This document shows, in pieces, positions 1 through 64,000 of a DNA stretch of 64,000 bases. Each line of letters begins with the position of its first letter. Position 1 is the first letter of the stretch. Source of the stretch: Spiribacter curvatus (GTDB lineage: Bacteria > Pseudomonadota > Gammaproteobacteria > Nitrococcales > Nitrococcaceae); NCBI RefSeq assembly GCF_000485905.1, contig NC_022664.1, forward strand, positions 620,001-684,000, read 5' to 3'. Both the position numbers and the translations under genes were made by a program. Under the pieces are notes generated by a model. The model had not been told where the DNA came from. It ran no database searches and saw nothing but the letters and a program-made list of their open reading frames with translations.

Positions 1-2
1 GG

Positions 3-524
3 ATCGTTGACCCGACGGCCATGGCGCTCGCCACAGCGGATGCAAGCGGTCGTCCGGGCGTGCGGACGGTGCTGCTCAAGCAGGTCGATGAGGCGGGTTT
101 CGTGTTCTATACCAATACCCGCAGTCAGAAGGGGATGCATCTCGCGGCAAACCCCTATGCGGCGCTTGATTTCTATTGGGCGCCACTGGCCCGCCAGGTG
201 GTGATCGAGGGCGGGGTCCAGACCGTGAGCGACGACGAGGCGGATGCCTACTTTGCCAGTCGACCGCGACTCAGCCAGATTGGCGCGTGGGCATCGGATC
301 AGTCCAAGCCATTGGCGGATCGCGAGGCATTCGAGGCGCGGCTCGCCGAGGTGGAGGCCCGATTCGGCGATGGCCCCATCAGCCGGCCACCGCACTGGAC
401 CGGCTATCGGCTCCGGCCGAACCGGATTGAGTTCTGGCAGGGCCGGGATGGTCGGCTGCATGACCGCGAGCGTTACTACCGCAGCGACAGCGGCGATTGG
501 GAGTGGCTGCTCCTCAACCCCTGA
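3..524 (+). CDS. pdxH: Pyridoxamine/pyridoxine 5'-phosphate oxidase, 5' end cut by window
   Basis: PdxH is the FMN-dependent oxidase that makes pyridoxal 5'-phosphate from PNP or PMP, the last step of vitamin B6 synthesis and salvage. The visible frame is already open at base 3 and reads DPTAM just before the first ATG at 21. This matches the interior of family members, so the true start lies upstream of the window. Recognisable family blocks are RTVLLKQVD, FVFYTNTRSQK, SRPRLSQIGAWAS and the C-terminal IEFWQGRDGRLHDR, which carries FMN- and PLP-contacting residues. About 174 codons remain of a usual 200-220. It converges on the next gene with a 22-base gap. Confidence 0.93.
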   Translation: MVDPTAMALATADASGRPGVRTVLLKQVDEAGFVFYTNTRSQKGMHLAANPYAALDFYWAPLARQVVIEGGVQTVSDDEADAYFASRPRLSQIGAWASDQSKPLADREAFEARLAEVEARFGDGPISRPPHWTGYRLRPNRIEFWQGRDGRLHDRERYYRSDSGDWEWLLLNP

Positions 525-546
525 TTCCATCGCTTGGGGCAGCCCC

Positions 547-1782
547 TCAGGCGCTGCCCGCGTAGTCGAGCCAGGGCTGCAGGTAGGCCGGGTTGCCTGC
601 GGCGCTGATCTGGCCGGGGCGCTCCATCCGCCAGGTGGCCCCGAGCGCCTCCGCACGTGCCTGCCAGTGTCCTATAATGGCTTGTATGCCCTCGGGACGG
701 ACCGGATAGTCATGAACCAGCGTTATCAGCTGGCCGTCCGCTGCCTGGACCAATGCCGTGTAGGCGACTGGCCCAAGCTGGGCGTCTGACTGCTCGGTAA
801 CGGTGACAATCGTCGCCGACTCGACTTGCGGATCGTCGGTGATGATCTCTCGATACCAGGGCTGTTCTGCGCTAATGACGTGGGCCTGCGCCACCGAGAG
901 AGCGATTTCCGGATCGTCGGCCTCGCCGCCGCGCGTTGGGGCAACGGGATGGACGCTCATGCCATGACTCTCAAGTCCGGCCATATACTGGCGCTGGTTG
1001 CGCATCCAGGCGCCGTATCCGGCCACAGCCTGTTCGGGTGGGGCCTGATGGTGTGCGGCCCACGCATCGAAGCTCAACCATGGTGTCCAGACCTCGCCGC
1101 CGGTGCCAATAAGCCGATTGCCCGTGTCCAGCCGACAGTCCTCAACGCTATCGGGCCGATAAAGCGCGGCCTCAATCAATTGCCAGAGTGAGCCGAATTC
1201 GGCGTGCTCCAGCTGGACTTTCATCAGCGCGGAGAGATCATGGAATGTGGCATAACTGAGATTGACCGGTTCGACGCCCATCAGCTGGCGCAATGCGCGA
1301 TCGGTCGCCAATCCGGCACTCCCTTTTTCCAGTAATACACCCTCGAGTTTCTGCCGTAATGGGTCGAGCTGTTCACCCGGTGCAACGAGCGCGAATGGAA
1401 TCGCTAAAAGCGGTCCCGAACCAGGGCGGCGCAAAGGAGCGATCGCGGATTCAGGAAATCGGCCGGCGTTACTGCCGAGCGTGAGTAGCTGGGGAATGAA
1501 CGGGCCGCCGCGAAGACTACCGCGGTAAATATCCAGCAGGGCCTCGACCATGGGGAGCCCGGGACGTAGTAGTTCAGTCAGGTCATAGAGCGCCGCCGGC
1601 ATGACCAGCCCGGCCTCAGCGATTTCCTCGCCCACGATCCGCCGGAGATCGTCAGCAATGGGGGCGGCGAGCAGCTCCGCGTTGTCACGGCTCAACGCCT
1701 CTGGAGGCCGCTGACGCATAATGTGTTCGGGGTCCAGTTCCACGGTGAGAACAGCGGGGGTGGCGGAAAGGGCAGACGCCAT
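547..1782 (-). CDS. Hypothetical protein, 411 aa, unrecognised
   Basis: I do not recognise this protein. It is a soluble-looking, moderately acidic polypeptide with no signal peptide, no membrane segment and no obvious catalytic motif. A Leu/Pro-rich N-terminal half is followed by an aromatic-rich central part (VWTPWLSFDAWAAHH near residue 230) and a mixed alpha/beta C-terminal part. I place the start at the second in-frame ATG, because an excellent ribosome site (GGAGG, 5 bases upstream) overlaps the first ATG at 1794. Codon and base use match the neighbours, so it is probably a real lineage-specific chromosomal gene. It is convergent with pdxH and divergent from the H-NS gene. Confidence 0.75.
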   Translation of the reverse strand: MASALSATPAVLTVELDPEHIMRQRPPEALSRDNAELLAAPIADDLRRIVGEEIAEAGLVMPAALYDLTELLRPGLPMVEALLDIYRGSLRGGPFIPQLLTLGSNAGRFPESAIAPLRRPGSGPLLAIPFALVAPGEQLDPLRQKLEGVLLEKGSAGLATDRALRQLMGVEPVNLSYATFHDLSALMKVQLEHAEFGSLWQLIEAALYRPDSVEDCRLDTGNRLIGTGGEVWTPWLSFDAWAAHHQAPPEQAVAGYGAWMRNQRQYMAGLESHGMSVHPVAPTRGGEADDPEIALSVAQAHVISAEQPWYREIITDDPQVESATIVTVTEQSDAQLGPVAYTALVQAADGQLITLVHDYPVRPEGIQAIIGHWQARAEALGATWRMERPGQISAAGNPAYLQPWLDYAGSA

Positions 1783-1802
1783 TACTGCCTCCATTGAATG
1801 AA

Positions 1803-1831
1803 AATAAAGAGTGTAGCATTCGCCTGGTCAA
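1803..1831 (-). promoter_or_regulatory. Putative sigma-70 promoter for the 411-aa gene
   Basis: On the minus strand TTGACC is separated by 17 bases from TTTATT, ending about 20 bases before the chosen ATG. An extended -10 alternative (TGC then TACACT) lies in the same stretch. Prediction from consensus only. Confidence 0.35.
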
Positions 1832-1920
1832 AAGGTGACATGCAAGGGGCTGCTTTTTGATACCTGATCGATTATCTTATGGGGGTTAATCACATGCAGT
1901 TGTACTGAAACGAGGAATGA

Positions 1921-2232
1921 ATGGACCTTTCTAGCTATACCACCGAGCAGCTGAATCAGCTTAAAAAGGATATTGATACGGAAATCCAGGGCCGTCGCAA
2001 GGAAGACGCTAAAAAGGCACAGCAGGAAATGAAACAGGTGGCAGAGCGCTACGGCTTTACCCTGAATGACCTGGTGGCCGGTCAGCCCGCGAAAACGCGT
2101 GCCAAGAGTAAGGTGCGGTTCCAGCATCCGACGGATGCTTCGAAGACCTGGTCAGGTCGCGGTCGCAAACCGGTCTGGATCAAGGACTGGGAGGCCGAGG
2201 GCCGACCGTTGGACGAGCTTCGCATCGATTAG
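1921..2232 (+). CDS. H-NS family nucleoid-associated protein
   Basis: Small (103 aa) H-NS-like DNA-binding protein. The N-terminal half (about residues 5-50) is a charged coiled-coil oligomerisation segment rich in Lys, Glu and Gln. The C-terminal part holds the H-NS DNA-binding signature, TWSGRGRKPVWIKDW around residues 78-92. Proteins of this type bind AT-rich or curved DNA and silence or bridge it. It is shorter than E. coli H-NS (137 aa) but normal for the short H-NS-like group. The ATG is preceded by a GAGGA ribosome site. The stop codon lies inside the loop of a 7-bp stem (2222-2239) with no following T-run. The AT-rich upstream region (1800-1920) is a plausible autoregulatory target, which is inference. 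Confidence 0.9.
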   Translation: MDLSSYTTEQLNQLKKDIDTEIQGRRKEDAKKAQQEMKQVAERYGFTLNDLVAGQPAKTRAKSKVRFQHPTDASKTWSGRGRKPVWIKDWEAEGRPLDELRID

Positions 2233-2272
2233 TCGATGCCACGAATGCCGGTGACCCCGCACAGACCCTGCG

Positions 2273-3607
2273 CTAGCGCTCAGGCGCCTGTGCGGCCCGC
2301 AGCTCCTCCAGTGCGGGTGACAGGGTGACCGGATAGGTTCCCGGCGCTCGCAGCGCGCGGATGCCCTCTGGCAGGGCGGCCTGTTGCGCGATGCAGTGCT
2401 GACGGGCGTCATCCAGGTGAGTACGGCCTGCCGCGGTGCGTCGACCCGCCTCCATGACCGTCTGGAGCAACGGCTGACCCGGGGCGTCCTCTCCCATCAG
2501 GCCGAGGGTGTCACCCACGAAGATTCCCTGATCGTCGTAATGGCGGTGGATCTGCTTTCGGCCGGGCAGATCGGTCTTGCCCGAGGCATTCTTGCCTCGC
2601 GGGCGATCCCGGAAGTAGTGCAGCTTGTAGGCGGAATCAAGGAACGGCACGTCGGCGGATGTGTTGACGTTCGAACCGACGCCTACGCCATCGATGGGCG
2701 CGCCTGCCGAGAGCAATGTCTCCAACCGGTATTCATCGAGTCCGCCGCTCACGAGGATGCGCGTGTGCTGCAGACCGGCGGCGTCGAGGATCTCTCGGGT
2801 CATGTGGGCATTCGCGGCCAGGTCGCCGCTGTCGATGCGCACGCCATGAATGGGGATCCCATCGCTCGCCAGCCGTCGGGATACCTCCACGACGTGCTCG
2901 GCGCCCCGACGGACATCGTAGGTATCGATCAGTAGGACGACGTTGTTCGGGTGGCTGCGGGCGAAGTTCTCGAAAGCCTGAAGCTCGCTGTCATGGGCAA
3001 GAATGAAGGCATGGGCCATCGTGCCGGTGGGTGGAATGCCGTAGCGGACACTGCCCAGACAGGTTGCCGTCGCTGAGAATCCAGCCAGATAGCAGGCCCG
3101 GGCAGCCCAGACGCCGGCTTCACCGCCATGGGCACGGCGCATGCCGAAGTCGATGATCGGTGTATTGCCTGCCACAAGGCGGCAGCGCGCCGCCTTACTC
3201 GCGATCAGCGTCTGGTAGTGGAGAATGTTCATCAGTCGCGACTCGATCAGCTGCGCTTCCGGGAGGGGCGCGACGATCTGCAACAGGGGCTCTTCCGGGA
3301 AGAACACACGACCCTCCGGAAGCGCGTTCACCTGTCCGGTGAAACGGAATTCCGCCATGGTGTCGACAAAGGCCGCCGAGAACAGGCCCGAGTCGCGCAT
3401 CCACTCCAGTTCCTCTGCGCCGAATTCGAGCTGCTCGAGCCACTCCAGACCCTGCTCCAGGCCCGCGGCCACGAAAAAGCCCCGATGCGGCGACTGACGC
3501 ATGAACAGCTCGAAAACCGCATCCTCCGTCATCCCATGCTCGTAATAGGTCTGGAGCATGGTGAGTTCGTACAGATCGGTGAGAAGGGGCGTTTGCTCCA
3601 GATTCAT
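2273..3607 (-). CDS. pncB: Nicotinate phosphoribosyltransferase
   Basis: Joins nicotinate and PRPP, with ATP hydrolysis, to give nicotinate mononucleotide in the NAD salvage (Preiss-Handler) pathway. The 444-residue product carries family blocks: LLTDLYELTM at the N-terminus, IIDFGMRRAHG near residue 150, GVRIDSGDLA near 255 (phosphoribosyl-binding part of the barrel), and ILVSGGLDEY then GVGVGSNVNTS near 285-315. The length fits the bacterial enzyme. It starts 15 bases after the yadH stop on the same strand, so it is probably co-transcribed with the ABC transporter, though its own ribosome site is weak. No substrate link between the two is evident. Confidence 0.95.
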   Translation of the reverse strand: MNLEQTPLLTDLYELTMLQTYYEHGMTEDAVFELFMRQSPHRGFFVAAGLEQGLEWLEQLEFGAEELEWMRDSGLFSAAFVDTMAEFRFTGQVNALPEGRVFFPEEPLLQIVAPLPEAQLIESRLMNILHYQTLIASKAARCRLVAGNTPIIDFGMRRAHGGEAGVWAARACYLAGFSATATCLGSVRYGIPPTGTMAHAFILAHDSELQAFENFARSHPNNVVLLIDTYDVRRGAEHVVEVSRRLASDGIPIHGVRIDSGDLAANAHMTREILDAAGLQHTRILVSGGLDEYRLETLLSAGAPIDGVGVGSNVNTSADVPFLDSAYKLHYFRDRPRGKNASGKTDLPGRKQIHRHYDDQGIFVGDTLGLMGEDAPGQPLLQTVMEAGRRTAAGRTHLDDARQHCIAQQAALPEGIRALRAPGTYPVTLSPALEELRAAQAPER

Positions 3608-3622
3608 TCCGTTACCGTTTGT

Positions 3623-4420
3623 TCAGCTGCGCAGCCCGGTGCCGCGATCGAGAAGCCACAGACTCAGAACTGTTCCCGCCACGATAAAGCCGATGATCAG
3701 GATATAGGCGATGCCAATGGGGATGTCTGAGCTCCCGAGAACGCCATAGCGGAAGGCATTCACCATGTAGAAGATCGGGTTGATCAGCGATACATGCTGC
3801 CAGAACTCCGGCAGCAGCGAGATCGAGTAGAACACGCCACCGAGGTAGGTCAACGGTGTGAGGATGAACGTGGGCACGATCGAGATATCGTCGAATTTCT
3901 TCGCGAAAACGCCATTAATGAACCCGCCCAGCGAAAAAAGCACCGCGGTGAGGAAAACCACCGAGATCGTCACCGGGAGGTTGTGGATATTCAGATCGGC
4001 AAAGAAGCTGGCGATGATCGTGACGATCAGCCCCGTGCATAACCCACGTCCGACGCCTCCGGCGACATAGCCGGCCAGGATGACGTAATTGGGGGTGGGC
4101 GAGACCAGCAGCTCTTCAATATGCCGCTGGAACTTGGCGCCGAAAAACGACGTGGCCACATTGCTGTAGGAGTTGGTGATCACCGCCATCATGATGATCC
4201 CGGGGGCGATGAACTCCATGAAGCTGTATCCCTCCATGGGGCCGACCCGCGAGCCGATCAGGCCGCCAAAGATCACGAAATACAGCGTCATGGTGATGGC
4301 CGGCGGCACCAGGGTCTGCACCCAGATCCGCATGTAGCGTTGGGTTTCCTTGCCGGCCAGGGTCTGCAGCGCCGTCAGTGTCTGGCGGGGATACGCGGGG
4401 TAAAGTCCGGCCATGATCAA
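3623..4420 (-). CDS. yadH: ABC-2 type transporter permease, YadH family
   Basis: Inner-membrane subunit (265 aa) of an ABC-2 export system, with about six hydrophobic segments and the ABC-2 signature region near the C-terminus (LTPLTYLGGVFYSISLLP). Its start overlaps the stop of the ATPase gene by four bases (ATGA), which indicates translational coupling. YadGH-type exporters have no firmly established substrate, so none is assigned. The cognate ATPase is immediately upstream. Confidence 0.9.
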   Translation of the reverse strand: MIMAGLYPAYPRQTLTALQTLAGKETQRYMRIWVQTLVPPAITMTLYFVIFGGLIGSRVGPMEGYSFMEFIAPGIIMMAVITNSYSNVATSFFGAKFQRHIEELLVSPTPNYVILAGYVAGGVGRGLCTGLIVTIIASFFADLNIHNLPVTISVVFLTAVLFSLGGFINGVFAKKFDDISIVPTFILTPLTYLGGVFYSISLLPEFWQHVSLINPIFYMVNAFRYGVLGSSDIPIGIAYILIIGFIVAGTVLSLWLLDRGTGLRS

Positions 4421-5355
4421 GCAGTCTCCGACTGGGGCTCGGTATTGTGATTGCCGAGCATGCGTACAAACAGCTCTTCGAGCCGATTGGATTTGTTCTT
4501 CATGCTGGTGACTTCAACCCCGGCGGCGTTGAGCGCGCTGAACAGTTCCGTGAGCGTCTGCTCGCCACGCAGTTCGACCTCGATGGTGCGCTCATCGAGC
4601 GGCAGCACGCCGAAATCCGGGAGTGCGGGAAGCGAGTTGACGGGTGTCGTCACATCAAGGACGAAACTCTGGGATTTGAGTTTCGTCAGCAGCGATCGCA
4701 CGTCGGTGTCTTCGACGATCCGCCCGCCATCAATGATCCCGATGCCCCGGCAGAGGGATTCCGCCTCCTCGAGGTAATGCGTGGTCAGGATGATGGTGGT
4801 GCCGCGTTCGTTCATACGCCGGAGGAATTCCCACATTGATCGACGCAGCTCGATGTCCACGCCGGCCGTGGGTTCGTCGAGAATCAGCAGCCGCGGTTCA
4901 TGGACCAGGGCGCGGGCAATCATCAGGCGGCGTTTCATGCCCCCGGACAGCTGCCGCGACGGGGCGTCACGCTTGCCCCACAGGTCGAGCTCGCGCAGAT
5001 ACTTCTCCGCCCGCTCCCGGGCGGTCGTCCGGTCGATGCCGTAGAAGCCCGCCTGGTTGGTGACGATCTGGGCGACGGTCTCGAACTGATTGAAGTTGAA
5101 TTCCTGGGGCACCAGGCCGATGTTGGATTTGGCCTGCCACGGATCCTTGAGGATGTCGTGCCCGAACACCTCGACGCTGCCCGAGGTGGGGCGCACCAGT
5201 GAGGCCACGGTGCCGATGATCGTGGTCTTGCCGGCGCCATTCGGCCCGAGCAGGCCATAGAAGTCGCCGGGACGGACCTCAAGATTGATGTCGCGCAGGG
5301 CCGTGACGCCGCCAGGATACGTCTTGTTCAACTGACGAAGAGAAAGCGCATTCAT
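4417..5355 (-). CDS. yadG: ABC transporter ATP-binding protein, YadG family
   Basis: ATPase subunit (312 aa) of the YadGH exporter. Walker A is LLGPNGAGKTT near residues 35-45, the signature is QLSGGMKRRLMIARAL near 135-150, Walker B is LLILDEPTAGVD near 155-167, and the switch His is in LTTHYLEEAE. From the LNKTYPGG start to the NRLEELFVRML end it follows E. coli YadG closely. It is first of a leftward group (yadG-yadH-pncB). The 205-base region upstream is shared with the divergent carA promoter and leader. Confidence 0.92.
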   Translation of the reverse strand: MNALSLRQLNKTYPGGVTALRDINLEVRPGDFYGLLGPNGAGKTTIIGTVASLVRPTSGSVEVFGHDILKDPWQAKSNIGLVPQEFNFNQFETVAQIVTNQAGFYGIDRTTARERAEKYLRELDLWGKRDAPSRQLSGGMKRRLMIARALVHEPRLLILDEPTAGVDIELRRSMWEFLRRMNERGTTIILTTHYLEEAESLCRGIGIIDGGRIVEDTDVRSLLTKLKSQSFVLDVTTPVNSLPALPDFGVLPLDERTIEVELRGEQTLTELFSALNAAGVEVTSMKNKSNRLEELFVRMLGNHNTEPQSETA

Positions 5356-5458
5356 GCTGAATTGAACCGGATTGAAGAGTCGCTGGAACGCGACTGAAAG
5401 ACGTGGAGGCTAGCCCCTTTTGCCGTGTCGGTGCAAGGGAAGTGAGCGGCGGGTTCAT

Positions 5459-5488
5459 TGGACAGTTTTGCGCCTGGCGGCGTAAACT
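5459..5488 (+). promoter_or_regulatory. Putative sigma-70 promoter of carAB
   Basis: TGGACA is followed after 18 bases by TAAACT. Predicted transcription would start near 5495, placing the terminator-like hairpin at 5507-5535 inside the leader. Confidence 0.45.
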
Positions 5489-5506
5489 CATCGCTTGAAA
5501 CAGTGG

Positions 5507-5539
5507 ACGGGAGGGCTTCCGCGGAACCCTCCCGTTTTT
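5507..5539 (+). terminator. Intrinsic terminator hairpin in the carA leader (candidate attenuator)
   Basis: ACGGGAGGG at 5507-5515 pairs perfectly with CCCTCCCGT at 5527-5535, and the intervening TTCCGCGGAA can extend the stem. Five T follow (5535-5539). It sits between the predicted promoter and the carA GTG, so it would cut the carAB message unless read through. Regulated attenuation is inference. Confidence 0.65.
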
Positions 5540-5560
5540 GCGAGCAGATGGGGTACAGGC

Positions 5561-6721
5561 GTGACTCAATTGGCGATTCTGGGGCTGGAAGACGGCTCGA
5601 TTTTCAGGGGGGCGGCACTGGGTGCCAGCGGCCAGACGGTAGGCGAGGTCTGCTTCAATACGGCGATGACCGGCTATCAGGAGATCTGCACCGACCCCTC
5701 CTATTACGGGCAGATGGTGACGCTGACCTATCCGCATATTGGTAACACCGGCGCGACGCCCCTCGACGAAGAGGCCGATGGTCCCCAGCTCGCCGGACTG
5801 ATCATTCGCGACGCACCGGTGCGCATGAGCAACTGGCGGGCACGGCTTTCTCTGCCCGACTATCTGGCCGAGCATGGCGTAGTGGGGATCAGTGATATTG
5901 ATACCCGGCGCCTGACGCGGCTGCTTCGTGAAAAGGGCGCACAGAACGGCTGCATCATCGCCGGCGATGATGCCGATCCGACGACAGCGATCGCGGCGGC
6001 ACAGGCCCACCCCTCGCTGACGGGGCGCGATCTCGTCCAGTCCGTGACGACCGCTGAGTCCTACACATGGCGGATTGGGACCTGGTCGCTGGGACGACAG
6101 GAGCAGGAGGGCGCGCCCCACAATGACGCCGACCTGCGCTGGCATGTGGTGGCCTACGACTTCGGTATCAAACGCAATATCCTCCGGCGCCTCGTCGACA
6201 GCGGCTGCCGGGTGACGGTGGTTCCGGCCATGACCCCGCCGGATGAAGTCCTGGCGCTAGAGCCGGATGGGGTCTTCCTCTCCAACGGTCCGGGTGATCC
6301 GGAACCCCTGGACTATGCGATCGATGCGACACGGCGCTTTCTGGCGGCCGGCATGCCGGTGTTCGGCATCTGTCTGGGCCACCAGCTGCTGGGGCTCGCT
6401 GCCGGGGCGGCCAGCCTGAAAATGAAGTTTGGTCATCACGGCGCGAACCACCCGGTGGTTGATGCCGATGCCAACCGCGTCATGATATCGAGTCAGAATC
6501 ATGGCTTCGCAATCGACGCCGATTCCTTGCCGGAGAACGTACGGGTGATCAACCGCTCACTGTTCGATGGCAGTCTTCAGGGTATTGAGTTGACCGATAC
6601 CCCTGCCTTCAGCTTCCAGGGTCATCCGGAAGCCAGCCCCGGGCCGCATGATGTCGCGCCGCTGTTTGCCCGCTTCGTTGATCTGATGGCCGCCCGCCAG
6701 GCGGCCCGTTCCACCAGGTAG
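5561..6721 (+). CDS. carA: Carbamoyl-phosphate synthase small subunit (glutaminase)
   Basis: Class I glutamine amidotransferase subunit that feeds ammonia to CarB for carbamoyl phosphate, the precursor of pyrimidines and arginine. I start it at GTG 5561 (386 aa), because [16 protein letters not shown] matches the usual CarA N-terminus and E. coli CarA has 382 residues. The frame is open back to a TTG at 5495, through the leader hairpin, which would add 22 non-conserved residues. The nucleophile Cys lies in [11 protein letters not shown] and the His/Glu pair in [13 protein letters not shown]. carB follows 10 bases later. Expression is probably controlled through the leader terminator. Confidence 0.95.
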
Positions 6722-6731
6722 TAATCCCCCT

Positions 6732-9700
6732 ATGCCCAAGCGTACCGACATTGAAAGCATCCTGATCATCGGTGCCGGACCGATCGTTATCGGTCAGGCC
6801 TGCGAGTTTGACTATTCCGGTGCCCAAGCCTGTAAGGCCCTGCGCGAGGAGGGTTACCGCGTCATTCTGGTCAACTCCAATCCGGCGACGATCATGACGG
6901 ATCCGGAGATGGCCGATGCGGTCTACATCGAGCCCATCCAGCCGCAGGTGGTTGCCAGCATCATCCGGCGCGAGCAGCCGGACGCCGTGCTACCCACCAT
7001 GGGCGGGCAGACCGCGCTCAACTGCGCGCTCGAACTCGACCGCCGGGGTGTGCTCACCGAGCACGGCGTTGAAATGATCGGTGCCACCCAGTCGGCGATC
7101 GACATGGCGGAAGATCGCGAGGCTTTCCGTCAGGCCATGGCGCGGATTGACCTGGATACGCCTGCGGCGCGTATCGCGCACAGTATGGAGGACGCCAACG
7201 AGGCGCAGCGGGCAGTCGGGTTTCCGACCATCATCCGGCCCTCGTTCACTCTCGGAGGGAGTGGCGGCGGTATCGCCTATAATGCCGACGAGTTCGCGGA
7301 AATCTGTGAGCGGGGGCTCGACCTGTCGCCGACCAATGAGCTGTTGATCGAGGAGTCGGTGCTCGGCTGGAAGGAATTCGAGATGGAGGTGGTACGCGAT
7401 CACAGCGACAACGCCATCATCATCTGCGCGATCGAGAACCTCGATCCGATGGGTGTCCATACCGGCGATTCGATTACCGTCGCACCGGCTCAGACGCTCA
7501 CCGACAAGGAATACCAGATCATGCGCGACGCCTCGCTGGCGGTGTTGCGTGAGATCGGTGTCGAGACCGGCGGTTCCAACGTTCAATTCGCGGTCAATCC
7601 GGAGGACGGCCGGCTGGTGGTGATCGAGATGAACCCGCGGGTCTCGCGCTCCTCCGCGCTGGCATCAAAAGCGACAGGCTTCCCGATAGCGAAAGTAGCC
7701 GCCAAGCTCGCGGTCGGGTACTCGCTCGACGAGCTGCGTAACGAGATCACGGGCGGACGCACGCCGGCCTCATTCGAGCCGAGCATTGACTACGTGGTCA
7801 CCAAGATCCCGCGGTTTACCTTTGAGAAATTCATGCGCACCAAGCCCGTGCTGACGACACAGATGAAGTCAGTGGGCGAGGTCATGGCGATGGGGCGGAA
7901 TTTCCAGGAGTCCCTCCAGAAGGCGCTGCGAGGTCTGGAAAACGGCCTCGAGGGGCTGGATCCGCGCGTGCCGCCCGGTGCCGGCGCACTCGAGCGTGTG
8001 ATCCAGGAGGTCCGCCAGCCCGGGCCCGAGCGATTACTCTGGGTGGCAGACGGATTCCGCGCCGGGCTCGACCTCGAGCAGCTGTTCGCGCACACGTGGA
8101 TCGATCCGTGGTTTCTCGCCCAGATCGGTGATTTGATCGAGCGCGAGGGTCAGCTCGAAGGACTGGATCTGGGTGCGGTTGGGGCCGACGCGATGCGACG
8201 GCTCAAGCGCAGCGGTTTTTCCGATGCACGGCTCGCGCGTCTGCTCGGCAATCCGGAGAAGGCCGTCCGCGAACGCCGCCACGAGCTTAATGTGCGGCCG
8301 GTCTATAAGCGGGTGGATTCCTGCGCGGCGGAGTTTGCGACGGCCACCGCGTATCTCTACTCGAGCTACGATGAGGAGAATGAGGCGGACCCGAGCGATC
8401 GCCAGAAAATCATGATCCTGGGCGGCGGACCCAACCGGATCGGGCAGGGCATCGAATTCGATTACTGCTGCGTGCATGCCGCCCTCGCACTGCGTGAGGA
8501 CGGTTACGAGACCATCATGGTCAACTGCAATCCAGAAACGGTCTCCACCGACTATGACACCTCCGACCGGCTGTATTTCGAGCCGCTGACCCTCGAGGAC
8601 GTGCTTGAGATCGTCGAGATTGAGCAGCCGACGGGTATTGTCATCCAGTATGGCGGTCAGACGCCGCTCAAGCTGGCCCGCGATCTGGAAGCCTGTGGCG
8701 CGCCGATTGTCGGGACAACGCCGAACTGCATCGATCTTGCAGAGGATCGCGAGCGCTTTCAGGGGCTGATCAATGCCGCAGGGCTCCAGCAGCCGCCGAA
8801 CCGCACCGCGAGCAGCGCCGACGAGGCGTTCCGGCTTGCCGGAGAGATTGGCTATCCGCTGGTGGTGCGGCCCTCTTACGTGCTCGGTGGCCGGGCGATG
8901 GAAATCGTCTATCAGGAATCCGAACTGGCGCAGTACATGAACGAAGCGGTTCGTGTGTCCAATGAGTCACCGGTCCTGCTCGATCGCTTCCTGGACGACG
9001 CCATCGAGGTTGATGTCGATGCAATCTGTGATGGTGAGGATGTGCTGATCGGCGGCGTGATGGAGCATATCGAACAGGCGGGTGTGCACTCCGGTGACTC
9101 CGCCTGCTCGCTGCCGCCGTACAGCCTCGCGCCACAGGTCGTCGATCGGCTGCGTGAGCAGATGCGCGAGATGGCGCTGCGGCTCAATGTCGTCGGGCTG
9201 ATGAATGCCCAATTCGCCGTCAAGGGTGATGAGGTCTACGTCCTCGAGGTCAATCCGCGTGCCTCCCGTACCGTGCCGTTCGTCTCCAAGGCGACAGGCC
9301 TGCCGCTCGCCAAGATTGCGGCCCGCTGCATGGTGGGAAGGACACTGGCTGATCAGGGCTGTACGCGGGAGCGGGTGCCGCCGATCTATTCCGTGAAAGA
9401 AGCGGTTTTCCCATTCATTAAATTCCCGGGGGTGGATCCCATTCTCGGCCCGGAAATGAAATCCACCGGCGAGGTGATGGGTATCGGGCCGGTGTTCGGC
9501 GAGGCATACGCCAAGTCGCAACACGCTGCCGGTGTTGAGCTGCCGCGAAGCGGCCGGGTCTTCATCAGTGTGCGGGATGCCGACAAGCCAGTGATCGCGC
9601 CCATCGCCCGCGATCTGGCACGCAAGGGATTCGGGTTGGTGGCAACCCACGGGACGGCAGAAGTGCTCGAGGATGCCGGGATCGAGTGCGAGCGCATCAA

Positions 9701-9950
9701 CAAGGTCGCCGAAGGTCGACCGCATATCGTTGATGCGATCAAAAATGGCGGTATCCAGTTGATCATCAATACCACCGAGGGCCGTCAGGCGATCGCTGAT
9801 TCATTCTCGATCCGCCGTGAGGCCCTGCAGCATAAGGTCTGCTATACAACCACGATTGCCGGTGCCCGGGCGACCGGTCAGGCGCTCGGCTATCTCGAAT
9901 CCGATGACGTGCGTTCACTCCAGGATCTGCACAAGGAGGCCAGAACATGA
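6732..9950 (+). CDS. carB: Carbamoyl-phosphate synthase large subunit
   Basis: The 1072-residue product matches the E. coli CarB length (1073). It holds two homologous ATP-grasp halves. The first begins [19 protein letters not shown], contains the [16 protein letters not shown] loop near residue 170, and makes carboxyphosphate. The second begins [18 protein letters not shown] near 557, contains [15 protein letters not shown] near 715, and phosphorylates carbamate. The C-terminal MGS-like allosteric domain (from about 935) includes [16 protein letters not shown], the site where UMP and ornithine act in other bacteria. It partners CarA and overlaps greA by four bases. Confidence 0.98.
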
Positions 9951-10423
9951 GTAAAACCCCGCTGACCGTGCGCGGTGCGGAAAAGCTTCGCGACGAGCTC
10001 AATCGGCTCAAGACCGAAGAGCGCCCGCGGGTGATCAATGCGATCTCTGAGGCACGCGCACACGGTGATCTCAAGGAGAACGCGGAATACCATGCGGCGC
10101 GTGAACAACAGGCCTTCATCGAGGGGCGCATCGCCGAGATCGAGGGCAAGCTCTCGAACGCGCAGGTGATCGATGTGACCGCGTTGCCGGCGAACGGCAA
10201 GGTTGTGTTCGGCGTGACGGTGGCGCTCGCCGACGAGGAAGACGGTTCGGAGAAGACCTATCAGATCGTTGGCGAGGATGAGGCGGATATCAAGAACGCT
10301 CGGATCTCGGTCCAGTCGCCGATTGCCCGCGCGCTGATCGGTAAGGAAGAGGGCGATGTCGTCGATGTCCAGACACCGGGAGGGCACCGGGCCTATGAAA
10401 TCGTCGAGGTCCGATACGAATAA
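9947..10423 (+). CDS. greA: Transcription elongation factor GreA
   Basis: Binds the RNA polymerase secondary channel and stimulates cleavage of backtracked transcripts. The 158 residues are the standard length. The N-terminal antiparallel coiled coil contains the acidic tip ([17 protein letters not shown], residues about 38-54), with Asp and Glu that act on the polymerase active site. The C-terminal FKBP-like domain ends YEIVEVRYE. The ATG overlaps the carB stop (ATGA), so translation is coupled. The carAB-greA-rlmE-ftsH order is common in gammaproteobacteria. Confidence 0.97.
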
Positions 10424-10625
10424 CAGCCTCGATCGGCTCGATGCGGTCAAGCTCGAGCTTGCAGTGGTGATCGGTCTGGTGATTGGGGCGCTCGTAGTGG
10501 TCTGGCGGGTGGAAATGAGTCACTGGGCGGATCTGGGATTGCTCGCGCTGACTGGGTTCGGCGCGGGTGGCTGGGTTGCCTGGCGGACCCGCATTATCCT
10601 TCGGGATCATCACGATGGCACGTAG
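10395..10625 (+). CDS. Small two-helix membrane protein of unknown function
   Basis: A 76-residue product beginning [13 protein letters not shown]. It has a polar N-terminal tail of about 20 residues, then two hydrophobic helices (about residues 23-40 and 48-66) joined by a short loop, and a basic end. I chose the ATG at 10395; an ATG at 10356 would overlap greA much more. It overlaps the end of greA by 29 bases and the start of rlmE by 11 bases, so it is wedged into the operon. In E. coli this position holds yhbY, an RNA-binding protein, which this does not resemble. I do not recognise it. Confidence 0.6.
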
Positions 10626-11238
10626 CAGTGGCAGCCGGCGCTGGCTGGATGAGCATTTCAGCGACCCGTACGTGCGTGAAGCACAGCGCCGGGGGCTGCG
10701 CTCCCGTGCGGCCTTCAAACTCGAAGAAATCGACCGCCGCGACCAGCTGCTCGCACCCGGGCAGTGTGTGGTGGACCTTGGCGCGGCGCCTGGGGGTTGG
10801 AGCGAATACGCTGTTCACCGAGTCGGTCCATCGGGTCGGGTGATCGCCATTGATCTGCTGGAGATGACGCCGCCACCGGGCGTGGTCTTCGTTCAGGGTG
10901 ACTTCGGTGCTGACGACGGGCTGGCCGCGCTCGATGAAGCACTCGCCGACTGCGCGGTCGACCTTGTACTTTCCGATATGGCCCCCAACTTCTCTGGACA
11001 CAAGGCGATTGATCAGCCCCGCGCGATGCGACTCGCCGAGCTAGCGCTGGATTTCTGTGAGGATCGTCTGAAACCTGGCGGCGGGATGCTGGTCAAAACG
11101 TTTCAGGGGCAGGGTTTTGATGAATTGCTTGCGGCGATGCGCCAGTGCTTTCACCGGGTGCAGAGCCGCAAACCGCCCGCCTCGCGCGGCCGGAGCCGGG
11201 AAATCTACCTGCTGGCCCGTGGCTTCCGGGCAGTGTAG
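10615..11238 (+). CDS. rlmE: 23S rRNA (uridine-2552-2'-O)-methyltransferase RlmE/FtsJ
   Basis: SAM-dependent 2'-O-methyltransferase acting on U2552 of 23S rRNA in the assembling 50S subunit. The start at 10615 gives 207 aa beginning [20 protein letters not shown], as in the family. An ATG at 10567 would add 16 unrelated residues. SAM motif I is [15 protein letters not shown]. The K-D-K-E catalytic residues are visible: Lys in [12 protein letters not shown], Asp in [13 protein letters not shown], Lys in GMLVKTFQG, and Glu in [11 protein letters not shown]. ftsH follows, as in E. coli. Confidence 0.95.
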
Positions 11239-11274
11239 GCTGCAGAAATAATCGATGTATAGAGGTGAGCCGTC

Positions 11275-13203
11275 TTGAACGACATGGCAAAGAATTTGCT
11301 CCTCTGGGTGGTCATCGCCGTTGTGCTGATGTCCGTCTTCAGCAATTTCCAGAATCAGGGCACGACCGCTCAGGAAGTTCCGTATTCTCAGTTCCTCACT
11401 GAGGTCGAGAATGATCGGGTCGACTCGGTCACGATGAAAGGGCCGGTCGTTCGTGGAACGCGCTCGGATGGGTCCAACTTCACGACCTATAACCCCGAGA
11501 CCGATAACAGCGCGCTGGTCGGCCAGCTCATGGACAGCGGGGTGAATATCCGCGCTGAAGAGCCGGAAGGTCAGAGCATGCTGCTGCAGATCCTGATCTC
11601 ATGGTTCCCCTTCCTCCTCCTTATCGGCGTGTGGATCTACTTCATGCGGCAGATGCAGGGCGGCGGTGGCGGCCGCGGTGCCATGTCGTTCGGCAAGAGC
11701 CGGGCGAAGATGATGTCTGAGGAGCAGGTTAAGGTGACGTTCAAGGACGTCGCCGGCGTCGAGGAGGCCAAGCAGGATGTGGTCGAGCTGGTGGAGTTCC
11801 TCAGCGACCCGTCCAAGTTCCAGCGGCTCGGCGGCAATATTCCCCGCGGCGTCATGATGGTGGGGCCACCGGGCACGGGTAAGACATTGCTCGCGAAGGC
11901 GATCGCCGGCGAGGCGAAGGTCCCGTTCTTCAGCATCTCTGGCTCCGATTTCGTAGAGATGTTCGTGGGTGTCGGCGCCTCGCGGGTGCGCGACATGTTT
12001 GAGCAGGCTAAAAAGCAGGCGCCCTGCATCATCTTCATCGATGAGCTCGATGCGGTCGGTCGCCAGCGTGGTGCCGGCATGGGCGGTGGTAATGACGAGC
12101 GCGAACAGACGCTCAACCAGATGCTCGTCGAGATGGATGGCTTCGAGGGTAATGAGGGCGTTATCGTCATCGCCGCCACCAACCGGCCTGACGTGCTCGA
12201 TCCGGCACTGCTTCGTCCCGGACGCTTTGACCGCCAGGTCGTCGTGCCGCTGCCGGATGTTCGCGGTCGCGAACAGATCCTGAGCGTGCACATGAATAAG
12301 ACGCCGCTAGACGCTGATGTGAATGCCCGCACCATTGCCCGCGGCTGTCCCGGTTTCTCGGGCGCTGATCTGGCCAACCTCGTTAACGAGGCGGCGCTGT
12401 TTGCCGCTCGCCGCAATAAGCGTGTCGTCGACCAGAACGACTTCGAGGACGCGAAGGATAAGATCCTGATGGGTGCCGAGCGCAAATCGATGGTCATGAC
12501 GGAAGACGAAAAGCGTCTCACCGCGTACCACGAGGCGGGGCATGCCATCGTCGGGCTCAACGTGCCGGATCACGATCCAGTGCATAAGGTGACCATCATC
12601 CCGCGCGGGCGTGCCCTTGGCGTGACGATGTTCCTGCCCGAGGAGGATCGCTACAGCTACACCAAGCAGCGGCTCAACAGCTCCATCTGTGGGCTGTTTG
12701 GCGGCCGTATTGCCGAGGAGCTCATCTTCGGGGCCGAGCGGGTCACCACTGGTGCCCAGAACGACATCGAACGGGTCACGGAAATCGCCCGCAACATGGT
12801 CACCAAGTGGGGGCTGTCCAATAAGATGGGGCCGCTCGCTTATGGCGAGGATGAAAGCAACAACGCCATGGGTCTGCCGATGGGGCAGAAGAACATTTCC
12901 GATGAGACCGCGCATTCCATCGACGAAGAGGTCCGCCGGATCGTCGAGGAGAACTACGCGGAGGCGACGCGCGTGCTCAAGGAAAACAGCGACACGCTGC
13001 ATGCCATGGCCGATGCATTGATGAAATATGAAACCATCGATCGTGCCCAGATCGATGACATCATGAATGGCCGGCCGCCACGGCCTCCCAAGGAAAGTGG
13101 CGGACCGACCAGCACGCCCGCCAGTGGCGGAGCCGCAGATGCCAGTGGCGATGAAGCCGCGGACGACAGCGCTGGGGTGGGTAAACCCGCGAGCGAGCAC
13201 TAG
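11275..13203 (+). CDS. ftsH: ATP-dependent zinc metalloprotease FtsH
   Basis: Hexameric inner-membrane AAA+ protease that degrades misfolded membrane proteins and regulators. There are two N-terminal transmembrane segments (about residues 7-24 and 102-124) flanking a periplasmic domain. Walker A is [16 protein letters not shown], Walker B is [11 protein letters not shown], the second region of homology is near [18 protein letters not shown], and the zinc site is [10 protein letters not shown] near 424. The acidic Ser/Gly/Ala-rich tail after residue 605 is typical of the family and probably disordered. I chose TTG 11275 because GAGGTGA stands 6 bases upstream; ATG 11284 (MAKNLLLW) aligns with E. 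coli and is the alternative. Confidence 0.97.
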
Positions 13204-13209
13204 TCACCG

Positions 13210-14055
13210 ATGGAGTCCAGTCTCGACTGCGGGGGGCGGATGCTGTCATTGCACCGCCCCCAGGTGATGGGCGTTCTTAATGTCACCCCCGATTCCTTCT
13301 CGGACGGGGGTCGTTTCGTTGGGGCATCGGCGGCCATCGAGCATGCGCAGGCCATGCAGGCCGCCGGGGCCGCCATTATCGATATCGGCGGCGAATCCAC
13401 CCGGCCCGGTTCCACTGGCGTCTCCATTCAGGCAGAGCTTGACCGGGTCATTCCGGTGATCGAGGCGCTGAACGACAGCGTCGATCTGCCACTGTCCGTG
13501 GACACCTCCAAACCGGCGGTGATGGCGGCGTCTGCCAGGGCGGGGGCTGGGCTGATCAATGATGTCATGGCGCTGCGCCGGCCCGGCGCGCTGGAAGCGG
13601 CGCGGGACACAGGATTACCCGTGTGTCTGATGCACATGCAGGGGACGCCGGCCACCATGCAGGACAACCCTGTCTACGACGATGTGGTCGCCGAGGTTCG
13701 TGCTTTTCTCCAGGAACGACTCACTGCTGCCCAGGAGGCAGGTATCCCAGCGGGTAAGCTGTTGGTCGATCCCGGTTTTGGGTTTGGCAAGCGCGATCCG
13801 CATAATGCGAAGCTATTGGCGGAATTGCCGGCGATTGGTGAACTCGGTTTCCCGGTGCTGACCGGCCTATCCCGCAAGTCACTGGTGGGCCGAGTGCTGG
13901 GGCGGGCATTGCCCGACCGGCTCGCCGGCAGTATTGCCGCGGCGGCATTGGCCAGTTGGAAGGGGGCGGCAATCGTGCGCGCCCACGATGTCGCGGAAAC
14001 CGTTGATGCGGTCAATTTGATGGAATATGTCCGGGCGCAGGGCGGGAGTGATTGA
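13210..14055 (+). CDS. folP: Dihydropteroate synthase
   Basis: Condenses p-aminobenzoate with the pterin diphosphate to give dihydropteroate in folate synthesis; the target of sulfonamides. TIM-barrel protein of 281 aa with [14 protein letters not shown] (loop 1), GGESTRPGS (loop 2) and the C-terminal [11 protein letters not shown] region. I keep the ATG at 13210 because [20 protein letters not shown] fits the usual N-terminal strand. The ribosome site is poor and the gene lies 6 bases after ftsH, suggesting coupling. It ends overlapping the glmM start (TGATG). Confidence 0.95.
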
Positions 14056-15425
14056 TGACGCGGCGATACTTCGGAACGGACGGGATCCGCGGGCGGGTCG
14101 GTGAGCCACCAATCACCGCGGATTTCATGCTCAAGCTCGGCTGGGCGGCGGGTCGGATGATCAGTCAGCGCGAGGGCTCGGGCGAGGTCCTGATTGGAAA
14201 GGATACCCGGCTGTCGAACTATATGTTCGAGTCGGCGCTTGAGTCCGGACTGTCCGCCGCCGGTATCGATATCCGCCTGCTCGGTCCGATGCCGACACCC
14301 GGGATCGCTTATCTGACGCGCACGCTGGGGGCCAGTGCAGGCATCGTGATCAGTGCCTCGCACAACAGCCATCATGACAACGGCATCAAGTTCTTCTCCG
14401 GCGACGGATTCAAGCTCGATGACGAGGCCGAAAAGGCTATTGAGGCAAACATCGACCGACCGCTTGAAACGGTCGATTCCGCCGCGCTCGGCAAGGCGAC
14501 CCGACTGATGGACGCCCCGGGGCGTTACATCGAGTTCTGTAAGGCATCCCTCCCGGCCGGGGTCGACCTCCGTGGCTGCAGACTTGTCGTGGATTGCGCG
14601 AATGGGGCGGCCTACCAGGTCGCACCTGCGGTATTCGAGGAGCTCGGCGCCACGGTCATCAAGCGTGGTACGCAGCCTGATGGCCTGAACATCAATGTCG
14701 GTTGTGGGTCGACGCAGCCTCGCGGACTCCAGCAGGCGGTGATCGAGCACAATGCCGACGCCGGAATCGCGCTGGATGGCGATGGCGATCGGGTCATTAT
14801 GGTCGACCACCGCGGTGAGGTCCTCGATGGGGATCAGCTGCTGTGGATCATCGCCCGCAGCCGCTCCGCCCAGGGCACGCTGGCCGGCCCAGTGGTCGGA
14901 ACACAGATGAGCAATCTCGGTCTCGAGCAGGCGCTGCAGTCCATGGGCGTCGCTTTCCACCGGGCGCGGGTCGGCGATCGTTACGTCCTGGAGATGCTCC
15001 TGGCCGAGCAGGGCGTGCTCGGCGGTGAGTCCTCCGGCCATATCGTCTGCCTTGATCGGACGACCACTGGCGACGGTACCGTTTCTGCGTTGCAGGTTCT
15101 CAGTGCGGCCATTGCCGCCGGTCGACCGCTCGCTGAACTGGCGGCGGGTATGACGCGGATGCCGCAGCACATGATCAACGTCCCCATCGCCCGCGCCAGT
15201 CGGCCGATGCGCGACAGCCGCATCACGGCTGCCGTCGAGACCCTTGAAACGCAACTGGGTGAGCGCGGGCGCGTGCTGTTGCGACCTTCCGGGACCGAGC
15301 CGGTGCTACGGGTCATGGTGGAGGGTGAGGATGCCGATCAGGTGCGGGCGCAGGCGCAGGCCCTGGCCGCGGAGGTCGAGGCGTTCTGCGGGGCACCCAA
15401 TCACGCGGACGCCGAGGCGAATTGA
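14055..15425 (+). CDS. glmM: Phosphoglucosamine mutase
   Basis: Converts glucosamine-6-phosphate to glucosamine-1-phosphate for UDP-GlcNAc, and so for peptidoglycan and LPS. The product has 456 aa. [15 protein letters not shown] opens the protein, the phosphoserine loop is [16 protein letters not shown] near residue 102, the metal-binding loop is [14 protein letters not shown] near 242, and the phosphate-binding end is [15 protein letters not shown] near 415. An in-frame TTG lies directly before the ATG; GGGAG, 6 bases upstream, favours the ATG. Placement after folP matches E. coli. Confidence 0.96.
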
Positions 15426-15476
15426 TTCCCCGTCGCTCCATGAGTAACCTCCGGGGTTTTTGAACAGGGGATTGTG

Positions 15477-16235
15477 ATGCGGACGCCGCTGATCGCCGGT
15501 AACTGGAAGATGAACGGTCTGAGCGCCGACGCACGGACGCTGGCCGAGGCCGTCAGCGACGGGGTGCAGGCAACTGAGGGCGTGGAAACGGTGGTGTGCC
15601 CACCGTTCGTCCACTTGCCTCTGGTTCGGGCGGTATTGGGCAACCGCGTGGCGCTGGGCGCCCAGAACTGTGCCGATGCACCAACGGGCGCACGGACGGG
15701 CGAAGTATCGGCGTCGATGCTTGCTGATCTGGGTGTTGGCTATGTCATCCTTGGGCACTCGGAGCGGCGGCAGTATTACGGCGAGGACGAGGCGCTGATC
15801 GCCGCCCGCTATGCCGAGGCACTCGCACACGGCCTGCGGCCGATCCTCTGTGTCGGTGAGACGCTGGCGGAGCGCGAGGCGGATCGGACTGAGGCCGTGG
15901 TAGCGAACCAGCTCCATGGTGTGATCGACCGGCTTGATGCCGAAGTCGGTCTCGGTAATGGGGTGATTGCCTACGAACCGGTCTGGGCGATCGGCACCGG
16001 GCACACGGCGACAGCGCAGCAGGCCCAGGCGATGCACGCGTTCATCCGCCAGACGCTCGCCTTGCGTGATTCGTTGCTGGCGGAGCGGATGCAGCTCCTC
16101 TACGGTGGCAGCATGAAGGCCGCCAATGCAGCAGAGCTGCTGGCTGAGCCAGACATTGACGGTGGCCTCATCGGCGGCGCGTCGCTTAAACCGGATGATT
16201 TCGTGGCCATCTGTGCCGCGGCAGCGCGGGGCTGA
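15477..16235 (+). CDS. tpiA: Triosephosphate isomerase
   Basis: Interconverts dihydroxyacetone phosphate and glyceraldehyde-3-phosphate. TIM-barrel enzyme of 252 aa. Catalytic residues are visible: Lys in AGNWKMNG (about residue 12), His in ILGHSERRQYYGED (about 95) and Glu in IAYEPVWAIGTG (about 165). The phosphate loop is YGGSMKAANA. A GTG directly precedes the ATG in frame, but GGGG 6 bases before the ATG supports 15477. tpiA between glmM and secG is common in gammaproteobacteria other than enterics. Confidence 0.96.
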   Translation: MRTPLIAGNWKMNGLSADARTLAEAVSDGVQATEGVETVVCPPFVHLPLVRAVLGNRVALGAQNCADAPTGARTGEVSASMLADLGVGYVILGHSERRQYYGEDEALIAARYAEALAHGLRPILCVGETLAEREADRTEAVVANQLHGVIDRLDAEVGLGNGVIAYEPVWAIGTGHTATAQQAQAMHAFIRQTLALRDSLLAERMQLLYGGSMKAANAAELLAEPDIDGGLIGGASLKPDDFVAICAAAARG

Positions 16236-16265
16236 CCCCCGTAGAAAAACGGAATCGATTGACTG

Positions 16266-16628
16266 ATGTACACGATTGTTCTGGCGATCCATCTCGGACT
16301 CGCACTGGTGTTGATTGGCGTTGTCCTGCTGCAGCACGGCAAGGGCGCGGATGCGGGCGCGGCCTTTGGCAGTGGCGCCTCCAATACCGTGTTCGGCGCG
16401 CGCGGCGCCGCCTCATTTCTCGGGCGGTTGACCGGTATCCTCGGGGTCGGGTTTTTCGCGACCAGCCTGACACTCGCCATCATGGCTGGCACGTTCAGCA
16501 GCGGTGGGAGCGTGGTCGACGGTTCGGACTCGGAAGCGCCGACGGTCACGGACAGTGCGCCTGCGCCTTCGAGCGGCGCCGCTGATGAGTCGGGTGACGC
16601 ATCCGCGCCAGCGCCGGCGCCGGACTGA
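16266..16628 (+). CDS. secG: Preprotein translocase subunit SecG
   Basis: Auxiliary membrane subunit of the SecYEG channel. The 120-residue product has two transmembrane helices (about residues 3-24 and 52-76) enclosing the conserved cytoplasmic loop LLQHGKGADAGAAFGSGASN. The C-terminal 40 residues are Ser/Ala/Pro/Asp-rich and low in complexity, longer and more acidic than in E. coli. The gene is followed by tRNA-Leu(GAG), the same secG-leu tRNA linkage as in E. coli. Confidence 0.94.
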   Translation: MYTIVLAIHLGLALVLIGVVLLQHGKGADAGAAFGSGASNTVFGARGAASFLGRLTGILGVGFFATSLTLAIMAGTFSSGGSVVDGSDSEAPTVTDSAPAPSSGAADESGDASAPAPAPD

Positions 16629-16670
16629 ACCGACAGGTGTCCTCACACCAGCGCGGTCAGGCATCGCGCA

Positions 16671-16699
16671 TTGCCGGAAGACGGCTGCGCTGGTAGTAT
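16671..16699 (+). promoter_or_regulatory. Putative sigma-70 promoter for tRNA-Leu and the nuo operon
   Basis: TTGCCG and TAGTAT are separated by 17 bases, ending 26 bases before the tRNA 5' end. An 8-bp inverted repeat (ACCAGCGC at 16648, GCGCTGGT at 16687) brackets the -35 region. Prediction from consensus. Confidence 0.5.
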
Positions 16700-16725
16700 T
16701 TCCCGTGTTGAAAGGCCACTGTGCC

Positions 16726-16810
16726 GCGGATGTGGTGGAAAAGGTAGACACGCTGTCTTGAGGGGGCAGTGGCGCAAGCCGTGCCGGTTCGAGTCCGGCC
16801 ATCCGCACCA
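16726..16810 (+). tRNA. tRNA-Leu (GAG anticodon)
   Basis: An 85-base class II tRNA including the encoded CCA. The acceptor stem GCGGATG pairs with CATCCGC and the discriminator is A. The anticodon stem CTGTC/GGCAG encloses loop TTGAGGG, giving anticodon GAG for CUC/CUU. A long variable arm follows, then T-arm CCGG-TTCGAGT-CCGG. It closely resembles E. coli leuU, which also follows secG. nuoA begins 45 bases downstream with no terminator between, so the tRNA may be processed from a nuo transcript. Confidence 0.96.
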
Positions 16811-16855
16811 TCTAGGTCCTACCCACGTTCTCCGACTGAAAGGTGGCATACGCCT

Positions 16856-17212
16856 ATGATCGAGAGCTATCTGCCTGTCCTCGTTTTTATCGCGATCGCC
16901 ATGGGGATTGGCATCGTGCCGCTCGCCGCAGGCTTTATCCTCGCACCCAGGCGGCCTGACCACGACAAGCTGTCGCCCTACGAATGCGGGTTCGAGGCGT
17001 TCGAGGATTCGCGCATGCAGTTTGACGTGCGCTATTACCTCGTCGCGATACTGTTCATTATCTTTGACCTGGAGATCGCTTTTCTCTTCCCCTGGGCCAT
17101 CGTGCTCGATGAGATCGGGTTGTTCGGCTACGGGGCGATGGCGATATTCATCGGCGTTCTGCTGGTCGGTTTCCTCTACGAATGGAAGAAGGGGGCTCTG
17201 GAATGGGAATAG
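16856..17212 (+). CDS. nuoA: NADH-quinone oxidoreductase subunit A
   Basis: Small membrane subunit of complex I at the junction of the peripheral and membrane arms. The product has 118 aa with three transmembrane helices (about residues 5-27, 62-84 and 91-112). The conserved loop after helix 1 ([25 protein letters not shown], within residues 40-65) contains the Cys of the deactive-state switch in mammals. The start [10 protein letters not shown] fits other NuoA proteins, and AGGTGG lies 9 bases upstream. The stop overlaps nuoB. Confidence 0.95.
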
Positions 17213-17679
17213 AAGGTGCTCTCGATAAGGGCTTTGTAACGACGTCCGCCGACAAGCTCATCAACTGGGCCCGGACAGGCTCGCTCTGGCCGATGACCTT
17301 CGGTCTGGCCTGTTGTGCGGTGGAAATGATGCACGCTGGAGCGGCGCGCTACGACATGGATCGCCTTGGGTTGATCTTCCGGCCTTCACCGCGCCAGTCG
17401 GACGTGATGATCGTCGCCGGGACGCTGGTCAACAAGATGGCGCCCGCCCTTCGGCGTGTCTACGATCAGATGCCTGACCCGAAATGGGTCATCTCCATGG
17501 GGTCCTGCGCGAACGGCGGCGGTTATTACCACTACTCGTACTCAGTCACGCGGGGCTGTGACCGGATTGTACCGGTGGACATCTACGTGCCGGGGTGTCC
17601 CCCGACCGCTGAAGCCCTGCTCTATGGAGTGGTGCAGCTGCAGAACAAGATCCACCGCACCAATACGATTGCACGCTAG
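17203..17679 (+). CDS. nuoB: NADH-quinone oxidoreductase subunit B (N2 cluster)
   Basis: Peripheral-arm subunit carrying the terminal [4Fe-4S] cluster N2, which passes electrons to quinone. The product has 158 aa. The cluster ligands lie in [11 protein letters not shown] (tandem Cys, about residues 37-38), in [14 protein letters not shown] (about 102) and in [14 protein letters not shown] (about 132). The start at 17203 overlaps the nuoA stop by 10 bases and gives [10 protein letters not shown], as in beta- and gammaproteobacterial NuoB. An in-frame ATG 7 codons earlier is less likely. Confidence 0.96.
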
Positions 17680-17690
17680 GGAGAGACGCC

Positions 17691-18422
17691 ATGGCTTCGA
17701 CGGCGGAAAAGGTTCTCGACAGAGCGCGGGCGTCGCTCGGCGAATGGGTGGTTGCGAGCCGCTGTGAGTATGGCGAGGCCGAGGTCGAAGTTGCGCCATC
17801 CAATCTGTACGCGGCCATGCAGCGTCTGCGTGACGATTCCTCGCTCGCTTTCAGCCAGCTGCTAGATATTGCGGGCGTCGATTATGCCGCCTATGGGCAG
17901 GATGAGTGGATCACGGAAGATGCCACCAGCACCGGCTTCAGTCGCGGCGTTGATGGCTTCAGTACCGGTCGGCTGGGTCTGACTGGCATCTATGGGATAC
18001 AGCCGGTGCAGGAGAGCACCGGACGACGCTTTGCCGCGGTCTACCACCTTCTGTCGGTCGAATATAACCACCGCCTGCGCGTGCGCTGTTTTGCCGCGGA
18101 TGACGATCTGCCAATGCTGGATTCGATCGTACCCCTGTGGGCTTCGGCAAACTGGCAGGAGCGCGAGTCGTTTGATCTGTTCGGGATTATTTTCAACGGT
18201 CATCCGGACCTGCGTCGCATCCTCACCGATTACGGATTCGTCGGTCATCCGTTCCGCAAGGATTTCCCGCTGATCGGCAATGTCGAAGTACGGTACGACG
18301 AAAATCGGGGTCGGGTGGTCTATGAGCCGGTCTCCATCGAGCCGCGGGTGCTGGTGCCAAGAGTGATCCGGGACGATAACCGCTACGCCGACCCCTCCAA
18401 GCAGGAGGCATCCGATGCCTGA
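17691..18422 (+). CDS. nuoC: NADH-quinone oxidoreductase subunit C
   Basis: Peripheral-arm subunit (30 kDa family), 243 aa. The signature [35 protein letters not shown] sits near residues 158-192. It is encoded separately from nuoD, unlike the fused nuoCD of enteric bacteria, which puts this operon with the alpha/beta-proteobacterial and Ectothiorhodospiraceae type. An acidic, Ser/Thr-rich insertion around residues 70-95 lies between conserved strands. The stop overlaps nuoD by 8 bases. Confidence 0.95.
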
Positions 18423-19668
18423 GATCAGTAGCTATACCGTCAACTTCGGTCCACAGCATCCGGCGGCGCATGGCGTTCTGCGCCTGGTGCTGGAGATGGA
18501 TGGTGAGGTCGTGCGGCACGCCGATCCCCATATTGGGTTGCTCCATCGGGCAACGGAAAAGCTCGCCGAGACCAAGCCGTTCAATCAGAGCATCGGTTAC
18601 ATGGACCGGCTCGACTACGTGTCGATGATGTGCAACGAGCACGCCTACGTACTGGCCATCGAAAAGCTCCTCGGCATCAGGCCGCCGGAGCGGGCGCAGT
18701 ACATCCGTGTGATGTTCGACGAGATTACGCGCATTCTCAATCACCTGCTCTGGATCGGCGCCCATGGGCTCGACGTCGGTGCGATGACCGTCTTCCTCTA
18801 CGCCTTCAAGGAGCGTGAGGAGCTGATGGACCTCTATGAGGCGGTCAGCGGAACGCGCATGCACGCCACGTATTACCGGCCGGGCGGTGTCTATCGTGAT
18901 CTCCCCGACCGTATGCCCAAGTACCGGGATTCTGAGTACCGCAGCGAGAAGGATCTCAAGCGCATGAATGCTGACCGGCAGGGCAGCATGCTCGATTTCA
19001 TCGATGCGTTCTGTGACCGTTTCTCGGGGACGATCGACGAGCTTGAAACCCTGCTGACGGATAATCGCATCTGGAAGCAGCGCCTGGTCGATGTCGCCGT
19101 GGTGTCCCCCGAGCGGGCCCTGCAACTCGGCTTTACCGGGCCGATGCTGCGCGGTTCGGGCGTTGAATGGGACCTGCGCCGCAAGCAGCCCTACGAGGTC
19201 TATGACCGCATGGATTTCGAGATTCCGGTCGGGACCAATGGCGACTGTTACGACCGCTATCTGGTCCGGATGGAGGAGCTGCGCCAGTCAGTGCGGATCA
19301 TCCGTCAATGTTCGGATTGGCTGCGCCGCAATGAGGGGCCGGTGATCCTGGGGGACCACAAGGTCGTCCCGCCCAGCCGTGAAGAGATGAAAGACGACAT
19401 GGAGTCACTCATTCATCACTTCAAGCTCTTCACCGAGGGGTACTGCACGCCCGCCGGCGAGGTTTATGCCTCCGTCGAAGCGCCCAAGGGCGAGTTTGGC
19501 GCCTATATCGTGTCCGACGGCGCCAATAAACCCTATCGGCTCAAACTGCGCGCGCCCGGCTTTGCCCACATGTCCGCGATGGATGAGATGGTGAGTGGCC
19601 ATATGCTGGCGGATGTGGTGACCGTCATGGGGACTATGGATATCGTTTTCGGAGAGGTGGATCGGTGA
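18415..19668 (+). CDS. nuoD: NADH-quinone oxidoreductase subunit D
   Basis: The 49-kDa subunit (417 aa), which forms the quinone pocket with NuoB. It opens with [17 protein letters not shown], whose His in QHPAAHG contacts quinone in structures. Other family blocks are [38 protein letters not shown] and the C-terminal DIVFGEVDR. The remnant hydrogenase-like fold is typical. It overlaps nuoC by 8 bases and nuoE by 4. Confidence 0.97.
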
Positions 19669-20174
19669 GCAGTACCGAAGAGTCGATCGAGACCGGGCTG
19701 ACGGATGCCGAGCGCGAGGAGATCGAGCGCTGGGCCGGGCAGTTTCCGGATACGCCGGCAGGCCGCCGGTCGGCAGTGATCCCTGCCCTGCATATCGTGC
19801 AGCACAACAGCGGTTGGCTGTCGCGGGCACGAATGGACGCTGTCGCAGACCACCTGGGTATGCCGCCGGCACGGGTCTACGAGGTGGCGACATTCTACGG
19901 GATGTTTGAGGTCGAACCTGGTGGCCGTCACCGGGTCAATATATGTACCAACATTTCGTGCATGCTTCGGGGGTCGGACGAGATTGTCGAGTATGTGGAG
20001 AAAAAGCTGGGCATCAGTCTGGGTGAAACGACGAGTGATGGCCGCATCACGCTCAAGCGCGAGGAGGAGTGTCTGGCTGCCTGCCGGGGCGCGCCCATGA
20101 TGCTCGTGGACGAGGCTTTTCACACCGATCTGACCCCGGAGAAAATCGACCGAATTCTCGACGACCTGGAGTAG
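19665..20174 (+). CDS. nuoE: NADH-quinone oxidoreductase subunit E (N1a cluster)
   Basis: Thioredoxin-like [2Fe-2S] subunit (N1a), 169 aa, of the NADH-oxidising module. Cys ligands are visible in [11 protein letters not shown] (about residues 87-93) and [13 protein letters not shown] (about 128-132). The N-terminal helical bundle contains [15 protein letters not shown]. The GTG start overlaps the nuoD stop (GTGA). nuoF begins 2 bases downstream. Confidence 0.95.
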
Positions 20175-20176
20175 TC

Positions 20177-21454
20177 ATGACCAACGTCTGCTACACGACA
20201 CTGCAATTCGACGAGCCCTGGACGCTCGAGAGCTACCGGGCAGTCGGTGGCTATCAGGCGCTTGAGAAGGTGCTTCGCGACGGGATGAGTCAGGAAGACA
20301 TCATCGAAACGGTGAAGTCGGCCAACCTGCGCGGGCGCGGAGGCGCTGGATTTCCGGCGGGCATCAAATGGAGCTTCATGCCCCGCAATGCCCCGGGCGC
20401 GAAATACCTGCTGGTCAATTCGGACGAGTCCGAGCCCGGTACCTGCAAGGATCGTGACATCCTGCGCTACAACCCCCACGCCCTGATCGAGGGGATGATC
20501 ATCGCGGGTTATGCCATGGGTGCGGAGATTGGCTACAACTACATGCGCGGCGAGTTCATCAAAGAGCCCAACGTGCGTATGGAGCAGGCCGTCCGCGAGG
20601 CCCGTGAGGCGGGCTATCTGGGCCGCGACATCATGGGGTCCGGAGTCAGCTTCGAGGTCTACAACTATGTCGGCGCCGGGGCTTACATCTGCGGTGAAGA
20701 GTCGGCCCTGATGGAATCGATCGAGGGCAAGAAGGGGATGCCGCGCAACAAGCCGCCATTCCCCGCGCAGTCGGGTATCTACGGACGCCCGACGACCATC
20801 AACAACACCGAGACCATCGCCTCGGTCCCCGCGATCATCCGCAATGGCGCTGACTGGTTCCTCGAGCTCGGTAAGCCCAACAATGGGGGCGTGAAGATAT
20901 TTTCCGTATCAGGCCATGTGGAGAAGCCGGGTAACTTCGAGGTTCCGCTGGGCACGCCATTCCGTGATCTGCTGGAGATGGCCGGCGGCGTGTGGAAGGG
21001 ACGTCGCCTCAAGGCGGTGATTCCCGGTGGCTCGTCGATGCCGATGATCCCCGGTGACCAGATGATGGATCTGACCATGGACTACGACGCGCTGATGGAA
21101 GCCGGTTCAGCACTCGGGTCAGGCGGTGTCGTTGTGATGGACGAGACCACGGACATGGTTCGGGCGCTACTCTGCATCAGCCGCTTCTACTACGCCGAAT
21201 CCTGCGGGCAGTGTACGCCATGTCGCGAAGGCACTGGCTGGATGTATCGGGTCATCAAGCGGATCTATGAGGGCAACGGGCGCCCGGAGGATCTCGAGCT
21301 GCTGGACTCCGCGGCTGGTCAGATCGCCGGGCATACGATCTGCGCCTTTGGTGAGGCGTCGGCCTGGCCGGTTCAGGGCGTGCTCAAACACTGGCGTCAT
21401 GAATTCGAGCACTACATCGAGCACAAGCGATCCATCGTCGAGGCCGCCGCATGA
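20177..21454 (+). CDS. nuoF: NADH-quinone oxidoreductase subunit F (FMN/NADH site)
   Basis: The 51-kDa subunit that binds NADH, FMN and [4Fe-4S] N3; 425 aa. [15 protein letters not shown] (residues 51-65) is the glycine-rich nucleotide loop, [14 protein letters not shown] the FMN-binding segment, and [15 protein letters not shown] the NADH region. The N3 ligands are in [11 protein letters not shown] near 345 and the distal Cys in HTICAFGEA near 390. I start at the ATG just after nuoE, since the frame extends further upstream only as unrelated sequence inside nuoE. Confidence 0.97.
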
Positions 21455-23865
21455 GCGCAGAAGTCAAGACACAGAACCCGGAGACGGTCAGTCTCACCAT
21501 CGATGGGCAGTCGATCGAGGCACCCAAGGGCGCATCGCTGATCTCGGTGGCCGATGAGCACGGGATTGATATCCCGCGCTTTTGCTATCACAGCAAGCTC
21601 TCGGCGCCGGCGAACTGCCGGATGTGCCTGGTCGATATCGAGATGAACGGTCGGCCGGCACCGAAACCGCTGCCAGCCTGCATCACCACCGTGGCGGATG
21701 GCATGGTCGTGCAGACGACCTCTGAGCGGGCCCTGAAGGCCCAGCGCGGGGTCATGGAGTTTCTGCTCATCAATCACCCACTCGACTGCCCGATCTGTGA
21801 TCAGGGCGGAGAGTGTGAGCTGCAGGATCTGGCGCTCGGCTACGGCCGGAGTGTGTCACGGTTCTCGGAGCGCAAGCGCGTGGTCGAGGACGAGGATCTG
21901 GGGCCATTGATCGCTACGGAGATGACGCGCTGCATCCACTGCACGCGCTGTGTCCGTTTCCTCGACGAGATCGCCGGCACCTCTGAGCTCGGTGCGATGT
22001 ACCGCGGCGAGCACACCGAGATCGGAACACTGGTGGGCACCGGCGTTCACTCGGAGCTCTCCGGGAATATCATCGATCTCTGCCCGGTGGGGGCACTTAC
22101 CTCCCAGCCCTATCGATACACCGCGCGTGCCTGGGAGATGCTCAGCCACGCCAGCATCGCGCCGCATGACTGTCTTGGCTCGAATATCGATCTCCATCAG
22201 GTCCGCGGTACCGTCAAGCGCGTCGTCCCCCGTGACAACGAGTCGGTCAACGAGTGCTGGATCAGCGATCGTGACCGGTTTTCGTACGAGGGTATCTACA
22301 GCGAGCAGCGCCTGACCGAGCCCCAGATCCGGGAAAACGGGGAGTGGCAGAGCGTCGACTGGCAGACAGCGATCGAAGCGGCCGCCAATGCGCTGCGTGA
22401 TGTCGTCGGGCGGCATGGCGGCGAGGCACTCGGCTCGCTGGTCTCGCCGTCCTCGACGCTTGAGGAAATGTATCTTCTCGCACAGCTCACCCGTGCGCTC
22501 GGCAGTCACAACATTGACTGCCGGCTGCGGCGCGCCGATTTCCGCGACGGTGTGGAGCATGCAGGCTTTGCCGGACTGGAGACGGCGGTCGCCGATCTGG
22601 AAACACTTGACGCGGCACTCATCATCGGTGGTTATCCACGTCACGAGCAGCCGTTGATCAATCATCGACTGCGCAAGGCGGCGCGTGCCGGCGGGGATGT
22701 GATGGCCCTGAATCCCCGCGCCTTCGACTGGAATATCCCACTCGGTGTGGAGCATGTCGTGCCGTCGACGGAGATGCCGGTCGCCCTTGCGGCGGTGGCA
22801 CGGGCGGTGGCCCGCCACAAGCGGATTGATGAGCCGGAAGACCTCGATCAGTGGCTTGGAGCGCGCGCGCCGGATGAGCAGGCGGAGCGGATCGCCAGTG
22901 CGCTCGTGGGTGACGGGCGTCGCGCACTGCTTCTGGGCGGACTGGCCGACAGCCATCCGGCTGGAGCCGAGTTGCGCTATCTCGCCGGTGTCATCGCGCG
23001 TCTGACGGGTGCCGATTATGGCGAGCTGACACCGGGTGCGAACACCGCGGGTGGCTGGCTCGCGGGTGCGGTCCCCAATCGTCGCGCCGATGGTCAGGCC
23101 ACCAATGGCCTGGATCGGGCGGCGATGCTGTCCTCGCCGCGATCGGGCTATGTGTTGCTCAACGTCGAGCCGGAACACGATTTCTTCGACGGTGCCGAAG
23201 CGATCCAGGCGCTGGCTGCCAGCGAGACGCTGGTCGCCATGTCGGCCTATGATTCGCCGGCCCTGCGGGCTCATGCGGATGTGCTGCTTCCGGTGGCCAC
23301 ACTGGGCGAGACGGCGGGCACGCTGATCAATGCCGAGGGGCGCTGGCAGACCTTCGCGGGCGTTGGTTACCCACAGGGTGACGCGCGTCCGGCATGGCGG
23401 TTGCTACGGGTTCTGGCCAACGTCCTCGAGCTCGACGGGTTCGAGTACCAGGCCCCCGATGAGATTCATCGCGAGGTGCAGGCGCTGGCGGCAGGATCGG
23501 GTGTGGCGCGGCCATCAGTGGCGGTGACGGCCAGTGCACCGGCGGTCGATGGTCTGACCCGGATTGGTTATCCCGCCATGTTCGGAGTCGACGCGCTCAC
23601 GCGTCATGCTGAATCCCTTCAGCAGACCGACCATGCGGCGGCCGCGTCGGCGGTCCTGAATCCGGCGGATGCCCGGCGGCTGGGGGTCGCGTCGGCGGAT
23701 ACGGTCGCAGTCCAGCAGGGCGGCGACCGGCGGACGCTACCGCTGTCGGTCAGTGATGACATTCCCGTTGGCAGCGTCTGGATACCAGCGGGTGTTGAGG
23801 GAAGTGAAGGCCTGGGTGCGCTGATGGGGCCGATTGAGGTGGCCGCAGCCGGAGCCGGCGAATGA
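21451..23865 (+). CDS. nuoG: NADH-quinone oxidoreductase subunit G
   Basis: The largest peripheral-arm subunit (804 aa). The N-terminal ferredoxin-like domain binds [2Fe-2S] N1b ([15 protein letters not shown], about residues 46-60). His/Cys-ligated [4Fe-4S] N5 ([14 protein letters not shown], about 112) and N4 ([10 protein letters not shown], about 162) follow. The C-terminal 550 residues have the molybdopterin-oxidoreductase fold without catalytic cofactor residues, poorly conserved and Ala/Asp-rich here. It overlaps nuoF and nuoH by four bases each, so it is translationally coupled. Confidence 0.95.
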
Positions 23866-24884
23866 ACGCACTCATCGAGCTCAGCTGGATTACGGCCAAG
23901 ATCGTGGCGCTGATCGTGCCGCTGTTCCTGGCCGTTGCCTACATGACCTATGCCGAGCGCAAGGTCATCAGCTCCATGCAGCTGCGGCGGGGTCCCAACA
24001 GAGTCGGTTGGCACGGGCTTTTGCAACCCTTCGCGGATGCGCTCAAGCTGCTCATGAAAGAGGTGGTGTTACCACAGAACGCCAACCGCTTCCTGTTCGT
24101 GCTCGCGCCGATGCTCTCGATCATGCCGGCGCTGGCCGCGTGGGCGGTGCTGCCGCTGTCAGAAGGGATGGTCATCGCCGACGTCAATGCGGGGCTGCTC
24201 TATGTCCTCGCGATGACCTCCATGGGCGTGTACGGGATCATCCTTGCCGGCTGGGCGTCCAACTCGAAATACGCGCTCCTCGGGGCGCTACGGGCGGGTG
24301 CGCAGGTGGTCTCCTACGAGATTGCAATGGGCTTTGCGCTGGTCGGCGTCCTGATGGCGGCCGGCAGCCTGAATATGGGCGATATCATCCGCGCCCAGGA
24401 AGGGCCGATCTGGAACTGGTTCTGGTTACCCCTTCTGCCTCTCTTCATTGTCTACTGGATCTCGGGCGTGGCGGAGACCAACCGCCTGCCATTCGACGTC
24501 GCCGAGGGTGAGTCGGAAATCGTCGCCGGCTTCCATGTCGAGTATTCGGGCATGGCATTCGCAATCTTTTTCCTTGCCGAATATGCGAACATGATTCTGA
24601 TATCGGGTCTGGCGGCGATCATGTTCCTCGGTGGCTGGTACTCACCATTCGACGGGCTGCCGTTACTGGGACCGCTTTTCAGCTGGGTGCCGGGTCTGGT
24701 CTGGTTCCTGCTCAAGGTCTGTCTGTTCCTGTTCCTCTACATCTGGTTCAGGGGAACATTCCCGCGGTATCGCTATGACCAGATCATGCGGCTGGGCTGG
24801 AAGGTGCTCATACCGGTCACGGTGGTGTGGCTGATCGTGGTGGCAGGGCTCAGTCTGGGTGAAGTCGGCCCATGGTTTTCATAG
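23862..24884 (+). CDS. nuoH: NADH-quinone oxidoreductase subunit H
   Basis: Membrane subunit (340 aa, about eight helices) that closes the quinone chamber. Conserved cytoplasmic loops are present: [19 protein letters not shown] (residues about 30-48) and [21 protein letters not shown] (about 204-224), whose acidic residues link quinone reduction to proton movement. The C-terminal loop [19 protein letters not shown] is also diagnostic. It overlaps nuoG by four bases. Confidence 0.97.
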
Positions 24885-24898
24885 GTAGGTAGTCAGAA

Positions 24899-25387
24899 AT
24901 GCAGTCAGTCAGGGAATTCTTCGGGACTTTCATGCTCACCGAGCTGTTGAAGGGGATGCGGCTGACCGGCCGGAACCTCTTCGAGGCCAAGTACACGCTC
25001 GAGTATCCTGAGGAGAAGGCGCCGAAGTCACCGCGCTTCCGCGGGCTTCATGCGCTGCGTCGCTATCCCAATGGTGAAGAGCGGTGCATCGCCTGTAAGC
25101 TTTGCGAGGCGGTATGCCCGGCGCTCGCCATTACGATCGATTCCGAGGAGCGTGAGGACGGCACGCGGCGCACGACTCGTTACGATATCGACCTTTTCAA
25201 GTGCATTTACTGTGGCTTCTGCGAAGAGTCATGCCCGGTCGATTCCATCGTCGAGACGCGGCTTCACGAATATCATTTTGAAGAGCGCGGTGAGCAGATC
25301 ATGCACAAGGAAGATCTGCTCGCGGTTGGCGATAAATATGAGGCTCAGCTGTTCGAAGATCGCGCAGCGGACGCACCATACCGGTAA
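24899..25387 (+). CDS. nuoI: NADH-quinone oxidoreductase subunit I (N6a/N6b clusters)
   Basis: Eight-iron ferredoxin-like subunit (162 aa) carrying N6a and N6b, which relay electrons to N2. The two motifs are [12 protein letters not shown] (Cys 63, 66, 69, 73) and [12 protein letters not shown] (Cys 102, 105, 108, 112). The N-terminal amphipathic stretch lies on the membrane. Placement between nuoH and nuoJ is standard. Confidence 0.97.
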
Positions 25388-25411
25388 GCCTCAGGGGGGT
25401 CGGGGCACGAC

Positions 25412-26023
25412 GTGATAGAAAAAGGCATATTCTATTTCTTTGCAGCGGTGCTGCTGCTCGCGGCTACGCTGGTCGTGACCGCGCGTAACCCGGTTCACTC
25501 CGCGCTGTCGCTGGTGCTGGCGTTCTTCAGTAGCGCCGCGCTATGGCTACTGGTCGAAGCGGAGTTCCTTGGTATCGCCCTGGTGCTCGTCTACGTGGGC
25601 GCTGTCATGGTGCTGTTCCTGTTCGTGGTCATGATGCTCGATATCAATCTATCGATCCTGCGCGAGGGATTTGCCCGTTATCTGCCCATTGGCGCACTGG
25701 TGGGACTGGTCATGCTCCTCCAGATGCTGCTCGTCATTGGCGCCGGCGTGGTCGATATTGGAGAGGGGGTGCCGGAGGCGGCCGCGACAGCGGCTGAGAG
25801 CAACAATATCCGATTGCTTGGCAGCGTCCTGTACACGGTCTACGTGTATCCGTTCGAGCTTGCAGCGCTGGTGTTGCTCCTCGCGATCATTGCCGCAATC
25901 ATGCTCACCCATCGCCGACGTGGCGACACGAAACATCAGGATATCTCCTCGCAGGTCCGCACGCAGAAATCCGACCGGCTGCGGATGGTGCGTATGCGAA
26001 GCGAACGCGACACCGACTCATAA
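25412..26023 (+). CDS. nuoJ: NADH-quinone oxidoreductase subunit J
   Basis: Membrane-arm subunit (203 aa) with five predicted helices. The third carries the conserved [18 protein letters not shown] pi-bulge segment (about residues 53-70) near the E-channel. A GTG start is used: [17 protein letters not shown] follows, and no ATG lies in a suitable position. The C-terminal 40 residues are basic and cytoplasmic. An acidic loop (about residues 112-130) between helices 4 and 5 is longer than in E. coli. Confidence 0.94.
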
Positions 26024-26040
26024 CAACAACCGGGGCACAC

Positions 26041-26346
26041 ATGTTAGCGCTTTCCGACTATCTGGTCCTCAGCGCATTGCTGTTTTCAATTGGCATGGCG
26101 GGCATCTTCCTTAACCGGAAGAACGCCATTGTACTGCTGATGTCGATCGAGCTGATCCTGCTCGCTGTCAACTTCAACTTCATCGCCTTTTCGCACTTCC
26201 TCGGTGATATTCACGGACAGGTATTCGTGTTCTTCATCCTCACGGTTGCTGCGGCCGAGTCGGCGATCGGGCTGGCGATTCTCGTGGTGCTGTTCCGCAA
26301 CCGGGACACCATCAACGTCGCCGATCTGGACAGCATGCGGGGTTAG
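26041..26346 (+). CDS. nuoK: NADH-quinone oxidoreductase subunit K
   Basis: Small membrane-arm subunit (101 aa, three helices) homologous to MrpC. The two conserved membrane Glu are visible, in [15 protein letters not shown] (about residue 36) and in [13 protein letters not shown] (about 72); both belong to the proton path. GKNAI-like loop sequence RKNAIVLL precedes helix 2. nuoL starts 3 bases after the stop. Confidence 0.96.
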
Positions 26347-26349
26347 GCA

Positions 26350-28326
26350 ATGAAGTCGCTCTATCTGATTATCGTGCTTGCGCCTCTGCTCGGGGCTGTC
26401 GTTGCCGGGTTGGCCGGTGGCCGAATCGGGTGGGTCAATGCCCATCGGGTGACCGTGGGTGCCGTTGGCCTGTCCGCACTGCTCTCCCTGATCGTGCTCT
26501 ACCAGCATGTCTGGGGGGGTGCCGCCGTGTTCAACGAGACAATCTATCAATGGGCGCTGGTCGGTAGCCTGAACCTGGAGGTCGGTTTTCTCGTCGATCG
26601 CCTGACCGCATTGATGATGGTGATCGTTACGTCCGTCTCGTTCGCGGTCCATGTCTACACGATCGGCTACATGTATGACGATCCCGGCTACCAACGGTTT
26701 TTCAGCTACATCAATCTGTTCACGTTTGCCATGCTCACCCTCGTCATGGCGAATAATTTCCTCCAGCTGTTCTTCGGCTGGGAAGCCGTCGGCCTCGTCT
26801 CCTATCTCCTGATCGGATTCTGGTATCACAAGGAAACGGCAATCTTCGCCAATCTCAAGGCGTTCCTGGTCAACCGTGTCGGTGATTTCGGCTTCCTGCT
26901 CGGTATCGCCGCGGTGCTGGCCTATTACGGCAGTCTTGATTACTCAGCCGTGTTCACGGCAGCCGCCTCGGCGCCTGAGCAGACCATGCATCTGTTCGGT
27001 AATGAGGCGCTTGTGGCCACCGTGGTGGCGATCCTGATGTTCATCGGCGCGATGGGTAAATCGGCGCAGGTCCCGCTTCATGTCTGGCTGCCCGACTCAA
27101 TGGAAGGCCCGACGCCGATCTCCGCGCTGATCCACGCCGCTACGATGGTGACCGCGGGTGTCTTTCTCGTCGCCCGGCTCTCACCGCTGTTCGGGCTCTC
27201 TGAAGCAGCCCTTTCGGTCGTGCTGATACTCGGCGCGGTGACCGCGCTGTTCATGGGGCTGGTGGGGCTGGTGCAGACCGATATCAAACGCGTGATCGCG
27301 TACTCGACGCTCTCACAGCTTGGTTACATGTTTGTCGGGCTTGGTGCCTCCGCCTATGCCGCGGGCGTGTTCCATGTCATGACGCACGCTTTTTTCAAGG
27401 CGCTGCTGTTCCTCGGTGCCGGTGCGGTGATCGTGGCGCTCCATCACGAGCAGGATATGCGCCGCATGGGCAATCTACGGCGCTATCTGCCGGTCACCCA
27501 CATCACGATGCTGCTGGGGACGCTGGCGCTCGTGGGAACGCCGTTTTTCTCGGGTTACTACTCCAAGGACGCGATTATCGAGGCTGTCCATCTTGCCGAT
27601 CGGGCCGGCGCCGATTTCGCTTACTGGGCGGTCCTGTCAGGCGTGTTCATCACCGCGCTCTACAGCTTTCGGCTCTACTTTCTGGTTTTCTGGGGCGAGG
27701 AGCGGATCGATCCCCATGCCAAAGCGCATATGCAACACCTCCCGCGCTATGTTCTGCCAGTCATGGAGTGGCCGCTCGTGGTGCTGGCGATCCCGTCGGT
27801 CGTGCTTGGCTATTTCACCATCGAGCCAATGCTCTTTGGTGATTTCTTTGGCAATGCCATACAGGTCACGCCTGCCAATGATGTTCTGGCCGAAAAGGCG
27901 GAGAGCTTCCATGGCCCGTTCGCGTTCGGTCTGCATGCCGCCGTTAACCCCGCGTTCTGGTTGACTGTGGCTGGTGCGGTCACGGCGTGGTTCCTCTACA
28001 TCATGCGACCGGGGCTGCTCCCCGCGATCAATACCCGGCTGTCCTGGGTCGTCCGTGTCCTGCAGCGCAAATATGGGTTCGATGACCTCTATAATGCCGG
28101 CTTCGCCGGCGGCGGGCGTCTGCTGGGGCGGGCGCTATGGCGGGGCGGTGATCAGGGCGTCATCGATGGCGTTCTGGTCAACGGTACGGCCCGTACGGTC
28201 GGCCGATTGGCAGCGGCGCTGCGCGGCGGGCAGTCGGGTTTTCTGTATCACTACGCGTTCGCGATGATTGTCGGGCTGCTGTTGCTGCTGACGGTTTTCG
28301 TGGGTAGCTGGCGGGGATGGTTCTAA
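26350..28326 (+). CDS. nuoL: NADH-quinone oxidoreductase subunit L
   Basis: Distal antiporter-like proton-pumping subunit (658 aa, about 16 helices including the long lateral helix at the C-terminus). Key residues appear in FFGWEAVGLVSYLLIGFW (Glu, about residue 141), MGKSAQVPLHVWLPDSMEGPT (Lys, about 237) and HAFFKALLFLGAGAVI (Lys, about 350). It ends 10 bases inside nuoM. Length and motifs give no sign of defect. Confidence 0.97.
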   Translation: MKSLYLIIVLAPLLGAVVAGLAGGRIGWVNAHRVTVGAVGLSALLSLIVLYQHVWGGAAVFNETIYQWALVGSLNLEVGFLVDRLTALMMVIVTSVSFAVHVYTIGYMYDDPGYQRFFSYINLFTFAMLTLVMANNFLQLFFGWEAVGLVSYLLIGFWYHKETAIFANLKAFLVNRVGDFGFLLGIAAVLAYYGSLDYSAVFTAAASAPEQTMHLFGNEALVATVVAILMFIGAMGKSAQVPLHVWLPDSMEGPTPISALIHAATMVTAGVFLVARLSPLFGLSEAALSVVLILGAVTALFMGLVGLVQTDIKRVIAYSTLSQLGYMFVGLGASAYAAGVFHVMTHAFFKALLFLGAGAVIVALHHEQDMRRMGNLRRYLPVTHITMLLGTLALVGTPFFSGYYSKDAIIEAVHLADRAGADFAYWAVLSGVFITALYSFRLYFLVFWGEERIDPHAKAHMQHLPRYVLPVMEWPLVVLAIPSVVLGYFTIEPMLFGDFFGNAIQVTPANDVLAEKAESFHGPFAFGLHAAVNPAFWLTVAGAVTAWFLYIMRPGLLPAINTRLSWVVRVLQRKYGFDDLYNAGFAGGGRLLGRALWRGGDQGVIDGVLVNGTARTVGRLAAALRGGQSGFLYHYAFAMIVGLLLLLTVFVGSWRGWF

Positions 28327-29840
28327 GCATGTTGGGAGGTTGGCCGTTGCTGAGCCTGTTGATCTGGCTCCCGATCGTGGGCGGTGTCGGTGTCCTGCTG
28401 GCGGGGCGGGACAATGCGGATCGGGCCCGCTGGTCGGCACTCGCCGTCTCGGCGCTGACCCTGCTGCTCGGCGTCGCGCTCTGGTTCGGTTTCGAGGTCG
28501 GCGTTGCCGGCATGCAGTTCGTCGAGCGTGCCTCATGGATACAGGCGTTCGGGGTTGAGTACTACCTCGGCGTTGATGGCATATCGATGCCGCTCGTGGT
28601 GCTCACGGCATTCTCGACACTGCTGGTCGTGGTGGCCGCCTGGGATGTCGTGCGCTATAAGCCGGCCCAGTATCTGGCGGCGTTCCTGATCATGGAAGGC
28701 ATCATGATCGGCGTCTTCAGTGCCCTCGATGCCATTCTGTTCTACGTCTTTTTCGAGGCGATGCTGATTCCGATGTTCCTCATCATCGGTATCTGGGGCG
28801 GACCGAATCGGATCTACGCCACCCTGAAGTTTTTCCTTTATACCTTCCTCGGATCAGTGATGATGCTGATCGCGCTCATCTATCTGCGCACCGAGGCTGG
28901 CAGTTTCGCTATTCCGGATCTCTATGGGCTGGCATTGCCGTTCACCACGCAGGTACTGGTCTTTCTGGCGTTTCTGGCGGCGTTCGCGGTCAAAGTGCCG
29001 ATGTTCCCGGTCCACACCTGGCTGCCGGATGCCCACGTTGAGGCCCCCACCGGCGGCTCGGTGATCCTTGCCGCGATCACTCTGAAGATCGGAGGCTATG
29101 GATTCCTCCGCTTCAGTCTGCCGATCGTGCCAGAGGCCAGTATGGCACTGGACTGGCTGTTGATCTCGTTATCGTTGATCGCGGTGGTCTATATCGGCCT
29201 CGTGGCAATGGTGCAGGAGGATCTGAAAAAGCTCATCGCCTACTCGTCGATCGCGCACATGGGGTTCGTGACGCTGGCCTTTTTCCTGATCTTCCGGATC
29301 GTTGCCGCCAGTGGCAGCCGCGACGCGGCGCTGCTGGCGCTCGAGGGTGGTCTGGTGCAGATGATCTCGCATGGATTCGTGTCTGCGGCGATGTTCCTCT
29401 GCGTGGGCGTGCTCTATGACCGTATGCATACCCGGCGTATTGCCGACTATGGTGGCGTCGCCAATCGTATGCCCGTGTTCGCGGGGCTCTTCGTATTCTT
29501 TGCGATGGCCAATGCTGGCCTGCCGGGGACATCTGGCTTCGTGGGCGAGTTTATGGTCATCCTGGCGAGTTTCCAGGCTGGGTTCTGGTATGCCGCCATC
29601 GCCGGACTGACGCTTATCCTGGGGGCTGCTTACAGCCTCTGGATGATCAAGCGCGTTGTCTACGGCGAGGTCCGGAATGCTGAGGTCGACAAGCTCCGCG
29701 ACGTGAATCCGCGCGAGCGTCTGCTGCTGGGCAGCCTGGTTGTGGTGGTGCTGTTGTTCGGGCTCTATCCCGCACCACTGATCAACGTGATGGCGCCCTC
29801 GCTGGATGCGCTCTTTGGCATTGTTGTGCCCACTCCCTAG
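28317..29840 (+). CDS. nuoM: NADH-quinone oxidoreductase subunit M
   Basis: Antiporter-like proton-pumping subunit (507 aa, about 14 helices). The glutamate in FYVFFEAMLIPMFLIIGIWGG (about residue 144) and the lysine in AFAVKVPMFPVHTWLPDAH (about 232) are in place. I give the ATG that overlaps nuoL by 10 bases; an in-frame ATG at 28329 (MLGGWPLLSLL) is about as likely, and neither has a strong ribosome site. nuoN follows after 21 bases. Confidence 0.95.
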   Translation: MVLSMLGGWPLLSLLIWLPIVGGVGVLLAGRDNADRARWSALAVSALTLLLGVALWFGFEVGVAGMQFVERASWIQAFGVEYYLGVDGISMPLVVLTAFSTLLVVVAAWDVVRYKPAQYLAAFLIMEGIMIGVFSALDAILFYVFFEAMLIPMFLIIGIWGGPNRIYATLKFFLYTFLGSVMMLIALIYLRTEAGSFAIPDLYGLALPFTTQVLVFLAFLAAFAVKVPMFPVHTWLPDAHVEAPTGGSVILAAITLKIGGYGFLRFSLPIVPEASMALDWLLISLSLIAVVYIGLVAMVQEDLKKLIAYSSIAHMGFVTLAFFLIFRIVAASGSRDAALLALEGGLVQMISHGFVSAAMFLCVGVLYDRMHTRRIADYGGVANRMPVFAGLFVFFAMANAGLPGTSGFVGEFMVILASFQAGFWYAAIAGLTLILGAAYSLWMIKRVVYGEVRNAEVDKLRDVNPRERLLLGSLVVVVLLFGLYPAPLINVMAPSLDALFGIVVPTP

Positions 29841-29861
29841 TACGCTGGCCAGAGGACGATC

Positions 29862-31301
29862 ATGAATTTCGAAATGCCCCAATTCGCGATGGCCGCCCCG
29901 GAGATCTGGTTGGGCGTCATGGTATGCGTCGTCCTGATCGCCGATCTGTTCGACCGCAGCCAGGAGAGCCGGGTCGCGTTCTTTCTCACGCAGGCGACGT
30001 TGCTCGTGGCCATCGGGCTGGCCGTGAATACGCACTGGGGCGTCGAGCGCTCGATTACCTTTAACGGCATGTATGTCAGCGACAGCCTTGCCGCGGTGCT
30101 TAAGATGACCGTGGCGGGCCTGTCGGTGGCGACGCTCGGTTACAGCAGGGACTACCTCCGCCAACGTGACCTGCTCAAGGGTGAATTCTATCTGCTCGCG
30201 TTGATGGCCAATCTGGGCATGTTCGTCATGGCCTCGGCGAGCAGCCTCCTGGTGCTCTATGTCGGCCTGGAGATGCTCTCGCTCAGCCTCTACGCAATGG
30301 TCGCCTTTGACCGGGATAGCCGCCTGGGTGCTGAGGCGGCGATGAAGTACTTCGTGTTGGGTGCGCTATCCTCAGGGATGATGCTCTACGGCATGTCAAT
30401 GATCTACGGCGCATCCGGCAGCCTGCTCATCGACGAGATCGCCGCACAGGCCGCCACCGGCGATCACCTGCTGCTGATGGGATTTGGCATGACCTTCGCG
30501 CTGGTGGGGGTGGCATTCAAATTCGGGGCTGCGCCATTCCATATGTGGATACCGGATGTCTATCAGGGTGCGCCGACGGCCGCGACAGCATTTCTCGGTA
30601 CGGCGCCGAAGGTCGCGGCACTGGCATTGTTCCTGCGGCTGCTCGTCGATGGGCTTGGCGATCTGCATGGCCAGTGGCAGGCGATGGCGATCATCCTGGC
30701 GGTTGGGTCACTGGCGATCGGTAACCTGTTCGCGCTCGTCCAGACCAATCTCAAGCGCATGCTCGCGTATTCGACCATTTCCCACATCGGTTTCCTGTTC
30801 CTCGGTCTGATCGCCGGGACCGAAGAGGGCTACGCCGCGGCGCTGTTCTACGCCATCAGCTACGGCATCATGGCAAGCGGTGCTTTCGGCATGATCATCC
30901 TGCTCTCGCACCGCGGCTTCGAGGCCGAGATGATCGACGATATGCGCGGGCTGAACGACCGCCACAGTGGCTTTGCGCTGGTGATGCTGCTGCTGATGTT
31001 CTCAATGGCGGGCATCCCCGGAACGGTCGGCTTCTACGCGAAGTGGCTGGTGCTTCAATCGCTCATCGACACGGGGATGGTCTGGTTGGCTGTGGTAGCG
31101 GTGCTGTTCGCGGTGATCGGCGCGTTCTACTACCTGCGCGTGCTCAAGGCGGTTTACTTTGACCGCCTCGACGCTCCGGCTCCGCTTGAGGCGCCGATGG
31201 GGCAGCGCGCGATCGTCGCCGTCAACGGCGGTGCGATCCTCGTGCTCGGCCTGTTCCCTGATCGTCTGATCGAAATCTGTCAGACCGCGTTGGGACTGTA
31301 A
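29862..31301 (+). CDS. nuoN: NADH-quinone oxidoreductase subunit N
   Basis: Third antiporter-like proton-pumping subunit (479 aa, about 14 helices). Family features are LYVGLEMLSLSLYAMVAFDRD (Glu, about residue 134), GVAFKFGAAPFHMWIPDVYQGAPT (Lys, about 217) and the C-terminal FYYLRVLKAVYFD. A GAGGA ribosome site precedes the ATG. It ends the 14 canonical nuo genes, with the DUF2818 gene 7 bases behind. Confidence 0.97.
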   Translation: MNFEMPQFAMAAPEIWLGVMVCVVLIADLFDRSQESRVAFFLTQATLLVAIGLAVNTHWGVERSITFNGMYVSDSLAAVLKMTVAGLSVATLGYSRDYLRQRDLLKGEFYLLALMANLGMFVMASASSLLVLYVGLEMLSLSLYAMVAFDRDSRLGAEAAMKYFVLGALSSGMMLYGMSMIYGASGSLLIDEIAAQAATGDHLLLMGFGMTFALVGVAFKFGAAPFHMWIPDVYQGAPTAATAFLGTAPKVAALALFLRLLVDGLGDLHGQWQAMAIILAVGSLAIGNLFALVQTNLKRMLAYSTISHIGFLFLGLIAGTEEGYAAALFYAISYGIMASGAFGMIILLSHRGFEAEMIDDMRGLNDRHSGFALVMLLLMFSMAGIPGTVGFYAKWLVLQSLIDTGMVWLAVVAVLFAVIGAFYYLRVLKAVYFDRLDAPAPLEAPMGQRAIVAVNGGAILVLGLFPDRLIEICQTALGL

Positions 31302-31308
31302 GCGGCCA

Positions 31309-31644
31309 GTGGGGACCGGCGCCGCCATCGTGCTGTTGATGATCGTCGCACTGATCGCGGCGAATCTGCCGTGGCTGAGCGATCGGATCGCGTTCTTTGC
31401 GGCGCCGCCGGCAAGGGGCAAGTCGGAGTGGATCCGGTGGGCCGAGTGGCTGGCGATGTTCGTGGTCGTGGGCTTGATCGCTGCCGGGCTGGAATATCGG
31501 ACTCAGGGACAACTCCAGGTTCAGGGCTGGGAGTTCTGGGTCATCAACCTCGCGTTATTCGCGGTGCTGGCGCTGCCCGGGTTTATTTACTGCCACGACC
31601 TGCGACGCCGACTCCGGCGTCAGTATCGAAGACGCGAGTCTTGA
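31309..31644 (+). CDS. DUF2818 family membrane protein
   Basis: A 111-residue protein with three hydrophobic helices (about residues 5-24, 44-64 and 74-97) and a strongly basic tail. NLPWLSDR near residue 20 and QGWEFWVINLALFAVLALPGF near 72-92 match the DUF2818 family as I remember it. That family is usually encoded just after nuoN in beta- and some gammaproteobacteria. The GTG start lies 7 bases after the nuoN stop, so it belongs to the nuo transcript. A role in complex I assembly or stability is inferred from position only. Confidence 0.8.
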   Translation: MGTGAAIVLLMIVALIAANLPWLSDRIAFFAAPPARGKSEWIRWAEWLAMFVVVGLIAAGLEYRTQGQLQVQGWEFWVINLALFAVLALPGFIYCHDLRRRLRRQYRRRES

Positions 31645-31669
31645 AAAAATCCGGTAGGGCGTCTACCAT
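31641..31669 (+). promoter_or_regulatory. Putative sigma-70 promoter of the initiator tRNA / rimP-nusA-infB operon
   Basis: TTGAAA, 17-base spacer, TACCAT, with the tRNA 5' end 14 bases past the -10. The -35 overlaps the stop of the DUF2818 gene. Confidence 0.55.
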
Positions 31670-31682
31670 TCTTTTTGTCGGT

Positions 31683-31759
<77 letters not shown>

Positions 31760-31775
31760 ATTAGGCATCTTCGAG

Positions 31776-31800
31776 AAGGCCGCTTGCGGCCTTTTTTTTT
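31776..31800 (+). terminator. Intrinsic terminator after tRNA-fMet
   Basis: AAGGCCG pairs with CGGCCTT around loop CTTG, followed by nine or more T. Strong by appearance. Read-through would be needed if rimP-nusA depends on the tRNA promoter. Confidence 0.85.
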
Positions 31801-31830
31801 GCCGATGCCGTCAAGGCGGTAGTCGGTGTG

Positions 31831-31855
31831 AAAATGGGCCTCGGGCCCATTTTTT
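31831..31855 (+). terminator. Second intrinsic terminator, in the rimP leader
   Basis: AAAATGGGC pairs with GCCCATTTT around loop CTCGG, with a six-T run at 31850-31855, only 29 bases before the rimP ATG. Two tandem terminators ahead of nusA fit attenuation of this operon by NusA, as is known for E. coli; here that is inference. Confidence 0.75.
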
Positions 31856-31883
31856 GTTCCGGGAAGGCCGGATACAACGAAAC

Positions 31884-32336
31884 ATGAAAGCGCCTGAACA
31901 CGTCATAGAGCTTCTGGAGCCCGTTATCGAAGGGCTTGGCTACGAATGCGTCGGGGTGGAGTTCCACCCGAGCCGGGGCGAATCCGTCCTACGCGTATTC
32001 ATCGACGGGCCGGACGGCGTCAATGTCGATGACTGCGCCCGCGTCAGTCACCAGGTCAGCGGTGTGCTCGACGTCGAAGACCCGATCCGGGGGGACTATG
32101 TCCTCGAGGTGTCCTCGCCAGGACTTGATCGCCCGGTCTTCAAGACCTCCGATTACGAGCGCTTCAGTGGCGAATCCGTCCGTATCCGGCTTCGTGAGCG
32201 GATTGATGGGCGGCGGAAAATCACCGGCCGACTTGCCGGACTGACGGATGAAGGGGTCATCGTCGAAACAGCGGACGGGCGCACTGCGGTGCCGCTGACG
32301 GCAATTGATGGCGCACATATTGAGCTGGAGCCGTGA
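31884..32336 (+). CDS. rimP: Ribosome maturation factor RimP
   Basis: Assists late 30S subunit assembly. The product has 150 aa, with the N-terminal domain containing LRVFIDGPDGVNVDDCARVSHQV (about residues 35-57) and LEVSSPGLDRPVF (about 77-89), and an Sm-like C-terminal domain. I start at MKAPEHVIELLEPV; an ATG 10 codons earlier overlaps the terminator T-run and adds non-conserved residues. It is first protein gene of the nusA-infB operon. Confidence 0.94.
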   Translation: MKAPEHVIELLEPVIEGLGYECVGVEFHPSRGESVLRVFIDGPDGVNVDDCARVSHQVSGVLDVEDPIRGDYVLEVSSPGLDRPVFKTSDYERFSGESVRIRLRERIDGRRKITGRLAGLTDEGVIVETADGRTAVPLTAIDGAHIELEP

Positions 32337-32370
32337 GCGGCGGCGTATTCCAATCGGAGAACGGTAGACG

Positions 32371-33927
32371 ATGAGCAAGGAAATTCTGCTGGTAGTCGAT
32401 GCGATCGCCAACGAAAAGGGCGTCGAGCAGGAAGTGATCTTCCAGGCCATCGAGGCCGCCCTCGCTTCGGCAACGCAGAAGCGTCACAGCGAGGAGATCG
32501 CGGCCCGGGTCGCAGTCAACCGGCGGACAGGCGAGTATCAGACCTTCCGCTACTGGGAGGTCGTCGAGGATCCGGCGTCCGCCGAAGAGAACGCTGAGGC
32601 CGATACGGATACCGATAATGACAGCGAGCTCACGGCTGAACTCGAGCACCCGGATCACCAGATACCATTGTCCCGGGCGCGTGAGATTGATCCGGATATC
32701 GAAGTCGGCGGCGTGATCGAAGAGCCGATGGAATCGGTGGAGTTCGGGCGCATTGCGGCACAGACCGCCAAGCAGGTGATCGTCCAGCGCGTCCGCGACG
32801 CCGAACGGGCCAAGGTTGTCGAGGCCTATCGCGATCGTGTTGGCGAGCTGATTTCCGGCGTCGTCAAGCGGGTTGAGCGAGGCAACGTCTTCCTCGATCT
32901 GGGCAGCAATGCCGAGGCCTTCATCCCCCGCGAGGAAATGATCGCGCGCGAAGCGGTCCGGCCGGGCGACCGGCTGCGCGCCTGGCTGCGGGAGGTACGC
33001 GAGGAGGTCCGTGGGCCACAGCTGTTCGCGAGTCGCTCGGCGCCGGAGTTCCTGGTCGAGCTTTTCAAGCTCGAGGTTCCGGAGGTCGGCCAGGAATTGC
33101 TCGATATCCTTGGCGCGGCGCGGGATCCCGGGCTGCGGGCCAAGATTTCGGTCAACGCTCTCGACAGCCGGATTGATCCAGTCGGTGCCTGCGTCGGCAT
33201 GCGGGGCTCGCGGGTACAGGCGGTATCCAATGAGCTGTCCGGCGAGCGCATTGATATCATTCTCTGGAATGAAAATCCGGCGCAGTTCGTGATCAACGCC
33301 ATGGCGCCCGCGGAGGTGGAATCCATCGTTGTCGATGAAGATCGCCATAGCATGGACATCGCGGTGGGCGAGGATCAGCTCTCCCAGGCGATCGGTCGGG
33401 GTGGACAGAATGTCCGGCTGGCCAGTGAGCTGACCGGATGGGAGCTGAATGTGATGACCGCCTCCGAGGCTGAGGCGAAGAGTGAGTCCGAGGCCGCCGA
33501 ACTGGTCGAGCGTTTCGCGACCGATCTCGACGTCGATGAGGAGCTGGCGGGCCTGTTGGTGGAGGAGGGCTTTTCGAGCCTCGAGGAAATCGCCTATGTG
33601 CCGGTCGCCGAGTTGCTCGAGGTCGAGGGTTTCGATGAGGAGCTGGTCAACGCATTGCGTCAACGGGCGCGGGACGTACTCGCGAGCCGCGAGGCGGAGG
33701 CAGCGGCCGCCGAGGCGCCCGCGGATGACCTGCTCGGACTGGAGGGCATGGATACAGCGCTCGCTGAGCAGCTGGCCGCCAACGGTATCCGTACCATGGA
33801 GGATCTCGCGGAACAGTCGGTCGATGATGTGATTGAGATTGAAGGCCTTGATGCAGAGCGTGCGGCGGCACTGATCATGAAGGCCCGCGAACCGTGGTTC
33901 GCTGACGCCGGCGAGGGTCAGGAGTAA
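32371..33927 (+). CDS. nusA: Transcription termination/antitermination factor NusA
   Basis: Modulates RNA polymerase pausing, termination and antitermination. The 518-residue product has an N-terminal RNAP-binding domain, S1 (about residues 155-225), KH1 and KH2 ([14 protein letters not shown] near 270, [14 protein letters not shown] near 345), and two C-terminal acidic repeats ([12 protein letters not shown] near 395, [11 protein letters not shown] near 475). It is longer than E. coli NusA (495). The difference is mostly an acidic insertion at about residues 69-93 in the N-terminal domain. Next genes are infB, rbfA, truB, rpsO, pnp. Confidence 0.97.
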
Positions 33928-33958
33928 TTCCGGTTCAGCCGGGACGGAGGTTATGAAT

Positions 33959-36601
33959 ATGGCGCAGAGCACAGTCAGGGATTTTGCAGACAGGACGGGT
34001 GTGCCGCTGGATCGGTTGCTTATTCAGCTCCGTGAGGCAGGCATCCCCAACGACGACCCCGATACCGCCTTGTCTGACGCGGACAAGACCACCCTGCTTG
34101 AGCACATCCGCAAGACGCATGGCCGCCGGGATGACAGTGAGGAAGGCGGTCCCTCGCAGATCACCCTCAAGCGGCGCAGCCATAGTCAGCTCAAGATGCC
34201 CTCTGGTGGCGGCGAGCGCCGTGCGCCACGGGGTAGCCGCGGGGCGGGTGCCGGTCGGACCGTCAATGTCGAGGTCCGCAAGAAGCGCACTTACGTGAAG
34301 CGCAGCGTGGTAGAGGCCGAAGCCGCTGAACAGGATGCCCAGGTTCTCGAGCGCGCCCTGCAGAAAGATGTGAACGCGGCCGAGGAGGCGCGTCAGGCAG
34401 AGGCGCGGGTCAAGGCCGAGGCCGAGGCGAAGGCCGAGGCAGAACGCCAGGAGCGGGAAGCCGCGGAAGCAGCCGAAGCCGCCGCCCGTGAGACGGAGCG
34501 GACCGAACAGCCTGAGTCCGATACTGAGACGCCGGAAACGGCACCCGGTGAGGCCGCAGCAGAGGTTCAGACGCCGGCCGACCTGGAGGCGGATTCCCAG
34601 AAGTCCGAGTCCGAGGCGGCCCGCAATAAAGAAATCGAGGACGACAAGGAGCGTAAGCGCCTTGAGGCCGAGGCCAAGCGTGAGCGCGAAGCCGAGGAGC
34701 GTGCGGCTCGCAAGGCGTCCCGGGGTAAGGGTAAGGCGCGCAAGAAGGCCGAGGCCGGCGGCCGTCGATCCAAGCGAGGCGGCGGCGCGGCCGGCGCCGC
34801 GAGTTCCGCACTCCAGCAGGGCTTCGAGAAGCCGACCGCACCCGTCATACGCGACGTCCAGGTGCCGGAGACGATCACCGTTGGCGATCTCGCCCAGCGG
34901 ATGAGCGTCAAGGCCGCCGATCTGATCAAGGAGATGATGAAGCAGGGCGTCATGGCCACCATCAATCAGGCCATTGATCAGGATACGGCAGTGCTGTTGG
35001 TCGAGGAGCTCGGCCATCGGCCGCATATCGTGCGGGAGAACGATCTCGAGGAGGCGGTCCTCAGCCAGACCACTGAGCCGGAGGGCACTGAAGAGCCGCG
35101 CTCGGCAGTGGTCACGATCATGGGGCACGTCGACCATGGCAAGACGACGCTGCTCGACTATATCCGCCGCGCCAAGGTTGCATCCGGCGAGGCGGGGGGG
35201 ATCACCCAGCATATCGGCGCCTATCGGGTGCCGTCTGAGCGCGGCGATCTCACATTCCTGGATACACCCGGCCATGAGGCGTTCACGGCGATGCGTGCCC
35301 GGGGCGCCCAGGTGACCGATGTGGTCATTCTGGTGGTGGCGGCGGACGACGGTGTGATGCCGCAGACCGAGGAAGCAGTCAAGCACGCCCGCGCTGCTGG
35401 TGTGCCGCTGGTGGTGGCGGTCAACAAGATCGACCGTGAGGAGGCGGATCCCGACCGGGTCAAGAATGAGTTGGTCGCCCGCGAGGTCGTTCCCGAGGAG
35501 TGGGGCGGTGATACGCAGTTCATCCCCTGTTCGGCCCTGAATGGCCAGGGGGTCGAGGCACTGCTCGAGGCCGTCGCGCTGCAGGCTGAGCTACTCGAGC
35601 TCAAGGCGGTCCGTGACTGCCCTGCCTCTGGCGTGGTGGTGGAATCGAGTCTCGACCGCGGCCGGGGTCCGGTGGCGACGATCCTTGTCCAGAACGGCGT
35701 GCTGAGTCAGGGCGACACGATCATCTCCGGTACCGAATTCGGCCGGGTCCGTGCGCTGCTCGACGAGCGCGGCGAGCGGGTCACATCCGCCGGTCCGTCC
35801 ACACCGGTAGTGGTGCTGGGGCTGTCCGGGCTACCCGAGGCAGGTGATGAGGTCCTCGCGGTCGAGGACGAGCGCAAGGCCCGCGAGCTGATTGAGCGTC
35901 GCCGGGAGAAGAGCCGCGACAAGCGGCTTCAGGCCCAGAAGGCCGCGCGCATGGATGAGCTGTTCAACCAGGCGCAGGATGACGTCGTGAAAACCGTCAA
36001 CCTGGTCATCAAGGGTGATGTCCAGGGGTCGGTGGAGGCCCTGACCCAGTCGCTCGCCAATCTCTCCACCGATGAGGTGCGGATCGTGCCGGTGGCAACC
36101 GGCGTTGGTGCCATCAACGAGTCCGACGTCAACCTGGCGATGGCCTCTGAGGCCCTGCTGATCGGGTTTAATGTGCGGGCAGACGCCAAGGCGCGACGGC
36201 TTGCGCAGGAAAACGACGTCAAGCCGCATTACTACAGCATTATCTACGATGCGATCGACCAGCTTCGCAATGCGATCAGCGGCATGCTCGAGCCCGAGAC
36301 ACGCGAGCATATCATCGGCACCGCCGAAGTCCGCGAGGTGTACCGCTCCTCGCAGCTCGGCCAGATCGCTGGCTGTCTGGTCGTCGACGGTGTGGTCCGT
36401 CGACGGAATCCGATCCGCGTGCTGCGCAACAGTGTTGTCGTTTTCGAGGGAGAGCTGGAATCGCTGCGGCGCTTCAAGGATGACGTCAAGGAAGTGCAGT
36501 CCGGGACCGAATGCGGTATCGGCGTCCGCCACTACAATGACGTCCGTGTCGGTGATCAGATCGAGTGTTACGAGCGCGTCACCATTGAGCGGACGCTGTA
36601 A
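33959..36601 (+). CDS. infB: Translation initiation factor IF-2
   Basis: GTPase that brings fMet-tRNA to the 30S subunit and promotes subunit joining. I use ATG 33959 (880 aa), 8 bases after GGAGG; the ATG at 33953 is only 2 bases from it. The N-terminal IF2_N domain (residues about 1-55) is followed by a very long charged Ala/Glu/Lys/Arg helix region to about 270, then a second IF2_N-type segment. G1 is [12 protein letters not shown] near 388, G3 is DTPGHEAF, and G4 is NKID. Domains II-IV complete the C-terminus. No truncation is seen. Confidence 0.97.
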
Positions 36602-36603
36602 CG

Positions 36604-36984
36604 ATGCCGCGGGATTTCTCGCGGGCACGCCGCGTTGGCGATCAGATCCAGCAGGAGCTGGCCGGGCTTATCCGCGACCAGGTCCGCGATCCCCGGGTGG
36701 GATCGGTGACCGTCTCGGAGGTGCGCGTCAGTCGCGACTTCTCCTATGCCGATGTATTCGTGACCGGCCTGGGGATGGAGGCGGAGGAGTCGCAAGAGAT
36801 GGTGCGGGTGCTCACCGGCGCGGGTAACTTCCTGCGCCGTGCGCTCGCCCAGCGGCTGACGCTGCGCAAGGTCCCAGTGTTGCGGTTCCAGTATGATCCG
36901 ACATTCGATCGCGGCGCGCGCCTCAATCGGCTGATCGACGATGTCCAGCCGGATGAGGGTCCGGCGACACCGGACTCGGACTGA
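36604..36984 (+). CDS. rbfA: 30S ribosome-binding factor RbfA
   Basis: KH-fold assembly factor (126 aa) that binds immature 30S particles near helix 1 of 16S rRNA. Typical features are RRVGDQIQQELAGLIRDQVRDPRVG at the N-terminus (residues about 10-34), VSRDFSYADVFVT, and LRKVPVLRFQYDPTFDRG near 95-112. It starts 2 bases after the infB stop and lies 9 bases before truB. Confidence 0.95.
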   Translation: MPRDFSRARRVGDQIQQELAGLIRDQVRDPRVGSVTVSEVRVSRDFSYADVFVTGLGMEAEESQEMVRVLTGAGNFLRRALAQRLTLRKVPVLRFQYDPTFDRGARLNRLIDDVQPDEGPATPDSD

Positions 36985-36993
36985 CCGGCCGCG

Positions 36994-37923
36994 ATGGCGC
37001 GTCGCAAGGGTCGGTTCATCGACGGCATCCTGCTGCTCGATAAACCCGGCGGCATCAACTCCAATCAGGCGCTGCGCCGGGTCAGTCGCTGGCTCGATGC
37101 CCGCAAGGCCGGCCACACCGGCAATCTCGACCCGCTGGCGACAGGGCTGCTGGTGCTCTGTTTCGGCGAGGCCACCAAAATCAGTGGCTGGCTGCTTGAT
37201 GCCGATAAACGCTATGTCGCCACGGCGCGTCTGGGCATTGTCACGGACAGCGCAGACGCCGACGGCGAGGTTCTCTTGGAGCGGCCGGTGCCGGCGCCCG
37301 ATCACGATGGCCTTGAGGCGGTCCTGGCCCGTTTCCGCGGGGCGGTCTCGCAGGTACCGCCGATGGTCTCGGCGCTCAAGCACCAGGGGCGTCGGCTGCA
37401 TGAGCTCGCACGCGAGGGCAAGACCGTCGAGCGCCCCCCGCGGCCGGTCACGATCCGCTCACTGACCGGTCACTGGATTGGCCCGGATCGCCTGCAGCTG
37501 ACGGTTGACTGTTCCAAGGGCACTTATGTGCGCAGCCTGGTCGCTGATATCGGTGAGGCGCTTGGCTGTGGGGCACATGTCGAAACGCTGCGGCGCACCG
37601 CACTGGGGCCATTCTCTGGTGAGGGCATGTCGACATTGGAGCACCTTGAGGCCCGGCGCGAGGCTGATCCTCACGGTCTGGATGAGCTCCTCCTGCCCCC
37701 TGATCAGGGGCTTGTCGACTACCCGGCAGTCATGCTCGGGCGTGAACAGACGCCCGCCTTCTGCCAGGGGCAGCGAGTCGCCGGCGCCGCTGGCTCACAA
37801 ATGCCCGCAGGGCTGTGTCGGGTCTACGCCAACACCGGCATATTCCTCGGTATCGGGCTTGGCGATGCCGAACACGGGGTCGCGCCGCGGCGATTGCTTG
37901 TTCAGCGCAGCCCCCACGGCTAG
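36994..37923 (+). CDS. truB: tRNA pseudouridine-55 synthase TruB
   Basis: Makes pseudouridine 55 in the T loop of tRNAs. The product has 309 aa. [16 protein letters not shown] opens the protein, the catalytic Asp is in [16 protein letters not shown] (about residue 47), and the thumb region contains [21 protein letters not shown]. The C-terminal PUA-like domain is present. Its TAG stop coincides with a possible -10 (TAGAAT) of an rpsO promoter. Confidence 0.96.
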
Positions 37924-37926
37924 AAT
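37898..37926 (+). promoter_or_regulatory. Putative rpsO promoter overlapping the truB stop
   Basis: TTGTTC, 17-base spacer, TAGAAT, followed by an AT-rich leader (37921-37955) that stands out from the GC-rich surroundings. E. coli also has a promoter between truB and rpsO. The -35 match is weak. Confidence 0.4.
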
Positions 37927-37967
37927 ATTCAGTTGTAGTTAATCAAGTTTTCAATCAGGAGTCATTG

Positions 37968-38237
37968 ATGTCGCTCAGCGCTCAACAGAAGCAGGAGATC
38001 GTCCGTGATTACGGACGCGCCGACGGGGACACGGGATCCCCGGAAGTGCAGATCGCCCTTCTGACCGCCCGTATTCAGTACCTTACCGATCATTTCGCCA
38101 CCCACAAGCAGGATCACCATTCCCGCCGCGGTCTTCTCAAGCTGGTCAACCAGCGTCGCCAGCTGCTGGATTATCTGCATCGCAAGAGCCTCGAGCGCTA
38201 TCAGTCGGTCATCAAACGACTGGGCCTGCGCAAGTAA
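37968..38237 (+). CDS. rpsO: 30S ribosomal protein S15
   Basis: Primary 16S rRNA-binding protein of the 30S platform, 89 aa, the normal length. Blocks such as [32 protein letters not shown] and [17 protein letters not shown] are diagnostic. AGGAG stands about 7 bases before the ATG. In E. coli S15 represses its own message by binding a leader pseudoknot; the AT-rich leader here could do this but I cannot fold it by eye. pnp follows after 33 bases without a terminator. Confidence 0.98.
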
Positions 38238-38270
38238 GGCTTTCCACAAGAGACCAGGGGATAAATCTCA

Positions 38271-40382
38271 GTGACTCCAACCGCCGTCAAAAAGTCGTTC
38301 CAGTTCGGGGAACACAACGTCACGCTCGAGACCGGCAAGATCGCCCGTCAGGCGAGTGGTGCGGTCATGGTCAACATGTCCGACACCGTCGTCCTTGTCA
38401 CCGTCGTCGGCAAGCGTGAGGTCGTACCCGGGCGAAGTTTCCTGCCGCTCACTGTCAACTATCAGGAGCGGACCTACGCGGCGGGCAAGATCCCGGGTGG
38501 GTTTTTCAAGCGTGAGGGCCGTCCCTCCGAGAAAGAAACCCTGGTCTGCCGCCTCATCGATCGGCCGATCCGGCCGCTGTTCCCGAACGGATTCACCAAC
38601 GAGGTCCAGGTCGTCGCGACCGTCATTTCCATGAATGACGAGGTCGATCCGGACATCCCGGCACTGATCGGGACGTCCGCCGCGCTGGCCGTGAGTGGCA
38701 TCCCGTTCGAGGGGCCCATCGCCGCCGCCCGCGTGGGCTACAATGACGGTGAGTTTATCCTCAACCCCTCGTTCACCCAGCTGCAGAGCTCTGAGCTCGA
38801 TCTGGTGGTTGCCGGTACTGAGCAGGGCGTGCTCATGGTCGAGTCCGAGGCCAACCGCCTGCCCGAGCAGACCATGCTTGATGCGGTCCTGTATGGCCAC
38901 GAGCAGATGCAGTCGGCGATCAATGCGATCAAGGAGCTCTCCGCCGAGGCCGGCAAACCGCGCTGGGACTGGGAGCCGGAACCGACCGACGAGTCCCTGA
39001 CCGCCCGGGTCCGTGAGCACGCAGAGAAGCCACTGACCGAGGCCTATGCGGTTGCTGATAAGCAAGCCCGTCAAGAGGCGATCGCGGCCGTCCGCAGTGA
39101 CGTCACCACCGCCCTTGTGGCGGACGGTGAGAGCGAGGACGGCTGGAGCGCCGAGGCGGTCAGCGATGCCTTCAAGGACCTTGAAAAGACCATCGTCCGT
39201 GGCCGCATCATCGCTGGGGAGCGTCGGATCGACGGGCGTGACAACTACAGTGTCCGGCCGATCGACATCGAGGTTGGCAGCCTGCCCCGGACGCATGGAT
39301 CCGCGATCTTCACGCGGGGTGAGACGCAGGCCATGGTGGTGACCACCCTGGGCACCGGCCGTGATGCGCAGATAATCGATGGAATCGAGGGCGAGCGGCG
39401 CGAGCAGTTCATGCTCCATTACAACTTCCCGCCTTACTGTGTGGGCGAGGCCGGTTTCATGGGAACGCCGAAACGTCGTGAGATTGGTCACGGCAAGCTT
39501 GCCAAGCGCGGTGTTGAGGCGGTCATGCCGGAACCGGAAGACTGCCCCTACGTGGTCCGTGTCGTCTCCGAGATCACCGAGTCGAACGGTTCAAGTTCGA
39601 TGGCGTCGGTCTGTGGCACCAGCCTCTCGCTGATGGATGCCGGTGTGCCCCTCAAGGCGCCGGTGGCCGGTATCGCCATGGGACTGATCAAGGAAGGTGA
39701 TGACTTTGCGGTCCTGACCGATATTCTCGGTGACGAGGACCACCTCGGCGATATGGACTTCAAGGTCGCCGGCACCGATAACGGTGTGACCGCACTGCAG
39801 ATGGACATCAAGATCGATGGCATCACCCGCGAGGTGATGGAGCAGGCGCTGGCGCAGGCCCGCGACGGCCGGCTGCACATCCTTGGCAAGATGAATGACG
39901 TCATCGCCGAGCACCGTGAGGAAATGTCGGTCTATGCACCCCGGCTCATCACCCTGCGGATCGATCCCGACAAGATCCGGGATGTGATCGGCAAGGGCGG
40001 CGCAACCATCCGCCAGTTGACCGAGGAGACCGGCACGACGATCGATATCACCGACGAGGGAGTTGTCACGATCGGCTCCACCGACAAGGCTGCGGGTGAA
40101 GAGGCGCGCCGGCGGATCGAGCTGCTCACGGCGGATGTTGAGGTCGGCCAGGTGTACGAGGGCAAGGTCATCAAGCTGATGGACTTCGGGGCCTTCGTGA
40201 ACATCCTGCCAGGGCGTGACGGGCTGGTGCACATCTCCCAGATCTCGGAGCGCCGCGTTGAGAGCGTTGCGGATGAGCTGGCCGAGGGACAGAGCCTCCG
40301 GGTGAAGGTCCTCGAAGTCGATCGTCAGGGACGGATCCGGCTCAGCATCAAGGCGCTGCAGGAAGAGGGCGCCGAGGGCTAG
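38271..40382 (+). CDS. pnp: Polyribonucleotide nucleotidyltransferase (PNPase)
   Basis: Phosphorolytic 3'-5' exoribonuclease of the degradosome, 703 aa. Two RNase PH domains surround an all-helical linker. The first contains [27 protein letters not shown], within residues 77-104. The second contains the active-site Asp residues in [19 protein letters not shown] near 485-503. KH ([16 protein letters not shown] near 572) and S1 ([20 protein letters not shown] near 630) follow. A GTG start is used; no ATG is placed to replace it. It ends the operon. Confidence 0.97.
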
Positions 40383-40420
40383 CGCCACCGGTCACATTCG
40401 GCCGTTCACCGGCGACCTGA

Positions 40421-40453
40421 AAAAGCCCCGCGGCATGGCCCCGGGGTTTTTTT
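40421..40453 (+). terminator. Intrinsic terminator after pnp
   Basis: AAAAGCCCCG pairs with CGGGGTTTTT (one G-U pair) around an 11-base loop, followed by a run of seven T. It closes the rightward block. The A-run on the left arm lets it act weakly on the opposite strand too, where the convergent exonuclease gene ends at 40459. Confidence 0.85.
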
Positions 40454-40458
40454 GTGGG

Positions 40459-42528
40459 CTAGAAAGCGCGTTGCTGGCGGCGGAATTCGACCATTTTCTC
40501 CTGCGCGCTGACTGCATCGTTGAGGCGCACGATCCCCGCGTCGGGTAGCAATTCGAACAGCTGGATCAGGATCTCGGCGGTGGTGAGGGAGTCACCCAGG
40601 GCGGTATGCCGACCGCCAACGCCTACACCCAGCCGTCGGGCCACGCCCTCGAGCGTATGCTCGCCGGTATGGTCATGGAGCATGATCGACAGCAGCAGGG
40701 CATCCAGTGTGGGGTGGTCGAAGCGAACACCGCAGCGGCGTTGTTTGAGCCGCAGAAACCGCATGTCGAATGCGATATTGAATCCCACCAGTACAGCATC
40801 GCCGGCAAAGGCGTGGAACCGCCGGACGGCTTCCTCCACCGGCGGCGCGTCGGCGACATCCTCATCCCTAATGCCGTGAATGCTGGTGGCAAGGGCGGGG
40901 ATTGAGCGATCTGGATTGGCGAGCAGTTCGAATGTCTCGCCGTGCATGACGCGTCCCTGATGGATACGGACGGCGCCAATGGCGACGATCTCATCACCCT
41001 GGCCGGGTGCCAGGCCGGTGGTCTCGCAATCGAATACGACATAATCCAGATCGGTCAGTCGCCGCTCCGCCTGATCGCCCAGGGCCAGAACCGGATCGGC
41101 CTCATCGGCGGCAAAGTCATAGAACTCGGGGCGCGCGGCGATGGCGCTCGGGGTCTCGGTCTTCTCCGGCGCTCCGGGGAGTGGCAGCCGCAGCATTGCT
41201 CGACCGACGCGCGACAGATCCGCCTGGCTCCAGGCGGTGGTGTCATGGCGTTGCAGGACCTCACGCAGGGAAACGGTTCCACCCACGTCATCCAGTCCCG
41301 CATCGAGCCACTCATCAAGCTGATCTGGCGCGACCACGTCGCCAGACCAGTTGATGTCGAGGTAGACCAGGCTACCCTGTTCACGCCCGGTGATCGCGAC
41401 GGCCGCGATGTCGAGCGCACTCGCAAGCCGGACGAGCAGTGCCTCGATCACTTGACTGAGTAGATAGGGCTCCGCCGATACCCAGACATCCGCGCCGCAC
41501 TGGATCCGTGGCATGCCGGCCGACTGGCTGTTTTTCTTGATCCCGGAGATGAGACTGCCGAGGTGCAGATCCTCCAGCCGCCAGTTATCCGTGACCATCG
41601 ATGTGGTCTCATCAGAGAGATGCGAAAAGGCCTCGGTCAGACGGCGGGTTTCTTCCTGGACCATCAGGCCGAAGCGGTCGGCTTCGGCGCCAAGATTGGC
41701 CTGTTGTGCGAGCCGTAGGCTCTCGCTGACTGTATAGAGGCTGGTCAATGGGTCGCGTAGCGACTCGACCGCCGCGCGGAGGCTCTGCTCGCGACGCAGC
41801 ACGGCACGGGTCTGACGTGAGACGTCAGTCAGGGTGATGACGAAGCCGTCGGTGCCGGGGTCGTCGGTCATCAATCGTGCGACTCGACAGCGCAGGAGTC
41901 GCTCACCACTGGCGGTGGCACAGACCAGCTCGGTGTCGGTGCCGCTGGTGGTGTTCGCGGTCGGATCGATCAGGCCCAGTGCGTGCCGCAGCGGTCCATC
42001 ATTGAGCACCTCGTTGATATTCCGGCCCAGCCCCAGCGCCGGCTCGGCATCGAGCAGGGTCCGCGCCGTGCGGTTATAGAGATTGATGCGGCCGTCGGTC
42101 CCGCAGACCACCACGCCTTCACGGATTTCCCGCAGGATGGTCTCGAGCCGCGCTTTCCGGGCCTCGATGCGGGTGGTCCAGGCCGAGGCCGCCTCCTCCA
42201 TCTCTCGCCGGCTCCGGGCAACCGTGCCGCCGAGCTGTTCCACGGTCTCAGGCAGGCGGCCCAGCCAGTGATGACCACCCAGCTCAAGCTGATGACCGGG
42301 GTTGGAGCCGGCGATGATACCGGCGCCCCGTTCGGTCGCGCTCAAGGGCCGAGTGATCCGCCAATCGAGGACCAGACCGATGCCGGCAACGCCCACGCCG
42401 ATAACGCCTCCGCCGAGCAGCGGGTGCACGCTCGCCAGCATCGGTGCCACTGCCGCCGTGGGCGCGCCGATGGCGGCCACCGACCCCCAGAGTCGCTTGC
42501 GCAACCGCGGCAGTCGAAATGCCCTCAC
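40459..42528 (-). CDS. Membrane-anchored degenerate histidine kinase fused to DEDDh 3'-5' exonuclease
   Basis: A 689-residue fusion. Two transmembrane helices (about residues 14-33 and 38-56) are followed by a HAMP-like stretch and coiled coil, then a PAS domain (about 128-235, REIREGVVVCGTDGRINLYN). Next is a DHp-like segment where VESLRDPLT (254-262) replaces the H-box, so Glu255 stands where the phospho-accepting His should be. The HATPase-like part (about 320-450) lacks the N-box Asn and recognisable G boxes. The C-terminal DnaQ/epsilon-type exonuclease (about 494-665) looks intact: Asp500 and Glu502 (DCETTG), Asp588 (NIAFD) and His641/Asp646 (HTALGD). It starts 2 bases after the pseudo-receiver gene. 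Nuclease activity is likely; substrate unknown. Confidence 0.85.
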   Translation of the reverse strand: MRAFRLPRLRKRLWGSVAAIGAPTAAVAPMLASVHPLLGGGVIGVGVAGIGLVLDWRITRPLSATERGAGIIAGSNPGHQLELGGHHWLGRLPETVEQLGGTVARSRREMEEAASAWTTRIEARKARLETILREIREGVVVCGTDGRINLYNRTARTLLDAEPALGLGRNINEVLNDGPLRHALGLIDPTANTTSGTDTELVCATASGERLLRCRVARLMTDDPGTDGFVITLTDVSRQTRAVLRREQSLRAAVESLRDPLTSLYTVSESLRLAQQANLGAEADRFGLMVQEETRRLTEAFSHLSDETTSMVTDNWRLEDLHLGSLISGIKKNSQSAGMPRIQCGADVWVSAEPYLLSQVIEALLVRLASALDIAAVAITGREQGSLVYLDINWSGDVVAPDQLDEWLDAGLDDVGGTVSLREVLQRHDTTAWSQADLSRVGRAMLRLPLPGAPEKTETPSAIAARPEFYDFAADEADPVLALGDQAERRLTDLDYVVFDCETTGLAPGQGDEIVAIGAVRIHQGRVMHGETFELLANPDRSIPALATSIHGIRDEDVADAPPVEEAVRRFHAFAGDAVLVGFNIAFDMRFLRLKQRRCGVRFDHPTLDALLLSIMLHDHTGEHTLEGVARRLGVGVGGRHTALGDSLTTAEILIQLFELLPDAGIVRLNDAVSAQEKMVEFRRQQRAF

Positions 42529-42530
42529 GC

Positions 42531-42905
42531 TCAGGCGGCTCCGCTGACCAGTGACCGCACTCGGCCAAGGATCGTGGCGGGGTCAAAGGGCTTGACGATG
42601 AAGTCAGTCGCACCGAGCGAAAATGCCTTCTCGCGCTCGACCTCCAGGCTGTGCGAGGTCAGCATAAGGATCGGCAGACTGGCTGTTCCGGCACCGGAGA
42701 GCAGCCGCTGACAGAGGTCATAACCGCTTCGGTCAGGTAGCGTGGTGTTGACCAGCGCCACGTCGGGACAGGCCTCAGCCATGGCAGCCTCGGCCTGAGC
42801 GCAGCTACTTGCGAGCGCCACCTGAAACCCGGACTGCTCGAGCAGGAATCGAAGCGCGCTGGTCAGATTGGATTCATGGTCGACAATTAGAATCGTTTTA
42901 ACCAT
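42531..42905 (-). CDS. Receiver-domain protein lacking the phospho-accepting Asp
   Basis: Single CheY-like receiver domain (124 aa) with no output domain. The fold is clear: ILIVDHESN at strand 1, ALVNTTLPDRSGYDL at strand 3, ILMLTSHS at strand 4 (Thr kept) and FIVKPFDP at strand 5 (Lys kept). The residue aligned with the phosphorylated Asp is Asn53 (codon AAC), and the second acidic residue of strand 1 is His10. It therefore should not be phosphorylated in the usual way. It is the first gene of a two-gene operon with the pseudo-kinase/exonuclease, so direct interaction is a reasonable inference. The immediate ribosome site is weak. Confidence 0.88.
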   Translation of the reverse strand: MVKTILIVDHESNLTSALRFLLEQSGFQVALASSCAQAEAAMAEACPDVALVNTTLPDRSGYDLCQRLLSGAGTASLPILMLTSHSLEVEREKAFSLGATDFIVKPFDPATILGRVRSLVSGAA

Positions 42906-42952
42906 AAGCCACTCAGCACCTCACGGATGCTGCCTCCTCCTCTTTTTCCCGC

Positions 42953-42983
42953 AGTATAGGCTACTCCATCGCCCGTTTGTCGA
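42953..42983 (-). promoter_or_regulatory. Putative promoter of the receiver/exonuclease operon
   Basis: On the minus strand TCGACA and TATACT are separated by 19 bases. Between it and the receiver ATG lies a strong ribosome-site-like GAGGAGGAGG followed by a three-codon reading frame starting GTG (42914-42925). Confidence 0.4.
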
Positions 42984-43026
42984 GGTACGCTGACGCAACA
43001 GTCAATCAATGCCCTCGGAGATTCCC

Positions 43027-44913
43027 ATGACGGATGCCACTGCGAGCACTGACGCCTCGGTCGTCCGCGCCTTTCTCGATTCCCATGCGCCCTTTGATCG
43101 GCTGCCGCGCGCGCTACAGCGGTATTTCCGCGAACACTGTGAGCGCTGCGACTACACCGCGGGCACAATCATTCTCGAGCCCTCGACACAGCCGGCGGCG
43201 TACTTTTATCTGATCGTGGAAGGCCAGGTTCGCGCGGAGCGGCCGGGGGGTGAGCGCTTCGAACTCGGCCCGGGTGACAACTTTCCGATGGCGGCAATGG
43301 TGGGGCAGCGGGCAACGCGGACGGTCTATCGGGCGGGGACCCCGGCAAAGTGCCTGCGCATCCCCCGGACGACGTTTGAGCATCTGATCAGCGAGAGCCC
43401 GATCTTCCGCGACTACTGCCTGCGCGGTGTGAGCGGCCTGCTCGATCAGGTCCAGCAGGATATCCAGCACCGCGCCGCGGGGAATCTGGGCGGCGATACC
43501 ACCATGGATACGCCGCTCGGCGAGCTTATGAACGCCCGGCCGCTGACCTGCGAGGCGCAGATCTCGGTGCGTGACGCGGTGGCGGCAATGCACAGCCGTA
43601 AGGTGGGCAGTGTGCTGGTGACTGACCCGGAAGAGCGCCCACGCGGTATCTTCACGCTGCATGATCTGCGCTCGGTGGTCGCCGATGGCAGTCATCTGGA
43701 CGAGTCACTGGCGAGTGTGATGACCCGTGAGCCGATCACCCTTGACGTCAAGACCTACGCCTTTGAGGCGGTGGTGGAAATGGCGCGTCACCACATCCGG
43801 CACATGATCGTCACCGATCAGGGTGGACGCCTCGCCGGCGTCATCTCCGAGCGCGACATATTCGCGCTGCAGCGGATCAATCTCGTCCATCTCACCCGCT
43901 CGATCACTGGGGCGGAGGACGTCGACGCACTGGTGCTCGCCCGCGGTCAGGTTGGCGCGTTGATCGACAGCATGATGGCGCATGGTGCCGGTGTTGAGCA
44001 GATCACCCGAATCATCACCCTGCTCAATGACCGGACCGTCACCCGTGCGATCGAGCTGGTGCTCGCGGAGCGGGGCGATCCCGGTGTGCCATTCACGTGG
44101 ATCGCATTCGGCAGTGAGGGGCGCCGCGAACAGACCCGCGTCACCGATCAGGACAACGGCATTCTGTTCGATCCCGGCGGGGAGACACCGGAGGCGGTGC
44201 GCGAGCGCCTGCTGCCACTTGCCCGGCGGATTAATGAGGTACTGGATGCCTGTGGTTTCGCGCTCTGTACCGGGAACGTCATGGCCAGCAATCCGGGGCT
44301 ATGCCTGAGTTTCGAGGAATGGGAAGCGACCTTTCGGCGGCTGGTGGGTAGCGCCACACCAGAGAATGTCCTCCACTCGACCATCTACTTCGACTTTCGT
44401 CCGGTCTGGGGGGATCTGGCCACCGGTGAGGCGCTGCAGCGCCGGGTCGTGGAGCTCGCGGCCAGCAATTCGGTATTCCTCCACACCCTTGCCAGCAACT
44501 GTATGGCGATCAAGCCGCCGCTCGGCGTATTTCGGGATTTTGTCACCGATCGGGATGATGACGGTGTTCACCGGTTGGATCTCAAGGTGCGTGGTCTGAC
44601 GCCGTTCGTCGATGCTGCACGGGTGCTGGCGCTGCAGGCCGGTATCGCCGATGGCCATACCCAGACGCGATTCCGCGAGCTGGTCAGAGCCGGCGTACTG
44701 ACGCCGGAGGATGCTGGTGCTTTCGAGCGCTCTTTCGCTTTCGTGCAGCTTCTGCGGATGCGCGAACACCAATACCAGTCGACCAGCGGGGATCGGATGG
44801 GCAACCGGCTGGATCCGGAGGGCGTGAATCCAATGGACCGCCGGATCCTCAAGGAGGCGTTCCGCGAGGCGCGGCGGCTTCACAAAAAGCTCGAAGTGCG
44901 CTTCCAGCTATAA
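43027..44913 (+). CDS. cNMP-binding / CBS / DUF294 nucleotidyltransferase-like protein
   Basis: A 628-residue cytoplasmic signalling protein. Domains in order: cyclic-nucleotide-binding fold (about 25-125), two CBS repeats (about 165-222 and 230-285), a GlnD-type nucleotidyltransferase domain with GSEGRREQTRVTDQDNG (Gly362-Ser363, Asp374 and Asp376) and a helical DUF294 C-terminal domain (about 455-600). Such proteins probably sense cNMP and adenosine nucleotides; what they modify is not established as far as I know. The start at 43027 has GGAG 6 bases upstream. It diverges from the receiver/exonuclease operon and converges on the symporter. The neighbourhood suggests a role in acetate or carboxylate use. 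Confidence 0.9.
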   Translation: MTDATASTDASVVRAFLDSHAPFDRLPRALQRYFREHCERCDYTAGTIILEPSTQPAAYFYLIVEGQVRAERPGGERFELGPGDNFPMAAMVGQRATRTVYRAGTPAKCLRIPRTTFEHLISESPIFRDYCLRGVSGLLDQVQQDIQHRAAGNLGGDTTMDTPLGELMNARPLTCEAQISVRDAVAAMHSRKVGSVLVTDPEERPRGIFTLHDLRSVVADGSHLDESLASVMTREPITLDVKTYAFEAVVEMARHHIRHMIVTDQGGRLAGVISERDIFALQRINLVHLTRSITGAEDVDALVLARGQVGALIDSMMAHGAGVEQITRIITLLNDRTVTRAIELVLAERGDPGVPFTWIAFGSEGRREQTRVTDQDNGILFDPGGETPEAVRERLLPLARRINEVLDACGFALCTGNVMASNPGLCLSFEEWEATFRRLVGSATPENVLHSTIYFDFRPVWGDLATGEALQRRVVELAASNSVFLHTLASNCMAIKPPLGVFRDFVTDRDDDGVHRLDLKVRGLTPFVDAARVLALQAGIADGHTQTRFRELVRAGVLTPEDAGAFERSFAFVQLLRMREHQYQSTSGDRMGNRLDPEGVNPMDRRILKEAFREARRLHKKLEVRFQL

Positions 44914-44943
44914 AAAAACCCCGGGGCAGGGCCGCCGGGGTTG
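44912..44943 (-). terminator. Intrinsic terminator after the symporter genes (minus strand)
   Basis: AACCCCGG (44917-44924) and CCGGGGTT (44935-44942) form an 8-bp stem. Read leftward it is followed by seven T (A-run at 44912-44918). On the plus strand only two T follow, so it mainly serves the leftward symporter transcript. Confidence 0.65.
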
Positions 44944-44953
44944 GGTTGGGTGC

Positions 44954-44982
44954 ATCAGGGCGTCGACGATCGACGCCCTGAT
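44954..44982 (-). repeat. Perfect 13-bp inverted repeat after the symporter stop
   Basis: ATCAGGGCGTCGA (44954-44966) and its exact complement TCGACGCCCTGAT (44970-44982) flank CGA. It begins 11 bases past the symporter stop codon and shares the core GTCGACGATCG with the hairpin that follows acs (47194-47221). No T-run follows directly. Confidence 0.7.
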
Positions 44983-44993
44983 CGGTTGGCCGC

Positions 44994-46748
44994 TCAGGCC
45001 GCGCGGGGCACCCGGATACTCTCCACCAGGTCCTGGATTTCCTTCGGCGGCGGTGCCGTGGATCGGCACACCAGCGTCGCAACCACGGCGTTAATGACCG
45101 CGCCCACTGCGCCGATGGACTGTGGGCCAATGCCCAGCAGCCAGTTCTCAGGGTTGTCCGGCAGCATGTTCGTCCCCGGGACGAAGAACCAGCCCTTGAA
45201 GATGAACACATAGACCAGCGTAAAGGTGAGGCCCGAGAGCATACCGGCGATGGCACCGGCACTGTTCATGCGTCGGCTGAAGATCCCGAGCATCAGGACC
45301 GGGAACAGCGAGGAGGCCGCCAGTCCGAATGCCAGAGCCACCACCTGTGCCGCGAATCCTGGTGGATTCAGGCCCAGATAGCCCGCCACAAGGATAGCGA
45401 CACCCATGGCCACGCGGGCCGAGAGCAACTCACCTTTCTCGCTGATTCTGGGGTTGAGGACACCCTTGATCAGGTCATGCGAGATCGCCGAGGAGATCGC
45501 CATCAGCAATCCGGCCGCCGTGGATAGTGCCGCCGCGAGTCCGCCGGCCACCGTCAGGGCGATGACCCAGTTCGGCAGCTGCGCGATCTCCGGGTTGGCC
45601 ATCACCATGATGTCCCGGTCCACCGTCAGCTCGTTACCGGCCCAGCCATACTCCGCGGCGGTGTCATCAAATGCCGCATTATCGTCGTTGTAGTACTGGA
45701 TACGGCCGTCGTCGTTCTTGTCTTCCCAGCCGAGCAGACCGGTCTCTTCCCAACGCGAGAACCAGCCCGGCACGTTCTCGTAGGCCAGATTGCCCTCTTC
45801 CGCCCCGATCTCGCCCGGCTGGACGGTGTTGATGAGGTTGTAGAAGGACATGGCCCCCACGGCCGGTGCGGTGGTGTAGAGAATGGCGATGAACACCAGT
45901 GCCCAGCCCGCCGACAGGCGCGCATCACGCACTCGCGGTACCGTGAAGAAGCGAACGATGACGTGGGGCAGACCTGCTGTACCGATCATCAACGACATGG
46001 TCAGGAAGAACATGTTGAGCGTTGTGCCCTTCATGACCGTGTACTGCGAGAAGCCCAGGTCAACGAGGATATTATCAAGCGTGTTGAGCAGATACTGACC
46101 GTCGCCGACCGTGCCGCCCAGACCGAGCTGCGGCAGCGGATTACCGGTGATCGCCAGGGAGATGAAGATCGCCGGAATGGTGTAGGCGAAGATCATCACG
46201 CAGTACTGCGCGATCTGGGTGTAGGTAATGCCCTTCATGCCGCCGATCACGGCGTAGAAGAAGACGATCGCCATACCCGTGAAAAGACCAATCTCGTAGC
46301 TCGTCTCCATAAAGCGTGAGAAAGCCACACCAATGCCCTTCATCTGACCGATGACATAGGTCAGCGAGGCCACGATCAGGGCGATGACCGCGATCACCCG
46401 CGCCGGCGTGGAATAGAACCGATCACCGATGAATTCGGGGACGGTGAACTTGCCGAATTTGCGCAGATAGGGCGCGAGCAGCAGCGCGAGCAGCACATAG
46501 CCGCCGGTCCAGCCCATGAGATAGACCGATGCGTCATAGCCAAGAAAGGCGATGAGGCCCGCCATGCTGATGAAGGACGCGGCCGACATCCAGTCGGCCG
46601 CCGTTGCCATGCCATTGGCGATGGGGTTAATCCCCTTGCCTGCCACATAGAATTCGCCGGTGCTGCCCGCTTTCGCCCAGATCGCAATACCGATGTAGAG
46701 CACAAAGGTGGCGCCGACAATTAGATAAGTGGTGAGAGAGAGATCCAT
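44994..46748 (-). CDS. Sodium:solute symporter large subunit, VC_2705 subfamily
   Basis: Na+-coupled transporter of the SSS family, 584 aa and about 13 helices. ATAADWMSAASFISMAG (residues 48-64) and IGTAGLPHVIVRFFTV (255-270) are family signatures shared with acetate permease ActP. An acidic soluble insertion of about 80 residues (310-392) between membrane helices contains an EF-hand-like loop, DKNDDGRIQYYN (343-354). With the DUF4212 protein encoded 15 bases upstream it fits the two-subunit VC_2705/VC_2704 type better than classical ActP-YjcH. Clustering with acs suggests acetate or another short carboxylate as substrate; that is inference. Confidence 0.9.
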   Translation of the reverse strand: MDLSLTTYLIVGATFVLYIGIAIWAKAGSTGEFYVAGKGINPIANGMATAADWMSAASFISMAGLIAFLGYDASVYLMGWTGGYVLLALLLAPYLRKFGKFTVPEFIGDRFYSTPARVIAVIALIVASLTYVIGQMKGIGVAFSRFMETSYEIGLFTGMAIVFFYAVIGGMKGITYTQIAQYCVMIFAYTIPAIFISLAITGNPLPQLGLGGTVGDGQYLLNTLDNILVDLGFSQYTVMKGTTLNMFFLTMSLMIGTAGLPHVIVRFFTVPRVRDARLSAGWALVFIAILYTTAPAVGAMSFYNLINTVQPGEIGAEEGNLAYENVPGWFSRWEETGLLGWEDKNDDGRIQYYNDDNAAFDDTAAEYGWAGNELTVDRDIMVMANPEIAQLPNWVIALTVAGGLAAALSTAAGLLMAISSAISHDLIKGVLNPRISEKGELLSARVAMGVAILVAGYLGLNPPGFAAQVVALAFGLAASSLFPVLMLGIFSRRMNSAGAIAGMLSGLTFTLVYVFIFKGWFFVPGTNMLPDNPENWLLGIGPQSIGAVGAVINAVVATLVCRSTAPPPKEIQDLVESIRVPRAA

Positions 46749-46763
46749 GTTGTTTTCCCCTCG

Positions 46764-47030
46764 TTACTTTTCGTCGACGTCGTATTTCCGGTCCAGCGCG
46801 TTCATCCGGAACACGTAGACGAAAATGATGACGATGAATGAGTAGATGGCACCCTGCTGGGCGAACCAGAACCCGAGGGGATAGCCCGCGATAACGATAT
46901 TGTTAAGCAACGGGGCGAGTATGATGCCGAGTCCGAAGGATACCGCAAACCAGATGATCAGCAGTGTGATCAACAGTCTGACGTTCTCCTTCCAGTAGGC
47001 CATTGCGGCCTGTTCCTGACCTGAAGCCAT
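46764..47030 (-). CDS. DUF4212 symporter small subunit
   Basis: An 88-residue membrane protein with two helices (about residues 19-43 and 55-77) and family blocks YWKENVRLLITLLIIWFAVSF, GYPLGFWFAQQGAIYSF and FRMNALDRKYDVDE, each within 21 residues. This matches the small subunit that accompanies VC_2705-type symporters. A strong AGGAGGAG ribosome site precedes the ATG. The gene lies between acs and the large subunit on the same strand, with a possible promoter of its own at 47116-47144. Confidence 0.88.
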   Translation of the reverse strand: MASGQEQAAMAYWKENVRLLITLLIIWFAVSFGLGIILAPLLNNIVIAGYPLGFWFAQQGAIYSFIVIIFVYVFRMNALDRKYDVDEK

Positions 47031-47115
47031 TGTTCCGCTCCTCCTGCGGTTTTATCGAATGACAGTGTCTTGTCTTGACCTGCCGGCTTTTATTGAACGA
47101 CGCAGTCGCCGTTCG

Positions 47116-47144
47116 TTTATCGCTTTTCCGTCGATTCTTTTCAA
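47116..47144 (-). promoter_or_regulatory. Putative promoter of the symporter genes
   Basis: On the minus strand TTGAAA and GATAAA are separated by 17 bases, giving a leader of about 80 bases to the DUF4212 ATG. This AT-richer 200-base gap holds no gene. Confidence 0.4.
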
Positions 47145-47193
47145 TAGTGGTGCGCGAATAACCTCCCTGATTTTTTGTGATGCCAGTCAATCG

Positions 47194-47221
47194 CCCGGCG
47201 ACGTCGACGATCGTCGCCGGG
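47194..47221 (-). repeat. 10-bp inverted repeat after the acs stop
   Basis: CCCGGCGACG and CGTCGCCGGG pair around loop TCGACGAT, starting 10 bases past the acs stop codon. It has no T-run and so is not a classical terminator. It shares the core GTCGACGATCG and the spacing from the stop with the hairpin after the symporter gene. Confidence 0.65.
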
Positions 47222-47231
47222 GTGGGGGCGT

Positions 47232-49169
47232 CTATTGGTTGGCCCGATTGCTGATCAGGTCGTCCACCACGCCCGGGTCAGCGAGGGTGCTCGTGTCGCC
47301 CAGACTGTCGAGCTCGTTGGTCGCCACCTTGCGCAGGATGCGCCGCATGATCTTACCCGAGCGCGTCTTGGGCAGACCCGGTGCCCACTGGATCACGTCG
47401 GGCTTGGCGATTGGCCCGATCTCGCTGCGCACCATGTTCGCCAGCTCGCTTTGCAGGGCATCGTTGGGCTCCACACCCTGGACCAGCGTGACATAGCAGT
47501 AGATGCCCTGACCCTTGAGGTCGTGTGGATAGCCGACAACGGCGGCCTCGGCGACGGCGTCATGCAGCACCAGTGCGCTCTCGATCTCCGCGGTCCCCAT
47601 GCGGTGACCGGACACGTTGAGCACATCATCGACACGGCCGGTGATCCAGTAATAGCCGTCTTCATCACGCCGTGCGCCATCACCGGTGAAGTACTTGCCC
47701 GGATAGGTCGTGAGGTAGGTGTTCATGAAGCGCTCATGATCACCGTAGATCGTGCGCATCATGCTTGGCCACGCCTGGGTCAGGCATAGGTTGCCCTCGG
47801 TGGCCCCTTCGAGAACGTTGCCCTCGTTGTCCACCAGCTGCGGCTCGATGCCGAAGAAGGGCAGTGTGGCGGAGCCGGGTTTGAGATCGATCGCGCCCGG
47901 CAGCGCGGAAATCATGATTGCGCCGGTCTCGGTCTGCCACCAGGTGTCAACGATGCGGCAGCGCTCGTCACCCACCACCCGGTAGTACCACTCCCAGGCC
48001 TCGGGGTTGATGGGCTCGCCGACGGTTCCGAGCACGCGCAGGGACTGGCGGGAGTGCTTTTTGACCGGCTCCTCGCCCTGACCCATGAGCGCACGGATCG
48101 CAGTTGGTGCGGTGTAGAAGATGTTGACCTGATGGTCATCGACTACCTGCCAGAGACGGCCCGCATCGGGGTAGGTCGGTACACCCTCGAACATCAGGCT
48201 GGTCGCGGCGTTGGAGAGCGGCCCGTAGACGATGTAGCTATGGCCGGTGATCCAGCCGACATCCGCGGTACACCAGTAGACCTCACCGTCTTTGTAGTCG
48301 AACACATACTTGAATGTCATCGACGCCTGCAGCAGATAGCCGCCGGTCGTATGCAGCACCCCCTTCGGCTTACCGGTGGACCCGGAGGTGTAGAGGATGA
48401 ACAGCGGATCCTCGGCGTCCATCTCTTCGGGCTCGCACTCCGTCGACGCCTCAGCGAGCGCTTCGGCATACCAGATGTCACGGTCATCGTTCCACGGCAC
48501 ATGGTTCCCGGTATGGCGGACGGTGATGACGCTGTGAATGCTCTCGAGGCCATCGATCGCCTTGTCCACATTTTCCTTCAGCGGTACCGGCTTGCCACTG
48601 CGCAGACCCTGGTCGGCGGTGATGACCGTCCGGCAGTCGGCGTCCTCGATGCGGTCGCGCAGGGCATGGGGGGAAAAGCCGCCGAATACGATGGAATGGA
48701 CGGCGCCGATGCGCGTGCACGCGAGCATGGCAACCACGGCTTCGGGAATCATCGGCATGTAGATCGAGACCCGATCGCCCCTGGAGACGCCGCGCTGCTT
48801 GAGGACATTGGCGAGGCGGCAGACATCTGCATGGAGCTCGCGGTAGGTGATGTGCCGGGTGACGCCGGGCTCATCACCTTCCCAGATAATCGCATTGCGG
48901 TCGCCGTGGGTATCGAGATGGCGGTCAAGGCAGTTGTAACTGACATTGAGCTTGCCGCCCTCGAACCAGCGGATCTGCCCCTTGCTCAGGTCATTGTTGC
49001 TGACCCGATCCCACTTGCGGAACCAGGTGAGGAACTCCTCCGCCTGTTCTGCCCAGAACGCCTCCGGCTGATCCAATGAGCGCCGGTACATCCGGTCGTA
49101 GGCCTCGCGGCTGAGCAGTGCGTTATCGGCGGTCTCCGGCGGTACCGGATAGCGTTTCTCTGCGGCCAT
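47232..49169 (-). CDS. acs: Acetyl-CoA synthetase
   Basis: Converts acetate, ATP and CoA to acetyl-CoA through acetyl-AMP. From the ATG with AGGAGGAG upstream (49169) the product has 645 aa, close to E. coli Acs (652); the frame stays open about 59 codons further but without family similarity. Motifs are the AMP-binding P loop [20 protein letters not shown] near residue 260, [12 protein letters not shown] near 412, [20 protein letters not shown] near 500, and the regulatory acetylation Lys in [11 protein letters not shown] near 605. It lies upstream of the symporter genes, giving an import-plus-activation unit. Confidence 0.97.
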
Positions 49170-49236
49170 TCCGTTTTCTCCTCCTGAGTAACAGGTTGCA
49201 ATACCGATGGTTCTTATGACCCGTATACTGCGGGTG

Positions 49237-49248
49237 TCAGGCGCCTGA
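49237..49248. promoter_or_regulatory. Perfect 12-bp palindrome upstream of acs
   Basis: TCAGGCGCCTGA is its own complement and lies about 70 bases before the acs ATG, next to GTATAC. It could be an operator; no regulator can be named from sequence alone. Confidence 0.3.
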
Positions 49249-49296
49249 TGCCAAGCCATCCGGCGAAATTCAGGCGCGAATCGCGCGAATGCCTCA

Positions 49297-50178
49297 TTAC
49301 GGTGCAGGGATTGTCGATACCCGCCATTGCCGGACCGCCCAATCAAGCAGGTCTGCCACCGGGGCGCCTGATAGGAAAGCGGGTGGCGGGTGGCCGAGAA
49401 AGGTCAGGGCATCGCCCAGTGAACGGGGGGCATTCTGGACCACAACAGGCGGTGCGGCATTGGTCTTGCTGAGCTTGCGTCCGTGACCGTCCAGTGCCAC
49501 CGGCAGGTGGAGATAGCGCGGCCTGGGCAGCGCCAGCGCCTTCTGCAGCATGATCTGGGGGAATGTGGCGGCTAGTAAGTCACCACCGCGGACGACATCC
49601 GTGATCCCCAGTGCCGCGTCGTCCACCACCATCGCCAGGTGATAGGCATGCAGGCCATCGCCGCGCCGGATGACGAAGTCACCGAGCGCCTCGGCGGGGT
49701 CGATGGACTGTTCGCCGGCGCGGCGGTCCATGAATCTCTCGGTACCGGCCGGGGTCCGGAATCGCCAGCTGCGCGCGGTCTTGCCCCGCGGGAGCCCGTC
49801 ACGGCAGGTGCCGGGATAAATCATGCCTGCGGGGCCGTAATCGGCGGCGGCCGCGATCTCCCGCCGGCTGCAGCCGCAGGGGTAGGCATGGGCCATCGCC
49901 TCCAGCTGTTCCAGCGCCGCCTGATAGTGATCGCGGCGGCTGTCCTGATACTGAACCGCGCCGTCCCACTCCAGACCGAATGCATCCAGTGTCCTGAGGA
50001 TATCGCTGGCCGCCGCTGCCCGTGATCGACTGCGATCGACATCATCAATGCGCAGCCGCCAGCGCCCACCAACGGATCGTGCATCCAGATAGCTCGCCAC
50101 GGCCGCGACGAGCGAACCCTGATGGAGCGGTCCAGTCGGGCTGGGGGCGAATCGGCCGACGTAGTGGGACTCCGTCAT
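49297..50178 (-). CDS. gluQ: Glutamyl-Q tRNA(Asp) synthetase
   Basis: Truncated GluRS paralogue that attaches Glu to queuosine at the wobble base of tRNA-Asp. The product has 293 aa. [18 protein letters not shown] holds the HIGH-like motif, KLSKTN the KMSKS-like motif near residue 237, and Cys residues in [10 protein letters not shown] and YPGTCRDG bind zinc. There is no anticodon-binding domain, as expected. I start at [10 protein letters not shown], preceded by GGGGG. The 83-base gap to the divergent aminotransferase holds both promoters. Confidence 0.93.
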
Positions 50179-50261
50179 GCCCCCATCATAGCGCGTCCGG
50201 TCGATGCCACGGCCATCGCGACGGTTGCTACACTGAGACGAGGTTACCGCTCGAGGTCGAT

Positions 50262-51434
50262 GTGTCACTACCCAGCCTGTCCGCCCGCAGCCATCGCATC
50301 CAACCCTTCCATGTCATGGCGCTACTCGGTCGGGCGCGTGAACTCGAGGCCGACGGGCACGACGTCGTCCACATGGAGATCGGCGAGCCCGGCTTCCCCA
50401 CCGCCACACCGGTTCGCGAGGCCGGTGTCCGGGCGCTCGCCGATGGCCATACGGGCTACCTGCCGGCGGCGGGTCTGCCGGCACTGCGCGAGGCGATCGC
50501 CGGCCACTATGCGGTCCGCTACGGCGTATCGGTCGATGCCCGGCGCATCCTGATCACCCCCGGGGCGAGTGGTGCGCTCGTGGTAGCAATGGCGATGCTC
50601 ACCGACCCGGGCCGCAATGTTCTCCTGCCGGATCCGGGCTATCCCTGCAATCGCCATTTTGTCGAGCTGTTGGATGCCGTGCCACGAGCGGTGCGGGTCG
50701 ACGCCGCGACCAACTATCAGCTCACGCCCGAGCTTGCCGACGCCGCTTGTGATGAGGATACGGCTGCCATGCTGGTGGGCTCGCCCGGTAACCCGACCGG
50801 TACGCTCGCCACCGCCTCAGAACTCGCGGGCCTCGGGTCACTGGCGCAGCAGCGGCGGATCGGGCTGGTGGTCGATGAGATCTACCATGGCCTTGATTAC
50901 GACGGTATGCCCGCACAGGCACTCGTCCAGGCACCGGATGCCATCGTGGTGAACAGTTTTTCGAAGTATTTCGGCATGACCGGCTGGCGGCTCGGCTGGA
51001 TGGTGGTGCCGCCGGACTGGATACCGGTGGCCGAGAAGCTGATACAGAACCTGTTCATCAGTGCCTCGACACCGGCGCAGCATGCGGCGCTCGCCTGCTT
51101 CACCGAGCGCTCGCTGGAGATTTTCGAGTCACGCCGAGAGGCGTTCCGACAACGGCGGGATTTTCTGCTGCCGGCGTTGCGCGACCTCGGCTTCCACATC
51201 CCGGGCAATCCTGCCGGGGCGTTCTATCTGTATGCCGATATCACCGCGCTCGGCGATGACAGCGCCGATCTTGCAAGCGGACTGCTTGAACAGGCCGGTG
51301 TGGCGGTGACCCCCGGACTGGATTTTGAACGCACGGCACCCGAGCGGCATCTGCGCTTCGCCTACACCACCGACACCGACCGACTGGCAACGGCGGTGAG
51401 TCGCATCCAGCGCTATCTGGCCGCCGGTGGCTGA
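50262..51434 (+). CDS. PLP-dependent class I/II aminotransferase
   Basis: Fold-type I aminotransferase (390 aa from a GTG start with GAGG 5 bases upstream). SLPSLSARSHRIQPFHVMAL is a usual N-terminus for AspC/AlaC-like enzymes. HMEIGEPGFPTATPV is near residue 38, SPGNPTGTLA holds the conserved Asn, VDEIYHGLDYDG the Asp/Tyr that contact PLP, and SFSKYFGMTGWRLGW the Schiff-base Lys near 235. The C-terminal Arg is in HLRFAYTTD. The substrate cannot be told from sequence; alanine, aspartate or aromatic donors are all possible. It converges on the DUF779 gene, overlapping its end by 22 bases. Confidence 0.9.
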   Translation: MSLPSLSARSHRIQPFHVMALLGRARELEADGHDVVHMEIGEPGFPTATPVREAGVRALADGHTGYLPAAGLPALREAIAGHYAVRYGVSVDARRILITPGASGALVVAMAMLTDPGRNVLLPDPGYPCNRHFVELLDAVPRAVRVDAATNYQLTPELADAACDEDTAAMLVGSPGNPTGTLATASELAGLGSLAQQRRIGLVVDEIYHGLDYDGMPAQALVQAPDAIVVNSFSKYFGMTGWRLGWMVVPPDWIPVAEKLIQNLFISASTPAQHAALACFTERSLEIFESRREAFRQRRDFLLPALRDLGFHIPGNPAGAFYLYADITALGDDSADLASGLLEQAGVAVTPGLDFERTAPERHLRFAYTTDTDRLATAVSRIQRYLAAGG

Positions 51435-51784
51435 TCCCGCGGAGGTACGCTGCACAGTTCAGACCGGGTCAGGAAGCGTTTGCCCTCGGGCGCTTCCAGT
51501 GAGAATCCGGAGCCACGCCCCTCGATCACGTCGATGATCAATCGGGTGTGCGCCCAGAGCGCATACTGGTCGCCGCCGATGTAAAAGGGCTGTCCGCCGA
51601 TGTCGCCAAGATGGACATCGCGCGCGCCCACCCTGAATTCGTCGCGGGGATAGCACATGGGTGCACTCCCGTCACAGCAACCGCCGGATTGGTGAAACAG
51701 CAATGGCCCGTGGCGCCGCTGCAACTCGGCGATCAGTGCCTCGGCCGCGGGTGTCGCCACAACGCCCATTTCATTCGTGTTCAT
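51413..51784 (-). CDS. DUF779 family protein
   Basis: A 123-residue protein with LLFHQSGGCCDGSAPMCYPRDEF (within residues 29-51), a Cys-rich block typical of DUF779, and YALWAHTRLIIDVIEGRGSGFSLE downstream. DUF779 genes usually accompany ExaC/AcoD-type aldehyde dehydrogenases, as here, but their function is not known to me; the clustered Cys suggest metal binding or redox. It lies 96 bases after the dehydrogenase on the same strand, and its last 22 bases overlap the convergent aminotransferase gene. Confidence 0.88.
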   Translation of the reverse strand: MNTNEMGVVATPAAEALIAELQRRHGPLLFHQSGGCCDGSAPMCYPRDEFRVGARDVHLGDIGGQPFYIGGDQYALWAHTRLIIDVIEGRGSGFSLEAPEGKRFLTRSELCSVPPRDQPPAAR

Positions 51785-51796
51785 TGTTGTCTCCTC

Positions 51797-51837
51797 GTCC
51801 GCAGCACGCGGACCGGCACCGACGGCGTCCGGTCCGC
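51797..51837 (-). promoter_or_regulatory. Mutually exclusive hairpins before DUF779
   Basis: GCGGACCGG (51808-51816) pairs perfectly with CCGGTCCGC (51829-51837), while GTCCGC (51797-51802) can instead pair with GCGGAC (51808-51813). On the leftward transcript the second structure ends right at the GAGGAG ribosome site of DUF779. A switch is possible but unproven. Confidence 0.35.
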
Positions 51838-51880
51838 ACGGTTTGGAATCGGCCCGCCGGGGCAGGCGTTATACGGCCGC

Positions 51881-53401
51881 CTAGAACAGGCCCATCGGTG
51901 ACTCGCTGTAACTCACCAGCAGGTTCTTGGTCTGCTGGTAGTGCGCGAGCATCATGAGGTGGTTTTCGCGACCGAAACCTGACTGCTTGTAGCCACCAAA
52001 CGCCGCGTGCGCGGGGTAGAGGTGATAGCAGTTGGTCCACACACGCCCGGCCTGAATGCCGCGGCCCATGCGATAGGCCGTGTTGACGTTGCGCGTCCAC
52101 AGGCCCGCGCCGAGTCCGTACAGCGTGTCATTGGCGATACTCAGGGCGTCATCCCGATCGTCAAAGCCGGTGACCGAGACCACCGGGCCAAAAATCTCTT
52201 CCTGGAAGACGCGCATGCGATTGTCGCCCTCGAAGACGGTGGGCTGAACGTAGTAGCCACCGCTCAGTTCGCCGCCCAGGTCCAGACTCTCACCGCCGGC
52301 GAGGACTCTGGCACCCTCCTGCCGGCCGATATCCAGATAGGCCATGATTTTTTCCAGCTGATCGCGCGATGCCTGCGCGCCCACCATCGTCTCGGTATCA
52401 AGCGGATTGCCCGTTTTAATGCGGGCCACCCGGTCAAGCGCAGCATCCATGAAGTCGCCATAGAACGAGCGCTGCACCAGTGCCCGTGACGGGCAGGTGC
52501 AGACCTCACCCTGATTGAGGGCGAACATCGCGAACCCCTCGAGGGTTTTCTCCCGGAAGCCGTCATTGGCGGCAAAGCAGTCATCAAAAAACACGTTGGG
52601 TGACTTACCGCCCAGCTCCAGCGTGACCGGAATCAGGTTTTCCGATGCGTACTGCATGATCAGTCGCCCGGTGGTGGTCTCTCCGGTGAAGGCCACCTTG
52701 CTGATCCGCGGGTTCGAGGCAAGCGCCTTGCCCGCCTCGGCGCCGAAGCCGTTGACGATATTGAGCACACCGGCCGGCAGCAGGTCGGCGATCAGCTCGG
52801 TGAGCATCAGAATGCTGGCCGGTGTCTGTTCGGCGGGTTTGAGTACCACACAGTTGCCGGCCGCCAGCGCCGGCGCCAGCTTCCACGTGGCCATCAGGAT
52901 CGGGAAATTCCAGGGAATGATCTGACCGACCACACCGAGGGGTTCATGGATCTGATAGGACACCGTGTCGTCATCGAGCTCGCCGAGTGATCCCTCCTGG
53001 GCACGGATGACGCCGGCGAAATAACGGAAGTGATCGATCGCGAGCGGCAGATCGGCCGCCAGCGTTTCCCGGACCGGCTTGCCATTCTCCCAGGTCTCCG
53101 CCACGGCAAGCGCCTCGAGGTTGGCCTCCATGCGATCGGCGATGGTGTTCAGAATGACGGCGCGCTCGGCCACCGCCGTCCTGCCCCAGGCCGCCTTTGC
53201 CGCGTGGGCTGCATCCAGCGCCTTTTCGACGTCGGCTGCCTTGGAGCGCGGAATGCGGCAGAAGGTCTGCCCGGTGACCGGTGTGGGATTATCGAAGTAC
53301 TCGCCGTCGAGCGGGGCCAGCCAGTCGCCGCCGATGAAATTCTGATATTCGCTTTTGAAATGGACGATGGCGTTCGTGCTGCCGGGATTGGCGTAGATCA
53401 T
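51881..53401 (-). CDS. Aldehyde dehydrogenase, ExaC/AcoD/AldB type
   Basis: NAD(P)+-dependent aldehyde dehydrogenase of 506 aa, the length of the ExaC/AcoD acetaldehyde dehydrogenases. The catalytic Cys lies in [13 protein letters not shown] near residue 303, the general base Glu in [11 protein letters not shown] near 265, and the cofactor loop in [11 protein letters not shown] near 243. [20 protein letters not shown] and the C-terminal [19 protein letters not shown] are family blocks. I start at MIYANPGST, with GGAGGAG upstream. The divergent sigma-54 activator and the -24/-12 promoter at 53458-53473 indicate inducible expression by aldehyde, alcohol or acetoin. Confidence 0.95.
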
Positions 53402-53457
53402 GGTCTCTCCTCCGTTTTTATGGGTCGGGACGCGATGCGTGCCCGCACCAGGCACCC

Positions 53458-53473
53458 AGCAAGATCCGCGCCA
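53458..53473 (-). promoter_or_regulatory. Sigma-54 (-24/-12) promoter of the aldehyde dehydrogenase
   Basis: Minus strand TGGCGCG-GATC-TTGCT fits TGGCACG-N4-TTGCW with one mismatch. Expected transcription start is about 12 bases downstream, near 53447, leaving a leader of roughly 45 bases to the ATG. The divergent gene encodes a GAFTGA-type activator. Confidence 0.75.
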
Positions 53474-53532
53474 ATTGATGGCTGCGCGCCCGGCGCTTGC
53501 GTCGCGCCCGGGACTGGGCGATCGTGCTACTC

Positions 53533-53553
53533 AACCTGTCCGCTAGAGACGGG
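53533..53553. promoter_or_regulatory. Imperfect inverted repeat, candidate second activator site
   Basis: ACCTGTC and GACGGGT (6 of 7 positions complementary) flank seven bases. Its centre is about 46 bases from the perfect repeat at 53580-53598, both upstream of the sigma-54 promoter. Confidence 0.3.
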
Positions 53554-53579
53554 TGGCCTGTGTGCCGTTTTAGAACAGT

Positions 53580-53598
53580 CTGTCGCGGACTGCGACAG
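53580..53598. promoter_or_regulatory. Perfect inverted repeat, candidate enhancer site for the sigma-54 activator
   Basis: CTGTCGC-GGACT-GCGACAG lies about 110 bases upstream of the -24/-12 element and just before the activator's ribosome site, a position suited both to activating the dehydrogenase and to autoregulation. Confidence 0.55.
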
Positions 53599-53610
53599 AG
53601 GAGGAGGGCG

Positions 53611-55485
<1,875 letters not shown>

Positions 55486-55525
55486 GTATCTTGAATGCTG
55501 CACGGCAACAGGGACGCCCGCGTCG

Positions 55526-58500
55526 ATGCGGCTCAGTAAAATCCGCCTGAGCGGTTTCAAATCCTTCGTCGACACCACGCCGGTCCCGCTGGGTTCGGGC
55601 ATCACCGCCATCGTCGGCCCGAACGGCTGTGGCAAGTCGAACATCATCGACGCCGTGCGCTGGGTGATGGGCGAGAGCTCCGCGAAGCATCTGCGCGGCG
55701 GTTCGATGGCCGATGTCATCTTCAGTGGATCCGGCAGCCGCAAACCCGTGGGACAGGCCAGCATCGAGCTGGTGTTCGACAATGCGGACGGTTCACTGGG
55801 CGGGCAGTACGCCGGGTTCAGCGAGATCGCCATCCGCCGTCAGGTCAACCGCGACGGGCAATCGGCCTATTGTCTCAACGGCAGTCGCTGCCGGCGTCGC
55901 GATATCACCGATGTCTTTCTGGGGACCGGGCTCGGGCCGCGCAGCTACTCGATCATCGAACAGGGCACGATCTCGCGACTGATCGAGGCACGGCCCGAGG
56001 CGCTGCGTGCGTACCTGGAAGAGGCCGCCGGCATCAGCCTTTACAAGGAACGCCGCCGCGAGACCGAACGGCGCATCCGCGATACCCGCGAGAACCTCGA
56101 GCGGCTGGACGATATGCGCGGCGAGGTCGTCCGCCAGCTCGACCGGCTCAATGATCAGGCCCGTACCGCCGAGCGCTACCGGTCGCTGAAGGCGGAGGAG
56201 CGCCAGCGCCAGGCCGAGCTTACATGGCTTCGGATCCGTCGGCTGGAGGCGGATAACGACGCACTGCGGTCGGATCTGGACGCGCAGGAGACCGCGCTCG
56301 AGGCGCGGATGGCCGAGCAGCGGCGTGGTGAGCGCGATATGGAGTCGCTGCGCGCCGAACAGACGGCCGCCAGCGATCATCTCAACGCTGTCCAGGCGCG
56401 TTATTACGAGCGGGGGTCGGCGCTCGCCACGCTGGAGCAGCAGATCCGCCATGATCGCGATGCACGCGCGCGCAGTCAGCGCGAACTCGAACAGACACAG
56501 GCGTTGATCGTCGATAACGATGCCGCGATGGCCGACGATCGCCGAGAGGCACAGGCGCTTGAGGAGACGATTGCTACTGAGACACCGGCGCTTGCCGAGG
56601 CCGACCGGGCGCTGGGCCTCGCCGACGCTGAGGTCAGCGCCGCCATTAAACGCCTTGAGGACGCCCGTGAGGCCCGCGATACCGTGGCGGAGGTCGACCG
56701 CGATGCGCAGCGGCGGATCCAGCTGGAGCAAACGTGGATCGAGCAGCAGGAGGCGCGTCACCAGGAGCAGAATCGACGCCTTGAGCGTATTGATGCGGAG
56801 TGGGCGTCACTCGCCGCGGCGGAAAAGGAAGACACCGACCACACGGCCGGGACCATCGAGGCGCTGACATCCGAGCGCGAGGATATCGACGAGCACGTGG
56901 CGAGCCTGGATGCTCGCCTCGCGATGGCGCGTGATGAGCGCGGTCCAATCCAGGCAGAACTCGACGCGCAGCGCTCGGCATTGACCGCACAGCAGGCGCG
57001 GCTTGCGTCGCTACAGACGCTGCAGGATGAGGCCCTGGGGAGTGATCGGGACATCGCCCGCTGGCTCGACAGCCATGGCATTGACGTCAGCCGCCGCCTG
57101 GCTGATCAGATCGATGTCATGACGGGCTGGGAAATGGCGGTGGAGTGGGTGCTTGAGCGTGCACTTGAGGCGGTCGAGTGGCCGGATGCCGACGGAATGG
57201 ACAGTGTGTGGACGATCCCCGATAGCGGTGAGGTCATGCTCTATACCGGTGCATCGAAGGATGGGCGCAACCCCGCCGCTCCGCCGCGCACCTCACTGGC
57301 CGCAAGGGTGTCCGGTCCGGTGGCTGTCACCGATCTCCTCTCCCGGGTACATGGCGCGATGGATGATGATGAGGCGCGGGCATGGCTCGCGGAGCTAGCG
57401 CTGGGGGAATCGGTGATTACGCCGGAGGGGCGCTGGTACGGGCAGGGCTGGCTGCGCCTGCGGGCGACGCCGGACGACCCGGAAGCCGGCGTCGTGGCCC
57501 GTGCACGGGCCATTGAGGCGGTCACCGCCCGCATCGATTCGACGCGCACGACGATCAGCGATGCGGCGTCCCGATTGGCGGCGGTGGATGCCCGCCTCGA
57601 AGACCTTGAATCCCGCCGTCAGGTAGCGGTGGATCGTCGCCATGCGCTGGATCGTGATCAGGCGGCCGCGCAGGCGCATCGTGAATCGGTACAGTCCCGG
57701 CGCGCGGCCCGCGAGGAGCAGTGCGCGCGCCTGGCGGCGGAGCGCGCTGAATTGCTTGAATCAATCACGGCGGGCCAATCGGCGCTCGATGCGGCCCGGG
57801 CCCGACACCGTGAGGCCCGGGCCGAGGCCGAGACGGCCGCGCAGCGTCAGCGGCCGCTGGATGATGATTGCCGGTCGGCACAGGCTGCGCTCGACGCCGC
57901 CCGCGAGGCGGCCAGCGCGGTCCGCGATCGACGCCAGGCGGTCGCGCTTCGCCTTGAGCGTGCCGAGACGGCCCGTCAATCGCGCCATCAGGCGATCGCC
58001 CGGCTTGAACAGCAGGACGCGCGCCTTCAGGCGCGTGCCGATGACCTGCAGTCGGCGATTGATACGCTGGCGGACCCGGATGAGGACCACGAGGCCGAGC
58101 GGCAGTCACTGCTCGCCGAGCGGGCCGAGGCCGAAAACGCGCTGAGCGCGGCCCGACAGGCGCTGGACGATCGGGAGGAGACGCTGCGCCGGCTCGACCG
58201 CGAGAGAATGCAGGCGGAGCAGGCGGTTCGAGAGCGCCGTGAGGCGTGTGAATCCCTGCGTCATCGACGTATCGAGATCGAAGCCCGTCTCAAGACCCAG
58301 CGCGAGCAGCTTGAGTCGATGTCGGTGGCGACCGATACGCTGGCGCAGGCGCTGCCCGCGGAGGCCCGGGAGGCTGATTACGCCGCCGAGCTGGAACGCC
58401 TGTCCAGCGCCATTACCGCCCTGGGGCCGATCAACCTGGCCGCCATCGAGGAGCAGGCCACGCTGGCCGAGCGCAAGGACTATCTGGATGCGCAGCACAC

Positions 58501-59041
58501 CGACCTGAGCGCGGCTCTCGAGACGCTGGAAAACGCCATCCAGCGCATTGACCGTGAGACCCGCAGCCGCTTTCGCAGCACCTTTGATGCGGTCAATGCC
58601 GGTTTGCAGCGACTATTCCCGACGCTGTTCGGCGGCGGCGAGGCATATCTGGAACTCACCGAGGCCGATCTGCTCGAGACCGGTGTAACGCTGATGGCGC
58701 GGCCACCTGGCAAGCGCATCACCAATATCCATCTATTATCCGGTGGCGAGAAGGCGTTGGCCGCCGTGGCGCTGGTGTTCGCGATCTTCGAGCTCAACCC
58801 GGCGCCATTCTGCATGCTCGATGAAGTCGACGCGCCGCTCGATGAGGCCAATGTCGGCCGCTTTTGTGATCTGCTGCGGAGTATGTCCGATCATGTCCAA
58901 TTCATCGTGATCACTCACAATAAGACCACTATGGAAGCAGCGGGCCACCTGGCGGGCGTGACCATGGCAGAGCCCGGCGTGTCCCGACTTGTGGCGGTGG
59001 ATGTGGCCTCGGCGGTGGAAATGACCCGCGACGATACTTGA
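55526..59041 (+). CDS. smc: Chromosome segregation protein SMC
   Basis: Structural-maintenance-of-chromosomes ATPase, 1171 aa. The N-terminal head contains SGFKSFVDTT and Walker A IVGPNGCGKSNIIDAVRWVMGE, within residues 28-49. Two long Ala/Arg/Glu-rich coiled coils surround a hinge at about residues 505-650. The C-terminal head has the signature LLSGGEKALAAVAL near 1073 and Walker B FCMLDEVDAPLDEANV near 1095. E. coli uses MukB instead; the smc-zipA-ligA order is seen in Pseudomonas and relatives. The start MRLSKIRLSGFKSF has a weak ribosome site. Confidence 0.96.
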   Translation: MRLSKIRLSGFKSFVDTTPVPLGSGITAIVGPNGCGKSNIIDAVRWVMGESSAKHLRGGSMADVIFSGSGSRKPVGQASIELVFDNADGSLGGQYAGFSEIAIRRQVNRDGQSAYCLNGSRCRRRDITDVFLGTGLGPRSYSIIEQGTISRLIEARPEALRAYLEEAAGISLYKERRRETERRIRDTRENLERLDDMRGEVVRQLDRLNDQARTAERYRSLKAEERQRQAELTWLRIRRLEADNDALRSDLDAQETALEARMAEQRRGERDMESLRAEQTAASDHLNAVQARYYERGSALATLEQQIRHDRDARARSQRELEQTQALIVDNDAAMADDRREAQALEETIATETPALAEADRALGLADAEVSAAIKRLEDAREARDTVAEVDRDAQRRIQLEQTWIEQQEARHQEQNRRLERIDAEWASLAAAEKEDTDHTAGTIEALTSEREDIDEHVASLDARLAMARDERGPIQAELDAQRSALTAQQARLASLQTLQDEALGSDRDIARWLDSHGIDVSRRLADQIDVMTGWEMAVEWVLERALEAVEWPDADGMDSVWTIPDSGEVMLYTGASKDGRNPAAPPRTSLAARVSGPVAVTDLLSRVHGAMDDDEARAWLAELALGESVITPEGRWYGQGWLRLRATPDDPEAGVVARARAIEAVTARIDSTRTTISDAASRLAAVDARLEDLESRRQVAVDRRHALDRDQAAAQAHRESVQSRRAAREEQCARLAAERAELLESITAGQSALDAARARHREARAEAETAAQRQRPLDDDCRSAQAALDAAREAASAVRDRRQAVALRLERAETARQSRHQAIARLEQQDARLQARADDLQSAIDTLADPDEDHEAERQSLLAERAEAENALSAARQALDDREETLRRLDRERMQAEQAVRERREACESLRHRRIEIEARLKTQREQLESMSVATDTLAQALPAEAREADYAAELERLSSAITALGPINLAAIEEQATLAERKDYLDAQHTDLSAALETLENAIQRIDRETRSRFRSTFDAVNAGLQRLFPTLFGGGEAYLELTEADLLETGVTLMARPPGKRITNIHLLSGGEKALAAVALVFAIFELNPAPFCMLDEVDAPLDEANVGRFCDLLRSMSDHVQFIVITHNKTTMEAAGHLAGVTMAEPGVSRLVAVDVASAVEMTRDDT

Positions 59042-59095
59042 GTTGAGACAGGCGGCGTTGCAACCTGATGCCCGTTAGCGGGAATGGAACTTGGA

Positions 59096-61908
<2,813 letters not shown>

Positions 61909-61909
61909 A

Positions 61910-61928
61910 CCGCCCCGGAGCGGGGCGG
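61910..61928. terminator. GC hairpin between convergent ligA and ppiC
   Basis: CCGCCCC pairs with GGGGCGG around GGAGC, two bases past the ligA stop and 18 bases past the convergent ppiC stop. There is no T-run on either strand, so any termination would be weak. Confidence 0.3.
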
Positions 61929-61945
61929 CTCGCCCGGTGGTTGCG

Positions 61946-62815
61946 TCAGCCGTTGTCGGGCTTGGTCCAATTCGCCTCGTAGTCGATGTCCGCGTCCTCA
62001 CGAAGCCCCTCGAGCTCGGCCTGGATGCGCTCGTTGACGATGCTCATCCGTAGCTGACTGGCGACATCGGAGAACGCTGGCGCCTCGGTCTCGCGGGTTT
62101 CGTCGAGGCGGATCACATGAAATCCGAAGCGCGTCTCCACTGGCTCATCGGTAACGGCGCCGGGTTCGAGTGCAGCAACCGCCTCGGCGAATGGATCAAC
62201 CATGTCATCTGGGGCAAACCAGCCTAGGTTGCCGCCGTCACGTGAGGTGCCGTCCTCGGAATACTGGCCGGCGAGCTCGGTGAACGATTCACCGTCGGCG
62301 AGGCGATCGATGATGGCTGATGCCTGTACGCGGTCGGAAACGAGGATATGCCGGGCCTTGTACTCCCGCGGTGCCTCGGCGCCATAGACCGCTTCGTAGC
62401 GCTCCCGGAGCACCGACTCGGCGACGGGTTCGCTCTCGGTGAGCTGGCGCACAAAGCCCTGGGCGAGTGTGCGGCGCCGATCATTGTTGAGCTGAGCGGC
62501 CACATCCGGTGCCTCGTCGATACCGGCGGCGTCACCGGCCTGAGCGAGCAGCATCAGATTGATGATCTCCTCGAGGAATTGACGACGCTGGGTGGGCGGG
62601 ATCTCTGATTCCCCCTGCGTCTGCTGGGAGACCAGCTGATCGAGCTCACGCTCGGTGATGGTTTCGCCGTTGATCTCGGCAAGAACCTGAATCTCCTGTT
62701 CCTCGCCGGTCTCCGCGGACTCAGCTTCATCCTGTGCCTGGGCAAGCCCCAGACCGAGGGTGAGTGCCAGTGCCGGTACCATCAGTTGAAGGGCTTTGAG
62801 CGGGGTTGAATGCAT
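61946..62815 (-). CDS. Periplasmic peptidyl-prolyl cis-trans isomerase (parvulin)
   Basis: Exported PpiC/SurA-type folding factor of 289 aa. A signal peptide is visible (MHSTPLKALQLMVPALALTL then GLGLAQAQ), probably cut after AQA or AQAQ. A SurA-N-like helical segment (about residues 45-130) follows, then one parvulin domain (about 145-240) with ARHILVSDR, GGNLGWFAPDDMVDPFAEA and FGFHVIRLDE. A short helical tail ends the protein. It follows bolA by 4 bases; the frame extends upstream through bolA antisense-free sequence but without family similarity. Confidence 0.92.
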   Translation of the reverse strand: MHSTPLKALQLMVPALALTLGLGLAQAQDEAESAETGEEQEIQVLAEINGETITERELDQLVSQQTQGESEIPPTQRRQFLEEIINLMLLAQAGDAAGIDEAPDVAAQLNNDRRRTLAQGFVRQLTESEPVAESVLRERYEAVYGAEAPREYKARHILVSDRVQASAIIDRLADGESFTELAGQYSEDGTSRDGGNLGWFAPDDMVDPFAEAVAALEPGAVTDEPVETRFGFHVIRLDETRETEAPAFSDVASQLRMSIVNERIQAELEGLREDADIDYEANWTKPDNG

Positions 62816-62819
62816 AGGG

Positions 62820-63134
62820 TTACTCGCTTTGTTCAGGTGGCTGTGATTGGGCCTCGGCCGGCGTGAGTGCCTCGATACTGAGGGCATGGATACAGTCGTT
62901 GCGCATCGCATCCCCCATGGCGTCATAGACCTGGCGATGCCGCTGAAGGCGGCGTTGGCCGGCAAAGTCGTCGCTGACGATACGCAGGTTGTAATGACCT
63001 CCACCAGCGCGTGCGCCGGCATGTCCGGCGTGGCGGTGGCTGTCGTCCTCGACCTCGAGGGATTCAATAGAGAGCGCCTGGTGGAGTCGCTCGCGGATCA
63101 TGGCCGGGCGTTCGCTGCGTGGGATGTCACTCAT
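62820..63134 (-). CDS. bolA: BolA family protein
   Basis: Small (104 aa) class II KH-like BolA protein; the family works with monothiol glutaredoxins in Fe-S handling and affects morphology and stress responses. [20 protein letters not shown] (about residues 46-65) and [12 protein letters not shown], then [12 protein letters not shown], are diagnostic. A His-rich stretch ([17 protein letters not shown]) contains the conserved metal-ligand His. It overlaps the upstream yciI gene (ATGA), so translation is coupled. Confidence 0.93.
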
Positions 63135-63430
63135 GGCAGGACCCTGCGGAACGGCTTGACCGTCACATCCCGGTAGACACCGGCGGCAACGTAGGGGTCG
63201 TCGTCGGCCCAGGCGCGGGCGGTGGCGAGTGATTCGAACTCGGCGATGACCAGACTACCGCTGAAGCCTGCCTCGCCGGGGTCGAGGGCGTCGATCGCCG
63301 GCGTCGGTCCGGCAACCAGCAGGCGTCCTTCATCCCGCAGGTGCTCGAGTCGTGCGATATGGGCTTCGCGGGCGCCGGCCCGGCGCTCCCGGCTGTCGTC
63401 AACGTCTTCACTGATGATGGCGTAGTACAT
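63131..63430 (-). CDS. yciI: YciI family protein
   Basis: A 99-residue ferredoxin-like alpha/beta-barrel protein of the YciI family. [13 protein letters not shown] at the start, [20 protein letters not shown] (about residues 23-42, with the conserved His and the Arg/Leu pattern), [10 protein letters not shown] and [11 protein letters not shown] are typical. The biochemical role is not established. It heads the leftward yciI-bolA-ppiC group; ATG 63430 is set by homology. Confidence 0.9.
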
Positions 63431-63499
63431 AGGATCCCGTCCGTTAAACTGTCGAAACGCTACCATACCTGTGCCCGGCCGACACCAGAGGAGCCCGTC

Positions 63500-64000
63500 A
63501 TGAGCCAGTACTTCGAGATCCATCCACGCACGCCGCAGCCACGGCTCATCCGCCGCGCCGTGGAGATCCTCCAGCAGGGCGGTGTCATTGCCTATCCCAC
63601 CGGCACGACGTATGCCCTTGGTTGCGCGATGGGTGAGAAGTCCGCCGTCGATCGGATCCGCCAGCTCCGTGGCCTCGAGGAGCGCCATCACTTCACTCTG
63701 GCGTGTCGCGATCTCTCCGATATCGGCAGTTATACACGCCTCGACAACAATGCTTTCCGGTTGCTGAAAGCCCATGTGCCGGGTCCCTATACTTTCGTGC
63801 TGCGGGCCACGGCAGAGGTCCCGCGTCGGGTCCAGCATACCCGGCGCAAGACCATTGGCATCCGTGTCCCCGACCACCCAGTGGCCCAGGCACTGCTCGA
63901 GGCGCTGGGGGAGCCGCTGACCACCACCACGCTGTTGCTGCCGGGAGAGACCGTTCCCATGACCGATCCGGTCGACATGCGCGAGCGGCTCGGCAGACAG
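63500..64000 (+). CDS. yciO: YciO family (Sua5/YrdC-like) protein, 3' end cut by window
   Basis: Member of the Sua5/YrdC/YciO family, related to threonylcarbamoyl-AMP synthases of the t6A pathway, though YciO itself is less clearly assigned. The 167 visible codons follow E. coli Yci[37 protein letters not shown] (about residues 27-46), [16 protein letters not shown] and [26 protein letters not shown] precedes the ATG by about 8 bases. The frame is open at the window edge, with roughly 40 residues missing. Confidence 0.95.

Follow-up and report, generated by a model that had tools for sequence, protein, structure and literature searches.

In a 64,000-nucleotide stretch of the Spiribacter curvatus chromosome (NC_022664.1, positions 620,001 to 684,000, forward strand; henceforth the window), we found a gene whose product joins a membrane-anchored PAS sensor to a DEDDh exonuclease via a region resembling the DHp-CA core of a histidine kinase, from which the catalytic residues appear to have been lost. 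The initial annotation of this gene had proposed a sensor in which a nuclease has taken the place of the kinase output. Our alignments and structural models support this exchange of outputs, and the surrounding genes add two elements that the annotation had overlooked, namely a single-domain receiver gene and a pairing of the exonuclease with a DUF294 nucleotidyltransferase. Rather than a local oddity, the fusion is a recurrent one, being found in further genera and classes of Pseudomonadota. The features of the locus are as follows (window coordinates, strand, description):

40459..42528, minus strand: fusion of transmembrane hairpin, PAS, pseudo-DHp, pseudo-CA and DEDDh exonuclease (689-aa ORF; Pfam, model)
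42307..42504, minus strand: predicted transmembrane hairpin with the helix that comes after it, residues 9-74 (model, hydropathy)
41809..42153, minus strand: PAS domain, residues 126-240 (Pfam: PAS_4 at 134-240, E 1.7e-6, and further PAS families)
41593..41817, minus strand: DHp-like helical hairpin, residues 238-312, with Glu255 at the phospho-His site (alignments, model)
41164..41592, minus strand: CA/HATPase-like domain, residues 313-455, lacking the N-box Asn as well as G1 and G2 (alignments, model)
40462..41058, minus strand: DEDDh exonuclease, residues 491-689 (RNase_T, PF00929; PolC fold match)
42531..42905, minus strand: single-domain receiver, 124 aa (Pfam Response_reg, E 7.4e-23)
43009..44913, plus strand: DUF294 protein, 634 aa, with cNMP-binding, two CBS, nucleotidyltransferase and DUF294_C domains (Pfam, motif)
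44994..46748, minus strand: VC_2705-family sodium/solute symporter, 584 aa (TIGR03648, 838.6 bits against a cut-off of 320.75)

Architecture of the fusion protein

The fusion ORF starts with a GTG codon at 42528 and reads down to 40459. Its full-length model (mean pLDDT 83.7, pTM 0.42) shows in succession a membrane hairpin, a long helix, the PAS domain, two DHp helices, a CA-like alpha/beta unit (319-452), a linker that is poorly ordered (457-477) and finally the exonuclease. Both the pair of transmembrane helices and the PAS domain named in the initial annotation were recovered, the former at residues 9-32 and 36-74 of the model in agreement with hydropathy maxima at about 13-59, the latter by the Pfam matches listed above. 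The two membrane helices are joined in the model by a turn of three residues; therefore, the protein is predicted to have no periplasmic domain and its signal would have to arise in the membrane or the cytoplasm. Neither HisKA nor HATPase_c is among the Pfam matches of the protein at E<=1. Two NCBIfam matches, both far under their cut-offs, cover residues 45-298 (WalK) and 101-365 (PnpS) and show what is probably a trace of kinase ancestry.

We rejected the possibility of a sequencing error or pseudogene: other species of the genus share this architecture, with identities of 67-90%, and six pairwise comparisons gave each domain a pN/pS below 1, ranging over 0.06-0.30 for the exonuclease, 0.08-0.60 for the DHp and CA regions and 0.22-0.73 for the transmembrane hairpin, with dS near saturation in many of the pairs. 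A role in anti-phage defence was likewise set aside, the PADLOC matches being merely generic DEDDh-exonuclease and receiver ones. A promoter scan at the fusion locus found none, and a terminator scan returned two overlapping terminator-like sites on the plus strand within the fusion gene, where 1.3 were expected.

A kinase-like region without the kinase residues

The initial annotation had read the part following the PAS domain as a DHp-like helix with Glu255 in lieu of the phospho-His, succeeded by a HATPase-like region devoid of the N-box Asn and the G boxes. Profile comparison bears this out. A profile of 64 relatives aligns collinearly with an intact kinase from the same genome, which we take to be NtrY-like (E 7e-20, profile columns 61-479), and in this alignment Glu255 lies opposite the phospho-His of the intact kinase. 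Against this one template the N-box Asn faces Arg367 and the G1 Asp faces Trp394, with the G2 glycines finding no recognisable counterpart in the fusion. The fusion thus shares collinear transmembrane, PAS, DHp and CA regions with the NtrY/WalK-like PAS sensor kinases, but differs from them in having lost the catalytic His, the N-box Asn and the G boxes and in having gained a C-terminal exonuclease.

The same positions were followed through 98 aligned fusion proteins. These comprise a 69-row alignment, from which 14 ORFs had first been removed (fragments, solo exonucleases, duplicates, a frameshifted copy and one 507-aa form), and 29 loci from the phylum search that were added with MAFFT, phylum matches without a locus being excluded. 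Of two reduced alignments, A1 is the 69 rows minus five and A2 omits three redundant rows (L004, L043 and L068) and three divergent ones (L017, L066 and L081). The H-box column of the 98 rows contains Glu in 66, Arg in 14, Asp in four, Gln in three, other residues in nine and a gap in two, with His in none; the rows L249 and L251 are uninformative at this point because the region is poorly aligned there. No motif of the H[EDNQ]x[RK]xP type occurs anywhere in the 98 proteins, and no DHp column has His in more than 22 rows. Asn is found in the N-box column in four rows, and the G1 Asp column is occupied by Trp, Pro and Arg in 96, one and one of the rows, respectively. Hence, the family-wide look at the H-box column advised in the initial annotation reveals that related fusions, too, are without the His, and no intact His had been overlooked in the window's fusion protein.

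Since the exonuclease filled the list of structural matches of the full-length model, we modelled residues 238-456 separately (mean pLDDT 85.8). This model matched HprS with a Z-score of 14.2, the rmsd of 11.3 across two domains making it chiefly a domain-wise match, and the CA domain of PrrB with a Z-score of 13.9 (rmsd 2.8 over 129 residues). The 50 matches listed for each structure search, Foldseek included, were all sensor kinases or kinase-like proteins such as DivL, LvrB, phytochromes and RetS. Taken together, the collinear alignment and the structural matches therefore point to a kinase fold without kinase chemistry, i.e., a degenerate histidine-kinase fold as the initial annotation had anticipated, and we regard the region as a predicted histidine-kinase-shaped DHp-CA module stripped of its catalytic residues. 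Moreover, several residues specific to the family are nearly fixed among the 98 rows, namely Trp349 (98), His428 (97), Trp394 (96) and Arg258 (95); together with the pN/pS values below 1, this indicates that the kinase part, though dead, is being preserved.

The DEDDh exonuclease domain

Pfam detects an RNase_T domain at residues 497-654 (E 2.6e-31), and the five DEDDh residues that had been called by eye (D500, E502, D588, H641 and D646) are indeed all in place; the full set is retained in 68 of the 69 fusion rows, the window's own counted. The domain superimposes on a PolC exonuclease structure with a Z-score of 24.2 and rmsd of 1.9-2.3, and RNase T structures are also among its matches. The closest matches by both sequence and fold are the PolC/DnaQ-type exonucleases, with which it has the fold and the five catalytic residues in common, but from which it differs in being membrane-tethered, joined to a sensor and free of a fused polymerase. 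Its best NCBIfam match, PRK07740, is under the cut-off, and it does not belong to the solo PRK09146 subfamily (49.5 bits against a cut-off of 266). The conserved residues suggest that the fusion may have 3'-5' exonuclease activity, and its architecture that the nuclease might be controlled by the sensor part.

Phyletic spread and evolution of the fusion

Among 14 genomes of the same genus, including that of the window, a full-length fusion is found in 12; of the other two, G009 has it divided between two overlapping frames and G015 has it cut off by the contig end. At the level of the order, 43 of 54 genomes have a match at E<=1e-25, in a few cases over part of the protein only. Among 369 genomes drawn from the class, 20 have a match at E<=1e-40, these including one solo exonuclease and one 507-aa form, and among 398 drawn from the phylum, 51 have a match at E<=1e-60, some covering the C-terminal part only. 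Given its presence in other genera and classes and the pN/pS values below 1 in every domain, the architecture is more than a chance association. As the His is absent from related fusions as well, its loss is most likely older than the spread of the family.

One group from another class of the phylum (f218) departs from this architecture: L197 is without most of the DHp region, and L183, L185, L191 and L193 consist of the membrane part, a PAS-like region and the exonuclease only, Pfam listing no PAS domain for L183. In this group the DHp-CA region thus appears from the sequences to be shrinking, and since the nuclease survives without it, DHp-CA is probably dispensable for the core function. 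A tree of the exonuclease domain sets 18 fused and four transmembrane-PAS rows apart from 20 solo partners and three DnaQ-type rows, one of which was confirmed as DnaQ, though the deciding branch is weak (78/68). Of the outgroup rows, L274 falls among the fused forms on a very long branch and L278 among the solos.

The receiver gene upstream

The stop codon of the receiver gene lies two bases upstream of the GTG of the fusion. A same-strand receiver is found directly upstream in 39 of 55 full-length fusions that were fetched with their flanks, the window not being counted; among the remaining 16, two are at a contig end and two have a divergent receiver. The window's receiver has Asn53 at the phospho-Asp site and His10 at the second acidic site, and retains Thr83 and Lys105. 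Due to the Asn at the phospho-Asp site, this receiver cannot be phosphorylated at the usual position. Across 42 receivers the phospho-Asp site is Asp in 37, Asn in four (the window, G021, G020 and G011) and Glu in one (G022). The complete canonical set (D, D, D, T, K) is seen in 29 of the 42, 28 of them outside the window's genus, in which 12 of 13 receiver rows have lost the second acidic residue. The likely order of loss is hence that the kinase was dead before the family spread, with the decay of the receiver coming later in the window's genus and in G022.

None of the five f218 forms, i.e., the four without DHp-CA and L197, has a same-strand receiver directly upstream; the difference from the full-length fusions has a Fisher p of 0.004, computed on related rows from two groups that were sampled differently. 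The association of the receiver with full-length fusions and not with the f218 forms fits docking of the receiver on DHp, as DivK docks on DivL. Caulobacter DivL combines PAS domains with a DHp-CA fold lacking the phospho-His and reads a single-domain receiver (PMC4211667, excerpts). The window's pseudo-DHp-CA similarly adjoins a single-domain receiver gene. However, DivL has its N, G1, F and G2 boxes intact and acts via CckA (same excerpts), whereas the window's protein has neither N nor G boxes left and would have the fused exonuclease as its output. By analogy, we suggest that the receiver might dock on the DHp-CA region.

A recurrent DUF294-exonuclease pairing

The DUF294 gene is divergent from the receiver gene, and the window's pair spans 40459-44913, with the exonuclease near DUF294 and the receiver gene between them. 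The nucleotidyltransferase domain of the DUF294 protein carries a GS..R..DQD motif, and its residues G368, S369, R372, D380, Q381 and D382 are invariant in all 61 DUF294 proteins. At least 60 bits of phmmer score identify a DUF294 gene in the flanking stretch of 43 of the 55 fusions; the other 12 loci are without one in the stretch examined, some of these stretches being short. Eight weaker-scoring DUF294 ORFs, including one that neighbours the solo exonuclease L135, were confirmed with Pfam.

The pairing of DUF294 with an exonuclease is recurrent. In a non-random sample of 60 DUF294 genes, an RNase_T-type exonuclease ORF lies within 6 kb of 55 (36/40 and 19/20), the exceptions being L189, L190, L205, L210 and L255; about 1.9 of 60 would be expected by chance from a density of five RNase_T domains per 1.93 Mb, a figure taken from the window's own genome only. 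The sample comprises 40 places in distinct genomes chosen by E-value and 20 picked by hand, the latter including the second copy from the window's genome and the contig G496:C91, which was already known to hold a fusion; several genomes are repeated and not every stretch reaches 12 kb. The window's own exonuclease domain served as the query for the first 40, and a profile of the exonucleases from these served for the other 20. In 54 of the 55 cases the exonuclease is on the same strand and downstream of DUF294, and in 46 it is within 150 bp or overlapping.

The window's genome has a second pair, in which DUF294 overlaps a solo exonuclease of the NCBIfam family PRK09146 with Glu at the third acidic site. 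Among 56 exonuclease rows (the 55 DUF294 partners and the window's), 28 have the pattern D-E-E-H-D, 25 have D-E-D-H-D and three another; the partner in L268, a weak 29-bit match, has all five DEDDh residues missing. The Glu in half of the rows and the L268 case raise the prospect of different substrates for the solo and the fused forms.

Transport context and growth phenotypes of related loci

A symporter like that of the window (above 500 bits) is present at 23 of the 55 fusion loci and 15 of 40 DUF294 loci. On its other side, the fusion gene converges tail to tail on the PNPase gene, which belongs to a cluster of translation/RNA genes. We presume that PA3232 and PA3233 of P. aeruginosa are the counterparts of PP_0353 and PP_0354 of P. 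putida. In the latter organism PP_0354, a CBS protein, and PP_0353, an RNase_T protein, share an operon within the MxtR/ErdR regulon; PP_0353, like the symporter ActP-I, is important for growth on pyruvate, and deletion of either PP_0354 or PP_0353 leaves growth on acetate unaffected (PMC9927547, excerpts). In P. aeruginosa growing on propionate, PA3232-PA3235 are raised about 16-fold, PA3233-PA3235 drop 2-fold right after propionate is added, and a PA3234 deletion grows normally on propionate (PMC9765439, excerpts). Pflu5625 of P. fluorescens, a CrbS/R target, is a protein with cAMP-binding, CBS and nucleotidyltransferase parts for which its authors predicted nucleotidylation and whose deletion had no clear phenotype (PMC5715377, excerpts). 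As for the remaining sources, excerpts of PMC5436829 name no nuclease, and those of PMC7698356 concern something other than the fusion locus.

PP_0354 and Pflu5625 are probably DUF294 proteins themselves. Among these targets of MxtR/ErdR (CrbS/CrbR), PP_0353 and PP_0354 resemble the window's locus in combining an RNase_T exonuclease and a CBS protein, in a regulon with an acetate/pyruvate-type symporter. PP_0353 is by context the nearest tested relative of the fusion; it is described by its RNase_T match alone, without a sensor part, and is likened to the fusion by description, not sequence. These contexts suggest that the fusion may be linked to organic-acid uptake in the window's genus.

Functional model and alternatives

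We found no description of such a system in the open-access literature, and it is assembled from known parts. We propose, with a probability of roughly 45%, that the protein is a repurposed NtrY/WalK-like kinase acting as a receiver-docking relay, with the exonuclease as its output and DUF294 as the opposing partner. The membrane-anchored PAS sensor would have descended from an NtrY/WalK-like kinase and abandoned kinase chemistry, its DHp-CA being kept in the manner of DivL as a dimerising platform on which the receiver docks, and its output would be the fused 3'-5' DEDDh exonuclease. The latter would constitute the degrading half of the system, and the cNMP/CBS-regulated DUF294 nucleotidyltransferase the other half, often with a monocarboxylate-type transporter adjacent. 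Most likely, DUF294 would add one or more nucleotides to a protein or to an RNA 3' end and the exonuclease would strip them, the balance of addition and removal being set by the PAS signal and the receiver. We infer both that the two enzymes share a target and the direction of the control.

The opposing action is proposed by analogy with GlnD, which has two activities, combining a uridylyltransferase with a uridylyl-removing HD domain. DUF294_C has been classed with the GlnD/GlnE-type domains (PMC3710099, excerpts), and in both cases a transferase is paired with an enzyme that cleaves phosphodiesters. However, in the window this second enzyme is a separate DEDDh exonuclease rather than an HD domain, and its opposing action is conjectural. 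Several observations weigh against our proposal. The usual phosphorylation input is impossible in the window's species and three relatives on account of the lost receiver phospho-Asp, and the search placed no same-strand receiver immediately before 16 of the 55 fusions. The f218 nuclease survives without DHp-CA, and 12 of the 55 fusion loci are without DUF294 in the stretches examined. There is no clear phenotype or growth defect for pflu5625, for PA3234 on propionate, or for PP_0354 and PP_0353 on acetate, and PA3233-PA3235 fell rather than rose upon propionate addition. The Glu at the third acidic site in 28 of 56 exonuclease rows and the L268 partner without any of the five residues also count against it.

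Of the alternatives, an unlikely one that nevertheless deserves serious attention is that the fusion is a membrane RNase that degrades certain mRNAs encoding carbon-metabolism or transport functions, DUF294 being no more than a co-regulated neighbour. A role in mRNA decay was the speculation of the authors for PP_0353 (PMC9927547, excerpts), and both the RNase T structures among the matches and the tail-to-tail PNPase gene are in keeping with it; but it leaves the exonuclease beside 55 of 60 DUF294 genes unexplained, and no RNA-recognition domain is among the Pfam matches. The enzyme could instead be a phosphodiesterase that terminates signals at the membrane by acting on short oligonucleotides or a second messenger, such as pGpG, pApA or a product of DUF294, which we consider rather improbable. 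The DEDDh class does include oligoribonucleases, and a small nucleotide could be the product of DUF294, which is predicted to be a nucleotidyltransferase and carries cNMP and CBS domains; against this, the best matches in sequence and fold are of the PolC/DnaQ type. That same similarity would favour an exonuclease for DNA repair or editing coupled to envelope stress, to which we accord very little likelihood: the recurrent neighbours seen, in a search that did not extend to repair genes, are the transporter, DUF294 and the receiver, and P. putida without PP_0353 grew like the wild type with added DNA, there a nutrient and not a matter of repair (PMC9927547, excerpts). Finally, we dismiss as hardly credible a kinase still active via a non-canonical residue or in trans with the receiver as its phosphorylation target, despite the 29 fully canonical receivers, given that the His, the N-box Asn and the G1 Asp are all missing and no other DHp column offers a widely conserved His.

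Returning to the opposing pair of enzymes, a broader and decidedly speculative version would be that DUF294 proteins, together with the exonucleases paired with them, make up a widespread and so far undescribed system of reversible nucleotide tagging. In this, DUF294 would write a nucleotide or short chain on a target under cNMP/CBS control and the DEDDh enzyme would erase it. In the window's family a dead sensor kinase would have captured the eraser, such that the membrane PAS signal and the receiver set the rate at which the mark is removed during monocarboxylate uptake.

The fusion family would thus represent a two-component system in which the output chemistry has been exchanged: the His of the kinase was lost, the receiver stayed and subsequently decayed in the window's genus, and a nuclease took over as the output. 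The family also connects the pyruvate phenotype of PP_0353, which has so far been unexplained, to a recurrent nucleotidyltransferase-exonuclease pair. The presence of the fusion beside DUF294 suggests a hitherto undescribed form of bacterial control, acting on a nucleotide mark or an RNA during the uptake of organic acids.

Divergent forms of the fusion and its receiver partner

Certain relatives of the fusion, and one of the receivers partnered with it, depart from the usual pattern:
G033:C123:60119-62068 (locus L066; also L118), second copy of the fusion in genome G033
L096:10074-10475 (genome G022), receiver partner with Glu at the phospho-Asp position
G009:C1:1035656-1037724 (locus L139), fusion split into two overlapping frames

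In the second copy in G033, four of the five DEDDh residues are gone too, the five sites reading A, R, I, P and D; both the kinase part and the exonuclease are apparently dead. The receiver upstream of this copy is retained with its canonical residues present. The Glu of the G022 receiver could mimic a permanently phosphorylated state.

The split in G009 reflects either a frameshift or an assembly error. In the fusion of L251 (genome G612), about 40 residues of the DHp stretch differ from the family, perhaps through a local frameshift, and its H-box cannot be judged.

In family f218, from another class of Pseudomonadota, four proteins of about 470 residues (L183, L185, L191 and L193) combine membrane, PAS-like and exonuclease regions with no DHp-CA at all, and are adjoined by SSS symporter and DUF294 genes. 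L197 of the same family is an intermediate form, with the DHp mostly absent.

Genomic neighborhood and solo exonucleases

The following neighboring or related genes were recorded:
window 33953-40382, cluster with IF-2, TruB and PNPase, tail to tail with the fusion
L109:9754-12427, L111:10200-12872 and L112:9705-12453, two further DUF294 ORFs in tandem
L252:4917-7582 (G000:C1 near 1,263,900-1,266,600), second pair of DUF294 and solo exonuclease, in the window's own genome
L135:7406-8059 (genome G178), solo exonuclease of 217 aa

Between the IF-2, TruB and PNPase genes of the cluster lie what we take to be rbfA and rpsO; among the flanking stretches examined, those of certain other genera (L095, L101, L102, L105) likewise carry pnp near the fusion. 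The tandem DUF294 ORFs sit between fusion and symporter in several genomes, and in L109, the one locus covered by Pfam, they lack a full cNMP-CBS part.

The DUF294 and solo exonuclease genes of L252 overlap, and this exonuclease reads D-E-E-H-D, its third acidic position being Glu, not Asp. The L135 protein, adjoined by a Pfam-confirmed DUF294 gene, shares 42% identity with the fused exonuclease domain and is possibly an unfused form of the window's nuclease.
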